Source: Alphaproteobacteria bacterium (GTDB lineage: Bacteria; Pseudomonadota; Alphaproteobacteria; Micavibrionales; Micavibrionaceae). From it: a stretch of 64,000 nt of DNA. The notes beneath the pieces were generated by a model. The model did not search any database, was not told where the DNA came from, and saw only the letters and a list, made by a program, of their open reading frames with translations. The stretch spans positions 358,501 through 422,500 of the forward strand of contig NVTV01000001.1 of assembly GCA_002401695.1 (NCBI GenBank). Reading direction: 5' to 3'. Numbering within the stretch: the stretch's first letter is position 1; the number at the start of each line of letters is the position of its first letter. This document shows positions 1 through 64,000 of this stretch, piece by piece. A program made the position numbers and the translations under genes.

Positions 1-32
1 ATCTTTAATGTTAACTCTTAAGAGGATATAGA

Positions 33-632
33 ATGCTTAAGAAATTTATGCTTACACTTGGAGGTCTTTTGATCATGACAGCAGGAACAGATGCTAAAGC
101 GGATTCCGCGAATACAGTACATATGGAAGTATCTGGCGGCGGCACAGTCGTTATTGACCTACTACCCGATATTGCCCCTAAACATGTTGAACGCATTAAA
201 ACGCTGATCGGCGAAGGGTTCTACGATGGAATTATTTTTCACCGTGTCATAAGCGGCTTCATGGCGCAAACAGGCGATCCGACAGGCACAGGCATGGGTG
301 GTTCAAAATACCCTGACATTCCTGCAGAGTTTAGCCCATACGCATATAAGCGTGGAACAATCGGCATGGCGCGTTCTAATAATCCGGACAGTGCGAATTC
401 ACAATTCTTTTTCTGTTTCACAGACAGTGGTTGTAGTTTTCTAACCGGTCAATACACCGTGCTTGGTCAAGTAACATCCGGCATGGAATTCATTGATAAA
501 CTTGCCGTTGGTGAGCCACCATCCAGCCCCGACAAGATTGTTAAAATGACAATTGCTCCGGTTGCTGAAGAAGCCACAGAAGAAGTTTCTGAAAAAGAAG
601 CGCCTGCTGAAGAAAAAGCAGCAGCAGAATAA
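33..632 (+). CDS. secreted cyclophilin-type peptidyl-prolyl isomerase
   Basis: Catalyses cis-trans isomerisation of prolyl bonds, probably in the periplasm. The 199-residue product begins with a basic, hydrophobic signal peptide (about residues 1-23, ending near DAKA). The cyclophilin domain follows, with the FHRVISGFMAQTGDP active-site block (catalytic Arg) and the NSQFFFCF strand typical of bacterial cyclophilins. The last 25 or so residues form a low-complexity Glu/Ala tail (EEATEEVSEKEAPAEE and on), which is not part of the fold. AGGA about 10 bases before the ATG is the ribosome-binding site. A PhzF-family gene starts 17 bases after the stop, so the two are probably cotranscribed. The family call is firm; the exact ppi paralogue is not determined. 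Confidence 0.93.
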   Translation: MLKKFMLTLGGLLIMTAGTDAKADSANTVHMEVSGGGTVVIDLLPDIAPKHVERIKTLIGEGFYDGIIFHRVISGFMAQTGDPTGTGMGGSKYPDIPAEFSPYAYKRGTIGMARSNNPDSANSQFFFCFTDSGCSFLTGQYTVLGQVTSGMEFIDKLAVGEPPSSPDKIVKMTIAPVAEEATEEVSEKEAPAEEKAAAE

Positions 633-649
633 TTCTGCAAGCACAGCAC

Positions 650-1438
650 ATGGCAGATATAGACATATATCAAATTGATGCATTTACAGATACGGTTTTC
701 GGCGGCAACCCAGCCGCCGTTTGCCCATTAGACACATGGCTTCCCGATGAGATATTAAAGAACATCGCCGCAGAGAATAATCTCTCTGAAACGGCATTTT
801 TTGTTCCAGAGGGTAAAGGCTTTCACCTCCGCTGGTTTACCCCAACAACAGAAATAGATTTATGCGGGCACGCGACGCTGGCCAGTGCATATTGCATTTT
901 CGAAAATTTAGGTTTCACGCAAGATACGGTATATTTCAGCTCTCGGTCAGGTGAACTAAGCGTCAAAAAAACATCCGCAGGCTACACACTCAATTTCCCA
1001 ACATGGGATTATACAGTTCAACAAGATGTATCCAATATTGAAGATATCCTTGGGCTGAAAGTCCAGACAGTCCTTAAAAGCACAAAGACATTTGCTGTTC
1101 TTGAAAATGCTGATGCCGTACAAAATTACAAGCCTAATATTGCAAAAATAAAGACTTTGACCGATACGCTAGGCCTCGTCATCACCGCGCGCGGGACAGG
1201 TGATACAGATTTTGTCTCGCGTTTATTCGCACCTCAAATCGGCATTGATGAAGATCCCGTCACAGGCGCCATCCACTGCCTCCTAACGCCATATTGGGCA
1301 AGTATTCTTGGCAAAACCACAATGAATGCAAAACAACTTTCCGCACGTAGCGGCGACCTAATCTGCACTCTGAAAGGTGATCGGGTTGAAATATCCGGTC
1401 AGGCTGTTCTCTATATGCAAGGAAAAATCCATGTCTAA
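650..1438 (+). CDS. PhzF family isomerase/epimerase-like protein
   Basis: A 262-residue PhzF-family protein with the diaminopimelate-epimerase-like fold. The N-terminus (IYQIDAFTDTVFGGNPAAV) and the blocks NNLSETAFFV, LRWFTPTTEIDLCGHATLA and EDPVTGAIHCLL are hallmarks of the family, and length is normal. PhzF itself isomerises a phenazine precursor, but most family members have no known substrate and no phenazine genes are seen here. It sits between a cyclophilin gene and a GH13 glucosidase gene; its last 8 bases overlap the start of the glucosidase, so translation may be coupled. No strong Shine-Dalgarno sequence precedes its ATG, which also suggests coupling to the upstream gene. Confidence 0.9.
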   Translation: MADIDIYQIDAFTDTVFGGNPAAVCPLDTWLPDEILKNIAAENNLSETAFFVPEGKGFHLRWFTPTTEIDLCGHATLASAYCIFENLGFTQDTVYFSSRSGELSVKKTSAGYTLNFPTWDYTVQQDVSNIEDILGLKVQTVLKSTKTFAVLENADAVQNYKPNIAKIKTLTDTLGLVITARGTGDTDFVSRLFAPQIGIDEDPVTGAIHCLLTPYWASILGKTTMNAKQLSARSGDLICTLKGDRVEISGQAVLYMQGKIHV

Positions 1439-3035
1439 CGATGTGGATTGGTGGCGCGGCGCAATTATATACCAAATCTACCCGCGCTCATTCTATGACA
1501 GCAACAATGATGGCATTGGAGATCTTGCCGGCATCACACAGAGACTGAGCTATGTTTCGGGGCTTGGCGTTGACGGCATATGGATATCACCCTTTTTCAA
1601 ATCACCGATGAAAGACTTTGGCTATGACATTTCCGATTATCGGGATGTAGACCCCATCTTTGGCAACAACGATGATTTTGATGCTCTGCTTGAAAAGGCA
1701 CATGACCTCAATTTAAAAGTAATTATCGATCTCGCTTTTTCCCATACCTCCAACGAACATCCATGGTTTTCCGACGAGAGCAAAAAAGACTGGTACGTTT
1801 GGGCGGATGCTAAATATGATAAGACTAACAATCGCATTCCTCCCAATAACTGGGTCTCTGTTTTTGGGGGCTCTGCATGGGAATGGGATGAAAATCGCGA
1901 GCAATATTACTTTCATAATTTTTTAAAAGAACAGCCGGATTTAAACTTTCATAACTCAGACGTACAGAGTGAAATTATCGATATTTGTAAATATTGGTTA
2001 GAGCGTGGCATTGATGGCATTCGCCTTGATGTTGTAAATTTCTATTTCCACGATCAGCTTTTGCGTAATAACCCCCCTCGTCAAAGCGGCGCAGAATTTG
2101 CTACTCAATTTGAAAAAGAAACGCCCTATTCAACCCAACAACATATATACGATAAATCCCGCCCCGAAAATTTGGAATTTATCGCAAAACTACGTGCCCT
2201 TAGCAATCAATATAGCGGTCGTATTTTAATTGGTGAGATTGGCGATGATCACCCTTACAAATTGGCGCAAGAATACACAAATGGTAAAAATCACCTACAC
2301 ACATCTTACAATACACACATGATGTCAGGCACACAAAAAACATTAACCGAAGACCTTGTACGTGTGCCGATCGAAACATTTTTCGATCAATGTTCCAAAG
2401 AAAATAATTTGGCCGAATCGGCTCGCGAATCATCAGGGTGGCCCAGTTGGGCATTCACGAACCATGATGTTGTACGTGCCCAAAGTCGTTGGTATAAGCC
2501 ATATAATTATAATAATGATTTTTCAAAAATGCTGATCGCTCTATTAGGGTGTCTTCCGGGAACGACATTCATATTTCAAGGAGAAGAGCTTGGTCTGCCC
2601 GAAACAGAAATACCGTTTGAGAGCATACAAGACCCATGGGCAAAACAAACGTGGCCAGAATGGCAAGGACGTGACGGATGCCGCACGCCTATGATATGGG
2701 ATAATTCCATTCATTGTGGATTTTCACAAAATACCCCATGGCTCCCCATTCCAAAAACCCATCATTCATTGAGTATACAAACACAAAATGAAAAAATAAC
2801 GTCCGTTTTAAATTTCACAAGAAAATTCATTGCCTGGAGGAAAAATAAGCCCGAAATAATTAATGGAAACCATGAGTTTATAGCAACAAGTAACTCAAAT
2901 ATAATAAATTTAAAGCGTTACAATACATCAAACGAAACGCGCTGTATGTTTAATCTATCTAACAAAGAAATCCAATATAAGGGACAAAAATATGCTCCAT
3001 ACGCTATCCATATTGATGGGTTTGAAGCATCATAG
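1431..3035 (+). CDS. alpha-glucosidase, glycoside hydrolase family 13
   Basis: Hydrolyses alpha-glucosidic bonds of short oligosaccharides, most likely in the cytoplasm because no signal peptide is seen. From the ATG at 1431 (AAGGA just upstream) it encodes 534 residues; an in-frame start further upstream was rejected because it adds 18 non-family residues. The N-terminus (DWWRGAIIYQIYPRSFYD) and the (beta/alpha)8 barrel motifs are complete: GIRLDVVN with the nucleophile Asp about residue 200, ILIGEIGDD with the acid/base Glu about 269, and TNHDVVR about 346. The overall pattern is like proteobacterial alpha-glucosidases of subfamily GH13_23; oligo-1,6-glucosidase or trehalose-cleaving activity cannot be excluded. 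Third gene of the cyclophilin-PhzF-glucosidase group. Codons become more AT-rich toward the 3' end. Confidence 0.92.
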   Translation: MSNDVDWWRGAIIYQIYPRSFYDSNNDGIGDLAGITQRLSYVSGLGVDGIWISPFFKSPMKDFGYDISDYRDVDPIFGNNDDFDALLEKAHDLNLKVIIDLAFSHTSNEHPWFSDESKKDWYVWADAKYDKTNNRIPPNNWVSVFGGSAWEWDENREQYYFHNFLKEQPDLNFHNSDVQSEIIDICKYWLERGIDGIRLDVVNFYFHDQLLRNNPPRQSGAEFATQFEKETPYSTQQHIYDKSRPENLEFIAKLRALSNQYSGRILIGEIGDDHPYKLAQEYTNGKNHLHTSYNTHMMSGTQKTLTEDLVRVPIETFFDQCSKENNLAESARESSGWPSWAFTNHDVVRAQSRWYKPYNYNNDFSKMLIALLGCLPGTTFIFQGEELGLPETEIPFESIQDPWAKQTWPEWQGRDGCRTPMIWDNSIHCGFSQNTPWLPIPKTHHSLSIQTQNEKITSVLNFTRKFIAWRKNKPEIINGNHEFIATSNSNIINLKRYNTSNETRCMFNLSNKEIQYKGQKYAPYAIHIDGFEAS

Positions 3036-3067
3036 ACACACAAATATAAAGGAAAACAAGGAGGGAA

Positions 3068-3086
3068 AAAACATAATATATGTTTT
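3068..3086. terminator. AT-rich hairpin between convergent genes
   Basis: Perfect 8-bp arms AAAACATA/TATGTTTT with a 3-base loop lie between the converging glucosidase and the minus-strand membrane gene, whose stop codon it touches. It could act as a weak bidirectional terminator; the stem is all A/T but for two pairs. Confidence 0.35.
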
Positions 3087-3828
3087 AATCTTCTAATTCA
3101 AAGCCAATATCATCATTAAGAAGATCATCATCAATTTCCAATATTTTTTGCTTCTTACTATCCGCTTTAGGCATCGCACGCTGAATATCTTTTTCTTCTC
3201 CATCACCCATTTCAAGTGAACGCGCAACCTCAACCATCTGCTTAACAATCGCATCGACCTTTTGTGGCGTGCCCAAAGGCAAGGGCGTATCAAGACGTAA
3301 TAGCCCTGTCTCCTCAAAGAATAAAATAATAACCCACGCTTTATCAATTTTCATCAAACGAATAATGCTGTCGACACGATCATCATTCAAATACTCATGC
3401 ATATATGAAACATCTTGCGTACGTATAACGTAGCTATTGTCCCAATCTTTCCTTTTACCATCCTTATTCGACGGTTTATATTCCTTATGCAGATCAAGCG
3501 TATCAACGATCACAGACATACCGCCACTGGCAATGGCGGTGGCAACCGATAAACCCGTATGTAAATTAATCTCTATGGCCGTTAAGTGCCGCTCCGAACG
3601 TGCATCCAATTCTGAATGCTCACTCGTGAAAAAGGAAACATTATAGCCGTCAACCGCCCCATTCATGGATGGCGTTTTATAAAACCCATTAGAATAATAT
3701 CTTAAATCTCTTTTCTCTGCGTAGATTTTCCATGCAGCTTTTTGCCGAAAAATCATATAACTCGTCCAAAACCAGAACCCCAGCAATATTGCCGAAATCA
3801 AAAACCAAAGAAAAAAAGACAGCGTCAA
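3085..3828 (-). CDS. hypothetical membrane-anchored protein
   Basis: I do not recognise this family. It has one strong N-terminal membrane segment (LSFFLWFLISAILLGFWFW) followed by about 210 soluble residues of mixed alpha/beta character, and an acidic C-terminus (EIDDDLLNDDIGFELED). The soluble part should face the cytoplasm or periplasm; topology is undecided. No ATG is available: the reading frame is open up to a TTG at 3855, but AAGGGG followed by six bases points to the TTG at 3828, which I prefer. It follows a terminated minus-strand gene and is probably transcribed alone. Its DYNVSFF/HLTAIEINL pattern and position of the membrane anchor suggest a housekeeping envelope protein, but no function can be claimed. 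Confidence 0.7.
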   Translation of the reverse strand: MTLSFFLWFLISAILLGFWFWTSYMIFRQKAAWKIYAEKRDLRYYSNGFYKTPSMNGAVDGYNVSFFTSEHSELDARSERHLTAIEINLHTGLSVATAIASGGMSVIVDTLDLHKEYKPSNKDGKRKDWDNSYVIRTQDVSYMHEYLNDDRVDSIIRLMKIDKAWVIILFFEETGLLRLDTPLPLGTPQKVDAIVKQMVEVARSLEMGDGEEKDIQRAMPKADSKKQKILEIDDDLLNDDIGFELED

Positions 3829-3863
3829 AAGAATCCCCTTCACAGGCAAAAGCAAATAAACAG

Positions 3864-3885
3864 ATCAGGGGTATAACCCCCTGAT
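3864..3885. other. GC-rich inverted repeat before a membrane gene
   Basis: Perfect 8-bp arms ATCAGGGG/CCCCTGAT around a 6-base loop. On the minus strand it lies about 35 bases before the preferred start of the downstream membrane gene and is followed by a moderately T-rich stretch, so it could be a leader terminator, an operator or a second terminator of the upstream gene. Confidence 0.4.
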
Positions 3886-3952
3886 AGTTTGTAGTTTAAC
3901 CGTCTTTTCATTGCCTTGCCACTTCTTATTTGAACGAAGCCCTATAAACACC

Positions 3953-3982
3953 AAAAACGAAGGCCGGAAAAATCCCGACCTC
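3953..3982 (-). terminator. rho-independent terminator after coiled-coil membrane gene
   Basis: On the minus strand AGGTCGG pairs with CCGGCCT (one G-T pair) around a GATTTTT loop, followed by TCGTTTTT. It lies about 30 bases downstream of the stop codon of the gene ending at 4015. Confidence 0.65.
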
Positions 3983-4014
3983 CACTTTATATACACTTTA
4001 AAGCATCCTCATGG

Positions 4015-4665
4015 TTAATTATAACGCAGACCTTCATCGGCATCGATTGCAGGCACATGTGTATAGTGAGCAAAGCCATGCATAGAGACCTTATTATGTT
4101 CTCCATCAGATGTCTCCTGAGACAGAGTCACTGTTTTTTCTGACATTTGTTCGGCGATAGCGCCCATCTGTGTCAACAACTCCTCGGCATGAGACACCAA
4201 AGCCTCTGTCTTGTCCACACTCAAAACGCCAGCATCTGCATGTTGTTCTATTTTCTCGTTCAAGATATCCTCATGTGCGCTAACTTTATTGACCTTATTT
4301 TCGAGACGGTGAATAGCATCACCGAAGTAACCGGACTGCTTATCAACAACTTCGACTTTTTTCTCGAGGCTCTGTATCGAACCGGTGAAGGCATTGGCCT
4401 GCTCACCAACACTGGTGACCTTGGCCTCCATCACATCAATAGAACGAGAAAATTTTCCGGTCTGGTCGTCAACAACCTCCATTTTATGTTCCAGCTTATG
4501 AATGGCATCACTGAAAAATCCGGTTTGTTTGCTTATAACCTCAAAGCCGGCGCGTAACCGTTCAAACCCTGCACCAAGGACAATGCTTGTCCCCACCGCA
4601 GCCACAGCCGAAAACACGGCCATCATTACCGATACGGCAACTACTGTTTCTACCTCTATAGACAT
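4015..4665 (-). CDS. membrane-anchored coiled-coil protein with 21-residue repeats
   Basis: Unrecognised family. From the ATG at 4665 (AGGAAAGG about 9 bases upstream) the product has 216 residues. Residues about 8-34 form one hydrophobic membrane segment; residues about 42-125 are four tandem copies of a 21-residue unit of the type EVVDKQSGYFGDAIHRLENKV, exactly three heptads each, so a long coiled coil is expected. A Ser/Glu-rich tail ends with HYTHVPAIDADEGLRYN. The architecture (anchor plus rod) suggests a spacer, tether or sensor-like protein, but there is no signalling domain. A longer frame from 4764 was rejected because it has no comparable ribosome-binding site. Followed by a good terminator. 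Confidence 0.75.
   Translation of the reverse strand: MSIEVETVVAVSVMMAVFSAVAAVGTSIVLGAGFERLRAGFEVISKQTGFFSDAIHKLEHKMEVVDDQTGKFSRSIDVMEAKVTSVGEQANAFTGSIQSLEKKVEVVDKQSGYFGDAIHRLENKVNKVSAHEDILNEKIEQHADAGVLSVDKTEALVSHAEELLTQMGAIAEQMSEKTVTLSQETSDGEHNKVSMHGFAHYTHVPAIDADEGLRYN
4291..4542 (-). repeat. four tandem 21-codon repeats
   Basis: Within the coiled-coil gene, four units align without gaps: EVISKQTGFFSDAIHKLEHK(M), EVVDDQTGKFSRSIDVMEAK(V), TSVGEQANAFTGSIQSLEKK(V), EVVDKQSGYFGDAIHRLENK(V). The nucleotide copies have diverged, so the repeat is old and held at the protein level. A fifth, decayed unit (NKVSAHEDILNEKIEQ) may follow. Confidence 0.8.
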
Positions 4666-4865
4666 AACCCAAAACCTTTCCTGAAATGTTGTAAAATGTA
4701 ATCTAAAGTGCGTTCTTTTATTATTTTTAAGCACCGGTAAGATAAATTCCTCGGTACATTTCAAACGACACTTACCCTATTATGGTAACTCCTAAAAAAG
4801 CATTCTGTCTATAACTATCGTTTTGAAATTATCTAAATTTTTATATTTATTAATGATAACAGCAT

Positions 4866-4895
4866 AAAAAAAACGACCCATATTTCTATGCGTCG
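4866..4895 (-). terminator. rho-independent terminator of the lipoprotein gene
   Basis: On the minus strand CGACGCATA and TATGGGTCG pair over nine positions with one mismatch around a GAAA tetraloop, followed by eight T residues. It lies about 30 bases after the stop of the lipoprotein gene ending at 4924. Confidence 0.85.
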
Positions 4896-4923
4896 CCTCT
4901 TTTTATACTCTTTTACCTACATA

Positions 4924-5607
4924 TCAGAAGTCCACAAACGGGTCGTCATATATATCATCCAAGTCATACTGACCTTTGGATTTAAAATCAAAATAATCAT
5001 TTTTCGGAGAAATAATCTCCTTGGCAGGCTTAACCACTTTGTTCTCATGAACCTCTATAACACTTTCTATCTCAACTTCGGAATTCACCGCAGGCATTAC
5101 ATTTGCAAGATCAACCGACTTTTCCATCTGCCCCGTTTCAGTTGCCAAGGCATCCTTTACAACATCGTCGGAAAGATTGGCCATGCGCTTAGGCTCTTGT
5201 TTAATATATTCTTCTGCACTCAACCCAGATGCGCCGCTCTCAATTTTTTCAACTTCGGCAAGAACATCACCGTCAGATTTAGTCACGTTCATTTTAGAAA
5301 GTTTTTCAGAAACGGTCTTTTTCTTCACCGGCGCACGACCTTTCGTCTGCGCCTCATTAAATATTTTTTCTGCATCAAGAGCAGGTACAACGTCGATGAC
5401 AGGCTCAGGTTCAGTCACTGTAATAGGCTCAACCTTCAATTCTTTTTCCGGTAACATCTTCGCACGAACATATGCGACACCACTACCTGCGGTACGAGAA
5501 CCATACGGGACAACATTATCAATGCGTTGCACGACCCACCCTTCACCACACGAAACCAACATTAGAGGTGCGCAAAGAACCATAAACCGTAAGAGATACT
5601 TACCCAT
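4924..5607 (-). CDS. hypothetical lipoprotein
   Basis: A 227-residue predicted lipoprotein: the N-terminus MGKYLLRFMVLCAPLMLVSC ends in a lipobox (LVSC-G) with Cys 20 as the acylation site. The mature part has no recognised domain; it is rich in Glu, Lys and Val, with a predicted disordered or helical middle (LPEKELKVEPITVTEPEP) and an acidic C-terminus (DLDDIYDDPFVDF). GGGAAAATGTC precedes the ATG. A strong terminator follows. It is one of three lipoprotein genes in tandem on this strand (with those at 5746-6018 and 6155-6808), which may form an envelope-related group; gaps over 100 bases leave room for separate promoters. No function is claimed. Confidence 0.8.
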   Translation of the reverse strand: MGKYLLRFMVLCAPLMLVSCGEGWVVQRIDNVVPYGSRTAGSGVAYVRAKMLPEKELKVEPITVTEPEPVIDVVPALDAEKIFNEAQTKGRAPVKKKTVSEKLSKMNVTKSDGDVLAEVEKIESGASGLSAEEYIKQEPKRMANLSDDVVKDALATETGQMEKSVDLANVMPAVNSEVEIESVIEVHENKVVKPAKEIISPKNDYFDFKSKGQYDLDDIYDDPFVDF

Positions 5608-5745
5608 GACATTTTCCCAATAAAATTAATGATATCTACGCAGAAATGAGGCGCGAAATACGCAACACATAAAAATAGTACTTTATCCACATTAATAAAT
5701 CAATATAGATATCTGAAAATTATACGTTTCTTAATTTGTTATTGT

Positions 5746-6018
5746 TTATTCAGCAGGTTTTTCTGCGGCGCTCTCATCACCGGACGCTGGCATAATACGG
5801 CTCACCGCTTCACCATCTTGGTGCAGAACAACATCAAATTCATCGTATGAATTTTCTACGGGCACAAAAGACAATCGTGTAATCGGCTCATCCTCAATAT
5901 TTGCCAGCTGCTCTTCCATCGCGATAGCATCGCCATCAAGCGCAGCATAATCCGTGGAACACCCCACCATAAGAAAACCGGATAAAATAAAAATAAGACG
6001 ACAAATATTACGTTGCAT
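5746..6018 (-). CDS. small hypothetical lipoprotein
   Basis: A 90-residue predicted lipoprotein. I chose the ATG at 6018 because AGGAG lies about 12 bases upstream and because the product then starts MQRNICRLIFILSGFLMVGC, a compact signal peptide with lipobox (MVGC-S); the longer frame from 6072 would place 18 extra residues before it. The mature 70 residues are acidic (AMEEQLANIEDEP, GDESAAEKPAE) and match no family I know. Neighbour of two other lipoprotein genes on the same strand. Confidence 0.72.
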   Translation of the reverse strand: MQRNICRLIFILSGFLMVGCSTDYAALDGDAIAMEEQLANIEDEPITRLSFVPVENSYDEFDVVLHQDGEAVSRIMPASGDESAAEKPAE

Positions 6019-6154
6019 AAAGATACAAACTCCTGATAATAAATGAAATTTATAAGGTCGTACACAGAACAATCACAAAGGCATAGTACAATATTTTCAT
6101 ATGAATAGCACGAAGGATTTTACATTATATTAGGTGGCGCTGAGACAACCCCCT

Positions 6155-6808
6155 CTAAAATATACGGTCAATGTATTGTGTGACAGCGGTTTTAACTTCT
6201 TTTACCTCACCCCAAACCGTATTCTCCTGACGCAAAAACAGCTCATTATAACCCGAGCCGATAAGCCCCTGCCAAGAAGAGGAATAACGACAGCGCTGCT
6301 TTCTAGTTTTTTCAGGCTGGAGCTTTATTTTATACTCAAGACGAAAATCCTTGTCACTTCCGCCATTCAGGTTAACACCACCGACATCCAACGCCAAACG
6401 CGAACGCCCCCACTCATAGGCCAAAACAGCCTTACGATCAAACCGATCCTTCATTCTACATTTATCCAACGAAGAAACCGCATCCCGCGCCCCCTTCAAA
6501 GGTAGTAACTGCACGATGTCAGCATCCACTCCCTTATCAATAATGGGCGATGTCTCAACCTGAAGCAAAGCTACTTGCAACGGTGCAGAAAAATAATGGG
6601 GCTGATAAGCAATATCTGATTGCTGCGCAGATAATGAACGGCTTGTAACCGATGGCGGCGATGGCGCCAATGGTTTCGATTTTCCGGTGGTTAAACACCC
6701 CGATAAGGCCAATAAACTAGTACACAAAATTAACTTATTAAAAAACTCCCGGCCTTTAAAACAATCAAACGGAATGAGAAACCAAGTCTTCACTTGTTTA
6801 TGTCTCAT
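6155..6808 (-). CDS. hypothetical lipoprotein
   Basis: A 217-residue product with a lipobox (ALSGC-L; Cys at about residue 38) after an unusually long N-terminal region, MRHKQVKTWFLIPFDCFKG and on. A shorter start just before FFNKLILC would fit a normal signal peptide better but no start codon is available there although CGGGAG is present, so the start is uncertain. The mature part begins with a Ser/Pro-rich linker and continues into a folded, mixed region with four scattered features typical of an outer-membrane or periplasmic protein (for example SRLALDVGGVNLNGGSDKDF). No family recognised. Confidence 0.7.
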   Translation of the reverse strand: MRHKQVKTWFLIPFDCFKGREFFNKLILCTSLLALSGCLTTGKSKPLAPSPPSVTSRSLSAQQSDIAYQPHYFSAPLQVALLQVETSPIIDKGVDADIVQLLPLKGARDAVSSLDKCRMKDRFDRKAVLAYEWGRSRLALDVGGVNLNGGSDKDFRLEYKIKLQPEKTRKQRCRYSSSWQGLIGSGYNELFLRQENTVWGEVKEVKTAVTQYIDRIF

Positions 6809-6957
6809 ACCCTATCATACCACAAAACGCAGGATCAGAGCGAATTTCAGAGGATAATGTTATGCTGCATTGCGCATGTATATAAGAAAAATCATTCCTC
6901 TACAGTAACATAGCTCTGTGCAAAAAACGGGAGTCCGGCGAAGGTTTACTCTGTTTC

Positions 6958-7320
6958 CTAATCATATTTTTTGAAGATAAACATCATAATCGGGATACCT
7001 AAAATGCCCACCGTCGCCGCCCAAGTAACATAGGGATCAAAAGCGGCCGGATTATAATTAAACAATATATACGCCCAAATCGGAATTTTCGGCGAAAGGA
7101 AAGACAGTACAAGAAAAACAATAATGCTGAGCAGTAACAGTTTACGGCGGAATTCTTTCCAGAAAAACGACATAATATAAACCACACCGTAACTCAAAAC
7201 CCCGATCAAAATAGGCCTGACCGAACCGGAATTCTCAGAGATAATAAACGCCGATGTCCCGATAATCGCGCAGCCCACTAATATGTACCACTTTAATGCT
7301 TTTAAAAATGCTTCTGACAT
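6958..7320 (-). CDS. hypothetical four-helix membrane protein
   Basis: A 120-residue, very hydrophobic protein with four predicted membrane segments (about residues 10-28, 34-54, 60-80 and 95-115) and short charged loops (KEFRRK). A GGGGGCAGG Shine-Dalgarno sequence touches the ATG closely. No known domain; it could be a small membrane scaffold or an envelope-stress protein, but nothing in the sequence decides this. Last gene of the minus-strand run starting upstream. Confidence 0.7.
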   Translation of the reverse strand: MSEAFLKALKWYILVGCAIIGTSAFIISENSGSVRPILIGVLSYGVVYIMSFFWKEFRRKLLLLSIIVFLVLSFLSPKIPIWAYILFNYNPAAFDPYVTWAATVGILGIPIMMFIFKKYD

Positions 7321-7412
7321 CCTGCCCCCTGCTCCTATAATTATTGCAACCTACCATACCTCCTATGATGATGCGTTCCTATAAATTTATTATTTTTTAC
7401 GGGGGAGGTGTT

Positions 7413-7472
7413 TTGGTGGAGAACAACTATCTTTCGATACATGTCATCAAAAATAAACTTCTGATTGTATAA
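7413..7472 (+). CDS. possible 18-19 codon leader peptide
   Basis: A short reading frame starting at TTG 7413 or GTG 7416 lies directly after an exceptionally strong GGGGGAGG (7401-7408). The peptide would be (M)VENNYLSIHVIKNKLLIV. It ends 27 bases before the next gene on the same strand, so it may be a translated leader. The evidence is only the strong ribosome-binding site and the open frame. Confidence 0.3.
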   Translation: MVENNYLSIHVIKNKLLIV

Positions 7473-7499
7473 CTCATTCAAATAAACCATTATTGTACT

Positions 7500-8264
7500 A
7501 TGAACGATGAGTTAATGGTTTTCAAAATTGATCACACACAACCAATTGAACTTTCTGAATTTTCAGAAAGCCTCACAGCCATAGCAGATCAATTTCAAAA
7601 ACATATTATTGATGAGAGTTTTTCAATAAACGAAGATGAAATACGCCTGTACATATGCGAAATAGAAAAAGGAAGTATCATTGCAAAGATAAAAGCACTT
7701 CCTCGTCATTACCATTCCTTTGACATCGACAGCAAAAAAATAATCAATAGCTTCACAAACAAGACAAAAGAAGCCATTGATTATTTCCTTTCTAGAGTAG
7801 ACTTAAAACCTGAGCTCAATATACAAGAACTGAATAATTATAAAAAAATCCTACAACCCGCAGCATCTGACAAAGGCACAGCATTATCTTTTATTGCTGA
7901 AGAAGGCAGCACACAAACAATAAACCTTACAATCAATCATATAGAAGCAAATGCCGCACAAAATAGAATTGATCATGAAATCGGTTTACAAAAAATGCCA
8001 AATAACCTTATTGAAACAAACGTTCTATTTTATTGTTACCAGGCTAGAAATGATAGGAAATCAAAAACAGGCGATATGGGCATTATTGAAACAATTAGCC
8101 AGTCCCCTGTAAAAACAGTGCCTGCCAGCGATAATATTAAAGACACTATACTTAAGAATCCATTTGACCGTGCTTACATAGTGAATGTGGAAGTGCATAC
8201 CGTCAACGGAAAGCCTAAAATGTATAAAATACTAGAGATCCACGATAGTATTGATATCACCTAA
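7500..8264 (+). CDS. hypothetical protein
   Basis: A 254-residue soluble protein with no signal peptide or membrane segment. I do not recognise the family. The first part has an alternating helix/strand pattern ([22 protein letters not shown] resembles a small beta-sheet domain), the centre is helical ([20 protein letters not shown]), and the C-terminal part is again beta-rich ([20 protein letters not shown]). Its codon use is more AT-rich than that of the neighbouring uvrB. It converges with uvrB and their stop codons overlap by 4 bases. A strong ribosome-binding site belonging to a possible leader peptide lies upstream, but no clear Shine-Dalgarno precedes its own ATG. Confidence 0.65.
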
Positions 8265-10321
8265 ACCCCCAACACCCGATCTTCAAGCACCTTGATTTCA
8301 TCACGTAATTTTGCAGCTTCCTCAAATTCCAAATACCCTGCGGCGGTGATCATACGTTTTTTCAAGCCCTCGATATGTTTGCGCATTTTGGTGGGGTTGT
8401 GTAGGAAATCGCTTAAAGCATCATCGTTCAGGCTATGCACTTTTGCGACCTTCTTTTGCCCATACATATGATCGAACGCATTAGACAACGCTTTTTTCAC
8501 GCTTTTCGGAGTGATGCCGTTGGCCTCGTTATGGGCAATTTGTTTTTCACGACGGCGCTGCGTTTCATCAATCGCATATTGCATACTGTCGGTTATTTTA
8601 TCGGCATAGAGGATTGCTCTGCCGTCAATATTACGCGCACAACGCCCGATAGTTTGCACCAGTGAGGTACGCGAACGCAAGAACCCCTCCTTATCCGCAT
8701 CCAAAATACACACGCGCATACATTCAGGAATATCCAGCCCCTCACGCAGCAAGTTAATGCCGACCAGCACGTCAAACACCCCCTCGCGCAGGTCTTGCAG
8801 GATTTCAATGCGGTCCAATGTATCAACGTCGGAGTGCAGATAACGCACCTTTATATTATGCTCATCCAGATATTCGGTTAACGCCTCCGCCATTTTCTTG
8901 GTCAGGGTCGTCACCAAAATACGCCCGCCCTGCTTCACAATTTCATGGCATTCATGCATCAAATCATCCACCTGATTTTCCGTAGGGCGGATTTCAACGG
9001 GCGGATCGATTAGACCTGTAGGGCGTACGACTTGCTCGGCCGATATACCGCCTGATTGCTCCAGCTCCCACGCGTTCGGGGTTGCCGATACGTACACCGT
9101 TTGCTTGCGCAGGGCGTTCCATTCCTCAAACTGTAGCGGTCTGTTATCCATCGCAGCGGGCAGGCGAAAGCCATGCTCCACCAAATTCGTTTTACGCGCT
9201 TTATCACCGTTATACATCGCGCGCAGTTGCGGCACCATCACGTGGCTTTCATCCAGAAACATCAACGCATTATCGGGCAAATACTCAATCAATGTAGGCG
9301 GCGCAGCCCCCGCTGGACGACCCGTTAAATAACGCGAGTAATTCTCGATGCCTTTGCAAGAGTTGGTCGCAGCCAGCATTTCAAGATCAAACTTTGTGCG
9401 TTGTTCAAGCCGCTGCGCCTCCAACAATTTGCCTTCCGTCTCATAATATTCCAAACGACTGGCAAGATCGATTTTGATCTGGGAGATTGCTTGCTGGATC
9501 GTTGGCCCGGGGGTGATGTAATGCGAGTTCGCGAAAATACGTACACCCTCCAGAGCCTCAAATTTTTCACCCGTTAATGGATCAAATTCGGTGATTTGCT
9601 CCAACTCATCCCCGAACAGAGAAAACCGCCATGCGCGATCCTCAAAGTGGGCAGGAAAGATTTCAACCGTATCCCCGCGCACGCGAAACGTGCCGCGCTC
9701 GAACGCCAAATCATTACGGGTATATTGCAGTTCAACCATTTTCGCGATCAAAGTTTCGCGCTCTATTGTCTGGCCAGTGGTCAATGGGAACGCCATCGCC
9801 ATGTAATCTTCTTTGCTGCCGATACCGTAGATACACGACACCGACGCAACGATGATGCAGTCCTTACGCTCAAATAATGATCGCGTAGCAGCATGACGCA
9901 TACGGTCTATCTGTTCATTAATGCTGGAGTCTTTTTCGATGAATGTATCGGTGCGCGCGACGTACGCTTCGGGTTGGTAATAGTCGTAATAGGATACAAA
10001 ATATTCCACCGCATTATCGGGGAAGAATGTTTTGAACTCCCCATAAAGCTGCGCGGCGAGGGTTTTATTCGGCGCAAGGATAAGCGCAGGGCGTTGCAAC
10101 TCCTGAATAATATGCGCCATAGTAAACGTCTTACCCGACCCCGTCACGCCCAGCAAAACCTGATCCGTCAGCCCATCGCGCAGGCCCTCGGTCAGCGTTT
10201 TAATCGCCAAAGGCTGATCTCCTGCTGGCGTAAAATCAGACTCAATGCGAAACGGGTTAGAGCGATCAAACTCTGCCTCGCCCATCAAAGGCCTGTCATT
10301 ATTCGGGATTATGGCTTTCAT
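8261..10321 (-). CDS. uvrB: UvrABC system protein B
   Basis: DNA damage-recognition helicase subunit of nucleotide excision repair; it receives damaged DNA from UvrA and recruits UvrC. The 686 residues include the Walker A motif [14 protein letters not shown] near residue 60, the [11 protein letters not shown] beta-hairpin used to probe DNA, helicase motifs II and VI ([27 protein letters not shown]), and the C-terminal UVR motif ([16 protein letters not shown]) that binds UvrC. Length is normal. No uvrA or uvrC is nearby. It converges with the hypothetical gene on the other strand, with a 4-base overlap of stop codons and therefore no room for a terminator between them. No SOS box was identified in the short upstream region, though I could not search systematically. 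Confidence 0.98.
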
Positions 10322-10440
10322 GAGTATCTATATAAAGTGTCCTACGCCAAAAACAAATATGTTTCTCCTCCCCAAACATTATGGTGACAATAAACACACA
10401 GCACACCATAATAATGAACGTAATAACGGATAGAATTTGT

Positions 10441-10707
10441 ATGATCGATTATTTATATTCAACAGTCGGAATCGTTGTGGCCATTGCCTATATGCCGCAA
10501 GCCTTAAAGCTATGGCGCAGCACATCAGCGTGTAGCGATATATCCCTGCCGACATGGCTGATCTGGGACTATACCGCAATCGTCAGCCTGCTTTACAGCC
10601 TATACACTTTAGACGATTTCAAACTCTCTGCCGTCAATGCCGTCAATGTCTTTTTCATTACCTTCATCATCGGCATCACTCTCTATAAGCGCAGAAAATA
10701 TAAGTAA
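10441..10707 (+). CDS. SemiSWEET / PQ-loop repeat membrane protein
   Basis: An 88-residue protein of the size and layout of bacterial SemiSWEET transporters: three membrane helices forming one triple-helix bundle, with the PQ-loop motif in AIAYMPQALKLWRS (helix 1) and a conserved SLPTWLIW stretch after it. SemiSWEETs dimerise and facilitate diffusion of sugars, though substrates vary and are not predictable here. I chose the ATG at 10441 because GGA lies about 10 bases upstream and longer versions from 10381 or 10414 add hydrophilic residues that do not belong to the family. Divergent from uvrB; class I lysyl-tRNA synthetase follows after 71 bases. Confidence 0.82.
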   Translation: MIDYLYSTVGIVVAIAYMPQALKLWRSTSACSDISLPTWLIWDYTAIVSLLYSLYTLDDFKLSAVNAVNVFFITFIIGITLYKRRKYK

Positions 10708-10778
10708 TCGGCAAATCTCCTTTGAAAACCACTGCATTGTCTGCTATTTCTTTATGCCTTAAAATAAGGATATGAAAA

Positions 10779-12416
10779 ATGACACAGAACATTCCCGCAG
10801 AGATCGCCCCCGAGATTGCCATCAAAAACCGTACATGGGCATTTGAAGAGGCCAAGGCCGTGGTGAAACGCTTGCGCGCAATCGGTCGCGGACAGGTACA
10901 AACACCTGAAAAAGGCTATGTGTTATTTGAAACAGGCTATGGCCCCTCTGGCCTGCCACATATCGGAACCTTCGCCGAAGTCTGCCGCACAGCAATGGTA
11001 CAGCAAGCCTTTGAAGCCCTGCACCCCGAAATCCCGACAAAAATGATTTGTTTTTCCGATGATATGGATGGCCTGCGTAAAGTGCCAACCAACGTGCCCC
11101 AACAAGAAATGCTGGCAGAGCATTTAGGACAACCATTAAGCCTCGTCCCCAATCCATTTGGTACAGACCACCCAAGCTATGCCCATCATAATAATGCGGC
11201 GCTATGCGAGTTCCTCGACAATGCCGGCTTTAAGTATGAATTCAAATCCGCGAGCGAGTGTTATAAGTCGGGTGAATTCGATGAAACGCTGCTTTTAATG
11301 CTGAAACACCATGATGATATCAAACATGCAGTCCTTCCTATACTAGGTGAGGAACGCGCTGCAAGCTACTCACCTTTCTTACCAATTTCACCTTCAACAG
11401 GCGCGGTATTACAAGTACCTATTCTTGAGGTCAACAATAAAAACGATACGATTCGCTTCGAAGATGTTGATGGCACTATTATAACCCAAAAAGTCACAGG
11501 TGGAAAAGTCAAAGCACAATGGCGCGCTGATTGGGCGCTACGCTGGCATGCTCTGGATGTTGATTACGAGATGAGCGGTAAAGACCTGAAAAGCTCTGCC
11601 GACATCTCCAAGAAAATCCTAAAAATCCTCGGCAAGCCGAATACAGCAGGCTTCCACTATGAAATGTTTTTGGATGAAAATGGCGAAAAAATCTCCAAAT
11701 CCAAAGGAAATGGCCTCAGTCTGGAAGAATGGCTAACCTATGCGCCACAAGAAAGTCTGGCTTATTACCTGTTTCAACGTCCGACCTCCGCGAAAAAACT
11801 TTATTTCGATATCATCCCGAAGGCCGTAGATGAATATATCACCTTCGCAGAAAAACTGAACGAGCAAGAGCCCGCAAAGAAACTGGACAACCCGACATGG
11901 TATATCCACCATGGCGAAGTACCGACCACGCAACATACACCGATATCCTTTGCTCTACTGCTAAACCTTGTGAACGCCGCCAATACGGATGATGCAGCAA
12001 CGCTCTGGGGTTTTATCCAACAATATGCCCCTGAGGCAACGCCCGAAAATGCGCCCTTCCTTGATCGCTTGGTTGGTTATGCCATTCAATATTATAAGGA
12101 CTTCGTTCTACCTGAAAAATCATACCGCGCCGCCGATGATCGCGAAAGAACCGCTCTATCCGCACTGGCTGATACACTGGACAGCATGGAAAGCGGACTG
12201 ACCGCGGAAGACTATATGACTGCCGTTTTTGCCGCTGGTAAAGAAAATGGTTACGAGAAGGACGAGCTTCGCACATGGTTTCAGGCACTCTACCAAATAT
12301 TACTAGGACAGGATCAAGGTCCGCGCTTTGGCTCTTTCATTGCGCTTTATGGGGCGGATAAAACCGTTACCCTCATCCGTGATGCGCTGGACAACAAATT
12401 GGAAAAATCCGCATAA
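10779..12416 (+). CDS. lysS: class I lysyl-tRNA synthetase
   Basis: Charges tRNA-Lys with lysine in the cytoplasm. The 545-residue sequence is the class I (archaeal-type, also called LysK) enzyme rather than the common bacterial class II form: it has the HIGH-type motif in GPSGLPHIGTF (about residues 49-59), the SDDMDGLRKVP block, and the KMSKS-type motif EKISKSKGNG (about residues 302-311). Class I LysRS is characteristic of most Alphaproteobacteria, archaea and a few other bacteria, so it supports the taxonomic placement. AAGGA precedes the ATG at good spacing. It seems to be a single-gene unit. Confidence 0.96.
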   Translation: MTQNIPAEIAPEIAIKNRTWAFEEAKAVVKRLRAIGRGQVQTPEKGYVLFETGYGPSGLPHIGTFAEVCRTAMVQQAFEALHPEIPTKMICFSDDMDGLRKVPTNVPQQEMLAEHLGQPLSLVPNPFGTDHPSYAHHNNAALCEFLDNAGFKYEFKSASECYKSGEFDETLLLMLKHHDDIKHAVLPILGEERAASYSPFLPISPSTGAVLQVPILEVNNKNDTIRFEDVDGTIITQKVTGGKVKAQWRADWALRWHALDVDYEMSGKDLKSSADISKKILKILGKPNTAGFHYEMFLDENGEKISKSKGNGLSLEEWLTYAPQESLAYYLFQRPTSAKKLYFDIIPKAVDEYITFAEKLNEQEPAKKLDNPTWYIHHGEVPTTQHTPISFALLLNLVNAANTDDAATLWGFIQQYAPEATPENAPFLDRLVGYAIQYYKDFVLPEKSYRAADDRERTALSALADTLDSMESGLTAEDYMTAVFAAGKENGYEKDELRTWFQALYQILLGQDQGPRFGSFIALYGADKTVTLIRDALDNKLEKSA

Positions 12417-12574
12417 GACCGCTTTTAAAACAAGTTTTCGTAAAAATTAGGTCAAATTTTAAGTAAATTTTAAATACACGCGTAGTACCATGAATACTAC
12501 AGTGTTCTTCTGCGCGTATACGTAAGGAAAACATTCACATGACATAACCAAAATCAAACTGAAGAGTAACGTTG

Positions 12575-13084
12575 ATGCTTAATATTGAGAATGCGAAACC
12601 AACAGCCAAAAAAATCCTTAGCCATATCGATATATTCGAAAGTTTCTGCATGGGGAAAGTCAGATATTCACCATCAGAGTTCAGAGAAATCAACGAAGAG
12701 CTCAGTATTGGTGCAGTTCTGATGCTTGGAAAATATAGATATCAAAATTCTGAAAATGGAAAGCACCTTCTCTGGCAAGGGTTAGACAACCAAGAATATG
12801 ACATGGGGCTCACCCATGATGCACACATTATGCGGGACTACCCCGGCTTCAACGCCAAACGCTCTCGTTCCTTAGAAGGTGATATGGTTGAAGACAGCGC
12901 GGTTATCTCCGGCCCTCAAGGCAAAGGCAACCTCTCCATCGTTACGATGAAAGACGGCACCATTGGCATTGGCCCTAATTACAAAATAGCCTTAAGAAAT
13001 GCGGCATTAAAAGTGCATTTAAAATCAAAATTTAATCGCTTTAGCCTCATAACACTTTTTAAATCAATCTGGGGCTCTGCATAA
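12575..13084 (+). CDS. hypothetical protein
   Basis: A 169-residue soluble protein, preferred start ATG 12575 (a TTG directly before it is also possible); GAAGAG lies about 8 bases upstream. There is no signal peptide. The N-terminus is helical, the centre contains a motif-like stretch EGDMVEDSAVISGPQGKGNLS followed by a beta-rich GTIGIGPNYKIALRNAALK, and the C-terminus is basic. No family is recognised. It lies alone between lysS and an MscS channel gene, with an upstream gap of 158 bases that contains a small inverted repeat (GTAGTA/TACTAC) but no clear promoter. Confidence 0.68.
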   Translation: MLNIENAKPTAKKILSHIDIFESFCMGKVRYSPSEFREINEELSIGAVLMLGKYRYQNSENGKHLLWQGLDNQEYDMGLTHDAHIMRDYPGFNAKRSRSLEGDMVEDSAVISGPQGKGNLSIVTMKDGTIGIGPNYKIALRNAALKVHLKSKFNRFSLITLFKSIWGSA

Positions 13085-13189
13085 GCCCATCCTACCCTCC
13101 TAAAAACACCCCTCACAAACAGCCCCCTTGCTTATCACACATCGAACCATTATCCTGCCATCCTGAATTCTATATGCAGGAGCAAATAC

Positions 13190-14383
13190 ATGGCGGATAA
13201 CGTGGCAAATAAAATAGCAGACAAACAAGAGACCCCCGAGCTGATAACAAAGCAAGCAGGTGATTTCTGGGCAGAGGTCGTTGATGTCTGGAACAATGGT
13301 TTCCTTGGAATTGATATCGGACAGATTATTGTTGCTCTAGGAATTTTCAGTATATTCCTAATCCTGCGCGGTGTTCTCAGTAAATATATATTGCACACAC
13401 TGCACCTCTGGACAAAAAAATCCAACACCGATCTTGATGACAAAATCATCGAAGCTCTCCTGCCTCCTGTCCGCTTCATTCCAATTATTATGGGCCTATT
13501 CTTTGCCGCACAAGCCTTAGAATTTGACGGCATCGTTGCCGAATTTTTAACCCGCCTGATCCGCTCTATGATTGCCTTTACAATTTTTTGGGCATTACAT
13601 CGCGCCCTTGATCCAATTCAACATCTTTCAAGAAAGATGGAAAAACTCCTGACAAAAGTCATGACAGTCTGGATTTTTAAATTCCTGAAAGTCCTCGTTT
13701 TCTTCATTGGTGCCGCAGTTATTCTTGAAATTTGGGGCATCGCGATTGGCCCGCTCTTGGGCGGTGTTGGTCTGTTTGGTGTTGCCATCGCTTTAGGCGC
13801 GCAAGATCTATTCAAAAACCTGATTGGCGGCTTGACCGTAATAGCAGAAAAACGTTTTTATCCCGGTGACTGGATCAAAGTTGACGGCATTGTTGAAGGC
13901 ACAGTCGAGGAAATCGGCTTTCGCTCCACCCGTGTCCGCCGTTTTGACAAGGCCCCCGTCTACGTCCCGAACTCTGCGCTATCCGATGCTGTCGTCACAA
14001 ACTTCAGCCGCATGACAAATCGCCGCATTTACTGGAAAATCGGTGTAACATATAGCACAACGCGGGAGCAACTCACCCTGATCCGCGATGAAATTGCCAA
14101 TTACCTTGCCACCTGTGACGATTTCGAAAAACCGCCTAATGTTTCCACTTTTGTAAGGCTGGACAGCTTCAACGACTCCTCCATCGACTTCATGATCTAT
14201 AGTTTCACCAAAACAACTGATTGGGGTGAATGGCTGGCGGTTAAAGAAGAATTTGCACTGGTCATCAAAGATATTGTTGAGAAAAAAGCAGGCACAAACT
14301 TCGCCTTCCCGTCACAATCCATCTATCTGGAAAGCATGCCAACAGGTAGTGATCCGGAAATATTCACCCCGCCGGAAAAATAA
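13190..14383 (+). CDS. MscS-family mechanosensitive ion channel
   Basis: Inner-membrane channel that opens under membrane tension and releases solutes after osmotic downshock. The 397 residues show three or more membrane helices in the N-terminal half, then the pore-lining helix with the Gly/Ala-rich pattern GGVGLFGVAIALGAQDLFKNL, then the MscS beta domain (AEKRFYPGDWIKVDGIVEGTVEEIGFRSTRVRRFD) and the C-terminal alpha/beta vestibule. Length is between E. coli MscS (286) and larger paralogues, the extra residues being N-terminal. AGGAG precedes the ATG. A kinase-like gene begins 6 bases after the stop and is probably cotranscribed. Confidence 0.93.
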   Translation: MADNVANKIADKQETPELITKQAGDFWAEVVDVWNNGFLGIDIGQIIVALGIFSIFLILRGVLSKYILHTLHLWTKKSNTDLDDKIIEALLPPVRFIPIIMGLFFAAQALEFDGIVAEFLTRLIRSMIAFTIFWALHRALDPIQHLSRKMEKLLTKVMTVWIFKFLKVLVFFIGAAVILEIWGIAIGPLLGGVGLFGVAIALGAQDLFKNLIGGLTVIAEKRFYPGDWIKVDGIVEGTVEEIGFRSTRVRRFDKAPVYVPNSALSDAVVTNFSRMTNRRIYWKIGVTYSTTREQLTLIRDEIANYLATCDDFEKPPNVSTFVRLDSFNDSSIDFMIYSFTKTTDWGEWLAVKEEFALVIKDIVEKKAGTNFAFPSQSIYLESMPTGSDPEIFTPPEK

Positions 14384-14389
14384 ACCACA

Positions 14390-15052
14390 ATGATTGATGC
14401 CTTAGCAAAAATAATAATTAAGCATCATAAAAGTAACACGCCTCTGCTGGTTGCCATTAACGGCATCGATTGTGTCGGGAAGACTATGCTCTCCGACATG
14501 ATAGCTAATTATTTACGCGAACAAGAACAATCCGTAATACAAATATCTTTCGATAACTTCGCAAAGTTCAGAGATAAGGAAAACGGTAACCCCCATGTTC
14601 ATCAACACAATGCAGCAAGTTGGTATTACAAAAACGCATGGGATTATGAAGGGCTATACCAAAACGTTATTAAGCCCATAAGAGCGGGAGCATTAAAAAT
14701 TATCCCAACGCTATTTTCATGGCAGACAGACAAGCCAATGAAAAACGATACCATTCAAATAGAAGAAAACAGTATTATTCTGATAGACGGGGTTTTCCTC
14801 TTACACCCTAAATTATCGGCAACTTGGGATTTGAAAATATTCTTATCTGCCAATTTAGAAACAGTCATAGAACGAGGCATTGATAGAGATTCAACAACAG
14901 CTGAAGAAGCAAAACTAAAACGCATAGAATACGAACATTGTTACTACGGTGGACAAAGAATTTATCTCAACGATATTAATCCAGAGCAATTGGCTGATAT
15001 TGTCATTGAATATAACGACCCGACTAATCCAGTTATATTAGGTAAGCATTAA
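14390..15052 (+). CDS. P-loop kinase of the uridine kinase / phosphoribulokinase type
   Basis: A 220-residue nucleoside-triphosphate-binding protein. The Walker A motif is VAINGIDCVGKTML (about residues 20-33); SFDNFAKFRD after the first strand fits the substrate-binding Asp of uridine kinases, and ENSIILIDGVFLLHP is the Walker B-like strand; a basic lid (ERGIDRDSTT) follows. Uridine kinase is the closest family I recognise, but the substrate may differ. It begins 6 bases after the MscS gene and has a more AT-rich composition than that gene. A bidirectional terminator follows directly. Confidence 0.75.
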   Translation: MIDALAKIIIKHHKSNTPLLVAINGIDCVGKTMLSDMIANYLREQEQSVIQISFDNFAKFRDKENGNPHVHQHNAASWYYKNAWDYEGLYQNVIKPIRAGALKIIPTLFSWQTDKPMKNDTIQIEENSIILIDGVFLLHPKLSATWDLKIFLSANLETVIERGIDRDSTTAEEAKLKRIEYEHCYYGGQRIYLNDINPEQLADIVIEYNDPTNPVILGKH

Positions 15053-15058
15053 ATAAAA

Positions 15059-15083
15059 AAGAGCGCTGAAACATTGCGCTCTT
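15059..15083. terminator. bidirectional terminator between convergent genes
   Basis: Arms AAGAGCGC/GCGCTCTT with a 9-base loop. Six A residues precede it and give a T-run on the minus strand, so it is a full terminator for the small minus-strand gene and a weaker one for the kinase gene. Confidence 0.85.
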
Positions 15084-15117
15084 CTACAATCTACAATCTA
15101 CAAAATGAAATAATGCC

Positions 15118-15318
15118 TTATGGCGTCAAACCATCCGTGTCATTATCAGAAAAGCTGGCTCCATCTCCGATGTCTTCAGCAATCTTTTCACCTGCTTCAG
15201 AAGATATTTCAAGAAAACTGCCGTCACCTGTCGGAACAACACCTTTTTCTGCCATCATCATTGCAATTGTTCTATTCGCATCAAACTTACCTTTAACGCC
15301 ATCATCATTACCACCCAT
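15118..15318 (-). CDS. small acidic hypothetical protein
   Basis: A 66-residue acidic soluble protein, unrecognised. It starts MGGNDDGVKGKFDANRTIA and ends SFSDNDTDGLTP; the centre MMMAEKGVVPTGDGSFLEIS could be a short helix plus strand. Two things make it a likely real gene: GGAG about 9 bases before the ATG, and a T-run terminator at the right place downstream. It is one of several small, acidic, signal-less proteins in this window. Confidence 0.62.
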   Translation of the reverse strand: MGGNDDGVKGKFDANRTIAMMMAEKGVVPTGDGSFLEISSEAGEKIAEDIGDGASFSDNDTDGLTP

Positions 15319-15406
15319 AACATCACTCCATTCTGTTTATACTTATTACGCAGGGATTATAGCACAATAGACCTTTCTCCTGTCCAATAAAAAATGCTAT
15401 GCACAT

Positions 15407-18208
15407 ATGATGAGTGCAGAGCAAGCGATTCCAATCCCCGCAAAAATTTCCCTGCCGGATATTCCGGCAATCGTTGCCAATGCGCGTGAGTGTGTGATTT
15501 TAAGCGATGAGGGAGAACTACAAACCCTGCCCCATCAAGATGCACAAAGCCTGCTCTATAACAAAACCGCGCTGGTCTGCCACGCGCCGCATACCAAGAA
15601 ACGCCTCGGCTATGACGAGTTTTATACCTTTGACGTGCTGGAGCTGTTTGCCTTTGTTCACCCAACCAAGTTCTGCGTCCCCACACCTGTGGGTTTGGCG
15701 CGCGCTCTAGGGTTATCCGTACCTGAGGCATTCGAGGATTACCCCTTCACCCTCATGGATATCAGCCGCACGTTGTTACTGAATTTGCAAAAAGATACGC
15801 TCGGTGATAAAGCAAACCCGCTTAAAATCGCAGGCATTATGGGCTTAAAGGGCAAGGGCTGGCCTTGGGCGCACTTTATATTCTCTGCACTTGGACAAGA
15901 ATACAATCCAGAAGAAGAAACTTTCTCCAAAACCGCCCTGAACGTCTGGAAACACCTTCCTGAATGGGCAGAAGACGCGCCGGAGCCTCCGCCATCGCAT
16001 CACGGTGTTACTGAAAACGAAGCATCTGAAAAACTGGAAGAACTCCTCAATGTCGGAGACACTCCCGCAGAAATCAGGCCACAGCAAAAATCATACAGCA
16101 ACGCAATGCGCACAATGTTCGAACCGATGCGCGAAGATGAAAACCCGCACATCGTTCTTGCCGAGGCAGGCACAGGTGTTGGCAAAACCCTCGGCTATCT
16201 TGCACCCGCCAGTGTTTGGGCAGAGAAAAACGAGGGCGCGGTCTGGGTTTCGACCTACACAAAAAACCTGCAACGCCAAATCGACAGCGAACTGGATCGC
16301 CTCTACCCTCACCCCGAGGTCAAGAACGCCTATGTCGCGGTTCGTAAAGGGCGCGAAAATTATCTATGCTTGCTAAATTTAGAGGATATCTCTGCGGGCG
16401 CAGCTCTGGCACATAACCCGCGCCACGCCATTGCGGCAGGCATCATGGTGCGTTGGGCAGCCTCTACCAAAGACGGCGATTTATCAGGCAATGACTTTCC
16501 CGGCTGGCTGGCAGGATTACTGGGTATGGCCAACACGTACGGGCTGGCGGATCGACGGGGGGAATGTATTTTCTCCGCCTGTGATCATTATCACCGATGC
16601 TTTGTTGAGCGCTCTATCCGCAAAGCCAAACGCGCACGCATCATCATCGCCAATCATGCGCTAGTTATGATTCAGTCCGCAATGTCCTCGCCTCTGGAAA
16701 ACCTGCCAACACGTTATATCTTTGATGAAGGACATCATTTATTCGACGCAGCAGACAGCGCCTTTTCCGCACATCTAACTGCCCGCGAAACTGCCGAACT
16801 GCGCCGCTGGATTTTAGGTGTGGAGGGCAACAAAGGTCGCGGCCGTGGATTAAAACGCCGGATAGAAGATTTAATCACCGGAGATGAAGAAGCCGAACAC
16901 GCCTTACAGGATATCTTACACCACGCAAACGCGCTATGCGGTATGGGGTGGAGCCGCAGGTTCAAAGATAACATACCAAACGGCCCAACCGAAGAATTCC
17001 TGATGCAAATTTACCGCCTAGTCTATGCCCGCGCGCAAGGAACGGACACGCCTTACTCCATTGAAACACATTTGCATCCCGTAGATGACGCGGCGTTAGA
17101 AGCATGTGCCAAACTAAAAACCGCGCTAGCCGCATTGTTAAAACCAATCAACGCCCTCTCCAAAATCATGATTAAACGCTTGGTCGACGATCAAGGGGAA
17201 ATGGACGCGGATATCCGCAGACGATTAGATACATTGAGCGTATCACTAGAGCGACGCGGGGCAATGACCCTGAAAAGCTGGATCGCGATGCTGGATACTC
17301 TGGAGGAAAAAGACAAAGAGCAACAAGCCCACAAAGCAGACGGCTTCGTTGACTGGATGGAGGTAGAGCGCATCGACGGAAAATCCGTAGATGTCGGTAT
17401 TTATCGCCATTATGCCGACCCGATGAAACCCTTCACCGCCAGCGTCCGTCCGCATGTCCACGGTATGGCTGTGACCTCCGCCACATTAAAAGATCATACA
17501 AGCGATGACGAATTAGACTGGCAAACCGCGTTTGAGCGTACAGGCGCGAAATACCTAACCACCGAACCACATAAGAGCAGCTTTACCTCGCCCTTTAATT
17601 ACGCGGAAAATACCAAGGTCTTTATCGTCAATGACGTAAACAAGAATGATTTAGGGCAAGTCTCTGCGGCGTACCGCGCCCTCTTCACCGCAAGTAACGG
17701 CGGCGCGCTTGGCCTGTTCACCGCCGTACAACGCCTGCGCGCCGTACATGGGCAAATTGCCCTGCCTCTGGAAAAGGAAGGCATCACACTTTACGGGCAA
17801 CATATGGATGATATGGATACCGGCACGCTGATCGATATTTTCCGCGATGATGTTAATTCATGTTTATTAGGAACAGACGCGGTACGTGACGGCGTTGATG
17901 TACCGGGCGAGTCGCTGCGCTTATTGGTGTTTGATCGTGTCCCATGGCCGCGCCCAACCATATTGCACAAAGCCCGCCGTGAAGCCTTCGGCAAACGCCG
18001 CTATGACGAAATGATCACCCGCCTCAAACTAAAGCAAGCCTTCGGCAGACTAATCCGCCGCGCCGATGATCGAGGTATATTTGTAATGCTGGACTCGATG
18101 TTGCCCTCACGCCTACACGGCGCATTCCCCGAAGATACGGAGATTATAAAAACAGGTTTAAGTGATGTCGTTCAGAAAATCAGAGAGTTTCAGAATAAAA
18201 ACATATAG
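15407..18208 (+). CDS. DinG/XPD-like ATP-dependent DNA helicase
   Basis: A 933-residue superfamily 2 helicase of the XPD/DinG type, acting on DNA 5' to 3' in repair or resolution of unusual structures. Walker A is AEAGTGVGKTLGYLAPA (about residues 249-265) and the DEAH-type box is IFDEGHH (about 435). Four cysteines between them (YLCLLN, then three in ECIFSACDHYHRCF, about residues 320 and 386-398) fit the [4Fe-4S] cluster of this family. Motif VI is LKQAFGRLIRRADDRG. The first 230 residues resemble a decayed DEDD exonuclease (TFDVLELFAFVHPTKF) as in DinG proteins of Firmicutes, though acidic catalytic residues are not all evident. Two adjacent ATGs and no clear Shine-Dalgarno leave the start slightly open. 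Confidence 0.9.
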   Translation: MMSAEQAIPIPAKISLPDIPAIVANARECVILSDEGELQTLPHQDAQSLLYNKTALVCHAPHTKKRLGYDEFYTFDVLELFAFVHPTKFCVPTPVGLARALGLSVPEAFEDYPFTLMDISRTLLLNLQKDTLGDKANPLKIAGIMGLKGKGWPWAHFIFSALGQEYNPEEETFSKTALNVWKHLPEWAEDAPEPPPSHHGVTENEASEKLEELLNVGDTPAEIRPQQKSYSNAMRTMFEPMREDENPHIVLAEAGTGVGKTLGYLAPASVWAEKNEGAVWVSTYTKNLQRQIDSELDRLYPHPEVKNAYVAVRKGRENYLCLLNLEDISAGAALAHNPRHAIAAGIMVRWAASTKDGDLSGNDFPGWLAGLLGMANTYGLADRRGECIFSACDHYHRCFVERSIRKAKRARIIIANHALVMIQSAMSSPLENLPTRYIFDEGHHLFDAADSAFSAHLTARETAELRRWILGVEGNKGRGRGLKRRIEDLITGDEEAEHALQDILHHANALCGMGWSRRFKDNIPNGPTEEFLMQIYRLVYARAQGTDTPYSIETHLHPVDDAALEACAKLKTALAALLKPINALSKIMIKRLVDDQGEMDADIRRRLDTLSVSLERRGAMTLKSWIAMLDTLEEKDKEQQAHKADGFVDWMEVERIDGKSVDVGIYRHYADPMKPFTASVRPHVHGMAVTSATLKDHTSDDELDWQTAFERTGAKYLTTEPHKSSFTSPFNYAENTKVFIVNDVNKNDLGQVSAAYRALFTASNGGALGLFTAVQRLRAVHGQIALPLEKEGITLYGQHMDDMDTGTLIDIFRDDVNSCLLGTDAVRDGVDVPGESLRLLVFDRVPWPRPTILHKARREAFGKRRYDEMITRLKLKQAFGRLIRRADDRGIFVMLDSMLPSRLHGAFPEDTEIIKTGLSDVVQKIREFQNKNI

Positions 18209-18211
18209 AAA

Positions 18212-18799
18212 CTAAAGATCGTGACCACGGTCAAGCTCAATAAAATCGCTGAAGTTCTTTGACTTTACAACCAGCGTTTCAAGATGCAAAAGGCCGGGGT
18301 AAATATCCTCTATGGCAATATCTCCGCCATCTCCGATCGCAGCATTCAGATGTGATTTTGCCAAATGTATCTTGGTCAAATAATATTCCGCCACACCGCC
18401 ATCCATTTCATAACCGATGTCTTCATAACCTTTGGCTATATTCGTCGCAGTATCACACAAAACCTCAAGGTCTATCGCGCGATCAAGAAGCGGATAGTCT
18501 TGATGAGAGACATTTACAATGCGTTTCGGCACTGACTTAATTCGGCTGTCTGCACTGCTGTAAGGAAAGCATATATGATTCAATGCTTCTATAAACCTAT
18601 CATGCATATCCTCTGCAAGGTCATCCATTGCGGCCTTGCTATCACCTACCGTTGCATCTCTATACACACGACCCAATGCATTATTAAGCCTCTCATCTTC
18701 CCTAACCTCAACATGAGGTAAGGGCTCTTCAGAACTAAAATTCGTAAAGCCCCGCTCAATAGAAGAAAAATGATTTTTTCTAACTAAACTCTTACCCAT
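18212..18799 (-). CDS. hypothetical protein
   Basis: A 195-residue soluble, mainly helical protein of unknown family. I preferred ATG 18799 (GGGTGAG about 5 bases upstream) over a frame from 18937 whose extra 46 residues run into the divergent pabB promoter region. Features: an acidic N-terminal half (EEPLPHVEVREDERLNNALG), Asp/His-rich central helices (SKAAMDDLAEDMHDRFIEAL), and a C-terminal helical pair (VAEYYLTKIHLAKSHLNAAI). It may be a helical-bundle protein. It converges with the helicase gene with only 3 bases between the stops. Confidence 0.68.
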   Translation of the reverse strand: MGKSLVRKNHFSSIERGFTNFSSEEPLPHVEVREDERLNNALGRVYRDATVGDSKAAMDDLAEDMHDRFIEALNHICFPYSSADSRIKSVPKRIVNVSHQDYPLLDRAIDLEVLCDTATNIAKGYEDIGYEMDGGVAEYYLTKIHLAKSHLNAAIGDGGDIAIEDIYPGLLHLETLVVKSKNFSDFIELDRGHDL

Positions 18800-18911
18800 A
18801 AACTCACCCAATATATTTTCATCATTGTGGATAACAATGTTAGCAAAGTTTGTGCTTTTATAGCAAGTAACTCTATACTGCAACCTCACATGTATAACGT
18901 TTGAAGAAGCA

Positions 18912-20327
18912 ATGAAACCATTTGTCCGTGATGTCACTGGTATCGATTACCTCAAGGCTTTTCTTGCGGTAAAGCACTTACCCTACAGCTTGCTGCTGGA
19001 CAGTTCTGATACGAAACATTCCAACAGCCGCTACAGCTTTGTCATGTGCAACCCGATTGAAACAATCCATGTCAAAGACGGAAACATCACAGTCACAAAC
19101 TGGGAGCAAAAACTCTCTTTCACCGGTGATCCTCTCGCTATTTTGCAATCACGTATGAAAAGCTGGGTCAAAAAAACAACACATGTCGCCAATATGCCCC
19201 CTTTTCAAGGCGGCGCAGCAGGATTATTCGGCTATGATTTAGGGCGATATTTAGAAGAGCTCCCCGAAATAGCGACAAACAACACAAACATCCCTGACAT
19301 GGCCGTAGGTATCTACGATCAGGTTCTGGCACATGACGCCCTACTCAGAAAAACCTATATCTTCACCCATGCCCACAACAAAGAAGACGCCCATAAAAAA
19401 TGCGAGTTTTTGATTGAGCAGATCTCACAAGAATATGACACGCCGCACTATCAACCGCATAGCCTGAATTGGACAGCAAATTTCGAGCCACAAGATTACA
19501 TCAAGAAAATACAAAAAGTTGTCGATTACATCCATAATGGGGATATTTTCCAAGCCAACATCGCACAACGTTTTGATGCCGATTTACCTGAAAAATTTGA
19601 TCCCTTTATCCATTACCTGCATATGCGTGAGGTAAACCCCGCACCATTTTCAACATATATGAATATCGGAGATATCAAGATATCCTCCACCTCGCCCGAA
19701 CGCTTTATAACGCTGCGCGGTAAACACGTGGAAACCTGCCCGATCAAAGGCACACGCCCCCATGTCGAAGACCATACAAAAGACCGCGCCTATAAACAGG
19801 CCTTACAATCCAGCGAAAAAGACAATGCAGAAAACACAATGATTGTGGATTTATTACGCAATGATTTATCACGCGTATGCGAAGCACACTCCATCAAAGT
19901 CATCGATTTATGCAAGCTAGAAACCTTCGCCAGCGTCCACCACCTTGTCTCAACCATTCATGGAAAATTAGAGCATAACAAAACCGCTATCGACCTGCTG
20001 CGCGCCTGCTTTCCCGGTGGATCGATTACAGGCGCACCCAAAATCCGCGCCATGGAAATCATTGAAGAACTAGAACCAACACGCCGCGGTGCCTATTGTG
20101 GCTCTATGGGCTATATCGGGTTTGATGACACAATGGACAGCAACATCCTTATCCGCACCCTAACCTATGATAATGATCAGGTCAGCTTACAAGTCGGCGG
20201 CGGCATCGTTGCTGATTCAAATCCGGAAGATGAATATCAAGAAACGCTGGATAAAGCCGAAGCAATTTTTAAATCTTTTGAAACCGAACACAAAACCCAA
20301 AATACACACGTTTCTAAAGCTGTTTAA
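18912..20327 (+). CDS. pabB: aminodeoxychorismate synthase component I
   Basis: Converts chorismate to 4-amino-4-deoxychorismate with ammonia from PabA, on the way to p-aminobenzoate and folate. The 471-residue sequence is a complete chorismate-binding enzyme: IFQANIAQRF, PERFITLRG, CPIKGTRPH, VDLLRNDLSRVCE, and PGGSITGAPKIRAMEIIEELEP. The Lys in PIKGTRP (residue about 279) is the PabB signature; TrpE has Ala there. No fused PabC lyase domain is present. The amidotransferase subunit is encoded 1.3 kb downstream on the same strand, but two unrelated genes lie in between, one on the opposite strand. Confidence 0.9.
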   Translation: MKPFVRDVTGIDYLKAFLAVKHLPYSLLLDSSDTKHSNSRYSFVMCNPIETIHVKDGNITVTNWEQKLSFTGDPLAILQSRMKSWVKKTTHVANMPPFQGGAAGLFGYDLGRYLEELPEIATNNTNIPDMAVGIYDQVLAHDALLRKTYIFTHAHNKEDAHKKCEFLIEQISQEYDTPHYQPHSLNWTANFEPQDYIKKIQKVVDYIHNGDIFQANIAQRFDADLPEKFDPFIHYLHMREVNPAPFSTYMNIGDIKISSTSPERFITLRGKHVETCPIKGTRPHVEDHTKDRAYKQALQSSEKDNAENTMIVDLLRNDLSRVCEAHSIKVIDLCKLETFASVHHLVSTIHGKLEHNKTAIDLLRACFPGGSITGAPKIRAMEIIEELEPTRRGAYCGSMGYIGFDDTMDSNILIRTLTYDNDQVSLQVGGGIVADSNPEDEYQETLDKAEAIFKSFETEHKTQNTHVSKAV

Positions 20328-20353
20328 ACTATATAGATAATTGAAAAATCACC

Positions 20354-20827
20354 TTAGAAATTAAAGCCTGAATCCAGATCCGTTCCCGCATTTTTAACAT
20401 CAACATCCTGCTTATTTTCGTTTAGATATTGATTACGAAATTCCGCAAGGCTTATGCGTTCTAAGGTATGATAGACAATCGCTTCCGGATTGCTGTTCGA
20501 CATTTTTGTATTATAAGCCCCAGTTTCCATATCATAAGTGGTGTCTATTTGCCGCCTTGGCGCAACGCGTTCAGTATCGCCAATAATATCACCATCGCGC
20601 ATAAGAATAGAATGATATACTAAATCATTATCTATATCCGGCCCCAATAACACGATTTCATCGCTTGGCTCCAAGATGTCTTCATCCACAATCCAGTACG
20701 CCACAGCAGAATGGCAACTGGTAATAGGAATGGTTTCTTCCTCAGAATCACGAACATAATCAGCAATCAGACCAAGGACTGATTGCTTTGTTTGGCTACC
20801 AGTATTCTTTTTAAAATCATTCGTCAC
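20354..20827 (-). CDS. hypothetical protein
   Basis: A 157-residue acidic, soluble protein starting at GTG 20827 (no ATG is available near the frame start, and the ribosome-binding site is weak). No signal peptide. The centre is beta-rich (DDEIVLLGPDIDN-like region LEPSDEIVLLGPDIDNDLVY), followed by a helical segment LERISLAEFRNQYLNENK and a disordered tail ending DLDSGFNF. Unrecognised. It lies between pabB and an OmpA-like gene, convergent with pabB, and shares the upstream region with a strong divergent promoter. Confidence 0.65.
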   Translation of the reverse strand: MTNDFKKNTGSQTKQSVLGLIADYVRDSEEETIPITSCHSAVAYWIVDEDILEPSDEIVLLGPDIDNDLVYHSILMRDGDIIGDTERVAPRRQIDTTYDMETGAYNTKMSNSNPEAIVYHTLERISLAEFRNQYLNENKQDVDVKNAGTDLDSGFNF

Positions 20828-20902
20828 GTTTTACACCACAATCACTTTATTTCTTACCACTATAGCGTTAAACATATATATAAAACAAGTTACCCTTAAA
20901 AT

Positions 20903-20931
20903 TTGACATAAAAAGCAATTCGCATTATTAT
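20903..20931 (+). promoter_or_regulatory. sigma-70-type promoter of the OmpA-like gene
   Basis: TTGACA (20903-20908) and TATTAT (20926-20931) are separated by 17 bases, 26 bases before the preferred start codon. The -35 box is a perfect consensus. Confidence 0.75.
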
Positions 20932-20956
20932 AATTAAAAAAACGGGTTTGAAAAAA

Positions 20957-21601
20957 ATGTCTAGAAAAAATATATTCAATAAGGCAAGTGCCGCGGTTGT
21001 TGGGCTTCTCCTCGTTGTAACGAGTAATTCCACAAATGATATGGACGTTGAAGCCACAGAGATTGCTTCAATATCTACCAATGAGATCACACAGCCAAAG
21101 ATCACACCGCCGCCACTCAGCATTTTTTTTGGTATAAGTGAACACGACGTCCCCGAAAGCTCTAATCAGCAAATCAAGGATATTGCTCAATATCTTATTG
21201 AAACAGGTGATTCCTTTGAAATAGAAGGTTGTACCAGCCCCGATGGAAGTGACAACAGTAACTACGCACTTGCAACAGGACGAGCACACAGCGTTCTGAA
21301 TGCTTTGGAAGCAGAAGGTGTACCCATCACACGATATCGGGATATTGAAGGTATTATAGGACAAGATAGAGATATTTACGGAACAGGCGAAGGTGAATGC
21401 GCACCATTGGTCAACGGCTTGGCAGATACCGACGAGCAAAGTCGCCGCGCAAATGTCAATCTAAATCCAAACTACCAGCAAGATCCTCCAGAACCCCGTG
21501 AACCTTCAGAGTTTGAAAAAGGCATTGTTGAATTTGGTGAGGATCTATCAGAAACTCTTAAAAGCATAGATGGTTTCTTTTCTTCTTTAAGTAATGACTA
21601 A
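20957..21601 (+). CDS. OmpA-like domain protein, exported
   Basis: A 214-residue protein with a short basic and hydrophobic N-terminus (KASAAVVGLLLVVTSNS) that should act as signal peptide or anchor, followed by an OmpA C-terminal-like peptidoglycan-binding domain: the DNSNYALATGRAHSVLNALEAEGV helix corresponds to the LSxxRAxxVxxxL pattern and EQSRRANVNL to the terminal NRRVxI strand. A Pro/Glu-rich linker and a helical C-terminal tail (EFGEDLSETLKSIDGFFSS) come after it. No lipobox and no beta-barrel. It has its own strong promoter just upstream and interrupts the pabB-pabA pair. Confidence 0.75.
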   Translation: MSRKNIFNKASAAVVGLLLVVTSNSTNDMDVEATEIASISTNEITQPKITPPPLSIFFGISEHDVPESSNQQIKDIAQYLIETGDSFEIEGCTSPDGSDNSNYALATGRAHSVLNALEAEGVPITRYRDIEGIIGQDRDIYGTGEGECAPLVNGLADTDEQSRRANVNLNPNYQQDPPEPREPSEFEKGIVEFGEDLSETLKSIDGFFSSLSND

Positions 21602-21667
21602 ATAATTCCTACATTGGATGTAATTAAGCATTTTCATTCTATGCCTATAACTTTATGATCCTTTTTT

Positions 21668-22267
21668 ATGATCCTGATTATCGATAATTATGATTCCTTT
21701 GTTTACAATCTTGCCCGCTATGTCGGTAAGTTGGGGCTTAAGCACGATGTTCGACGCAATGATAAAATCACGATCAAAACCATAGAAAAACGCCTCCCTG
21801 ACGCAATTATAATATCACCCGGCCCCGGCACACCAGAAAACGCAGGAATCAGCGTTGATCTGGTCAAACAGCTCGGGCATAAAACACCGATATTGGGCGT
21901 ATGCTTGGGGCATCAAGCCGTTAGTGAAGCCTTCGGCGGGAAAACAGTACGCGCACAAAAACCCGTCCACGGGAAATCTAGTGTGATAACACATAACGGC
22001 TCTACCCTGTTCAAGGACATCCCAAGCCCCGTTAATGTGGGGCGCTATCACTCTCTCATCACCAACATACCAAAAGAAGGCCCCCTCACCATCACCGCGC
22101 GCAGTGACACGGGGGAAATCATGGCAATCCAACACGACAAGCATCCTGTTTTTGGTGTACAATTTCACCCTGAATCCATTTTGACAGAACAAGGTTTCAA
22201 CATTATCGAAAATTTTATAAATTACGCCCAAATTTGGCACGCAGAGCGAAGGATCCACATACCATGA
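21668..22267 (+). CDS. pabA: aminodeoxychorismate/anthranilate synthase glutamine amidotransferase
   Basis: Class I glutamine amidotransferase that releases ammonia from glutamine for PabB. The 199 residues begin ILIIDNYDSFVYNLARYVG, carry the nucleophile Cys in LGVCLGHQAV (about residue 80) and the His/Glu pair in FGVQFHPESILTEQG. The nearest partner gene is pabB, so pabA is the preferred name, although such subunits often serve anthranilate synthase (TrpG) as well. The stop codon overlaps the start of the LOG-family gene (ATGA), so the two are translationally coupled. Confidence 0.88.
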   Translation: MILIIDNYDSFVYNLARYVGKLGLKHDVRRNDKITIKTIEKRLPDAIIISPGPGTPENAGISVDLVKQLGHKTPILGVCLGHQAVSEAFGGKTVRAQKPVHGKSSVITHNGSTLFKDIPSPVNVGRYHSLITNIPKEGPLTITARSDTGEIMAIQHDKHPVFGVQFHPESILTEQGFNIIENFINYAQIWHAERRIHIP

Positions 22268-23190
22268 ATAACATCAATAAATTCACTGTCTATCTAGGAT
22301 CATCAGGCAGATGTCGCCCAATATTCAAGGAAACGGCCGCTGCGTTAGGCAATATAATTGGAGAGCATGGTAAATCTCTAATTTACGGCGGTATGGACGC
22401 AGGATTAATGGGCATTGTGGCAAATAATGCACTATCCTCCGGCGCGCATGTCACAGGAATTATTCCTAAAAAGCTAAAAGATAGCGAGCGCATCCACCCC
22501 GATTTAAGCGAAACCATCCTCGTTCCAGACTTGTGGGAACGTAAATTAAAAATGTTCAACTGCGCTGATGCAATTATTGGTTTGGCTGGTGGTTTTGGCA
22601 CCATTGACGAAGTTCTGGAAGCATTATATTGGGCGGATTTAGGCGCCCACGCAAAGCCCATCATTCTGGTAAACACAGATAATTATTGGGATGATTTCAT
22701 TGCCTATCTGCACACCCTGCCCGATTTATCGCGCGATCATTTTCTCATTGCCGATAATGTAACAGATATATTTGATAAGCTGGAGAGCTGGACACCACCT
22801 GCAATTACAGGCGAGATCAACAATATGCCCCATTTCGAAAATGAGATACTATGCGATACCGATGCCCCTATCATCTTCGAACAAGCCAGCATAAAAGACA
22901 GCTACTTTCTGGCCACGGCTCTGGGGTTAAAACAGCTCGACAAGCACCAACGCCACATTGGCTTGCTGAATGATAAAGGACAGTTTGACCATTTAATCCG
23001 CTGGATCGATAAAGCGCAGCAAGAACATTTCATAACAGATCGCTGCACACAGCTATTCAGCGCGGAAGCAGATATCTCTACATTACATAGAAAATTGGAC
23101 AAACAAGCCACTATTCATATAAACTTAGAGGAAGAAAAATGGGGGCCAAGCGAGACCAAAACCCATATAGAAATTCGGGAAACCGAATAA
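22264..23190 (+). CDS. LOG-family protein with C-terminal extension
   Basis: Residues 1-185 form a LOG/TIGR00730 Rossmann-fold domain (cytokinin riboside phosphoribohydrolase family, which also contains nucleotide 5'-monophosphate nucleosidases such as PpnN): VYLGSSGRCRP, IYGGMDAGLMGIVANNAL, and the nucleotide-binding GLAGGFGTIDEVLEALYW. The canonical PGGxGTxxE is AGGFGTIDE here. Residues 186-308 are an extra domain that I do not recognise, including QLDKHQRHIGLLNDKGQFDH. Start ATG 22264 is supported by AAGGA and by the 4-base overlap with pabA; a longer frame from 22234 has no comparable support. Usual LOG proteins are about 190-220 residues long. Confidence 0.82.
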   Translation: MNNINKFTVYLGSSGRCRPIFKETAAALGNIIGEHGKSLIYGGMDAGLMGIVANNALSSGAHVTGIIPKKLKDSERIHPDLSETILVPDLWERKLKMFNCADAIIGLAGGFGTIDEVLEALYWADLGAHAKPIILVNTDNYWDDFIAYLHTLPDLSRDHFLIADNVTDIFDKLESWTPPAITGEINNMPHFENEILCDTDAPIIFEQASIKDSYFLATALGLKQLDKHQRHIGLLNDKGQFDHLIRWIDKAQQEHFITDRCTQLFSAEADISTLHRKLDKQATIHINLEEEKWGPSETKTHIEIRETE

Positions 23191-23211
23191 AATGATAAAG
23201 TCAGGGTAATT

Positions 23212-23379
23212 ATGCTGAACGATAAGTTTAGAAACCCTACCTTAAAAAACTCCATGCTGGTGGGTTTCGTAAAAGACGATATATATGACGAAGAAGAAAC
23301 AATGAATATTCTGGTGCAAATGCAAGGTCATCAACAAGGCTTGAATTACATGCATCAACGTCTTGAAGCACCTTCCTGA
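23212..23379 (+). CDS. small hypothetical protein (55 aa)
   Basis: A 55-residue reading frame, MLNDKFRNPTLKNSMLVGF and on to MHQRLEAPS, 21 bases after the LOG-family gene, with CAGGG about 6 bases before the ATG. Internally it is Met- and Gln-rich (MNILVQMQGHQQGLNYM). Position, ribosome-binding site and operon-like spacing make it likely to be translated. A perfect 7-bp inverted repeat (CTTCCTG/CAGGAAG, 23372-23393) overlaps the stop codon. No function can be suggested. Confidence 0.5.
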   Translation: MLNDKFRNPTLKNSMLVGFVKDDIYDEEETMNILVQMQGHQQGLNYMHQRLEAPS

Positions 23380-23462
23380 CCATTAACAGGAAGCGATGAA
23401 CACCCTGCTTATTCTTTATTTTTATATCTCAAAAACACCAGAATTTTTCATTTATGTCAAGA

Positions 23463-23495
23463 AAAGCAAAAGCCGCACAATCACAGCGCAGCTTT
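23463..23495 (-). terminator. terminator of the atp operon
   Basis: On the minus strand AAAGCTGCGC pairs with GTGCGGCTTT (two G-T pairs) around a 7-base loop, followed by TGCTTTTC. It lies about 30 bases after the atpC stop. Confidence 0.75.
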
Positions 23496-23522
23496 ATAAA
23501 AATAATTAAATTCAAAGACGTA

Positions 23523-23933
23523 TTAAGCAGAAACAGCGTTTAACTTAGCCTGTGTCAGAGTAATTTTCGCCTGCACACGCAATTTATCTTCTGTTTCTTC
23601 AGACATTTCAAGGTCTTCCGCCAAATCAGAGAGATGCTGTTCAAGGCTTTCTTTGTTCAAATCCTTCACATCAATAGCCTCTTCCGCCAAAATAGTACAG
23701 CTCTCAGCCGTCACATCGGCAAAGCCACCCGCAATAAAGATTTCACGAACATCGCTTGTGCCTTGTTCCTTATGCAGACGAACAACGCCAGCGCGCAAAG
23801 AGGACACCAAAGAACAATGCCCGACAGCAACGCCAAATGCACCATCATCACCTGGCACTTCGACCATATACATCGACTCCGACACCAGCTTAGCTGCGGG
23901 TGATACGAGTTCAAAATTTATTACGTTGCTCAT
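23523..23933 (-). CDS. atpC: ATP synthase epsilon subunit
   Basis: Central-stalk subunit that couples rotation to catalysis and can inhibit ATP hydrolysis. The 136 residues open with the typical INFELVSPAAKLVSESMYMVEVPGDDGAFGVAVGH beta-sandwich and end in a helical hairpin (DLAEDLEMSEETEDKLRVQ). GAGGTAATAAA precedes the ATG. It is the last gene of the operon. The 119-base space between atpD and atpC is filled by a long hairpin element (23952-24054), which may affect the ratio at which the two proteins are made. Confidence 0.95.
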   Translation of the reverse strand: MSNVINFELVSPAAKLVSESMYMVEVPGDDGAFGVAVGHCSLVSSLRAGVVRLHKEQGTSDVREIFIAGGFADVTAESCTILAEEAIDVKDLNKESLEQHLSDLAEDLEMSEETEDKLRVQAKITLTQAKLNAVSA

Positions 23934-23951
23934 TTTATTACCTCTTCACTT

Positions 23952-24052
23952 AAAACGAAGGAGATTTGCGTATGGCTTGAAAAATAAGGCGAAGCGTAGA
24001 AAAATACGAGAGCCGAAATTTGACGCAGACCATACGCGGATATCCGAAGTTT

Positions 24053-24054
<2 letters not shown>
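23952..24054. repeat. long imperfect hairpin element A
   Basis: Arms of about 48 bases are complementary with interruptions: the best block is GCGTATGG at 23968-23975 with CCATACGC at 24029-24036, then GGC/GCC and CGTA/TACG toward the loop, and AAAAC/GTTTT at the outside. The core AAGGCGAAGCGTAG-AAAATACG resembles the core of the three other elements in the window, though less closely than these match each other. The element touches the atpD stop codon and ends 18 bases before the atpC start. Confidence 0.7.
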
Positions 24055-25525
<1,471 letters not shown>

Positions 25526-25545
25526 CTATAAAATTCTAATTCTAT

Positions 25546-26409
25546 CTATTTTACTATTTTTCTGTTCATCAGTTTGAAGAACTCCTCATCCGTCATCACA
25601 ATAAGACTTGGCTTCAAATAAGAAGCCTTCGCCTCTTGAAATTTCTTTTCAAATACCGGAACGGCTCGCAAACGCGCAAGTATATCCACGGCAAGTTTTC
25701 GCCCTGCCACACTATCACTTGGATAATGGACACCGGCAATTTCACGTCTATGTGCCACATCGATGGCCACTTTCTTATACTTCTCCGCATTTTCAGGATC
25801 GAATTCCGATAGAACCAATGCGACTATATAGGCCTGCGATGCATGACCTGACGGATAAGCCGCATGTGCAGGATTTGGAATAACAGTGCCAAGATCTTCA
25901 TCAAGTTGCGAAGGACGTGCGCGGGAAAAATGCTTTTTACGCTCCATAATAAAATATGTTTGATCGGCATGAATCAAAATAAGCAAGCTAATCGTATTAT
26001 AGTTCTCGGCATTTAAAAGCCCTTCTTTGACGAAAAACTCTCGTGGGCTTGTTGCTGCATTTTCAGAATAAATCCGCAAGCGCGTATCTTCATTACGCTT
26101 ATTTTTTTCCAGATTTTTTAAGAAAATTAATTCATCCTTGGTGATTTGAGAGCCATTGGCCGGCGGCGGCGCGACATCGAAGACTTCATCACGACTTAAG
26201 ATCATAGGGCCTACTTGCAAAAACTGAAGAAATGCCCGCCCCCATTGCTTATCTTCAAACTTAATATCATTGATGTTCACACGTGCATCTTCTGCATCAG
26301 TATCGGCAAAAACAGGTGAAGACACAGAAAAACACACAGAAACGAATGCCAACAGCATTAAGCTGCAAACATAACGGTAACGACTTCTACGTATCAAAAT
26401 ATGTTTCAT
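25546..26409 (-). CDS. periplasmic PAP2-family acid phosphatase
   Basis: A 287-residue phosphatase of the PAP2/class A bacterial acid phosphatase type, acting in the periplasm on phosphomonoesters or lipid phosphates. The signal peptide spans residues 1-35 (LAFVSVCFSVSSPVFA, then DTDAED). All three catalytic motifs are intact: K158-x6-R165-P166 (KKHFSRARP), P186-S-G-H189 and R222-x5-H228-x3-D232 (REIAGVHYPSD). It lies 22 bases after atpG and 57 before atpD, on the same strand, so it is very probably transcribed with the ATP synthase genes. No PAP2 gene belongs to the usual atpHAGDC operon, so this is a genuine insertion. Confidence 0.9.
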   Translation of the reverse strand: MKHILIRRSRYRYVCSLMLLAFVSVCFSVSSPVFADTDAEDARVNINDIKFEDKQWGRAFLQFLQVGPMILSRDEVFDVAPPPANGSQITKDELIFLKNLEKNKRNEDTRLRIYSENAATSPREFFVKEGLLNAENYNTISLLILIHADQTYFIMERKKHFSRARPSQLDEDLGTVIPNPAHAAYPSGHASQAYIVALVLSEFDPENAEKYKKVAIDVAHRREIAGVHYPSDSVAGRKLAVDILARLRAVPVFEKKFQEAKASYLKPSLIVMTDEEFFKLMNRKIVK

Positions 26410-26430
26410 TTTCTTCCCAAAATACTCGTT

Positions 26431-27342
26431 TTAAACGGCTTCCGCACCGGAAATAATTTCAATCAATTCTTTGGTAATATAGGCCTGACGTGCACGGTTA
26501 TATTGAAGGGTTAAATCATCAATCATTTCGCCCGCATTACGCGTTGCATTATCCATCGCCGTCATCCGCGCGGCTTGTTCACCCGCGGCACTATCCAACA
26601 TAGCGCGGAAAATTTGCACACCCAAATTACGAGGCAACAATTTCGCCAAAATTTCTTCTTCTGTCGGCTCAAAACTATAAGGGGATTTAATTTTATCCGC
26701 CTCAACGTCTTTATCACCCGCATCATCTTCTGCCTCACCATCAACCGCTTGAAACGGGATCAACTGCAATGATGATGGCTCTTGAACAAGGATAGAGCGG
26801 AAATCGTTATAAACCAAGCTACAGATATCAAACTCTCCGGCCTCGAAACGTGCCAAAATAAATTCACATATTTTATGAGCCTCAGCATATTCAACGCCTT
26901 TTTTACCAAAGACATCTTTAAACGAGTGAATTATTTTATCGCTAAACTCGCGCATAAGCAGGTCATATCCCTTGCGTCCGACACAAACAATAGAGACATC
27001 CTTACCCTGTTTTTCCAGAGCATAAATTTTCTGTCGCGCTTCTTTAACCGCGTTGGTGTTAAAGCCACCACAAAGGCCGCGATCTGCCGTCACCACAATA
27101 ATCAGGTGCTTTTGATCTGCGCCCGTACCGGCAAGCAATTTCGGACTGGCTGCATTAATAACAACATTAGCAGAAAGCCGCGACAGCATACCCGCCATAG
27201 AACGCGCATAAGGCTGTGATGCCTCTGCTTGTTCCTGTGCGCGACGCAATTTAGACGCCGCCACCATTTTCATAGCGGACGTAATCTTTCTTGTCGATTT
27301 AACCGATTTGATACGGTCGCGATAATCTCTTAGATTTGGCAT
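26431..27342 (-). CDS. atpG: ATP synthase gamma subunit
   Basis: Central rotor shaft of F1. The 303 residues have the N-terminal helix of the coiled coil ([20 protein letters not shown], then [14 protein letters not shown]), the Rossmann-like middle ([12 protein letters not shown]), and the C-terminal helix ([19 protein letters not shown]). An acidic stretch [18 protein letters not shown] around residue 205 is longer than in many homologues, as is common in Alphaproteobacteria. It starts 3 bases after atpA stops. Confidence 0.97.
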
Positions 27343-27345
27343 GTT

Positions 27346-28893
27346 TTACGCAGCCTCTTTCACAACAGAGAATGATTTCGTAAAGTCACCGATAAACGCC
27401 TTCAGACTACTTTCAAGATCTTTATCCAATTTTTTCTCTTCACGAATTTTTGCAAGAATTTCTGCGCCTGCACTACGAAGGCTCTCAAGCAAGCGTTGCT
27501 CATACACTTCGACCTGATCCACGTCGACACCATCCAGATATCCATTCGTACCCGCATAAATCACAGCGACTTGTTCTTCAACTGCCAAAGGCCTGTATTG
27601 CGGTTGTTTCAGCAACAATGTCAAACGTGCGCCACGCGCCAATAGCTTCTGTGTAGAGGCATCAAGATCAGATGCAAACTGCGCGAAGGCTTCCATTTCA
27701 CGATATTGCGCAAGATCCAACTTCATCGTACCTGAAACCTGTTTCATCGCTTTGATCTGCGCAGCAGAACCAACACGAGACACAGACGCACCGACATCAA
27801 TCGCCGGACGGATACCTTTAAAGAACAAACCTGTCTCAAGGAAAATCTGACCATCTGTAATTGAAATCACGTTTGTCGGAATATAAGCAGAAATATCGCC
27901 ACCTTGCGTTTCGATAATAGGAAGCGCAGTCATAGACCCGCCGCCATGTTCATCCGATAACTTACAAGAACGCTCTAACAAACGGGAATGAATATAGAAA
28001 ACATCACCCGGATATGCTTCACGACCTGGTGGGCGACGAAGAAGCAATGACATTTGACGATATGCAACAGCTTGTTTGGACAAATCATCAAAAACCAACA
28101 AAGCATGCATACCATTATCACGGAAATACTCACCCATCGCAGAACCGGCATATGGCGCCAAGAACTGCAGAGGCGCAGGATCAGAGGCTGTCGCAGCAAC
28201 AATGATAGAATATTCCATCGCACCTTGCTCTTCCAATTCTTTAACCAATTGCGCCACAGTCGAGCGTTTCTGACCGATTGAAACATAGACACAATACATA
28301 TGCTCATTCTTATTATCAGAGGCATTGATTGTTCTTTGATTAATAATCGCATCAACCGCAACGGCAGTTTTACCTGTTTGACGGTCACCAATAATCAATT
28401 CACGTTGGCCACGACCAATCGGCACAAGTGCATCAATCGCTTTCAAACCAGTTTGCATTGGCTCATGCACAGATTTACGTGGGATAATACCCGGAGCCTT
28501 CACCTCAATACGGCTGGATGCTTTTGCCTTGATCGGACCTTTACCATCAATAGGGTTACCCAAAGGATCAACAACACGACCCAATAGTTCAGGCCCAATC
28601 GGGACTTCAACAATTTGCCCTGTACGGCGAACAATATCACCTTCTTTAATCTCACTGTCACTACCAAACAGCACAACACCAACATTGTCAGCCTCAAGGT
28701 TCAATGCCATGCCTTTAACGCCACTGGCAAATTCAACCATTTCACCAGCTTGAACATTATCAAGACCATAAACACGGGCAACACCGTCACCAATAGACAA
28801 AACCTGTCCAATTTCCGCAACATCGGCTTGTGCGCCAAAATCTGCGATTTGTTTTTTTAGAATATCCGAAATTTCTGCTGCGCGAATTTCCAT
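27346..28893 (-). CDS. atpA: ATP synthase alpha subunit
   Basis: Regulatory nucleotide-binding subunit of F1. The 515 residues carry the Walker A motif [16 protein letters not shown] (about residues 170-185), Walker [12 protein letters not shown], and the arginine finger region [15 protein letters not shown]-like segment [16 protein letters not shown]. It starts one base before atpH ends, so the genes overlap by one base and are translationally coupled. Length is standard. Confidence 0.98.
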
Positions 28894-29501
28894 TATACGA
28901 CCTCTTTCAAGTTAACTGTATTTTGATTTGAACCTTTTTTTAGTGCTGAACTCAAACGCTCCAGCTTACGGCGGACGGAATCATCAATCATATAAGATCC
29001 GACTGTGACAATCATGCCACCGAGTATTTCCGGCGCGACAACAGTTTCGACCAAAACGTCGGAACCAATCGCACTGGATATTTTCTTTTGAAAATCTTTT
29101 TCTTGTGTCGCTGTCAATTTTTGCGCCGTTTGCACACGCACAGAAACCTCACCGGAGCGTGCAGACACTAACTTATTATAAACCTTAATAACCCCGACAA
29201 GAGCATTTAAACGGCGATTTTTCACAAGCACGCCAAGAAAGTTTTTTGTAAGTTTTTGTAATTTTGCTTTCGCCGCAATGTCATTCATTACTTTTTCTTG
29301 TTTTTGCTGGCTAATCAGCGGCGAAGAAATAACGCGCCCAAGCTCAGGAGAACCAGCAATCATGGCCTCAATATCACGGAGATCTTTTTGGACTTTAGAT
29401 ACGGATTTAGCCTTTTCTGCCAAATCGATAAGGGCACCAGCATAACGCGTCAATACGACAGAAGAGATTGGCTCCGAAGTTTCTGAGGAAGACGATGTCA
29501 A
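28893..29501 (-). CDS. atpH: ATP synthase delta subunit
   Basis: Stator subunit that holds the F1 head to the peripheral stalk (OSCP type). The 202 residues include the N-terminal helical bundle ([21 protein letters not shown]), the [16 protein letters not shown] block and the C-terminal [23 protein letters not shown], all typical. The frame begins at TTG 29501, with AGGG about 10 bases upstream; the first dozen residues ([14 protein letters not shown]) look like a disordered extension. First gene of the operon; F0 genes are not in the window, as usual for Alphaproteobacteria. Confidence 0.95.
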
Positions 29502-29674
29502 ATTTCTAGTCCCTTTTCTTTACACTAATAATCGTAGTTTCATTTTTCACATATAAAACTCTGGTGGGAGAATTAGCACACCAAACCTGCGCTGACAAGT
29601 ATCAAGAGCATGCCTTTTGCATTTTTTTTCAAACAACGCATAACGACACATATCCACTATTTGGATATCCCCCC

Positions 29675-30499
29675 TTACGTAAACATATAAATCAAATTGG
29701 ATGGTACATAATGCCAATTCATAAACACGTATTTATCCTGATACAAAACCATAGAAATAGCGCGGAATACCACGATATGTGCGACATATATTTCCAATGT
29801 TCTGCGCCCCATAAACTGTATTACCGCAATAACAGAAGGTGCCATATGATGTGGTGCATCAATATAAACAGCCGGACGAAAATTCCAAAGTGTTACACCT
29901 ACGCCAGCAAGCCCCAAAAACAAAACCAGTGCCTGCGATGGTGAAACCGCAGGTAAATTAATTCCCTCAACCAAAAAGAAAGCAAAAAACGAAATCAACA
30001 CAAATATTTTCACATATTGTGGTTCTATTGTTTGATAAACCTCTTCTTTATTGCGCACAATATAACCAAACAATACAAACAACATAGAAATCGTGCCATA
30101 TTCAAAGAATATAGATGTAGGCAACCCCATGAACAGAATGATAAAAAATATCCCGCGTAATGTGTCAGGAGAATGCAGAGCATTCTTAACCAATCCACCG
30201 CGAAGGTAACGTAAGACAATAATCGTAAAGAGAATATTCAGCGGTAATAAATATTGCCCCGCGACGATACCCGACACGGCGACAATCAAGCCACCTACCC
30301 AAAATCGTTTTGGTAATTCTGTTGTTTTTGCAAAACCAACAAGAAAAAACCATATCGGCACACACAAACGCCCAAATATTCGAAACCACATTTCATCAGG
30401 GTAAAAATGGTGTCCCACATGATCTGTAACCATGAGAATAATCGCCAATGCCTTCAACAAATCATAGGATGTTAGCTCTTTGGGTAACATTTTTCTCAT
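29675..30499 (-). CDS. TraX-family membrane protein
   Basis: A 274-residue integral membrane protein with about eight hydrophobic helices. The N-terminal block LTSYDLLKALAIILMVTDHV, followed by MWFRIFGRLCVPIWFFLVGFA, matches the TraX family (named after the F-pilin N-acetylating protein), which in chromosomes probably contains membrane acyltransferases with other substrates. The conserved D-H pair in VTDHVGHHF is present. No pilin or conjugation gene is nearby, so a pilin-modifying role is unlikely. It lies between atpH and a divergent pair of membrane spermidine-synthase-like genes. Confidence 0.78.
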   Translation of the reverse strand: MRKMLPKELTSYDLLKALAIILMVTDHVGHHFYPDEMWFRIFGRLCVPIWFFLVGFAKTTELPKRFWVGGLIVAVSGIVAGQYLLPLNILFTIIVLRYLRGGLVKNALHSPDTLRGIFFIILFMGLPTSIFFEYGTISMLFVLFGYIVRNKEEVYQTIEPQYVKIFVLISFFAFFLVEGINLPAVSPSQALVLFLGLAGVGVTLWNFRPAVYIDAPHHMAPSVIAVIQFMGRRTLEIYVAHIVVFRAISMVLYQDKYVFMNWHYVPSNLIYMFT

Positions 30500-30586
30500 A
30501 AAACTCTCTTTAACGCTTTAATTTTCAAAAAGAAACATACTATACTACACGCCAAATAGCTTGGAAATAACTTGGATACGGGTTTC

Positions 30587-32023
30587 ATGAAAAGAATAAA
30601 CCATACATTACTACTCTTTACTATCATTGTTATAGAAGGCTACATTGTCCTTGCGACCGAGCTGTTGGCCATACGTCAAACCATCCCTTATATCGGCAGT
30701 GGAACAGACACTGTTTCCATTATTATCGCCGCAGTCCTTATGCCTCTGGCTTTTGGTTATCAATATGGTGGACAATTCAAACCAAGAAAAATATTTGGAC
30801 ATTATGTCACTATACGTAAAAAACTCGTCCTCAACATACTGATCGCTTCATCAATTTTATTAATCGGTATGTCCTATAAATATATGAAGATGTTTTTTGT
30901 CTGGCTACCGCAAATCGGTATTGAAGACAGACTGGCTCAAACATTTGTCTATTCCGCCCTATTCTTGGTCTTGCCTGTCTATCTATTGGGACAGACAGTC
31001 CCGCTGGTCAGCAACTTCTTCTCCAAAGAAAAACTATCGCAAATCACTGGGAAAATGTTGTTCTTCTCTACTGTTGGATCATTTCTGGGGGCCATTCTCT
31101 CAACACTGGTTTTAATGTCGACCATCGGCGTTCACCATACAGTAACCCTGAACTTTGTCTTGCTGGCCATGCTCGTAATTCTGTTGAGCAAAAATAAAAA
31201 ATCAATCGCCGTGATATATAGCATCCTCATCGCCCTGCTCGCGATGAGCTTTAATTCCAACGCCCTATTAAGAAAAGATCATGTAAAGAAGAATAACCAA
31301 TACAGCCTGATTGCCGCCGGAACTCTCACAAACGATAACCGCCTTTTGAAAATTAACAACAATTACTCTTCTCAATATAATGATGCCGATGATAAATTAG
31401 AATATATAGAATTCGTAGAACGCGTTGCCATCGCGCCCATTGCAGGAGCAAATCCCCCGCGTGATATTCTTGTTATTGGCGCTGGCGGGTTTACCTTCGG
31501 CCATGATGATACAAACAACTTGTACACATATGTCGATATCAACAAAGATTTGAAAGCCATTGCCGAACAGTACATTCTAAAAGAACCTATCGGAAAAAAC
31601 AAAAAATTTGCCCCCCTTCCTGTACGCGCCTTTTTAAATAATACGGATAAGACATACGACGTTATTTTCATTGATGCCTATCTAGGTGGAGCCAGCGTTC
31701 CTGAACATCTGGTCACGCAAGAATTTTTCCAACAGGTCAAAGCACACCTAAAGAACGATGCCGTTTTGATAACAAACTTAATTTTGTCGCCTCATTTCAA
31801 CAACAAATTCACACGCAATATTGACAACACCCTTCGCTCTGTCTTCCCGCATGTTTCACGCCATATCATCGGCGAAAACTATCAGCTATGGGATGACAGC
31901 ACTACGGCAATGGCCAATACGATATATATGTATCGTCATGAAGACAATTATAACGCGGGGCATATCTATACAGACAACAAGAACACTGTTTTCTACGATA
32001 AACCCAAAAAGCTAACCCCGTAA
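30587..32023 (+). CDS. membrane-bound spermidine synthase-like protein, copy 1
   Basis: From the ATG at 30587 it encodes 478 residues. The first half has seven or eight membrane helices (LFTIIVIEGYIVLATELLAI, then VSIIIAAVLMPLAFGY and YLLGQTVPLVSNFFS); the second half is a class I methyltransferase/spermidine-synthase-like domain: DILVIGAGGFTFGHDD binds the nucleotide-type cofactor, DVIFIDAYLGGASVPEHLVT is the acidic post-strand-4 region. Such membrane aminopropyltransferase-like proteins are widespread but functionally obscure. The usual SpeE GGGxG and substrate Asp positions are altered, so polyamine synthesis is not implied. A very similar copy follows 46 bases later. Confidence 0.82.
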   Translation: MKRINHTLLLFTIIVIEGYIVLATELLAIRQTIPYIGSGTDTVSIIIAAVLMPLAFGYQYGGQFKPRKIFGHYVTIRKKLVLNILIASSILLIGMSYKYMKMFFVWLPQIGIEDRLAQTFVYSALFLVLPVYLLGQTVPLVSNFFSKEKLSQITGKMLFFSTVGSFLGAILSTLVLMSTIGVHHTVTLNFVLLAMLVILLSKNKKSIAVIYSILIALLAMSFNSNALLRKDHVKKNNQYSLIAAGTLTNDNRLLKINNNYSSQYNDADDKLEYIEFVERVAIAPIAGANPPRDILVIGAGGFTFGHDDTNNLYTYVDINKDLKAIAEQYILKEPIGKNKKFAPLPVRAFLNNTDKTYDVIFIDAYLGGASVPEHLVTQEFFQQVKAHLKNDAVLITNLILSPHFNNKFTRNIDNTLRSVFPHVSRHIIGENYQLWDDSTTAMANTIYMYRHEDNYNAGHIYTDNKNTVFYDKPKKLTP

Positions 32024-32069
32024 GATTATAGACAAAGAAATAACAAAACGATTTAAAACGGACACATTA

Positions 32070-33476
32070 ATGACAAAACTAAATAACACTTATTTTCTAT
32101 TCATTATTATAGCACTCGAAGGGTATATCATCTTATCTGCCGAACTATTGGCCATACGCCAAACCATTCCATTTGTCGGGAACGGAACAGATTCCGTGTC
32201 AATAATAATCGCCGCAGTTCTTATGCCCCTTGCCTTTGGTTATCATGCCGGAGGACAATTCAAGCTCAAAAACTCAAAAGGGAAATTCTGTAGCATCAGA
32301 AAAAAACTACTCTCCAATATTGTCATCGCCAGCGCATTCCTCTTCCCTGCCCTAAGCTATTTTATATTTCAATTCTTCTTTATGGGGCTGGAAGAAATGG
32401 GTGTCGAAAATAACCTCGCCAAAGTTACGATATACTGCCTTGTCTTTCTTGTAACACCCATATATTTGCTTGGCCAAACGATCCCTCTGGTCAGTAATTA
32501 TTTTTCGAAATCAAAACTTTCAACAATCACCGGACGGATGCTGTTTATCTCAACAATGGGCTCTTTTACAGGATCCCTCTTAACCACATTAATTCTCATG
32601 GGAACCATTGGCGTTCATCATACAGTAACCCTGCTTTTTGTTATGCTGCTTATTCTGGTTCTTATACTAGGAAAAAAACAAACACGTGATACGACGATGA
32701 TGATGCTCGCCATTCTTGGCTTTTCTGCAATGCTAAACTCTCAAGGGGTAATGGAAATACTTCATATCGTAAAAAATAATAAATACAGCACCATAATGAT
32801 TATAGAGAGTGAAGATGATGGTGGCGCGCCCCATTTATTCATCAATAATAATGATTCCTCTATGTATTCCAAAGATGGTAGAAAGCATGAATATGTTGAA
32901 TTTGGTGAACGCATTGTCATTAAATCAATTCCCAAAAATGCACCACCAAAAGATATCTTGATTATAGGCGCAGGCGGTTTTACATTCGGACACAACGATC
33001 TAAAGAATAACTATATATATATCGACATAGATAAAGACTTGAAAGAAATCTCCGAAAAGTACCTACTAAAGGAAAAGCTACAGAAGAATAAAACATTCTA
33101 CCCCATTCCCGCACGGGCTTACCTTGCCAGAACAGATAAGAAATTTGATATCATCCTTCTTGATGCCTATCTTGGCGGCCTCAGCATTCCGGAACACCTT
33201 GTCACACAAGAGTTTTTCTTTGAAATAAAAAGTCACTTAAATGATGAAGCCATTTTGATTGCAAACTTTATTGTTTCCCCTAATTTCAACAATTTATTTA
33301 CGAAAAATATTGATAATACAATGCGCTCTGTATTTCCGTATTTATCACGCCGCACCCCAAATGACAGACTAAATATGTGGTCAAAAAGCCCAACAGAAAG
33401 TGCCAATTATATGTACATATACAAACACTATGACGGTATTGAGGCGGGCGCAATATACAAAGACAACATTGAATAA
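32070..33476 (+). CDS. membrane-bound spermidine synthase-like protein, copy 2
   Basis: A 468-residue paralogue of the preceding gene. The two align over the full length; by eye over half of the residues agree, with blocks such as ELLAIRQTIP, VSIIIAAVLMPLAFGY, TIGVHHTVTL, VIKSIPKNAPPKDILIIGAGGF-type and HLVTQEFF nearly identical. The N-terminal half has membrane helices, the C-terminal half the SpeE-like domain (DILIIGAGGFTFGHNDL; DIILLDAYLGGLSIPEHLVT). Local tandem duplication is the simplest origin; divergence suggests it is old. A fatty acid hydroxylase gene starts 20 bases after the stop, so these may form an operon. Confidence 0.82.
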   Translation: MTKLNNTYFLFIIIALEGYIILSAELLAIRQTIPFVGNGTDSVSIIIAAVLMPLAFGYHAGGQFKLKNSKGKFCSIRKKLLSNIVIASAFLFPALSYFIFQFFFMGLEEMGVENNLAKVTIYCLVFLVTPIYLLGQTIPLVSNYFSKSKLSTITGRMLFISTMGSFTGSLLTTLILMGTIGVHHTVTLLFVMLLILVLILGKKQTRDTTMMMLAILGFSAMLNSQGVMEILHIVKNNKYSTIMIIESEDDGGAPHLFINNNDSSMYSKDGRKHEYVEFGERIVIKSIPKNAPPKDILIIGAGGFTFGHNDLKNNYIYIDIDKDLKEISEKYLLKEKLQKNKTFYPIPARAYLARTDKKFDIILLDAYLGGLSIPEHLVTQEFFFEIKSHLNDEAILIANFIVSPNFNNLFTKNIDNTMRSVFPYLSRRTPNDRLNMWSKSPTESANYMYIYKHYDGIEAGAIYKDNIE

Positions 33477-33496
33477 AATCAGGATTAAGATAGCAC

Positions 33497-34333
33497 ATGG
33501 ATATATTTACAGATTTTTCTTATGAACCTCTCCCCAGCCTGATTGAAATCATTATTTTTGGCGTTATTTTTACACTCATAGAACGCCTGAAACCAGCCGA
33601 AAAAAACACGGGTATTTTCAAGGATGACATGAAAAATGAAGTTCTTTTAGCTCTCACGAACCTATTTTTCTTTGCGCCTCTGATGGCATTAATAGCGGCA
33701 CTATTTGTCAACATCACACTGGCACCACTGATAACAGAGCAACTATTCGATAAACAAATACAATCCCTACCCATCATGCTACAGGTCATATTTGGCGCTG
33801 TTTTACTGGATTTTTCAACATATTGGCGTCACCGTTTTACCCACTTTTATATGTGGTCGTACCACTCCGTTCACCACAGTGCGACACAAATAACATGGAT
33901 CACTGGCTTTCGCCTGCATCCCATAGATATCTTCGTCGCAACAATGATCGACAGTACAGTCCTTTATATCTTCGGCTTTACAGGGATTGGTTTTGTCGGC
34001 GCGATCATCATTGTCAAAATGATGAATTATATAACGCATATGAATTATGACCTAAAATTTGATAAGCCCTTACGCTATATTTTTGCTTCACCGCATTATC
34101 ACCGTTGGCATCATGCCACCGTTGCCAGTGCCTATAACAAGAATTTTTGCGGCACATTTCCGTTTATCGATCTTATATTCGGCTCTTATTACCATCCTGA
34201 AGAATTACCCTCCGGCATGGGGTTATCACCGGCGGAACAAAAAAACTTCCCTAAGCAAAACTTTATCGGCTGGCTGACCTATCCGTTTAAACGCACAATA
34301 AAAATATGGAAAAAGAAACGCACAAAAACATAA
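33497..34333 (+). CDS. sterol desaturase / fatty acid hydroxylase family protein
   Basis: A 278-residue integral membrane di-iron enzyme that hydroxylates or desaturates lipid chains. The histidine clusters are all visible: YWRHRFTHFYMWSYHSVHHS (H-x3-H and H-x2-HH types, about residues 110-130) and SPHYHRWHHAT (about 198-208), plus NYITHMNYD between them. Four membrane segments frame the clusters. The substrate is unknown. It follows the two spermidine-synthase-like genes closely and ends against hairpin element B, opposite priA. Confidence 0.88.
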   Translation: MDIFTDFSYEPLPSLIEIIIFGVIFTLIERLKPAEKNTGIFKDDMKNEVLLALTNLFFFAPLMALIAALFVNITLAPLITEQLFDKQIQSLPIMLQVIFGAVLLDFSTYWRHRFTHFYMWSYHSVHHSATQITWITGFRLHPIDIFVATMIDSTVLYIFGFTGIGFVGAIIIVKMMNYITHMNYDLKFDKPLRYIFASPHYHRWHHATVASAYNKNFCGTFPFIDLIFGSYYHPEELPSGMGLSPAEQKNFPKQNFIGWLTYPFKRTIKIWKKKRTKT

Positions 34334-34430
34334 CTTTCCTAATTTATTTTTACACAAGATATGAGGAGCGAAGCGTATAAACTTATACGTAAGACGACGA
34401 ATAACGAAGTGTAAGAATATAGTAGGAAAG
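34334..34430. repeat. long imperfect hairpin element B
   Basis: Fills the whole space between the stop codons of the hydroxylase gene and priA. The outer arms pair over about 22 bases with three mismatches (CTTTCCTA at 34334 with TAGGAAAG at 34423, TTACAC with GTGTAA). The core holds GCGTATAA-AC-TTATACGT, a near-perfect small palindrome, and ACGAATAACG. The core matches elements C and D closely, the arms do not. No T-run is present on either side. Confidence 0.82.
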
Positions 34431-36698
34431 CTAGAGAAAACTCTGTGGATCGATATCGATGTAGACCCGCACTGTTGATGGCGTTTTTACGCCGTTAACC
34501 CAATGCGCCACGGTTTTCTGGATGTTAATCGCCTTATCCGCACGCACCAATAAACGATACCGATAACGCCCGCGCAAACGTGCCAAAGGCGCAGGCGCAG
34601 GGCCAAGCGTTTGTATGCGCAAACCGTCCTCCGTCACACCTTGCGGCGATGTTTTACCCAAGGCTTTAGCCACATCAAGAACAAGGCTTGCTTCGCGCCC
34701 TGCAATAATAATAGCGCACAAACGGCTGTAAGGCGGCATATTAGCAGCCTCACGCTCCGCCGCTTCCACGCTTAAGAATTCATCACGCCCGCCATTATGC
34801 GAGGACGCGGCCATGGCCTTCATAATCCGATGATCCGGCATCCAGCTTTGCAGCAGCACATGCCCTTTTTTCTGCTCTCGCCCTGCGCGCCCTGCCACTT
34901 GATGCAACATTTGATAAGTACGCTCCGCCGCGCGTAAATCACCGCCCTTTAACCCAAGATCGGCATCAATCACACCAACAAAAGTCAGGTTCGGAAAATG
35001 ATGACCCTTCGCGATAATCTGCGTCCCGATAACGATATCCACCTCGCCCGCAATAATCTCGTCCAGCATCGCCTTCAGCTCTTCATTACTCTCCGCCGTA
35101 TCACTGGCTAAAATCATAATTCGTGCATCAGGGAAGTTTCGTTTGGCCTCCTCGAAAATACGCTCCACCCCTGGCCCACACGCGGCAAGGCTATCCATAT
35201 CGTCACATTCAGGGCAATTCTTCGGCACAGCCGCACGGAACCCGCAATGGTGACAATGCAACGCCCCACTGCTTTTATGCTCCACCAGCCAAGCCGTACA
35301 ACGCGGACATTCAAACCGATGCCCACAAGTGCGGCATAAGGTCAGCGGCGCATAGCCACGGCGATTCAAGAACAACAAAGATTGCTCCCCCGCATCCAAG
35401 GCATTTTGCACCGCCTCAATCACTGCAGAGGATAAGAAGCACTGACGATCCGGCTTATCTGCGCGCAAATCCACCACCGATATATCGGGCAATACCGCTC
35501 CGCCATAACGACTTTCAAGAATTAAATGCTTGTACCGCCCTGTGCCCAACGGCTCTTCCCACGCATTCATCATAGTTTCCAATGACGGCGTTGCAGAGGC
35601 AAGGCACACAGGAATCTTCCCCAAGTGCGCCCGCACCACCGCCATATCCCGCGCATTATAAATCACGCCATCTTCCTGCTTATAGGCAGAGTCATGCTCC
35701 TCATCCACAATAATCAGGCCAAGGTTTTTATACGGCAAGAACAAAGCCGAGCGCGCACCAACCACCACGCGGCTATCACCTTGCGCCACGCCACGCCACG
35801 CGGTACGCCGCTGCGCAGGTGTTAAATGTGAATGCCACAGAGCAGGCGCGCAGCCAAAACGCGATTTAAAGCGCTTCAAAAATGCATTAGACAGCGCAAT
35901 TTCAGGCAACAGAATAACCACTTGCTGCCCCTGCTTTAACGCTTCGGCGACGGCTTCGAAATAGACCTCGGTTTTACCCGCGCCCGTCACACCATCCAGC
36001 AAAGATGCACTGTACTTACCCGCACGCACATCCGCGCACAGCTCATCCGCGACCACGCGCTGATCTTCTGATAAATCCGCACCGCTATTCTCGTAATCAG
36101 GATAAAGGCACGGCGCGGGGTTATAAACGCTGACCTCTTCCAACATATCCTTATCCGCCATCCCCTTAACCACCGCAGCAGAACACCCCGCCATATCCGC
36201 CAGTTCAGAAGCAATGCGAGTCTTACCATCAGCAACCACAGCCAACACGCTCTGGCGTTGCGCGGATAGGCCTTTGGCTGGCGCGACATATTCTGCATTA
36301 CACCGAAACCCGCGCGCAGGCTTTGGCGGGGTTAAACCCGCAGGCGCGCTGAGTGACATTTTCAGCACAGACCCAAGCGCACTAAGCGTATAGCCAGCCA
36401 CCCAATCAATAAAATTACGGTGTTCTTGCGGCATTGGATCTAAATCATATTTCGATATAATAGATTTCAGCTTCTTCGGCTTAACATCGCCCGAAGCCTC
36501 GCCCCAGACAACACCCGATATCTCGCGATTCCCCAATGGCACGCACACATAATCCCCCGCGCCGACGGATATATTCGGCGGTACAGCGTAATCATAGGCC
36601 TTATCCACCGGATACGGCACAAGCACCCGCATAACCTGCCCACCTATCGGCGGCTCAGACGTACGTGACTCTTCTTCGAAAAATGATCCTTGATCCAT
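34431..36698 (-). CDS. priA: primosomal protein N' (replication restart helicase)
   Basis: Reloads the replicative helicase at stalled forks. The 755 residues contain the N-terminal DNA-binding 3'BD (VLVPYPVDKAYDYAVPP), Walker A GVTGAGKTEVYFEAV (about residues 238-252), DEEH box IIVDEEHDSAYKQ, and the eight-Cys zinc region between helicase motifs (CRTCGHRFECPRC; CHHCGF; NCPEC). C-terminal motif VI is HQVAGRAGREQKKG. Length is normal. In many Alphaproteobacteria priA lies between a small transaldolase and atpH, and here the order is kept, but with 5 kb of membrane genes inserted between priA and atpH. Confidence 0.97.
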   Translation of the reverse strand: MDQGSFFEEESRTSEPPIGGQVMRVLVPYPVDKAYDYAVPPNISVGAGDYVCVPLGNREISGVVWGEASGDVKPKKLKSIISKYDLDPMPQEHRNFIDWVAGYTLSALGSVLKMSLSAPAGLTPPKPARGFRCNAEYVAPAKGLSAQRQSVLAVVADGKTRIASELADMAGCSAAVVKGMADKDMLEEVSVYNPAPCLYPDYENSGADLSEDQRVVADELCADVRAGKYSASLLDGVTGAGKTEVYFEAVAEALKQGQQVVILLPEIALSNAFLKRFKSRFGCAPALWHSHLTPAQRRTAWRGVAQGDSRVVVGARSALFLPYKNLGLIIVDEEHDSAYKQEDGVIYNARDMAVVRAHLGKIPVCLASATPSLETMMNAWEEPLGTGRYKHLILESRYGGAVLPDISVVDLRADKPDRQCFLSSAVIEAVQNALDAGEQSLLFLNRRGYAPLTLCRTCGHRFECPRCTAWLVEHKSSGALHCHHCGFRAAVPKNCPECDDMDSLAACGPGVERIFEEAKRNFPDARIMILASDTAESNEELKAMLDEIIAGEVDIVIGTQIIAKGHHFPNLTFVGVIDADLGLKGGDLRAAERTYQMLHQVAGRAGREQKKGHVLLQSWMPDHRIMKAMAASSHNGGRDEFLSVEAAEREAANMPPYSRLCAIIIAGREASLVLDVAKALGKTSPQGVTEDGLRIQTLGPAPAPLARLRGRYRYRLLVRADKAINIQKTVAHWVNGVKTPSTVRVYIDIDPQSFL

Positions 36699-36800
36699 AA
36701 TATCTATATAACATCTTGATCGGAATAGACCTATCCCTTTAGGAAATTTGCTTTTGGAATAAAAAAATCGTAAAATGACCGCAAATAATGGGGTGATAAA

Positions 36801-37283
36801 ATGATATCAATTACAAATTTAATCAGTGACGCGTGTAAAGTCGCTTTCGGACATGATGGTAAGCATGACAATGACACAAATGCGCCAACGCCTACCTATA
36901 GCAAAACGCATGTTGAGGCAGGCCTAATGCATATGGCAAAAATCTACGAATCAACGCCTAAAATTCAAACCGCACATCATAACGTATTTAGAGAATTAGA
37001 GATCAAAGACACTCTGGATTATGATGATATTCAAGACTTGGTTATCAAAATACTGGATTATATGGATGCCCACAACATACAACTGCCGGAAGATCGTATA
37101 TCAAACAATTACCGCGCAGAACTAACAACAAACACCATCATATCCGGTATTGAAAAGAACAGTTTTGATCAACTTCTGATGGATTCACTGCGCTTTGGTA
37201 ATTTAAGTGACACAGACGCTAAACCTTATTTTGGCGCCCCAAGAATTGTTGTCGATAATACAAACCCTCCCGAAAACAGTTAA
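36801..37283 (+). CDS. hypothetical protein
   Basis: A 160-residue soluble protein, no signal peptide, unrecognised. It looks helical, with an acidic centre (KDTLDYDDIQDLVIKILDYM) and a His-rich N-terminal part (GHDGKHDNDTNAPT). GGGGTGATAAA precedes the ATG at good spacing. It separates priA and tal, which are neighbours in related genomes. Hairpin element C begins 69 bases after its stop codon. Confidence 0.65.
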   Translation: MISITNLISDACKVAFGHDGKHDNDTNAPTPTYSKTHVEAGLMHMAKIYESTPKIQTAHHNVFRELEIKDTLDYDDIQDLVIKILDYMDAHNIQLPEDRISNNYRAELTTNTIISGIEKNSFDQLLMDSLRFGNLSDTDAKPYFGAPRIVVDNTNPPENS

Positions 37284-37351
37284 TCTTGGCGAAAGCCTCT
37301 TGTCCTGATATGTGAAACGCTTTACGTTAAGCGCACATATTGCACATATCG

Positions 37352-37462
37352 CAATATAGTCATTCATATCTTTGGCTGGACAAGGCATGAGTGAAGCAGC
37401 GTAATCTTATACGTAATAAGCGAATAACGATGCTCCAGATAAAGATAGGACTGACTATAATG
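37352..37462. repeat. long imperfect hairpin element C, overlapping the tal start
   Basis: Outer arms 37352-37380 and 37434-37462 pair at 24 of 29 positions (blocks TATAGTCA/TGACTATA, TATCTTT/AAAGATA and CTGGA/TCCAG). The inner core GCATGAGTGAAG, GCGTAAT-C-TTATACGT and GCGAATAACGATGC agrees closely with elements B and D. The right arm includes the AGGA ribosome-binding site and the ATG of tal, so in an RNA that contains the whole element the start of tal would be base-paired. Confidence 0.82.
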
Positions 37463-38116
37463 AAGTTTTTTGCCGACACATCCGACATTGATGAAATCAA
37501 AGCTCTTATTCCAACAGGTTTACTTGACGGGGTTACAACAAACCCATCTATCATCGCCAAATCAGGACGCGAATTCCTTCCCCTTATCAAGGAAATCACC
37601 GAAATCGTCGCAGGCCCCGTCAGCGCGGAAGTCGCAGCGACGGACTATGAAACCATGCGCAAAGAAGCCGAAGTTCTACGAAAAATCGCCGATAACGTTG
37701 CGGTAAAAGTGCCTTTAACACCAGACGGCTTACGCGTCTGTAAAGAGCTATCCGATGACGGCACAATGGTTAATGTAACGCTCTGTTTTTCTGCCGGACA
37801 AGCTATTCTAGCCGCCAAAGCAGGTGCGACATTCATCTCGCCATTCATTGGACGTCTAGATGACCTTAGCCAACAAGGTTTGGATCTGATTTCTGACATT
37901 TGCCGCATTTACGATAACTATCCGCAGTTCGATACAGAAGTGCTGGTTGCCTCCGTCCGTAACCCGATGCACATTATCGAAAGCGCAAAAATGGGCGCGC
38001 ACGTAATGACTGCACCACCAAAAGTCATAAACCAGCTTTTCAATCATCCTTTAACCGAAAGTGGCCTCGCCGCGTTTGTTAAAGATTGGGAAAAAACAGG
38101 GCAAAGCATCCTCTAG
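37460..38116 (+). CDS. tal: transaldolase / fructose-6-phosphate aldolase-like protein
   Basis: A 218-residue member of the small transaldolase family (subfamily 3, including FSA), which moves dihydroxyacetone units between sugar phosphates. [28 protein letters not shown] and [11 protein letters not shown] (Schiff-base Lys 83) are standard, as is [17 protein letters not shown]. The ATG at 37460 is chosen over upstream frames because it begins with the family's universal MKFF N-terminus and AGGA lies about 9 bases before it. Both lie in the right arm of hairpin C. Whether it works as transaldolase or as FSA cannot be told from sequence alone. Confidence 0.93.
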
Positions 38117-38171
38117 TACTCCCTCTATTATCGTACTGTATTCTACCGCTTTCCTGTGGTAGAATATTTCC

Positions 38172-38885
38172 ATGTCCAGAGTAGATAATAACATGTCCGA
38201 TAATCCCAAAACCATTACAGAAAATAACGTCATCGCATTTCTCCGCGAGAACCCGGATTTTCTAAAAGATAACCCGCAAGTCTGCGACCTGCTGCTTCCG
38301 CCTGCAAAAGTTGAAGGTAAAGGGGTTGCCGATTTTCAATCCTATATGATTGAACGCCTGAAAGCCGACAAAGAAGAGGTTATCGAAAGCACGCGCGAAA
38401 TCGTGGAAAATGCGCGCTCTAATATGAATAATCAGCAACGCATCCATATGGGCGTTCTGCGCGTATTAGAAGCCACACATTTCGACGAATTTATCCATTG
38501 CATCACCATGGATTTGGCAGCAACATTGGATGTCGATATCTCTGTCCTTGTGATCGAAGCCAGCGGCACAGACATCCCCCATATCCATCAAAACGGTATC
38601 CGCATTTTGCCTGAAGGCACGATTAATGAATGGATGAACGGCAAGACTATCCTGCTGCAAGATAATATCAGCGGTATCGAAGCCATCTATGGCGGAGGCG
38701 CAACGCTTGTCCGTTCTCAAATCCTATTGCGCGTTGATATTTCAATGGATACACCGCCAGCAATCCTTGCATTTGGCAGCCGTGATCCCAACATGTTCCA
38801 CGAAGGTCAAGCAACCGACCAAATCATATTCCTCGCCCGTGTTATCGAAAGGTCTTTCCGTTCATGGCTGAATATAACCGCATAA
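38172..38885 (+). CDS. DUF484 family protein
   Basis: A DUF484 protein of 237 residues (230 if the second ATG at 38193 is used). The N-terminus VIAFLRENPDFLKDNPQVCDLL is diagnostic; a helix and then a GAF-like domain (DLAATLDVDISVLVIEASG) follow. The family has no proven function but is very often next to xerC, as it is here. It overlaps the xerC start by 22 bases, so the two are translationally coupled. Ribosome-binding sites for both candidate starts are weak. Confidence 0.9.
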   Translation: MSRVDNNMSDNPKTITENNVIAFLRENPDFLKDNPQVCDLLLPPAKVEGKGVADFQSYMIERLKADKEEVIESTREIVENARSNMNNQQRIHMGVLRVLEATHFDEFIHCITMDLAATLDVDISVLVIEASGTDIPHIHQNGIRILPEGTINEWMNGKTILLQDNISGIEAIYGGGATLVRSQILLRVDISMDTPPAILAFGSRDPNMFHEGQATDQIIFLARVIERSFRSWLNITA

Positions 38886-39817
38886 AGGTAGATGTCATCG
38901 CCCTATGCGCCGCAGATTTAGCGGAGAAACTTCATGAATGGAACGATTATCTAAACTTCGAAAAGCACATGTCAAAACACACATTGCGCGCCTATAGCGC
39001 CGATGTCGGGCATTTTATGAAATTTTTGTTCGACCATCTGGGGAAACAACCCTCCCTGAACGATCTATCAGAAATCTCCATCCGCGATTTTCGCAGCTGG
39101 ATGTCTAAAAAAGCGATGGATGGCACATCAAACGCCAGTCGCGCACGCTCCCTCTCCGGTATTAAAAGCCTTCTAAGCTGGCTGGATAAACAAGGCATCA
39201 TGCACAACGCCGCAATCAACACAGTACGCAGCCCGAAACTCCCCCATAAACTGCCGCGCCCCCTGCATGAAGAACAAGCCTTTGATGTCATCCAACATGC
39301 GGGCATGATGGAGAAACATGACTGGGTTGGTATGCGTAATATGGCATTATTCACCCTGCTCTATGGCTGTGGTTTACGGATTAATGAAGCGCTATCCCTT
39401 GATATAAAAGACTATCCGCGTGACGGGTTTTTACGTGTTATCGGAAAAGGCAATAAAGAACGCCAAGTACCCGTTCTGGAATTAGTCGAACGCGCATTGG
39501 AAGATTATTTAGCAATCTGCCCCTACTCTAACGAACCGGACAGAGCGATTTTCCTAGGCGCGCGAGGACAGCGTTTAAACCAAGGCGTCGCGCAACGCGC
39601 CATGCGGCAATTACGCGTCACACTTGGCTTGCCCGAAAATGCGACGCCGCACGCCCTGCGCCACAGCTTCGCCACGCACCTTCTGCAAAATGGCGCGAAT
39701 TTACGCGAAATTCAGGAATTACTAGGCCATGTATCCTTAAGCACCACCCAACGCTATACCGAAGTTAACGCCGAAGAAATGATGCGCATCTATAAAGCCG
39801 CCCACCCCAGAGCTTAA
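38864..39817 (+). CDS. xerC: tyrosine recombinase XerC
   Basis: Site-specific recombinase that resolves chromosome dimers at dif together with XerD. The 317 residues contain an N-terminal SAM-like core-binding domain (YLNFEKHMSKHTLRAYSADV) and the catalytic domain with Arg about 172 (LLYGCGLRINEAL), Lys in VIGKGNKERQVPV, H-x-x-R at HALRHSF (Arg about 266), GHVSLSTTQRYTEV with the nucleophile Tyr about 298. AAAGG precedes its ATG inside DUF484. Its place beside tal, DUF484 and priA is the conserved chromosomal one, so this is the housekeeping enzyme and not an integrase of a mobile element. Confidence 0.96.
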   Translation: MAEYNRIKVDVIALCAADLAEKLHEWNDYLNFEKHMSKHTLRAYSADVGHFMKFLFDHLGKQPSLNDLSEISIRDFRSWMSKKAMDGTSNASRARSLSGIKSLLSWLDKQGIMHNAAINTVRSPKLPHKLPRPLHEEQAFDVIQHAGMMEKHDWVGMRNMALFTLLYGCGLRINEALSLDIKDYPRDGFLRVIGKGNKERQVPVLELVERALEDYLAICPYSNEPDRAIFLGARGQRLNQGVAQRAMRQLRVTLGLPENATPHALRHSFATHLLQNGANLREIQELLGHVSLSTTQRYTEVNAEEMMRIYKAAHPRA

Positions 39818-39824
39818 ACAAACA

Positions 39825-39853
39825 AAAAGCCATTGAAATACTCAATGGCTTTT
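39825..39853. terminator. bidirectional terminator after xerC
   Basis: Perfect 12-bp arms AAAAGCCATTGA/TCAATGGCTTTT with a 5-base loop between the converging xerC and the small minus-strand gene ending at 39875. T and A runs inside the arms serve both strands. Confidence 0.93.
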
Positions 39854-39874
39854 AAGAAATAAAATTTATTCGTA

Positions 39875-40276
39875 CTATAAGTTATGATCTAACTCATAAT
39901 AATTAACGTCAGGGCCTAGCTTATCACCACCAATAACTTCTGTCACCAAACTCGTCTCGCCAACTTCTTTCGCAGCATGTAAGCCTTCAACAGCTCTCTC
40001 AATATGCTCTGCATTCGTTTCATTATCTCCCTGAGCAGCAACGACATTAGGCGCAACCACTTCTACAGCAACAACCGTAGCTTTGCCGCCGAATGTGTCA
40101 GAAAAAACATTGCTGTCTAACGTCTCTAATGCACCCTTCATTCCTGCAACAGCTTCATCAATCTCAGAAGAAGCAAAAGATCCGACACTCGCCTCGTCTT
40201 GAAGATTCTTAACATGTTGGTTAGATGATTCAATCATCTCTCTATCCACAGGATTTGCATATAATGCGCCCCACAT
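39875..40276 (-). CDS. hypothetical protein
   Basis: An acidic soluble protein of 133 residues from the ATG at 40276, or 120 from ATG 40237, which has the better ribosome-binding site (GGATAGAGAG). Longer frames run over the divergent gene at 40323 and were rejected. No family is recognised; an Ala/Val-rich centre (KATVVAVEVVAPNVVAAQGD) and acidic helices (NAEHIERAVEGLHAAKEV) can be seen. A strong terminator follows, which supports its being expressed. Confidence 0.6.
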   Translation of the reverse strand: MWGALYANPVDREMIESSNQHVKNLQDEASVGSFASSEIDEAVAGMKGALETLDSNVFSDTFGGKATVVAVEVVAPNVVAAQGDNETNAEHIERAVEGLHAAKEVGETSLVTEVIGGDKLGPDVNYYELDHNL

Positions 40277-40322
40277 GCTAGAGTAAAAATAAAAAAATAA
40301 GGGATGAACAGCGAGTAAAACA

Positions 40323-41123
40323 ATGAGCAATTCACTATCAAAACATGGCAATATTCGTTCCATATGGGCCGCACTTGATCACGCTTGCGCAGGGTTAACA
40401 CTGAATGATGCTGTAAAAAAAATAGTACACGACCATGAAGCGCAGCCAGCGATCATTAGCACTCTAAAAGATATAGGAATAAATCGCCTAGGCAACCTCA
40501 CTAAAAAATCAAACGAAGCCATGATTGCTCTATCATTTTATGCTGGTGATGGCATTGTTGCAAAAATCATTCCTGCTGATTACTTTGATAAAAGTGACCC
40601 AATTTACAATATGCCCCCAATAACATCTACAAGAGTAGAGACAGATAGTCGGGAATATATTGTTGCGACCTATCCGTGGATAGACCCGGGTGGTGTCACG
40701 AAAGATGAAATAGAAGAGCTAAGAGAAATCCTGAAAAACCATGGAATGGACTTTTCTAAAAACGACGATGATCCTAAAAATGTCCATCGCATGCCTGACC
40801 AAAATGGAACATTGGTTGGTATTGATTCAAACATGTACGAAGATGCCCGCAATGGCAACACACCAAGTCCCGAGATAAAACAAGCATGGCGCGAGTATAT
40901 AGAAGAACTTTATCCAATCTATAAATCCGGCATCATTCCGGCACAAACCCAAGATACAAATTTCGAATTCGTTTCCATCCATAACGAAAATCCGGTCTTT
41001 ACCGGTTTTGATGCCAACTTAGAAGATCCAGTTATTAAAGTTCCGGAGCCAAAACCTGCAAAAAAATCCTTCTGGAGTTTCTTATCTGGATCAGATAGCG
41101 AAGATGCCCCCGCCCCTGCATAA
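40323..41123 (+). CDS. hypothetical protein, possibly kinase-fold
   Basis: A 266-residue soluble protein. Unrecognised with confidence. The segment MDFSKNDDDPKNVHRMPD and then TLVGIDSNMY loosely resembles the catalytic-loop and DFG-like region of aminoglycoside-phosphotransferase or kinase folds (D-x4-N, then a hydrophobic strand ending in Asp), but a Gly-rich loop is not evident. The C-terminus is a Pro/Lys linker and KKSFWSFLSGSDSEDAPAPA tail, which looks disordered or like a docking peptide. It is divergent from the gene at 39875 and converges with lpd. Confidence 0.6.
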   Translation: MSNSLSKHGNIRSIWAALDHACAGLTLNDAVKKIVHDHEAQPAIISTLKDIGINRLGNLTKKSNEAMIALSFYAGDGIVAKIIPADYFDKSDPIYNMPPITSTRVETDSREYIVATYPWIDPGGVTKDEIEELREILKNHGMDFSKNDDDPKNVHRMPDQNGTLVGIDSNMYEDARNGNTPSPEIKQAWREYIEELYPIYKSGIIPAQTQDTNFEFVSIHNENPVFTGFDANLEDPVIKVPEPKPAKKSFWSFLSGSDSEDAPAPA

Positions 41124-41128
41124 ATCAT

Positions 41129-41166
41129 AAAAAATGCGCCCCCGATATTTCAAACAGACGCGCATT
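41129..41166 (-). terminator. terminator of lpd
   Basis: Arms AATGCGC/GCGCATT enclose a 20-base loop between converging genes. On the minus strand the hairpin runs into a TTTT stretch directly after the second arm, so it should end lpd transcription; on the plus strand it is followed by only A residues. Confidence 0.7.
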
Positions 41167-41187
41167 AAAAAACTTAGAAAAAATTCA

Positions 41188-42576
41188 TTACATATGCAGC
41201 TGACGCTTATGTACTGCAAGTGCTGCTTCCTTCACCACTTCCGTTAAGGTCGGATGCGCGTGACATGTGCGCCCGATATCTTCGGCTGTCCCTTCAAATT
41301 CCATAACCGTGACAACTTCGGAGATCAGCTCCCCTACATTCGGTCCAATCATATGAGCGCCCAAAACGCGATCCGTTGCGGCATCTGCCAGAATTTTAAC
41401 AAAGCCATCCGTCGCATTCATCGCGCGCGCGCGGCCATTTGCCATGAACGGGAATTTACCGGACTTATATTTAACGCCTGCTTCTTTAAGTTGCTCTTCG
41501 GTTTTACCAACGCTTGCTATTTCCGGCCATGTATAAACAACCCCCGGTATCGCATCATAATCAATATGACCTGATTGCCCCGCCAGCATTTCTGCCAAGA
41601 CAACGCCTTCATCTTCTGCTTTATGCGCCAGCATCGGCCCCGCAATAACATCACCAACGGCATAGATACCTTCAACTGATGTTTCGAAAAACTCATCGGT
41701 TTCGATCTGACCACGTTCGTTCAATTTAACACCAACATTGTCAAGACCAAGCCCGTCAACATAAGGCTTACGCCCGATTGCCATCAAAACGATATCTGCA
41801 CTGATTTTCTCGGCCTTACCACCAGCGGCAGGTTCAACCGTAAGATCAACGCCCTTCGCGGATGTTTTCGCGCCCGTTACCTTGCTAGAGAGCTTGAACT
41901 CAATGCCTTGCTTGGCGAACAACTTCTTCGCTTCTTTACGGATTTCATTATCCATACCCGGCAAAATATTATCCATAAATTCAACAACAGTAACCTGCGC
42001 GCCCAAACGACGCCAAACAGTGCCAAGCTCCAACCCGATAACACCGCCGCCAATAACGACCATCTTTTTCGGAACAGAGGAAAGCTCTAACGCGCCTGTC
42101 GAAGACACAATTTTCTTCTCGTCAATTTTAATACCCGGCAACGAAATAACATCCGATCCGGTGGCTATAATAATGCTGTCGGCTTCATAAGTCATTTTGC
42201 CAACTTTAACACTGCCCGCCGCAACGATCTCTGCCGTGCCGGTAATGCTTTTGATTTTGTTCTTCTTCATCAAGAACTCAATGCCCTTGGTGTTATCTGA
42301 AACGACATCATCCTTATGCTGCATCATCGCTTTCAGGTCTAATTTCGGGTTTACCTTAACACCGATATCACCCATATGATGTTCTGCTTCCTCGAATTTT
42401 TCAGAGGCATATAACAACGCCTTGGACGGAATACAGCCAATATTCAAACATGTTCCACCAAGTGTTTTACGCTTTTCTACGATCGCGGTTTTCAAGCCAA
42501 GCTGCGCACAGCGGATCGCTGCAACATACCCACCCGGGCCAGCACCAATGATAATTACATCAAATTTATCGGACAT
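41188..42576 (-). CDS. lpd: dihydrolipoamide dehydrogenase (E3)
   Basis: FAD enzyme that reoxidises lipoamide of 2-oxoglutarate dehydrogenase and reduces NAD. The 462 residues begin with the FAD-binding VIIIGAGPGGYVAAIRCAQLG, carry the redox disulfide in GGTCLNIGCIPSKALLYAS (Cys about 43 and 48), an NAD-binding GGGVIGLELGTVWRRLG, and the C-terminal active-site His-Glu pair in CHAHPTLTEVVKEAAL. It is the last gene of the TCA set on this strand; two accessory genes, one on the opposite strand, lie between it and sucB. Confidence 0.97.
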   Translation of the reverse strand: MSDKFDVIIIGAGPGGYVAAIRCAQLGLKTAIVEKRKTLGGTCLNIGCIPSKALLYASEKFEEAEHHMGDIGVKVNPKLDLKAMMQHKDDVVSDNTKGIEFLMKKNKIKSITGTAEIVAAGSVKVGKMTYEADSIIIATGSDVISLPGIKIDEKKIVSSTGALELSSVPKKMVVIGGGVIGLELGTVWRRLGAQVTVVEFMDNILPGMDNEIRKEAKKLFAKQGIEFKLSSKVTGAKTSAKGVDLTVEPAAGGKAEKISADIVLMAIGRKPYVDGLGLDNVGVKLNERGQIETDEFFETSVEGIYAVGDVIAGPMLAHKAEDEGVVLAEMLAGQSGHIDYDAIPGVVYTWPEIASVGKTEEQLKEAGVKYKSGKFPFMANGRARAMNATDGFVKILADAATDRVLGAHMIGPNVGELISEVVTVMEFEGTAEDIGRTCHAHPTLTEVVKEAALAVHKRQLHM

Positions 42577-42749
42577 ATTTTCTACCTTGTCTTAGATATT
42601 AGGAATAAAGAACATAGTGTTGTGATTTATAAAGCATGCAAGGCGAAATGAAAACCCCCTGCAATTTAAAGTGAGCGCATATTTTAACGGTGGATTAATG
42701 CTGATTTAGTATACTGGCGAAAGCAAAATACGAGATACAATCTAAACCT

Positions 42750-43718
42750 ATGAGCATAGATCATTTCAAATATATGGCATTAGCCCGCGATGCAGAGCAG
42801 CAGAGCATGCACCCCGCGCACAAAGTCGGGGCATTAATTTGTGGCACTGATCGAAATACCGAGCATTACGAAATCGCCAAATCAAATTTTTGGCCTGCAT
42901 TACTGGACAAACATATTGGAAAAGATAAAAAACTAGGCAATGCCAGCACAACAGTACATGCAGAAGTCGCCGCAATTTGCGCTGCCCCTGCAACCGAAAA
43001 TGCCACGATTTACGTCACCGACCTGCCCTGTCCGAATTGCGCCAAAGTCATGGCCGAAGCACGCATTAAAAACATTTACACCGATGCGCTCACACACGAC
43101 ACACCATTAGGGCAAAAAATGAAGCCCTATTTTGATGAGGTCTCCACGCCCATTCTTAAAAATGCGGGTATTTCGGTTTACGAGATAAATAGTGAAGCAA
43201 AAACCATCGCGCAAATCATCATCCCCGCGCCCAATAGCTTGCTGCGCATTCATCGCCCGATACGGCATACCCCGCTGGAGCATAGCGACATTAATCAAGC
43301 CACCTTTATCAATATGATAGAAAAGCAAAAAACCAACACCTCTTTCGCCGCATGCTATGCCAAAAGCACCTTAGGGCAATATAATTTCCTGCTTGCACAA
43401 CCACAACGTTCAGTTGGGTTATTACAAGAACAAGCCGATGAAATTTCAAACCATCAAAATAAATACGAACCAACGTTACAGCCAATCAACCGTCTGCTTT
43501 TAACATGCGCACGCTATGGACTGAAAATTGATGAGGATTACCTCTATTCCAGCCAAACGCCAACATCACGCGAATTTGTCAATATGATCGGCGCGGGCTA
43601 TACGTCCCTGTGTATAGGTGATCGTGATAAATGCCGTGATGACTGGGGCTTAAAGGCTTTGGTACAGCTTAAAACACATAAAATCATAGATTTAAAACAG
43701 GCTAAAGTGTCAGACTAG
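42750..43718 (+). CDS. CMP/dCMP deaminase-like protein with second domain
   Basis: The N-terminal 150 residues form a zinc cytidine/deoxycytidylate deaminase-type domain with H70-A-E72 (TTVHAEVAAI) and P93-C94-P95-N96-C97 (DLPCPNCAKVMAEARI), all zinc and catalytic residues present. Residues about 180-322 form a second domain. Its part YLYSSQTPTSREFVNMIGAG is spaced like a deaminase PCxxC helix but without cysteines, and no HAE is seen, so it may be a decayed deaminase copy used for dimer-like packing or substrate binding. Typical dCMP deaminases are 150-180 residues. The true substrate could be a nucleotide, RNA base or small molecule. Its 3' end overlaps the convergent gene ending at 43702. 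Confidence 0.78.
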   Translation: MSIDHFKYMALARDAEQQSMHPAHKVGALICGTDRNTEHYEIAKSNFWPALLDKHIGKDKKLGNASTTVHAEVAAICAAPATENATIYVTDLPCPNCAKVMAEARIKNIYTDALTHDTPLGQKMKPYFDEVSTPILKNAGISVYEINSEAKTIAQIIIPAPNSLLRIHRPIRHTPLEHSDINQATFINMIEKQKTNTSFAACYAKSTLGQYNFLLAQPQRSVGLLQEQADEISNHQNKYEPTLQPINRLLLTCARYGLKIDEDYLYSSQTPTSREFVNMIGAGYTSLCIGDRDKCRDDWGLKALVQLKTHKIIDLKQAKVSD

Positions 43719-44136
43719 GTGCTTGCGGCTCAAAGCAAAAGCTCTTCTTTATATTAGGGTCAATATCAAGATTTTCAACAACATCCATACGCACCTTCGC
43801 CATAACAACGGCAGAAGACAAACACGTGCCTAACGAGGTTTCACTTCCCTGCGCATCGGTTTTCCTTACAAAAAAACCTTCGTCATTAGGTAATGTCTCA
43901 ATTCGTATCCGTGACTGATGAAGATCATCAGAACTTGATGCAACATCAACAACAGCCACATCACCTCCCCCTAAATATGATGAAAACTCACTTTTGCATG
44001 ACAACTTCAGATCAATATCATGCTCATCCAAACGAATATTAAACAGATCTACACTTTCACTTATATCTTGAGACAGCTGAACATTTGGTTTTACTAGTTC
44101 AACTGGTTTTGATTTCTTTTCAAATATTTTAAAAAT
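43702..44136 (-). CDS. hypothetical protein, start unusual or frameshifted
   Basis: An unrecognised acidic protein. A canonical ATG at 44031 would give 109 residues, but the frame stays open upstream with coding character (KIFEKKSKPVELVKPNVQLS), and no ribosome-binding site precedes 44031. GAGGT at 44144-44148 lies 7 bases before an in-frame ATT at 44134-44136, giving 144 residues. Alternatively the gene began at the GTG at 44139-44141, whose frame reads only 15 codons; one extra T in the run of five T (minus strand, 44131-44135) would join it to the main frame and produce MSFFKIFEKKSKPVE. The coordinates given assume ATT. Its last 17 bases overlap the convergent deaminase gene. Confidence 0.55.
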   Translation of the reverse strand: MFKIFEKKSKPVELVKPNVQLSQDISESVDLFNIRLDEHDIDLKLSCKSEFSSYLGGGDVAVVDVASSSDDLHQSRIRIETLPNDEGFFVRKTDAQGSETSLGTCLSSAVVMAKVRMDVVENLDIDPNIKKSFCFEPQAPSLTL

Positions 44137-44225
44137 GACACTTACCTCATATTTTACATAGCATAGATATCATAACACTGGATATTCAAAATTACAAGAG
44201 TGGAACATTTTTATAGAGCACAAAT

Positions 44226-44254
44226 TAAAACCCCCGCCACAATCGGACGGGAGT
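44226..44254 (-). terminator. terminator of sucB
   Basis: On the minus strand ACTCCCGTC pairs with GGCGGGGGT (9 pairs, two of them G-T) around a CGATTGT loop, followed by TTTAATTTG. It lies about 30 bases after the sucB stop. Confidence 0.8.
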
Positions 44255-44285
44255 ATTAAGTTTTCAAACCTAATCCTAACCCGAC

Positions 44286-45500
44286 TTAAACGTCCAAAAG
44301 CAATCTTTGTGGATCTTCAAGAGCCTGCTTCATCCGTACAAGAGAGCTAACCGCTTCACGACCATCAACAATACGATGATCGTAAGACTGCGCCAAATAC
44401 ATCATCGGACGCGCCTCGATTGAACCATCTTTCATAACCACCGGCCGTTTTTGAATTGTATGCATACCAAGAATACCTGATTGCGGCGCATTCAAAATCG
44501 GTGTCGACATAAGAGAACCAAACACACCACCATTGGTAATTGTGTAAGTCCCCCCCGTCATATCATCCATCGTCAATTTACCATCGCGTGCTGCTTTACC
44601 AAAGCCAACGATCTTGGCCTCAATTTCCGCCATGCTCAACTGGTCACAATCACGGATAACAGGAACAACAAGACCTTGTGGCGTAGAAACTGCAACGCCT
44701 ATATTATAATAGTTTTTGTAAATAATATCATCGCCATCGATTTCTGCATTAATTGCTGGAAACTCTTTTAACGCCTGAACTGCAGCCTTAATAAAGAACG
44801 ACATAAAGCCAAGCTTAACGCCATGACGTTTTTCGAATATTTCCTTATATTCACCGCGCAATGCCATCACAGGGCCCATATCAACTTCATTAAATGTCGT
44901 TAACATCGCAGCAGAATTTTGTGCCTCTTTCAAACGACGCGCAATAACCTTACGCAATTTAGACATTTTAACACGCTCTTCACGCGGGGCTGCCGCAACA
45001 GCAGATGCCGCAGCGACCGGAGCCTTAGACGCGCCACCAGAAGCCAAAACCTTTTGAACATCTTCCTTCGTAATACGTCCATCCTTACCACTGGCAGGGA
45101 TTGCCGAAGCATCAAGATTATTGTCATTAATCAATTTACGCACCGCAGGAGACGTCTTCGGCTCCGCAGATGTGCTGGCCACTTTCTCCGCCGCAGGTAC
45201 AGCAGCAGCCTTCGCAGGCGCGTTATCGTCCTTCTTCGCCGCAGGCGCAGCGTCATTCGCAACCGCTCCAGCTTTCAATTCAGCAAGAACAACGCCAACT
45301 TCAACAGTTTCGCCTTCAGCAACAGAAATACTCACGATCACGCCATCCACAGGCGCATTCACTTCCAATGTCACCTTATCGGTTTCCAGCTCAACAATCG
45401 GCTCATCCGCTTTTACGGCTTCGCCTTCTTTTTTCAGCCATTGAGCGACCGTCGCTTCTGCAACAGATTCACCAAGTGTGGGAACAACGATTTGAGTCAT
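44286..45500 (-). CDS. sucB: 2-oxoglutarate dehydrogenase E2 (dihydrolipoamide succinyltransferase)
   Basis: Transfers the succinyl group to CoA in the 2-oxoglutarate dehydrogenase complex. From ATG 45500, 404 residues: a lipoyl domain ([20 protein letters not shown], lipoyl Lys in [11 protein letters not shown]), an Ala/Lys-rich hinge, an E3-binding peripheral domain ([20 protein letters not shown]), and the catalytic domain with [16 protein letters not shown] (His and Asp). A frame from 45518 adds six residues not shared by the family. A terminator follows; upstream is a 218-base gap in which I saw no clear consensus promoter. It is separated from sucA by the thi genes and a hypothetical gene. 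Confidence 0.96.
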
Positions 45501-45718
45501 AATGATGCTTTCTTTCAATTATTGAGTAGCCTGAAATATGTACCTGAGTTTCCTATACATATATAGAATTTTTTACCATCCCTAATGTAAGCAAAGACGC
45601 GGGGCAACGCAATGAGAAATACGCAAAACATCACCGATAAACCGCATTAAACAATATGGAAACATGGACTCTATTGGGGTGAAAAATCAGAAAACACGTA
45701 CACTAATTTAAAAATTCG

Positions 45719-46687
45719 CTAAAAGTGTTTCCAGCCAAGGTTTTTGTCATCCATACACAACGTTAGCGTATTTAAAAGTGACAAAACTGAATTAGATTCT
45801 TTGAAAACACCAATAACAAACGGATTTAACTTAGTTTTTTGCAACTCACGAATCATTAACGGCAGATTTTCGGGGGAAACGGCCAAAATCAGCTCATAAT
45901 CATCACCACCTTTTAACGCATCTTCCGGCGTTATAATTTTTTCATCCAAAGCTCGCTGTACGTCTCCTGAAAATATAATTTTATCAAAATCTATTTCCGC
46001 ACCTAACCCCGATGCCTTGGCAATATGCATACAATCAGCAAGTAAACCATCCGAAATATCTGCCGCCGCATGCGCATATTGACGCACGATTCTCTCAATA
46101 TTTATACGCGGGCATGGCACTTTATATCGGGACACCGCATGCGCATAACTCTGTACATCCAGCCCATCTTGCAAAACCTTCAGCCCCAAAGACGCATCAC
46201 CAATAGAGCCCGTCAACACAATATAATCACCATCCTTCGCGCCTGCACGCTGCACCGCCGTCCCCTTTGGCACAAGCCCCATCGCCGTAATGGAAATCGA
46301 CAAACAAGCCCCCTTAATCGATGTAGTATCCCCGCCGGAGCAAAACACACCATAGGCTTCATTATCCTCTTGCAGGGTCTTCGAGAATGCTGATAACCAA
46401 TCCTCATCAGGCTTTTGCGGAAATGCTATATTAAGTTGATAGCACAAAGGCGTCGCCCCCATCGCCGCCAAGTCGGATAAATTCACCCGCAACGCTTTGC
46501 GCGCAATATTGGCAGGCGTCTCCCCCGCCAGAAAATGTACATTCTCGTTGAGCGTATCACTGGTCACAACCAATTCATAACCATCGGGAATATCCAAAAC
46601 CGCTGCATCATCAAGCAACCCCGCAGTGCCCGCATGACCGCGCGTTAGAGGCAAGAAATAACGCTCTATCATCTCGAATTCATTCAT
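45719..46687 (-). CDS. thiL: thiamine-monophosphate kinase
   Basis: Phosphorylates thiamine monophosphate to thiamine diphosphate. The 322 residues, counted from ATG 46687, start EFEMIERYFLPLTRG and contain AVLDIPDGYELVVTSDTLNE and NLSDLAAMGATPLCYQL, the ATP- and Mg-binding Asp-rich blocks of the AIR-synthase superfamily, then GGDDYELILAVSP. GGGG lies 5 bases before the start, and the start overlaps the thiD stop by 8 bases, so translation is coupled. Last gene of the thiE-thiD-thiL unit. Confidence 0.93.
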   Translation of the reverse strand: MNEFEMIERYFLPLTRGHAGTAGLLDDAAVLDIPDGYELVVTSDTLNENVHFLAGETPANIARKALRVNLSDLAAMGATPLCYQLNIAFPQKPDEDWLSAFSKTLQEDNEAYGVFCSGGDTTSIKGACLSISITAMGLVPKGTAVQRAGAKDGDYIVLTGSIGDASLGLKVLQDGLDVQSYAHAVSRYKVPCPRINIERIVRQYAHAAADISDGLLADCMHIAKASGLGAEIDFDKIIFSGDVQRALDEKIITPEDALKGGDDYELILAVSPENLPLMIRELQKTKLNPFVIGVFKESNSVLSLLNTLTLCMDDKNLGWKHF

Positions 46688-47510
46688 AGTGTCCCCGCCG
46701 ATACATATGCGAGACGGGGCCATGCCCCTGCGCACCATTCAAGCCACCAACATCAAGCATAGCCGCGCACCCAAGCGCACCAGTAAGATATGTTTTAGCC
46801 TTCCCGCACGCCTCCTTCAAATCACAACCAAGCGCGAGATACGCCGCAATTGCAGAGGACAACGTACACCCAGTTCCATGCGTATTTTGTGTATCTACCC
46901 GCGGCGCTTCATAGGTTTTTGTGCCACCGTCATAGGCCAGAACATCTTGTGCAACGCTGCCCTTTAGGTGTCCACCCTTTAGGAACACAGCCTCTACATT
47001 CAAATTCAGCAAGTCCTGCGCCGCACGATCCATATCAATCACGACCTTCCGCGCCAGCTTTTCAGCCTCGGGGATATTGGGCGTTACAACATCCACCAGC
47101 GGAAAAAGCCGCGTCTTCAGCGCCACCATCGCATCAGAGGAAATCAACGCATCACCGCTGGTCGAAACCATAACAGGATCAAGAACAATATTATTCGGCT
47201 GATATCTTTCAATCACATCTGCCACAGCGTGCACAATATCAGCATTCCCCAGCATCCCGATTTTAAGAGCATCCACTCTTATATCCTCAAAAACAGCATT
47301 CAATTGATCCGTAACGAAAGCCGCCGGCACATCAACAGCCCCGCTAACCCCTTGCGTGTTTTGTGCGGTCAGCGCCGTAATCACCGCCATGCCATAAACA
47401 TCCAGCGCCGCAAATGTCTTAAGATCAGCCTGAATGCCCGCGCCACCTGATGGATCAGATCCTGCGATTGATAACACATTCGGGATATGTTCACTTAACA
47501 TTATACTCAT
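46680..47510 (-). CDS. thiD: hydroxymethylpyrimidine/phosphomethylpyrimidine kinase
   Basis: Phosphorylates HMP and HMP phosphate to HMP diphosphate, the pyrimidine half of thiamine. The 276 residues include NVLSIAGSDPSGGAGIQADL, GMAVITALTAQNTQGV, the LDPVMVSTSGDAL block and the anion hole GTGCTLSSAIAAYLALG, as in ribokinase-family ThiD. Its start overlaps the thiE stop by 4 bases (ATGA) and its end overlaps the thiL start by 8 bases. Confidence 0.95.
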   Translation of the reverse strand: MSIMLSEHIPNVLSIAGSDPSGGAGIQADLKTFAALDVYGMAVITALTAQNTQGVSGAVDVPAAFVTDQLNAVFEDIRVDALKIGMLGNADIVHAVADVIERYQPNNIVLDPVMVSTSGDALISSDAMVALKTRLFPLVDVVTPNIPEAEKLARKVVIDMDRAAQDLLNLNVEAVFLKGGHLKGSVAQDVLAYDGGTKTYEAPRVDTQNTHGTGCTLSSAIAAYLALGCDLKEACGKAKTYLTGALGCAAMLDVGGLNGAQGHGPVSHMYRRGHYE

Positions 47511-48145
47511 CGTGCGCCCTCCACAGCTTTCACAAAATTCCGCGCCGCCCCCTGTGGATCGCTCGCTTCACTCACCGCACGCATCATCGCAACGCCCTGC
47601 GCCCCCGCAGCGATCACATCACCTGCATTCTCTGGCGTAATCCCGCCAATCCCAACGACAGGAACAGGTGAACTTTTCGCCAATTGCGCAAAACCATCCG
47701 CGCCCAGCACCGGTTTATCCGGCTTGGTCAAGGTCGCATGAAATGGCCCTGTGCCAACATAATCAATCATATCAGGATCAAGCGCATCATAATGCGTACG
47801 GGTAAATGCCGTCAAACCAAGGATCGCATCCGCGCCTATGATGCTGCGCGCCTCTTTTACGCTCAGATCCTCTTGCCCGATATGAACACCGTCCGCGCCA
47901 ATTTCTGCGGCCAGTTCAACGTGGTCATTGATAATAAATGCCACCTTCGAATCGGCTAAAACGCTTTGTACGCGCCGCGCTTCATCTGCAACAATATCAC
48001 GCGTACACACCTTGTTGCGAAGCTGCACCATCGTTGCACCACCCTTCACTGCCGCTGTCACGACATCTTCTATCGCGCGCCCTGCACACACAGACGAATC
48101 GGCTATAAAATAAATGGAAAGGTCAAAATTTTTGCGGTAAATCAT
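47507..48145 (-). CDS. thiE: thiamine phosphate synthase
   Basis: Joins HMP diphosphate with the thiazole phosphate to form thiamine monophosphate. From ATG 48145 the protein has 212 residues: YFIADSSVCAGRAIEDVV, GGATMVQLRNK, FIINDHVELAAEIGADGVHIGQEDL, YVGTGPFHATLTKPDKPVLG and VPVVGIGGITPENAGDVIAAGA all match the family. A longer frame to 48181 has no better ribosome-binding site; the site before 48145 is also weak. No TPP riboswitch was found upstream, so the regulation of this unit is unclear. Confidence 0.93.
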   Translation of the reverse strand: MIYRKNFDLSIYFIADSSVCAGRAIEDVVTAAVKGGATMVQLRNKVCTRDIVADEARRVQSVLADSKVAFIINDHVELAAEIGADGVHIGQEDLSVKEARSIIGADAILGLTAFTRTHYDALDPDMIDYVGTGPFHATLTKPDKPVLGADGFAQLAKSSPVPVVGIGGITPENAGDVIAAGAQGVAMMRAVSEASDPQGAARNFVKAVEGAR

Positions 48146-48279
48146 AGAAATGACAGTGCAGATCCAGCACCACGAAGTCAAGAAAAAGGCTCTGTTCTAT
48201 TTTATTTCTTTTATTTTTGGTGTAGAATCTGTATGGTCTACAACCTCAAGCAAAGTATTATGATAAATAAGAGAAAAAC

Positions 48280-48690
48280 ATGAATACAGAATTAGCGATA
48301 AACAAATTTAAAGGCACGAACATCAAAACGCCTTTCGAAATCATGCGCGCGGGTGCGATCATTCACGCCAACATGGATACACGCGGATTAAGCCTGATTA
48401 ACTTTAATCTCACCACGTTTCTTCAAAGAGGCAGAGAAGAAGACGCTTATTCCATTCTGTCTTTTTGGGCAATTGAACCTATCAAGCATCAAGTGCAACG
48501 TTTCATTCAAAATCCGGAAGCAGGACGAGAAGCCCTAATCAAACGCGTAGAAAAACTGATTGAACATTTAGAAAAAAGAAACGACACATCAGATTATTTC
48601 CTTGAAACTGTTTTCACGCGGATGACACAACACATCAACAGAACCCTCGCCGAGGTTTGCCCTAATTACGACATGGCACAAAGCGCGTAA
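48280..48690 (+). CDS. hypothetical protein
   Basis: A 136-residue soluble, helical protein, unrecognised. It begins NTELAINKFKGTNIKTPFEI, has a basic coiled-coil-like helix (REALIKRVEKLIEHLEKRND) and ends AEVCPNYDMAQSA. AGAGAAAAAC precedes the ATG. Divergent from thiE, convergent with sucA; hairpin element D lies between its stop and that of sucA. Confidence 0.68.
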   Translation: MNTELAINKFKGTNIKTPFEIMRAGAIIHANMDTRGLSLINFNLTTFLQRGREEDAYSILSFWAIEPIKHQVQRFIQNPEAGREALIKRVEKLIEHLEKRNDTSDYFLETVFTRMTQHINRTLAEVCPNYDMAQSA

Positions 48691-48696
48691 AAAAAA

Positions 48697-48798
48697 TAGT
48701 CAATGACATTTTCTTTTCTGCAATGCATAAGTGACGACACGTATATTTTATACGTTAGAAACGAAATAACGCTGCAAAAAAGGAAATGACGAAGACTA
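48697..48798. repeat. long imperfect hairpin element D
   Basis: Outer arms pair with mismatches: TAGTC at 48697 with GACTA at 48794, CATTT and CTTTT with AAAAGG and AAATG, TGCA with TGCA. The core GCATAAGTGACG, CGTATA-TTT-TATACGT and ACGAAATAACGCTGC corresponds base by base with elements B and C. The right end includes the sucA stop codon. Confidence 0.82.
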
Positions 48799-51702
48799 AA
48801 CGCTCAACGCATCATTAACCAATGCAGCCTGCTCCGCATGATGACGAGAGTTTGAGCCCGTCGCCGGAGACGCAGCAGCAGTACGACCAACATATTTCGG
48901 GCGACCTGCTTTATGCTTGATATCTGCCAACGCTTTTTCAATACGGCGATCAACAAAAGTCCATGCGCCTTGGTTTTCAGGTTCTTCCTGACACCAAACG
49001 ATATCAGCATTCTTATATTGCTTAAGCTCTCCGCCTAATGCCTCTGACGGGAATGGGAAGATTTGCTCCAAGCGCAGAATAATAACATCCTTAAGTTTAC
49101 GCTTACGGCGCTCTTCCAAAAGATCGAAATAAACCTTACCCGTACAAAGAACAACGCGCTTCATTTTTTCCGGCTTGACCAGAGTATCCATATCATCATC
49201 CCACAAAACACGGTGGAATGTACTGCCCTCTGTGAACATATACATCTCTGAAACTGCCAGTTTATGACGCAACAATGATTTCGGTGTCATAATAATAAGA
49301 GGCTTACGGAAGTCACGGTGCATCTGACGACGCAACACATGAAAGTAATTTGCTGGCGTTGTACAATTACAGATTTGCCAATTATCATCTGCGGATAGCT
49401 GCAAGAAGCGCTCAAAACGTGCGGAGGAATGTTCCGGCCCTTGGCCTTCATGACCATGCGGCAACAACATAACAAGTCCCGACATCCGCAGCCACTTACT
49501 CTCGCCCGAGGAAATAAACTGGTCGATCATAACCTGCGCGCCATTGGCAAAGTCACCAAACTGCGCCTCCCAGATTGTAAGCGTTTTCGGATCAGCCAAA
49601 GAATAACCATATTCAAACCCAAGCACCGCCATTTCAGATAACGGACTATCATGCGCCTCAAACTTCGGCTGATTAGGCTTAATATGTTGAAGAGCCACAT
49701 GTTTATGTTCATTTTCTTGGTCATACCAAATCGCATGACGGTGAGAGAACGTTCCACGCCCAACATCCTGACCGGATAAACGTATAGAATACCCATCATC
49801 AAGCAATGACCCAAACGCCAAAGCCTCTGCCATTGCCCAGTCAAAACCTTCTCCAGTTTCCAGCATTTTGTCCTTATTACCGACAATACGTTGAAGTTTT
49901 TTATTGATAGCAAAATCATCAGGCACATGTGTCAGCACTTTACCAATACGCTTAATGTCTTTTTCAGGCACATCGGTTTCGCCGCGGCGATCATCGCCAT
50001 AGGCAACCTTTAAGCCTTCCCAAGCCCCTTCAAGATAATCGGCGCTGTCCGCCTTATAACTTTCAACGGCGTCAAAAGCTTCGTTCAACAAGGCAATATA
50101 GTCATCTTGAACTTTCTGTGATTCCACCTCGTCAATCACACCCTCGCCAATCAACTGATCAGCATATTTACTGCGCGCGGTTTCTTGGGTCGCAATTTTC
50201 TTATACATGAGAGGCTGCGTGAAGGCAGGTTCATCGCCTTCATTATGACCAAAGCGGCGATAACAGAAGATATCAATAACCACATCTTTTTTGAATTTTT
50301 GACGGAATTCTGTTGCCAAACGTGTCACATAGACAACGGCCTCCGGATCATCACCATTCACGTGAAAAATCGGGGCATCCAACATCTTGGCCACATCCGT
50401 ACAATACGGACCAGAGCGCGAGAATTTAGGCATTGTCGTAAAGCCAATTTGATTATTTATAACAATATGGAGTGTCCCACCCACGCGGTATCCCGGTAAT
50501 TCCGAAATCATAAATGTTTCCGCGATAATACCCTGCCCCGCGAAGGCCGCATCACCATGAAAAAGCAACGGCAAAACCGCCGTAGACTGCACATCATTAC
50601 GCAGCACTTGTTTTGCGCGCACCTTACCAATCACGACAGGATTTACAAATTCCAGATGCGATGGGTTAGCCGTTAAAGACAGATGGATTTTCTTACCATT
50701 AAATTCACGATCACTGGATGTCCCAAGATGGTATTTCACATCCCCCGTTCCAAGCACATCATCAGGTGTTGAGGATTGCCCCTGAAATTCTGCAAAAATT
50801 GTACGAAAAGGCTTGCCCATAACATTGGCAAGAACGTTCAAACGCCCACGATGCGCCATACCGATAATGACCTCTTCCAAGCCAAGTTCAGCGCCGCATT
50901 TCATAATTTCTTCTATCGCGGGGATCAAAGCCTCGCCACCATCAATACCAAAACGTTTTGCGCCTGTGTGCTTCTTATGCAGGAATTGCTCAAAGCTCTC
51001 GGCCGCGGTTAAACGCTCCAATATCACTTTTTTACTCTCATGGCTGAACGTTACTTTATTCTCCGGATTTTCAATACGTTCTTGTATCCATTCACGCTCT
51101 TCAACATTGCTGAGATGTCTGTATTCCATCCCGACAGTGCCGCAATAAACATCTTTCAAAACAGCGATAAGCGCACGCAAAGTTGTACTTTCCAGACCAA
51201 AAACGCCGTTAACAAAGATCGGGCGATCAAAATCACTATCCGTAAAACCGTGATATGCAGGATCAAGTTCAGGGTGTTCCTCAATCGGCTTCATCCCTAA
51301 CGGATCAATATTAGCCAACAAATGCCCGCGAAAACGATAGGAACGGATCAACATCAAAGCGCGAATAGAATCTAATGCCGCCTGCCTTATATCCGCCTGA
51401 CTCGCACCACCTTTATTTCCCTTGGCCGCGGCATCATTTGCCGCCTCTACTAAAATACCATCTGCAGGTGCCACAGCGGCACTTCCAAAATTACGCAGAG
51501 AACGCGTGTTTTCATCGGGTGTCCAGCTTGCCCCTGATAATTCTTTCAAGAGTAATGCTTCACTATCGTTAAGATCGCCAAAAAAGTCACGCCAGCTCTC
51601 ATCAACATTTGATGGGTTTTTTAAATATTGGGCATAAAGATGTGCGATATATTCCGCATTTACACCACTTAAAAAAGTTTTATCCTGCTGTGCCTGTGTC
51701 AT
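48796..51702 (-). CDS. sucA: 2-oxoglutarate dehydrogenase E1 component
   Basis: Thiamine-diphosphate enzyme that decarboxylates 2-oxoglutarate. The 968 residues are of normal length. The N-terminal FLSGVNAEYIAHLYAQYLKNP binds the E2 core; then EEIMKCGAELGLEEVIIGMAHRGRLN, the TPP-binding FHGDAAFAGQGIIAETFMIS, and the C-terminal GHEGQGPEHSSARFERFLQL. The gene seems to stand alone: the paralogous helical pair lies upstream and hairpin D downstream. TPP for this enzyme is made by the thi genes that lie just beyond hairpin D. Confidence 0.98.
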   Translation of the reverse strand: MTQAQQDKTFLSGVNAEYIAHLYAQYLKNPSNVDESWRDFFGDLNDSEALLLKELSGASWTPDENTRSLRNFGSAAVAPADGILVEAANDAAAKGNKGGASQADIRQAALDSIRALMLIRSYRFRGHLLANIDPLGMKPIEEHPELDPAYHGFTDSDFDRPIFVNGVFGLESTTLRALIAVLKDVYCGTVGMEYRHLSNVEEREWIQERIENPENKVTFSHESKKVILERLTAAESFEQFLHKKHTGAKRFGIDGGEALIPAIEEIMKCGAELGLEEVIIGMAHRGRLNVLANVMGKPFRTIFAEFQGQSSTPDDVLGTGDVKYHLGTSSDREFNGKKIHLSLTANPSHLEFVNPVVIGKVRAKQVLRNDVQSTAVLPLLFHGDAAFAGQGIIAETFMISELPGYRVGGTLHIVINNQIGFTTMPKFSRSGPYCTDVAKMLDAPIFHVNGDDPEAVVYVTRLATEFRQKFKKDVVIDIFCYRRFGHNEGDEPAFTQPLMYKKIATQETARSKYADQLIGEGVIDEVESQKVQDDYIALLNEAFDAVESYKADSADYLEGAWEGLKVAYGDDRRGETDVPEKDIKRIGKVLTHVPDDFAINKKLQRIVGNKDKMLETGEGFDWAMAEALAFGSLLDDGYSIRLSGQDVGRGTFSHRHAIWYDQENEHKHVALQHIKPNQPKFEAHDSPLSEMAVLGFEYGYSLADPKTLTIWEAQFGDFANGAQVMIDQFISSGESKWLRMSGLVMLLPHGHEGQGPEHSSARFERFLQLSADDNWQICNCTTPANYFHVLRRQMHRDFRKPLIIMTPKSLLRHKLAVSEMYMFTEGSTFHRVLWDDDMDTLVKPEKMKRVVLCTGKVYFDLLEERRKRKLKDVIILRLEQIFPFPSEALGGELKQYKNADIVWCQEEPENQGAWTFVDRRIEKALADIKHKAGRPKYVGRTAAASPATGSNSRHHAEQAALVNDALSV

Positions 51703-51834
51703 GGCCTAAAATCCTTATGATATATAGTCGAAAACTTAAATTATTTACCCTGTAAAAGGCATAGCCCGCTCAACGCAGCCATAGGGGATCCCCTTATGAC
51801 AGAATATAGACAACTACGTTCTTTTCAACTGTTT

Positions 51835-52383
51835 TTACGCATTTTTACGCAGCGCAGCAGCAATAGAAGATATCGCGCTATCCTCGGCGGCACTGATATT
51901 CATGGGATGATTTGCATCATCGGCGGAAAGTCCGGAAAACTCGCCAACAATGCGACTAAGAGCCTTACCAAAGAAGCCTTTTTCAGGGGCTTGCTCTTCA
52001 CCAAATTCACCGTAAGCTTGTGCAACAGCAGAAGCAATTTCGAGCAGCATTTTAATATACCCCTTAACCTCGCTTTCACTTGCTGTCGTCTTCAAAATAA
52101 GAACTGCCTTTTCACATTGCGGTTCAATATTAAACACACCTTCCGACCATGCCGTCCATTTATCCTTTGAGCGCAAGACCTCCGCAGCGATCTCTTTCAT
52201 TAATTCCGAGCCATCATGTAGCTTTGATATTTCCTTAATACAGGCTTCCAAAGCGCGCATCTCACGCTCGTCATCTTGCTCACCCTCTTCATCCTCGCTA
52301 AAACTAACGTGCATACCAACGCGATAAACCAAAGCGACAATAAGTTCGGCGTCCTCGCCGGAAAAAGAAGAAAGCTGTGTCAT
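51835..52383 (-). CDS. helical protein of a tandem paralogous pair (copy 2)
   Basis: A 182-residue acidic, helical protein. It is clearly related to the neighbour at 52405-52965: both share an N-terminal block (ELIVALVYRVGMHVSFSEDE here) with the YRVG motif, an acidic turn, a middle helix with W-x-x-W (KWTAWSEGVFNIEPQCEKA) and a C-terminal helix near ISSIAAALRKNA. The pattern of helices separated by acidic turns recalls the TerB-like fold, though I see no direct motif proof. It begins 22 bases after its partner ends, so they form a two-gene unit. Unknown function; inserted between sucD and sucA. Confidence 0.72.
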   Translation of the reverse strand: MTQLSSFSGEDAELIVALVYRVGMHVSFSEDEEGEQDDEREMRALEACIKEISKLHDGSELMKEIAAEVLRSKDKWTAWSEGVFNIEPQCEKAVLILKTTASESEVKGYIKMLLEIASAVAQAYGEFGEEQAPEKGFFGKALSRIVGEFSGLSADDANHPMNISAAEDSAISSIAAALRKNA

Positions 52384-52404
52384 AGAGACCCCCGTAAATT
52401 AAGA

Positions 52405-52965
52405 TTATATATAAATTGTATTTAACGCGCCCGCGATCCTACGCAGAGCCTTACGCTCATCCAGAGAAATATTAATGAATTGTTCCCAATCCTTATACGG
52501 CAAACCAACCTTGGCAGCATGCCTTTTCCCTTTCATATAGAACAAGAAGACACGAATTTTATCCATCAAAGGTGTTTCCTTGCCATACTCTCTAAAGGCC
52601 AGCGCCACAGACTCGCCAATTTCGATTAGGTGATGCCTAAAGGCACTAACCTCTTTTACATCGACATGCTCTGATAATATATCAATTGCCTGATGGCACT
52701 GTCCTTCGATTGTTTCCAAATCTTTAGACCATTCTTTCCATTCAGGCTTGCGTCTTACAGTTTCGCTAATCACGTATTGCACAGTTTCCGCGCCGAACAC
52801 CTCTTGTGAATAGGCTGTTATGATACTAGACAGCGCAAGCATTTCCGCTTCATCAGAATCACTTCCGCCCGTTTCATCACTCTGCGAAATGAACAAGCCA
52901 ACACGATATGGCAAACTCACTAATAGTGTGCGTTGTTCCGTAGAAAGTTGATCGAGAAAGCTCAT
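52405..52965 (-). CDS. helical protein of a tandem paralogous pair (copy 1)
   Basis: A 186-residue paralogue of the preceding entry: LLVSLPYRVGLFISQSDETG corresponds to the YRVG block, KPEWKEWSKDLETIEGQCHQA to the W-x-x-W helix, and ERKALRRIAGALNTI to the C-terminal helix. It differs by a basic insert in the C-terminal part (FYMKGKRHAAKVGLPYKDW). The pair is conserved in length and spacing, which points to a tandem duplication and perhaps to a heterodimer. No signal peptide. First gene of the two-gene unit, separated from sucD by a terminator. Confidence 0.72.
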   Translation of the reverse strand: MSFLDQLSTEQRTLLVSLPYRVGLFISQSDETGGSDSDEAEMLALSSIITAYSQEVFGAETVQYVISETVRRKPEWKEWSKDLETIEGQCHQAIDILSEHVDVKEVSAFRHHLIEIGESVALAFREYGKETPLMDKIRVFLFYMKGKRHAAKVGLPYKDWEQFINISLDERKALRRIAGALNTIYI

Positions 52966-53082
52966 GACAGAAAAAATACCTTTGTTGATAACCTATTGCG
53001 CGATACTACACGGAAACGCAGCAAAGCTCAAACCTCTATTTCAGAAACGGCAACAGGACAAAGCTTGTGATTTAAAAAGCAT

Positions 53083-53114
53083 AAAAAACAAGGCACCAAA
53101 ATTAAGATGCCTTG
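53083..53114 (-). terminator. terminator of sucCD
   Basis: On the minus strand CAAGGCA pairs with TGCCTTG around a 12-base loop, followed by TTTTTT. It lies 32 bases after the sucD stop and separates sucCD from the helical pair. Confidence 0.9.
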
Positions 53115-53145
53115 CTCGTTATTTCATTATTTTTTTGAAATAATA

Positions 53146-54021
53146 TTACGCCGCTAGAGCTTCCAATGTCGCAACCCCTAATCCGGCTGGGCTTTCAGAT
53201 ACAATAAACCCTGCTGAACGCATCGCATCCATCTTCGCAGGCGCGGTATCATCAGCGCCGGAAATAATTGCACCGGCATGGCCCATACGTTTCCCCGGAG
53301 GAGCCGTCGCACCAGCAATAAACCCTGCAATAGGCTTCTTGTTTTTAAGGCTTTTATAGAATTCACAAGCATCAAGCTCGTCCGTTCCACCGATTTCACC
53401 GATCATCAAGATCGCCTCAGTTTCATCATCATCCATAAACATTTCGATACAATCGATAAAGTTCGTCCCATTAATCGGGTCGCCCCCTATGCCGATACAT
53501 GTCGATTGACCAAGACCAACCGCGCCTGTTTGTGCAACAGCTTCATACGTCAAAGTACCAGAGCGTGAAACGATCCCGACCTTACCGCGCTTATGAATAT
53601 GCCCCGGCATAATACCGATCTTGCATTCATCAGGTGTGATAACGCCTGGACAATTCGGCCCGATAAGACGTGTTTTAGACCCTTGCAATGCGCGCTTAAC
53701 CCGAACCATATCCAGAACCGGAATACCTTCGGTAATACAAATTGCAAGTTCCATTTCCGCGTCAATTGCTTCCAAAATAGCATCCGCAGCAAACGGAGGC
53801 GGCACATAGATCACAGTGGCATTTGCCCCTGTGACGTGACGTGCCTCGTCCACAGTGTTAAACACAGGCAAACCAAGGTGATCGGAACCACCCTTACCCG
53901 GCGTAACCCCACCGACCATTTTACTGCCATACTGAATAGCTTGTTCGGAATGAAATGTGCCTTGAGAACCTGTAAAGCCCTGACATATTATCTTAGTCTC
54001 TTTATTAATAAGTACTGACAT
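53146..54021 (-). CDS. sucD: succinyl-CoA synthetase alpha subunit
   Basis: Binds CoA and carries the phosphohistidine intermediate of succinyl-CoA synthetase. The 291 residues include [32 protein letters not shown], the CoA-binding [10 protein letters not shown], and the active-site His in [11 protein letters not shown] (about residue 249). Its ATG lies 2 bases after the sucC stop, so the two are translationally coupled and made in equal amounts. Confidence 0.98.
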
Positions 54022-54023
54022 GA

Positions 54024-55229
54024 TTACGCGGCCTCCTGCGCTTTTTGTGTTGCTTCCACGACTTTTTGAGCGGCATCGTCCAAATCATCGGCAGAAATAA
54101 TAGGTAAACCGGAATTCGCCATGAGTTCCTTACCTTTTTTAACATTTGTACCTTCAAGACGCACAACCAATGGCACAGAAAGATTAACTTCCTTCGCCGC
54201 AGTAATAACGCCCTCGGCAATAACATCACATTTCATGATCCCGCCAAAGATATTCACAAGAATACCCTTCACATTCGGATCAGACAGAATAATTTTGAAC
54301 GCAACAGTTACGCGCTCTGCATCTGCGCCACCCCCGACATCCAGAAAGTTTGCAGGCTCACCGCCTTTAAGCTTGATAATATCCATCGTAGACATCGCAA
54401 GACCGGCACCATTAACCATACAGCCAATATTCCCATCCAAACGGACATAAGAAAGTTCATGATCAGAAGCCAGCTTCTCATTCGCGTCTTCTTCCGTTTC
54501 ATCGCGCAGGGCGACAATATCAGGATGGCGGTACAAAGCATTCGGATCAAAACTCATTTTTGCATCCAGCGCCATAACCTCATCACCGACAAGAATCATA
54601 GGGTTGATTTCAACAGAATCAGCATCAAGGTCCATAAATATTGCATAAAGGTTAGAGAAAAACTTCACCGCACTTTTTACTTGCGCACCTTTAAGACCAA
54701 GGCCAAATGCTAATTTACGACAATGAAAACCAGATATCCCAGATGCAGGATCAACTGATACTTTAATAATCTTCTCAGGTGAATTTTCGGCCACCTCTTC
54801 GATATCCATACCACCTTCGGTAGACACCATGAATGCGACGCGTTTAGATGTACGATCAAGAACAACGGAACAGTAATATTCTTTCTCGATATCAACACCG
54901 TCCGTTACATAAAGGCGTTGTACTTCCTTACCTTCAGGGCCTGTTTGCTTTGTCACCAAAACATTGCCCATCATGGCTTCCGCCGCAATGCGCACTTCGT
55001 CAACAGTCTTACACAGACGAACCCCGCCCTTACCGTCAGGATCATTTGTAAAGTGACCTGCACCGCGTCCACCTGCGTGGATTTGCGCTTTAATCACATA
55101 TAAATTCGAATCAGGCATGCTTTCTGCTGCTTTCACAGCCTCATCCACGCTCATCGCGGGAATGCCTTTAGGCACGGTCACACCGTATTTTTCTAATAAA
55201 TCTTTTGCTTGGTATTCATGAATGTTCAT
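54024..55229 (-). CDS. sucC: succinyl-CoA synthetase beta subunit
   Basis: ADP-forming-type beta subunit with the ATP-grasp fold. The 401 residues include [20 protein letters not shown], the nucleotide-binding [12 protein letters not shown], and the CoA/phosphate loop in [21 protein letters not shown] lies about 9 bases before the ATG. First gene of the sucCD unit; in related genomes mdh directly precedes it, but here 5.9 kb with three plus-strand genes lies between mdh and sucC. Confidence 0.97.
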
Positions 55230-55563
55230 CTAAGGAACTCCGTTCAGAAAATTTAGGACAGACATATCAACAGACACGCCGACACTTACCTAATCAGGTG
55301 TAACACTCTTGATTCCATTTGAAAACCGCAAATATCATAAATATTCAAAACAAAATTCGAATTATTTTATTACACACTCCTTTTGACAAAGGGGGGCGCA
55401 TTACCGTACAATAGGGTTTAAGTGTAAATGGGTGGCACTTGTATGTGCGTCAAATGGTAAAAACACGTGGATTACCGCGTAAAAAATAAGTTAAAGACCA
55501 CAAGCAACATACAAGAGAAACCAAATAGTATAATAAAAGCTGGATAAAAAGGATATTTCGAGC
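55230..55563. other. 334-base divergent intergenic region
   Basis: Holds the leader of sucC on the minus strand and the promoter and leader of the 1037-residue coiled-coil gene on the plus strand. Near 55465-55480 ACGTGG/CCGCGT forms a small hairpin with an ATTA loop. A possible peptide of 11 codons (ATG 55454, MVKTRGLPRKK) overlaps that hairpin but has no ribosome-binding site. I see no other structure here. Confidence 0.6.
55383..55412 (+). promoter_or_regulatory. sigma-70-type promoter of the coiled-coil cassette
   Basis: TTGACA (55383-55388) and TACAAT (55407-55412) with 18-base spacing, within a GC-rich spacer (AAGGGGGGCGCA). It leaves a leader of about 145 bases before the ATG at 55564, the only long leader in the window. 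Confidence 0.7.
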
Positions 55564-58500
55564 ATGGCTGGTCCAAATCAAACGGGTGATAAAGACAATA
55601 CAGAAGAAGAACAAGAACTTGCCACCGAGCAAGATGCAACGCTGCCCCCAACGGACACAATCGTTGCTGATACGGTAATCGCAGACAGCGATTCAGATCT
55701 GGACAAAGAATTCAAGCGCGAGCAAGAACATATAAAAGAAGAGCTGAACGCCGCGCAAGATGCCGAACGATCCGTTATGGTTGGTCGTGATAAAAATAAT
55801 ATCGGCGAAAACGCGACATCAAACGCCGTGCTTGATGCCACGATCGCCGCAACTCCTGGCGACACGGCACAAGACATCGAAAATGATGCACATAAAAACG
55901 AGACACAATACGGTTTTGGCGCAGACGCTGCGGCCAAACAAATGAATGACGCCCTATCCGGCGCAGGCGAAGGCAAAACAAGCACGACATTCACGGCGCA
56001 CACGCGCGCAGAAGCTGAAAGACGCAAAAGAGAAGACTCTATGGCGAACATCAGAACAATCGCGATGACCGCCGAAGTCGCCGCCGCCTACGCTGCGATA
56101 GAAGAAGCCCTGCAAAGTATGGGCATTGAGTTAACCGATTTAACCGATGTCTTCGCAGAAATCGATGCACAAGCATCTGAAATGTTAGAATCTCTTGGCA
56201 AAGAAGCTGACGCAGTAGAGACAAGACTTGCCGAGTTGAACCAAGAACTAGACGCTCTCAAAAAAGGTGAAAGCCCCCTTGACTCTGGTGATGATCCAGC
56301 GATGACCACGGCACAAATTACCCTAAAAGAAGCAGAAATAGCCAACGCAGAAGCACGTCTTGAATTAATAAACAATACAATGGCCACGACCAGAGACCAG
56401 ATTCAAGAAACTAAAAACAAAATAGAAACGGCGCAAGAAAGATACGACCACCTGGAAGAACAAGAACGCCACGCAAAAATGACAGGTGACCCCAATAATA
56501 ACCTCGCAGGAATCCAAGCCCAAATGGAACTTGCGAAAGCTGACGTTGATACCGCGAAAGCCTCTATAGAACGCCTCAAAGACCAAGCAAAAATAACCGA
56601 GAGCATCTCGGAACTCGTTGGCGATCTCAAAGGTGAAAGCACGACTTGTGAGGCAACCCCTCAAGCGGAGATTGACAAAGCCGCCCAAATCAGCGCGCGT
56701 ACAAACCTAATCAAAACCCTGACAGCAGCCACAGCAGATGGAAATATTGATGAAACTGAACTCACAGCCATAACAAATGGTCTGAATACGGCGGGAATTT
56801 CCCAAGACGCTAAAAATGAATTTATAAACAGCTTTACCGCGACCAACGGCTCAATCACCATTTCTGATGCCAGTGCCCCCGGTGGCAAAAAGACACTAAC
56901 AGGTGATGAAGCAACCGCATATTTACAATCTCAGTGGGAAGCCATCAAAGAAGAACAGCATGCAGCAACAGAAAATGTACAAGATAAAACCTCTGACGTT
57001 GCCGCTGCCCAAGCGGAAGTCAACGCTGCACTAGCTGAAGTATCAGCACTAAAAACATCTGTAAGCGAAGCCGTAGAAACATTAAAAGCAGAACAAACAC
57101 AAAGTGATGCAGCCACAGCCAGCGCAACAGCAATGGCAAATGTCGATGTAAAATATGACTCCATTTATGACTATATGTCCGAAAACTATCATGTAGACGT
57201 AGGTATAGTGGACAATATTCTAGGGTTTTTTGATGAATCATTTACAAGTGGTGAAAGTATTGATGATGTTGCAAATGATCCAAATAGAATACTAAAAGAT
57301 GCCAACGACAAACTTGTCTATGTCGATCCGGACACACAGAAAATGTATACTCTGGATATTGATAGTGCCGGAAACCAGACAATGGTCGATGTTTCTCCTC
57401 TGGAAACGCTTCAACTTTATCAAAAAATGTACGAGGAAAAACTACTACCACGGAATTTTGTTAAAAACGAAGGCGGGGCGTATGCAGAATACAGCAAAGA
57501 CAACACCTTCCTTGAAAGTATTTCTAAATCAATAGTACCGGGCTTCATGGAAAGCGATGAACGACAAGAATTCATTGAAGCGTATGCAAAACTGGAAAGA
57601 GACGAGCTTCAGAAAGCAAGAACAGAAGCAGCGGAGGCAAAAGACGCCTTAGGAGCCGCACAAGATGATTTAAAAAGCAAAAATAATGACTTAGGTGCAG
57701 CAGACAACAAACTTGTACTAGCGCGAGAACGCTTAGGAATAGTGAATGTCAAAGCCGCAGAGTTCGCAGCAGAAAGCACCAAAAACGCCGCAATTGCTAA
57801 TGCCAGCCCAACAGAAACATCTCCTACTGCCCCTGTTGTAGGACAAGCACCACCGAAGCCCGAACCAATAGACGACATTGCACAAGCACAAATCAATCTG
57901 GAGATTGAGCAGGCTAATGCTGCCCTTAACGAAGCAGCCGACGAAGAAACAGCACAAACAAGTACAAGCGAAACAGACAAAGAAACTGATACACAATGGG
58001 AAACGTCAGAAACACATAAACTCGATATCCCTGACCATGATTTAGCCGATGCGGAAGTCTCTCGTAATGCTGCCTTAGAAAAAGTCGAAATGGCAGTTCG
58101 CAGCGGCGGAACATTATCTCAAGAAGATTACGATACACTAAAAGATGCTCCCGGCATGTCGGCGGAACAACTTGACGATATGATGGCGCAAAACAAAGTA
58201 ACATTGGACAATGGCAACACCCCTGAAGTGGCGAATAATACGGTGAATACACCCACCAACACAATGACGGTTCAGCACACTGCAGGAATACAATTTGATT
58301 ACATTCCAATTCAAACACCAACAGCCCCCGCGCCTGATCAAAACGGCATATCACCGGCAGTAAAATATGAAAGTTTTGCAGACAGCGTGGAATTTACCAG
58401 CACAAATGACCCGTCATCAACCACAAACTCATATGACGCCGTCGCTGTGAAACAAGGTGAAGATCCACCTGTGGCAACATCGATGTTCGCGCAAGCACAA

Positions 58501-58677
58501 CTCGAAACACCGGACGGAAGTGGCGATAATGCACCGAAGATAAACGGCTTAACTCCGGCACAAGCAGACCAACTTAGAATACAAGAAGAAAACAACCGCC
58601 AAGCAGCACAACTAGCAGCACTTGCAACACAAGGTGCTGGCGCAGGTGGCGGTAGTGGCGGCGGCATAGCCGGATAA
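55564..58677 (+). CDS. large acidic coiled-coil protein of unknown function
   Basis: A 1037-residue, strongly acidic, Ala/Glu/Asp-rich protein with no signal peptide and no membrane segment. Residues about 1-200 are disordered and acidic; about 200-360 form a long coiled coil (EAEIANAEARLELINNTMAT and ETKNKIETAQERYDHLEEQE); about 370-480 include ATADGNIDETELTAI, a partial EF-hand-like loop; about 540-680 is a compact region (VDNILGFFDESFTSGESIDD, then YVDPDTQKMYTLDIDSAGNQ); a second coiled coil (ARTEAAEAKDALGAAQDDLK) follows; the tail is Thr/Pro-rich and ends GAGAGGGSGGGIAG. AAGGA lies about 12 bases before the ATG and a consensus promoter further up. Long signal-less coiled-coil proteins next to muralytic enzymes occur among secretion substrates and structural proteins, but no family is recognised. 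Confidence 0.8.
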   Translation: MAGPNQTGDKDNTEEEQELATEQDATLPPTDTIVADTVIADSDSDLDKEFKREQEHIKEELNAAQDAERSVMVGRDKNNIGENATSNAVLDATIAATPGDTAQDIENDAHKNETQYGFGADAAAKQMNDALSGAGEGKTSTTFTAHTRAEAERRKREDSMANIRTIAMTAEVAAAYAAIEEALQSMGIELTDLTDVFAEIDAQASEMLESLGKEADAVETRLAELNQELDALKKGESPLDSGDDPAMTTAQITLKEAEIANAEARLELINNTMATTRDQIQETKNKIETAQERYDHLEEQERHAKMTGDPNNNLAGIQAQMELAKADVDTAKASIERLKDQAKITESISELVGDLKGESTTCEATPQAEIDKAAQISARTNLIKTLTAATADGNIDETELTAITNGLNTAGISQDAKNEFINSFTATNGSITISDASAPGGKKTLTGDEATAYLQSQWEAIKEEQHAATENVQDKTSDVAAAQAEVNAALAEVSALKTSVSEAVETLKAEQTQSDAATASATAMANVDVKYDSIYDYMSENYHVDVGIVDNILGFFDESFTSGESIDDVANDPNRILKDANDKLVYVDPDTQKMYTLDIDSAGNQTMVDVSPLETLQLYQKMYEEKLLPRNFVKNEGGAYAEYSKDNTFLESISKSIVPGFMESDERQEFIEAYAKLERDELQKARTEAAEAKDALGAAQDDLKSKNNDLGAADNKLVLARERLGIVNVKAAEFAAESTKNAAIANASPTETSPTAPVVGQAPPKPEPIDDIAQAQINLEIEQANAALNEAADEETAQTSTSETDKETDTQWETSETHKLDIPDHDLADAEVSRNAALEKVEMAVRSGGTLSQEDYDTLKDAPGMSAEQLDDMMAQNKVTLDNGNTPEVANNTVNTPTNTMTVQHTAGIQFDYIPIQTPTAPAPDQNGISPAVKYESFADSVEFTSTNDPSSTTNSYDAVAVKQGEDPPVATSMFAQAQLETPDGSGDNAPKINGLTPAQADQLRIQEENNRQAAQLAALATQGAGAGGGSGGGIAG

Positions 58678-58719
58678 TAAAAATAAAAAAATGGTAAAGT
58701 GATAAAGGGATGATATAAA

Positions 58720-59802
58720 TTGACAGACTTGCCAGAAAACAACAATCAAGAGACACAGACGGAAACCCCGTCAGGCGCAGTGATGCCTATTGATGGGGAC
58801 AATGGCGACCTAACGGCCTCCTCCGAAATTCAACGTGAAAAAAATCACCACAACCGTCAAACCATGCTTCGAAACATGGGAGAGCTTGACGGAGTGAATT
58901 TACTTACCTTCCTAATGTCCTTCTTTATGGGCATTGATGATGATGAAGGCATGAACAGCGAGAATGCCATATCTGCTATGGCAAACGCCCTGTCTATAGA
59001 CACTACAGCATTACAAAACACCGTAACACAATACAGAGCCGGTGATATTTCCATGTTCAGAGCCGCAACAACTGTACGCAGCAACATGAATATATCGCAA
59101 GCCGATTTATCACGCGCAGAAGATGTCGTTGCACAATATGCGACGACCGGAAACCCTTTATTGGAACTTATCGCGTCTAAGGAATCGGGTGGCGATTACA
59201 ACATCGTATACGGTGGCAGACGCATTAACGCCACCGAAATGAGTATTAATGACGTCATTGCATGGCAGAAAAATTCAACACAAAACGAAGGTGCCGCCTC
59301 TTCGGCAATCGGTAAATATCAAATCATCAGAAAAACACTAACCGGCCTTAAAGAAGAACTCGGCTTAAGTGGTGATGAAAAATACGATGAAGCAATGCAA
59401 GATCGCATGGCCGTCGCTTTACTTGAGCGCCGCGGTTATGATGATTACCTTGCCGGCGACCTTTCCGAGAGCCGTTTCATGAAAAACATATCGATGGAAT
59501 GGGCCTCCATGCCAAAAGACGAAAGTGGCGTCAGCTATTACGCAGGCGATGGCCTTAACCAAGCACACGCATCACCTGCAACACTTTTACTTGCAATGCA
59601 ACATGTTAAAAACACCCCAACAGAATCACCAAATCAACTCGCCTTTAATAATGGCGGCGTTGCTGAGCAAGATCCGCAACAACCAAACCCTCTTCCGTTT
59701 GATGGACAAGGTGTTAATGTTGTTGCCGCAGCCACACTGGCCGATGCCGCGAATTCGCAAGATGTAACAGCGCCGGCAACAAGCCCTACACTAACATCAT
59801 AA
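58720..59802 (+). CDS. lambda-lysozyme-like muramidase domain protein
   Basis: A 360-residue protein starting at TTG 58720 (AAGGGA about 9 bases upstream). Residues about 145-300 resemble the phage lambda lysozyme/endolysin (GH104-type lytic transglycosylase): LLELIASKESGGDYNIVYGG carries the catalytic Glu followed by the NVVYGG-like strand, AASSAIGKYQIIRKTLTGL and MAVALLERRGYDDYLAGDLS match the remaining fold, and MEWASMPKDESG fits the IWASLPG segment. The N-terminal 140 residues (acidic start, then NLLTFLMSFFMGIDDDEGMN) and the C-terminal 60 residues (Gln/Asn/Pro-rich) are extra. There is no signal peptide, so it needs another export route, or acts inside the cell. 42 bases after the coiled-coil gene. 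Confidence 0.78.
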   Translation: MTDLPENNNQETQTETPSGAVMPIDGDNGDLTASSEIQREKNHHNRQTMLRNMGELDGVNLLTFLMSFFMGIDDDEGMNSENAISAMANALSIDTTALQNTVTQYRAGDISMFRAATTVRSNMNISQADLSRAEDVVAQYATTGNPLLELIASKESGGDYNIVYGGRRINATEMSINDVIAWQKNSTQNEGAASSAIGKYQIIRKTLTGLKEELGLSGDEKYDEAMQDRMAVALLERRGYDDYLAGDLSESRFMKNISMEWASMPKDESGVSYYAGDGLNQAHASPATLLLAMQHVKNTPTESPNQLAFNNGGVAEQDPQQPNPLPFDGQGVNVVAAATLADAANSQDVTAPATSPTLTS

Positions 59803-59919
59803 TCATTAAACATCTTAGCTTAGCGGTTTCTTTACCAATTTTGCTCTACCATAAAGATTAAGGCACCAGCCTTTGTTTGTGCATTCACGCGCAAACTTAT
59901 TATTTTCTATGGTTTCTAT

Positions 59920-61071
59920 ATGTTCGGAAAACAAAAATACATTGGCCTTAAATTTTGCCTCGCACTTTATACGACAGGGTTATTACTTGCACCAACATCC
60001 AGTTTTGCAAAAGATGACGCGCGCCCTGCTCCACTGCATATAAAAATAAACAAATCAAAATCACCACCATCAAAAAAATCATTCAATATCAGATTTGGAA
60101 AAGAATCTGAGAAAACAACAACCAAAAGAAATGAAGCCAAAAAGCCAGAAAATGATGCCCCCGACAATAAAGTCGCGCCAGAGACAATAACAAGCACGAC
60201 GCACCTCACCCCCACCAAAAACATAACACCTAAATTGATAGAAACCCGATCCTGTCACGAAAGCACATCCAAAAATACAAATCGGTACAAAAAATTAGCC
60301 GATTCTTTGAAGCTGCACGTTACAGCACAAAATCGCGACCCATCGCTGATTGATGACATTTACGAAGCCAGCACCGTCACCCATATAGACTTTGAACTCT
60401 TAATTATCACGGCAATGATTGAAAGCGACCTTGGGCGCGTGACAAAATCATCGACTAGCTCCGCGCGCGGTATATTCCAGTATATTGAACCAACATGGCT
60501 TGTCCTGATAAAACGTTACGGCTCACGAATCGGCCAAGGTGATTACACAAACTCCATTACAATCAATGCTGAAAGCTATTTACCTGAGATAGCAAGCGAT
60601 AGCCAATTTACAATAAAAGATATTCTCACCCTGCGTGATAACACAAAGATAGCATCCCTTATCAAAGCATATCAGTTAAAAGACGAAGCAAAAATTGTCG
60701 CAAAATATAAGGCCGGACAGCGTATTAACGCCACGGATCACTATATCGTACATATGTTAGGATTATCTCAAGCGCATACCTTCTATGCTCTTCTAAAAAA
60801 CGAATCGTCTAATATTTTGGCCAATTTAGAGAGTAAGGGCTTCAAAGAAGCAATGCGCCTCAATCCTACCTTTTTCTACAACGCACAAAACAAAGCCTTA
60901 AGCGCGGCAGATGCCTACATACAATTCCATCATAAAATATCACAGCAATATAAGAGATTGCATGCTATTAGCGAAAAGTACGGAAATGGTGATATGCCCC
61001 GCTCTCGCTGTAATTTACCAAAGATACAAACAGTATCTTCCGTAAAAACGACCAAAGGCCACAGACTTTAA
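59920..61071 (+). CDS. exported SLT-type transglycosylase
   Basis: A 383-residue protein with a signal peptide (about residues 1-30: YIGLKFCLALYTTGLLLAP, SSFA). A Lys/Pro-rich linker (residues 31-115) leads to a lytic transglycosylase domain: FELLIITAMIESDLGRVTKS holds the catalytic Glu, SSARGIFQYIEPTWLVLIKRYG is the GLMQ-type motif, and NATDHYIVHMLGLSQAHTFY is the LYLAHFLG-type motif seen in alphaproteobacterial and flagellar enzymes. It cleaves peptidoglycan glycan strands in the periplasm. Third gene of the cassette, with its own 117-base upstream gap. A shared terminator separates it from mdh. Confidence 0.85.
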   Translation: MFGKQKYIGLKFCLALYTTGLLLAPTSSFAKDDARPAPLHIKINKSKSPPSKKSFNIRFGKESEKTTTKRNEAKKPENDAPDNKVAPETITSTTHLTPTKNITPKLIETRSCHESTSKNTNRYKKLADSLKLHVTAQNRDPSLIDDIYEASTVTHIDFELLIITAMIESDLGRVTKSSTSSARGIFQYIEPTWLVLIKRYGSRIGQGDYTNSITINAESYLPEIASDSQFTIKDILTLRDNTKIASLIKAYQLKDEAKIVAKYKAGQRINATDHYIVHMLGLSQAHTFYALLKNESSNILANLESKGFKEAMRLNPTFFYNAQNKALSAADAYIQFHHKISQQYKRLHAISEKYGNGDMPRSRCNLPKIQTVSSVKTTKGHRL

Positions 61072-61111
61072 AGACAAAACCCGCGCCAACACTCTCGCAT
61101 TGCCGCGGGTT
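61070..61111. terminator. terminator between the transglycosylase gene and mdh
   Basis: Perfect 8-bp arms AACCCGCG/CGCGGGTT enclose an 18-base loop. On the minus strand it is followed by TTGTCTTT and should end mdh transcription; on the plus strand the downstream stretch is TCAAAATTAT, which is weaker. Confidence 0.75.
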
Positions 61112-61132
61112 CAAAATTATATGGCAAGCTCA

Positions 61133-62131
61133 CTAAGCCGCAGCCGCCTTACTGGCAAACAGCCCTTCAACGGTGGTGCGCTCCCCGCGCAATTCTTTAT
61201 CCGTTTCATCAAGGCGACTTTGAGAGAAAGCAGAAATCTCCAACCCTTGTACGATTTCATAGTTACCACCTTTACATGTCACGGGATAACCGAAAATTAT
61301 GCCCTCTTCTATGCCATAAGACCCATCAGATGGAACAGCCATCGAAACCCATTCACCTTCCGGCGTGCCAAGTGCCCAATTGCGCATATGATCAACAGCA
61401 GAAGATGCCGCACTCGCTGCAGAAGAAGCGCCACGAGCCTTAATAATCGCACCGCCGCGTTGTTGCACATCAGGAATAAACGAACCTTCAAACCATGCTT
61501 GATCGACTTGATCCATCGCCGCGCTGCCCTTAACCGTTGCATGGTGAATGTCAGGATATTGAGTTGAACTGTGATTACCCCAAATAATCATATTTTTCAC
61601 ATCAGTTGAGTGCGCCCCTGTTTTTTCGGCCAACTGACTCATCGCGCGGTTATGATCCAAACGCACCATCGCGGTAAAACATTTAGGATCAAGATCCGGC
61701 GCGTTTTGTTGTGCAATCAATGCATTTGTATTCGCAGGATTACCAACAACCAAAACTTTAACATCGCGTTTTGCATGCGCGTTCAAAGCCTTACCTTGTG
61801 GCCCAAAAATGCCACCATTGGCCTCAAGCAAATCTTTACGCTCCATCCCGTCTTTACGTGGCATCGCGCCAACGAGCAGCGCAAAATCAACATCTTTGAA
61901 CGCCACATCCGGATCATCTGTAGCCACAATTCCAGCCAAAAGCGGGAACGCACAATCATTAAGTTCCATAATCACACCCTCAAGCGCGCCCAGCGCAGGG
62001 GTAATCTCCAATAAATGCAAGATAATGGGTTGATCCGGCCCCAACATTGAACCTGATGCAATGCGAAATAACAACGCATAACCAATTTGTCCTGCTGCGC
62101 CTGTTATGGCTACTCTTACTGGGTCTTTCAT
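61133..62131 (-). CDS. mdh: malate dehydrogenase (cytosolic-like type)
   Basis: Interconverts malate and oxaloacetate with NAD. The 332 residues begin [20 protein letters not shown] with the GxxGxxG NAD-binding motif, then [37 protein letters not shown] (substrate Arg), [11 protein letters not shown], the catalytic Asp in [11 protein letters not shown] and His in [11 protein letters not shown]. This is the Burkholderia/Thermus/eukaryotic-cytosolic type, not the LDH-like MDH (start of the type IALIGAGxIG) normal for Alphaproteobacteria. It stands at the expected mdh position upstream of sucC but is separated from it by the three-gene cassette. Confidence 0.95.
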
Positions 62132-62238
62132 GGGAAATCTTTCTCTGGATAGATGGAAAATTATTACCCATTAGAAATAGCGTTTTTTATGAATAAGGGC
62201 AAGAGGAGAGAATACAGCAGCACATATATACGGCGGTA

Positions 62239-62799
62239 TTAGTCTTCGTGAACCAACTGTTGCTCATTTAACAAAGCTCTATTTTTGATAGATTCATTCA
62301 AATAGCTCATGAAGTAGAAATTTTGAGCACGGGACTCTTCTTTCCTGCGTGCATCGACAAGCGCGTCAGCCACAAGATCCGCCTTATATGTGCCACTAAA
62401 TTGTGTCGCAGCAATGTCGTTATCATCTTCCTGAAATTGGAATTCCATTAGAACGTCTTCCAACCACTTATTAACATATGCGACATATGATGTATCATAT
62501 TCCGAATCAGCAGCTAACCCTTGGAACAACGGAGACTCAGAAAGATTTTTATCAATAGTCTCATCCGTATCACCCAAATTGATTTCCTGAATTTCAAGCG
62601 CCATAACCTGCGATAAGAACTGGTCTAGCTTCAAATCATCACCATGCTCAAAAGACGTCCGTGCATGCTCAAACAGCTTATCAGCGGCATCATATGCATC
62701 ATTCGTGCTGCGCACGGTAAAATCAGCCGTCACGGGTGGCATAGCGCCCGTTCCAGGCTCCTGCGTATCTTTTTTAGGAAAATTGCTATCAAGACTCAT
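62239..62799 (-). CDS. hypothetical protein
   Basis: A 186-residue acidic, helical, signal-less protein. The N-terminal 20 residues are disordered (FPKKDTQEPGTGAMPPV); helices follow, for example NDAYDAADKLFEHARTSFE and KADLVADALVDARRKEESRA; the end is NRALLNEQQLVHED. GGGTAGATACA precedes the ATG. Unrecognised; similar in character (acidic, signal-less, helical) to the other orphan proteins of the window. Confidence 0.65.
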   Translation of the reverse strand: MSLDSNFPKKDTQEPGTGAMPPVTADFTVRSTNDAYDAADKLFEHARTSFEHGDDLKLDQFLSQVMALEIQEINLGDTDETIDKNLSESPLFQGLAADSEYDTSYVAYVNKWLEDVLMEFQFQEDDNDIAATQFSGTYKADLVADALVDARRKEESRAQNFYFMSYLNESIKNRALLNEQQLVHED

Positions 62800-62896
62800 T
62801 GTATCTACCCGTTAAAATAAAATATTCATTATTATTTTTCTTTATTTATAGCATGTAAAATACAATTTCGCAAAAAATTCACCAAAAACGGAACTA

Positions 62897-63373
62897 TTAT
62901 AGAAACCAACCACTATTGAAAATTAACAAACCAATACCAACGACAGTCAATACATAGCCAACATATTTGATTGCATCGTTTTTCCCACCGGGGTGATCAA
63001 GCAAAAGAACACACTCATCATGCTGTTGCGAGTTATAGTAAACCATCAGATCATCACCCTCGGGAAATTTTTTACACGCCGCATCAACTTCATCTTTAAC
63101 CAAAAGAGCCGCACCAAACACAACACGCTCCCCCTTATAGGTTTCCCCCTCGACATCATATTCATACTGCATGTCCAACCGATACTGTCTGTAATCATCA
63201 CTACCAACGATTTTGCTACCTAGCCCCGTTCTTTCAATCTTAACCATCCGCCCCTTTGCTTGCGGCCAAAGGCGCGCTTCGGCAATCTTGGCCTTAACCT
63301 TACGATTAATATAGATAAGATAAGCCCCCAAAGGAACAAGCCAAAAACCAACGAAAAAAGGTGCTATTTCCAT
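62897..63373 (-). CDS. DUF3592-like membrane protein
   Basis: A 158-residue protein with an N-terminal membrane helix (FFVGFWLVPLGAYLIYI), a soluble beta-rich domain, and a C-terminal membrane helix (YVGYVLTVVGIGLLIFNSGW). The ARLWPQAKGRMVKIERTG start of the domain, MQYEYDVEGETYKGERVVFG in its middle and the DDLMVYYNSQQHDECVLLLD end match the DUF3592 pattern (W-x-x-x-x-G, then YxVxGxxYxG, then VYYNPxxPxxAVL). Function unknown. Divergent from the last gene of the window. Confidence 0.8.
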   Translation of the reverse strand: MEIAPFFVGFWLVPLGAYLIYINRKVKAKIAEARLWPQAKGRMVKIERTGLGSKIVGSDDYRQYRLDMQYEYDVEGETYKGERVVFGAALLVKDEVDAACKKFPEGDDLMVYYNSQQHDECVLLLDHPGGKNDAIKYVGYVLTVVGIGLLIFNSGWFL

Positions 63374-63446
63374 TTTGCTATTCCACTTTCTATTTTAACG
63401 GGTACTTATAGATAGACTAAGAAACAATACTATATATGATTATGTA

Positions 63447-64000
63447 ATGATAAAAAAATTAAAATCAGTCGCACCATTTGTTATCTTTGTTGCCTTCGTC
63501 TCGTACAAGTTCTCAGTATCAGACTTCTTTGCCGATAAATGCAGCCCTCGTTATATAGACAGACAAATAGAAAAAATTATAAATGCGAAGAAACAAGAAC
63601 TTCACAATACAATCAAAACCCTTAACTTATCTCCAGATAAAGAACATAATGCCATTGTAACAATAAGTAAGTATAGCCTTCTTACTGCTAGTGACTGTCA
63701 TATACCAGAAGAGCTAGAAACTAAACTTTACACTTACCTTTACGGAGAACACAAAGGCATTAAAGAATGCCCTCTTGGGACATATAGTGACCTTGCAGAA
63801 GAAGAACTAAACACACTTAAAGAAGTTCCAAGTTCATTTGATGTTATCTTTAAAAAAATAAAATCGAGAACAAGCGACAGTACAAAGGCCATAGTAGAAA
63901 AGAAATGGAGAGATCCATCATTTAAAGACAAGCTTGTAAAAACTATCCTTCAAGTATCTATTAGAGAAAAAGAAAAATGTAACAATCCCAACCTTCCCGT
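63447..64000 (+). CDS. hypothetical protein, 3' end beyond the window
   Basis: An open frame from ATG 63447 to the window edge (184 complete codons, no stop), so the gene is incomplete here. The product starts MIKKLKSVAPFVIFVAFVSY, one N-terminal hydrophobic segment that acts as anchor or signal, and continues with Lys/Glu-rich helices and five Cys (DKCSPRYIDR, ASDCHIPEEL, IKECPLGTYS, REKEKCNN). Codon use is very AT-rich. AT-rich sequence before the start (TATATATGAT) could be the -10 region, but no clear -35 or Shine-Dalgarno is seen. Unrecognised. Confidence 0.65.
   Translation, partial: MIKKLKSVAPFVIFVAFVSYKFSVSDFFADKCSPRYIDRQIEKIINAKKQELHNTIKTLNLSPDKEHNAIVTISKYSLLTASDCHIPEELETKLYTYLYGEHKGIKECPLGTYSDLAEEELNTLKEVPSSFDVIFKKIKSRTSDSTKAIVEKKWRDPSFKDKLVKTILQVSIREKEKCNNPNLP

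Follow-up and report, generated by a model that had tools for sequence, protein, structure and literature searches.

This locus raises the question of what three plus-strand genes, set between the minus-strand TCA-cycle genes sucC and mdh, do for a bacterium of the Micavibrionaceae. The source genome (G000) belongs to the same family as the epibiotic predator Micavibrio aeruginosavorus, whose strain ARL-13 is an obligate epibiotic predator (PMC3189940), and from this kinship the source organism, too, may be presumed to be predatory. In the window, i.e. the whole stretch of 64,000 nucleotides analysed here, the cassette consists of genes 1 to 3 only (Table 1). We interpret it as a lineage-specific, fast-diversifying wall-attack cassette of the Micavibrionaceae, whose products would jointly cleave peptidoglycan in prey or in neighbouring cells, and we give this reading a probability of about 0.5.

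Table 1. Features of the cassette and its flanks, in positions of the window.
Feature	Position	Strand	Basis
sucC, flank that the cassette follows	54024..55229	-	ORF list and comparison with relatives
Sigma-70-type promoter, TTGACA-18-TACAAT	55383..55412	+	11/12 consensus matches
Gene 1	55564..58677	+	ORF, 1037 aa, ATG start
Gene 1, N-terminal part, residues 1-160	55564..56043	+	Common to nearest relative G004
Gene 1, C-terminal part, residues 815-1023, SFADS motif	58006..58632	+	Similarity to G004
Gene 2	58720..59802	+	ORF, 360 aa, TTG start
Gene 2, N-module, residues 59-139, with hydrophobic helix GVNLLTFLMSFFMGI	58894..59136	+	Alignments A1/A6, hydropathy
Gene 2, lambda-type lysozyme domain, residues 140-299	59137..59616	+	Profile, fold and alignment
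Gene 2, conserved C-terminal tail, AFNNGG..DP.QP.PL..FDG.GV	59620..59763	+	Alignment A1
Terminator-like hairpin ahead of gene 3 (between genes 2 and 3)	59875..59896	+	Hairpin scan
Gene 3	59920..61071	+	ORF, 383 aa, ATG start
Gene 3, predicted Sec signal peptide, residues 1-30	59920..60009	+	Inspection and alignment A3
Gene 3, catalytic domain, residues 137-341	60328..60942	+	Alignment A3; alignment to 3bkh/9xps
mdh, other flank	61133..62131	-	ORF list and comparison with relatives

An earlier note on this DNA had described three plus-strand genes with a promoter between mdh and sucC, and the ORF list confirmed this arrangement. Since the promoter matches the consensus at 11 of 12 positions and its TTGACA aligns throughout the set of seven congeners (7/7), with a similar -10 region, it is more than a chance occurrence. 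Gene 3 may form a separate transcript because of the terminator-like hairpin that precedes it; such sites are barely more frequent here than in shuffled sequence and not clearly above chance.

Comparison with relatives showed that the position of the cassette is fixed. Divergent ORFs are present upstream of sucC at 43 of the 45 Micavibrionaceae sucC starts examined, and a peptidoglycan hydrolase was recognised at 24 of these 45 loci, that of ARL-13 included, while at 21 none was recognised with the profiles used. Among ORFs of at least 150 aa, 37 of 110 in the cassette had a hydrolase match, whereas outside the cassette the same stretches gave 2 of 323, an enrichment that is partly circular as some of the hydrolase profiles were built from cassette members. 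In ARL-13 the locus has genes for an acidic protein of 720 aa and for a lysozyme of the lambda type, plus an SLT-type gene. The cassette genes are thus neighbours in other genomes as well, in line with the multi-protein system suspected earlier. In the outgroup G131, mdh adjoins sucC with no insert, and in some relatives the mdh flank has moved or a different type of mdh is in place. A literature search found no description of the sucC-upstream locus. Neither the tie to sucC across the family nor the exchangeable enzyme of gene 2, described below, had been noticed in the earlier note.

Pfam alone gave no match for gene 1, 2 or 3. Gene 2 matched the PHROG endolysin family phrog_90 (2.8e-26 over residues 85-326) in a profile search, and phage lambda lysozyme (1am7) ranked first in a Foldseek fold search, with a probability of 1.00 and a TM of 0.55 on the target at an E of only 0.03. 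The full gene 2 alignment profile found no match in PDB, and the single sequence met lambda lysozyme there at chance level only, so that the fold comparison was required. Glu155, in the catalytic position, is present in all 53 aligned sequences with a residue there (53/53). The gene 2 product is therefore a putative peptidoglycan-cleaving enzyme, its domain resembling phage lambda lysozyme (R endolysin type; PHROG 90) in fold and in the conserved Glu, Gln and Trp positions. In contrast to the phage enzyme, this domain is set between two lineage-specific modules and can be replaced by unrelated hydrolases. The N-module occurs in 11 of 38 genomes, in one copy per genome and only at the sucC locus, and the tail is common to proteins with differing enzyme domains (alignment A1). 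Both ends stay constant within the genus while the enzyme in between is exchanged, being SLT (1.5e-19, 1.3e-19) or T4-type lysozyme (3e-10) plus CHAP in congeners elsewhere; M23 (2.5e-23) and GH108 (2.9e-21) enzymes occupy the same locus in the wider family. The constant ends probably function in delivery or in binding a partner.

Gene 3 carries a gp144-type transglycosylase domain (PHROG, 6.9e-17; PDB 3bkh, 1.9e-20; 9xps, 1.7e-20), from which a lytic activity is predicted. Its Glu168 is invariant in alignment A3 and aligns with gp144 chain residue 115, which we take to be the catalytic Glu. The catalytic domain shares both conserved stretches and the Glu in catalytic position with the phiKZ gp144 lytic transglycosylase. 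Unlike gp144, gene 3 has a predicted Sec-type signal, typical by inspection and seen in most A3 members, a conserved PLHIKI motif after the predicted signal and a long linker, and it is chromosomal and tied to the sucC locus. The claim that two different peptidoglycan-cleaving enzymes are present, one with a signal and one without, was supported at the level of profiles and fold, with the signal judged by inspection.

The first gene encodes an acidic product with a single Cys and, by inspection, no signal peptide; its model is mostly helical at low confidence (mean pLDDT 51), which is too little certainty for a comparison by fold. Nothing exceeded the cut-off in Pfam, PHROG or NCBIfam and the phage search gave no match, which agrees with the view of gene 1 as a coiled-coil protein of unknown family. 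Similarity to G004 amounts to 40% over 164 aa in the N-terminal part and 58% over 213 aa in the C-terminal part; the start MAGPN..GD is common to G000, G004 and G009, and FAD of the SFADS motif is invariant in the alignment. The C-terminal HMM matched in nine cassettes of the sucC-locus survey. The middle of the G000 protein is unrelated to that of G004, which matches G007. In sum, the product is acidic, mosaic in build and helical by prediction, and it belongs to no known family.

The cassette proteins evolve faster than their TCA-cycle neighbours. Identity is 98% for sucC and 94% for mdh versus 38% for gene 1 and 79% for gene 2, and dN/dS between G000 and G004 is 0.165 for genes 2 and 3 versus 0.027-0.072 for the flanks. 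As these values are well under 1, the gene averages give no indication of positive selection. Purifying selection in the genus, together with intact ORFs and a conserved promoter, speaks against the view of the cassette as a decaying or selfish remnant of domesticated phage genes, with enzymes recruited from prophages. The domains of genes 2 and 3 do have their nearest matches among phage endolysins and tail lysozymes, and in the relatives G006, G003 and G022 similar lysozymes occur at sites other than sucC, apparently in prophages; single domains were likely recruited from phages. However, gene 1 is carried by no phage and the position is fixed across the family. Taken in its entirety, the cassette is not a prophage, and we regard the remnant proposal as very improbable.

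For a role at the wall, the signal-less products of genes 1 and 2 would have to leave the cytoplasm, and we infer that they are exported. No exporter linked to the cassette was found. Type I secretion was rejected as the exporter: although HlyD exceeds the cut-off in 36 of 38 genomes, the source genome retains only a fragment or remnant of it, the TolC-ABC-HlyD operon being deleted, and against the ABC exporter of G004 the best hit reached 29%. Nor are RTX repeats (GGxGxD) present in the sequence or an exporter within the cassette. Depletion of Cys (1.4 per 1000 in gene 1 and 0.7 in gene 2, versus 9-10 elsewhere; the gene 2 product here has none) was rejected as proof of export, since unrelated bacteria also have this lysozyme domain in a Cys-poor form, and for gene 2 it is thus weak evidence. 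Only one signal-less route, the flagellar export gate, proved intact in the source genome as well as in almost every relative, FlhA being full length in the source genome and over the cut-off in 34 of 38.

An intact flagellar gate also suits self-directed remodelling. In this reading the enzymes, like FlgJ or SltF, would open the peptidoglycan of their own cell to let a flagellum, a pilus or another envelope structure through, and gene 2 would leave by the flagellar gate. Gene 3 would be periplasmic by its signal, as is, presumably, the lytic transglycosylase SltF. In its layout gene 2, which lacks a signal and joins a helical N-terminal part to a wall-cutting domain, corresponds to dual-domain FlgJ (PMC8517470). 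However, gene 2 has no rod-binding or glucosaminidase (GH73) domain by Pfam, the cassette is not in a flagellar locus, and its rapid swap of catalytic family sets it apart from both FlgJ and SltF: housekeeping enzymes are unlikely to switch catalytic family among congeners or to outpace their neighbours. We therefore consider remodelling unlikely.

The exchange of enzymes recalls, instead, polymorphic toxins, contact-dependent or released, directed at competitors rather than prey; these likewise join a constant, trafficking-like part to an enzyme that can be exchanged, and have a large partner of mosaic build. Here the variable domain is in the middle of the protein and not C-terminal, all recognised exchangeable domains are of peptidoglycan-cutting types, and no immunity or self-protection gene was visible in the cassette or recognised in relatives. 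The T6SS sheath gene VipB is absent from all 38 genomes, the source genome included, so that T6SS was rejected, and VirB4 of the VirB T4SS is sporadic (6 of 38 genomes). Antagonism of this kind appears quite improbable.

Attack on prey walls is the preferred reading, although the lack of a visible self-protection gene and of a linked exporter counts against it as well. Gene 1 would be a long mosaic helical partner, acting as scaffold, tether or adaptor, gene 2 an exchangeable hydrolase held between constant ends and gene 3 a Sec-exported lytic transglycosylase; in an epibiotic attack the three proteins, as physical partners, would cut through the peptidoglycan of the prey or neighbouring cell where the two cells touch. 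The cutting chemistry may differ among species because prey walls differ. Of the explanations offered earlier, a peptidoglycan-crossing appendage or secretion machine is not supported, as the cassette has nothing akin to a channel, ATPase, pilin, sheath or tube. The better part would be the attack module: the family does hold a proven epibiotic predator in ARL-13, and a role in predation itself is suggested.

A bolder, tentative version, which we hold possible at most, is that epibiotic predators have here a dedicated system, not described before, for penetrating the prey wall: a mosaic coiled-coil scaffold would present interchangeable peptidoglycan hydrolases via a signal-less export route, and the set of enzymes would follow the wall chemistry or the range of the prey. 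Predator enzymes working on the prey wall are known from Bdellovibrio, e.g. DslA (PMC7511926), and Micavibrio is reported to be without DslABC homologues. The cassette differs from DslA in its enzyme families and in the lack of a lipobox or signal in gene 2, and Micavibrio is epibiotic whereas Bdellovibrio is periplasmic. Few genes have been tied to prey-envelope breaching and feeding by epibiotic predators in Micavibrio. A locus of swappable wall enzymes and a mosaic partner, present across the family, narrows the candidates to a short list, in a species with cultured strains, and would double as a natural library in which wall-cutting domains share one constant frame.

The three plus-strand ORFs that the earlier note had placed between minus-strand sucC and mdh agreed in their coordinates with our ORF calling, and the window was located within a 690-kb contig of genome G000. 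None of the three proteins gave a match over Pfam's cut-off. PHROGs identified residues 85-326 of gene 2 as a phage endolysin (2.8e-26), and phage lambda lysozyme (1am7) was the top solved match to its AlphaFold model (mean pLDDT 75, >90 over most of the catalytic part), with a probability of 1.00 and an E-value of only 0.03, thereby upholding the lambda-lysozyme-like nature claimed for it. Glu155 was retained by all aligned homologues having a residue at that position. MAGs of Saccharibacteria and other Patescibacteria, a group that includes known epibionts, encode lysozymes with 41-47% identity to this domain of gene 2, and one prophage-like stretch (L082, contig C5 of G003) carries nine ORFs in the similarity cluster of the lysozyme gene and has genes in common with another stretch, L076. 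Gene 3 was likewise a transglycosylase as proposed: residues 131-350 matched one in PHROGs (6.9e-17), a profile built from its homologues matched phiKZ gp144 (1.9e-20), and its invariant Glu168 aligned with residue 115 of the gp144 chain. A PLHIKI-like motif directly follows the predicted signal cleavage in 7/10 gene 3 homologues. Gene 1 is acidic, with a single Cys, and is predicted, at low confidence, to form long helices. It gave no match against phage records; that the cassette, with its phage-type endolysin, is a phage remnant is the least probable of the readings weighed here.

Coordinates of the cassette and of other features discussed
Feature	Sequence	Position	Strand
Gene 1	window	55564-58677	+
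Gene 2	window	58720-59802	+
Gene 3	window	59920-61071	+
182-aa protein of tandem pair	window	51835-52383	-
186-aa protein of tandem pair	window	52405-52965	-
In-frame TolC-ABC-HlyD type I remnant, 117 aa	L205 (G000)	5885-6238 (C34, about 89884-90237)	
Intact TolC-ABC-HlyD type I secretion operon	L207 (G004)	5645-10516	

Eleven gene 2 proteins, from the genus and G016, have in common an N-terminal module that contains a hydrophobic helix; most also share the C-terminal tail, but the enzyme in between differs. Seven of the 11 carry the lambda-type lysozyme, G001 and G016 an SLT domain (1.5e-19 and 1.3e-19), G010 another SLT (1.3e-4), and G007 a T4-type lysozyme (3e-10) with CHAP (6e-6). In the wider family the same locus holds an M23 peptidase (G022, G027), an NlpC/P60-like enzyme (E 0.003, under Pfam's cut-off) or GH108, found by Pfam in G112 and G014 and by a profile built in this analysis in G113 and G114. 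A search with the N-module by itself returned one copy per genome in 11/38 genomes, every copy at the cassette locus; the module is thus a tag specific to this place rather than a widespread domain.

Gene 2 had relatives in 20/58 genomes, gene 1, at the search sensitivity used, in the genus only, and gene 3 in almost all genomes, since its domain is widespread. In relatives, sucC is repeatedly adjoined by genes 1 and 2, in many cases with a third enzyme gene after them, so that the genes are neighbours in other genomes too, the co-occurrence that the earlier note had asked to test. With forty further stretches added, divergent ORFs lay upstream of 43/45 family sucC starts and a recognised hydrolase upstream of 24/45, an automatic count that misses at least one case (a 529-aa SLT-type gene in L184, dropped by the counting rule). 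Hydrolase profiles matched 37/110 cassette ORFs vs 2/323 other ORFs of the same stretches, an enrichment that is partly circular, some profiles having been built from cassette members; Pfam matches are free of this. The mdh-sucC distance was 1.8 to 8.1 kb in nearly all genomes having both on one contig; it was 0.4 kb in G079, mdh directly adjoins sucC in G131 (another family of the order), and in G006 the cassette remained beside sucC, not mdh. Between sucD and sucA lie two related tandem genes of no known Pfam family, and many of the family members examined retain both together.

Between G000 and its nearest relative G004, identity was 98% for sucC, 94% for mdh, 79% for genes 2 and 3 and 38% for gene 1. 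dN/dS was 0.165 for genes 2 and 3 vs 0.027 to 0.072 for six neighbouring genes, with dS within or close to the neighbours' range. Gene 1 was similar at its ends only (40% and 58%), and part of the G004 middle matches G007 instead (38%). These comparisons show evolution of a mosaic kind, with purifying selection acting overall. The consensus promoter noted earlier, TTGACA-18-TACAAT, holds its position in seven congeners amid diverged flanking sequence. Cassette proteins of Micavibrio aeruginosavorus ARL-13, an epibiotic predator, and its sister genome G033 are 86-95% identical. With the enzymes so variable, remodelling of the cell's own wall is an unlikely role. Antagonism toward competitors was judged somewhat less likely still.

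Neither gene 1 (by inspection) nor gene 2 has a signal peptide. No T6SS sheath was found in 38 genomes, and VirB4 occurred in only 6 of them; the two VirB-type clusters of G000 (L208 on C12, L209 on C15) are probably conjugative elements. HlyD exceeded the cut-off in 36/38 genomes, whereas G000 retains no more than a remnant. Compared with G004, G000 has lost most of its TolC, ABC-exporter and HlyD genes through two deletions, one with the short shared sequence GCTGAATAT at its junction; a search with the G004 exporter found no close one left, and type I secretion was rejected as the route there. FlhA, the flagellar gate protein, is intact in G000 and over the cut-off in 34/38 genomes. Proteins that are not flagellar are known to leave other bacteria by flagellar export (PMC2764114), and FlgJ in its dual-domain form is an example of a flagellar enzyme acting on the wall (PMC8517470); the flagellar gate is therefore our leading guess, no more, for genes 1 and 2.

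The cassette enzymes belong to known families; for their arrangement, constant ends round an exchangeable hydrolase with a mosaic partner at a fixed family-wide locus, no description was found in the literature searched. The family is called Micavibrionaceae because the named records with the same locus (GTDB scan) are Micavibrio and Alphaproteobacteria MAGs; NCBI places Micavibrio in Bdellovibrionota. By kinship the species itself may be a predator, and we read the locus, with a probability of about 0.5, as a fast-diversifying cassette for wall attack, specific to this lineage and most likely used on prey.
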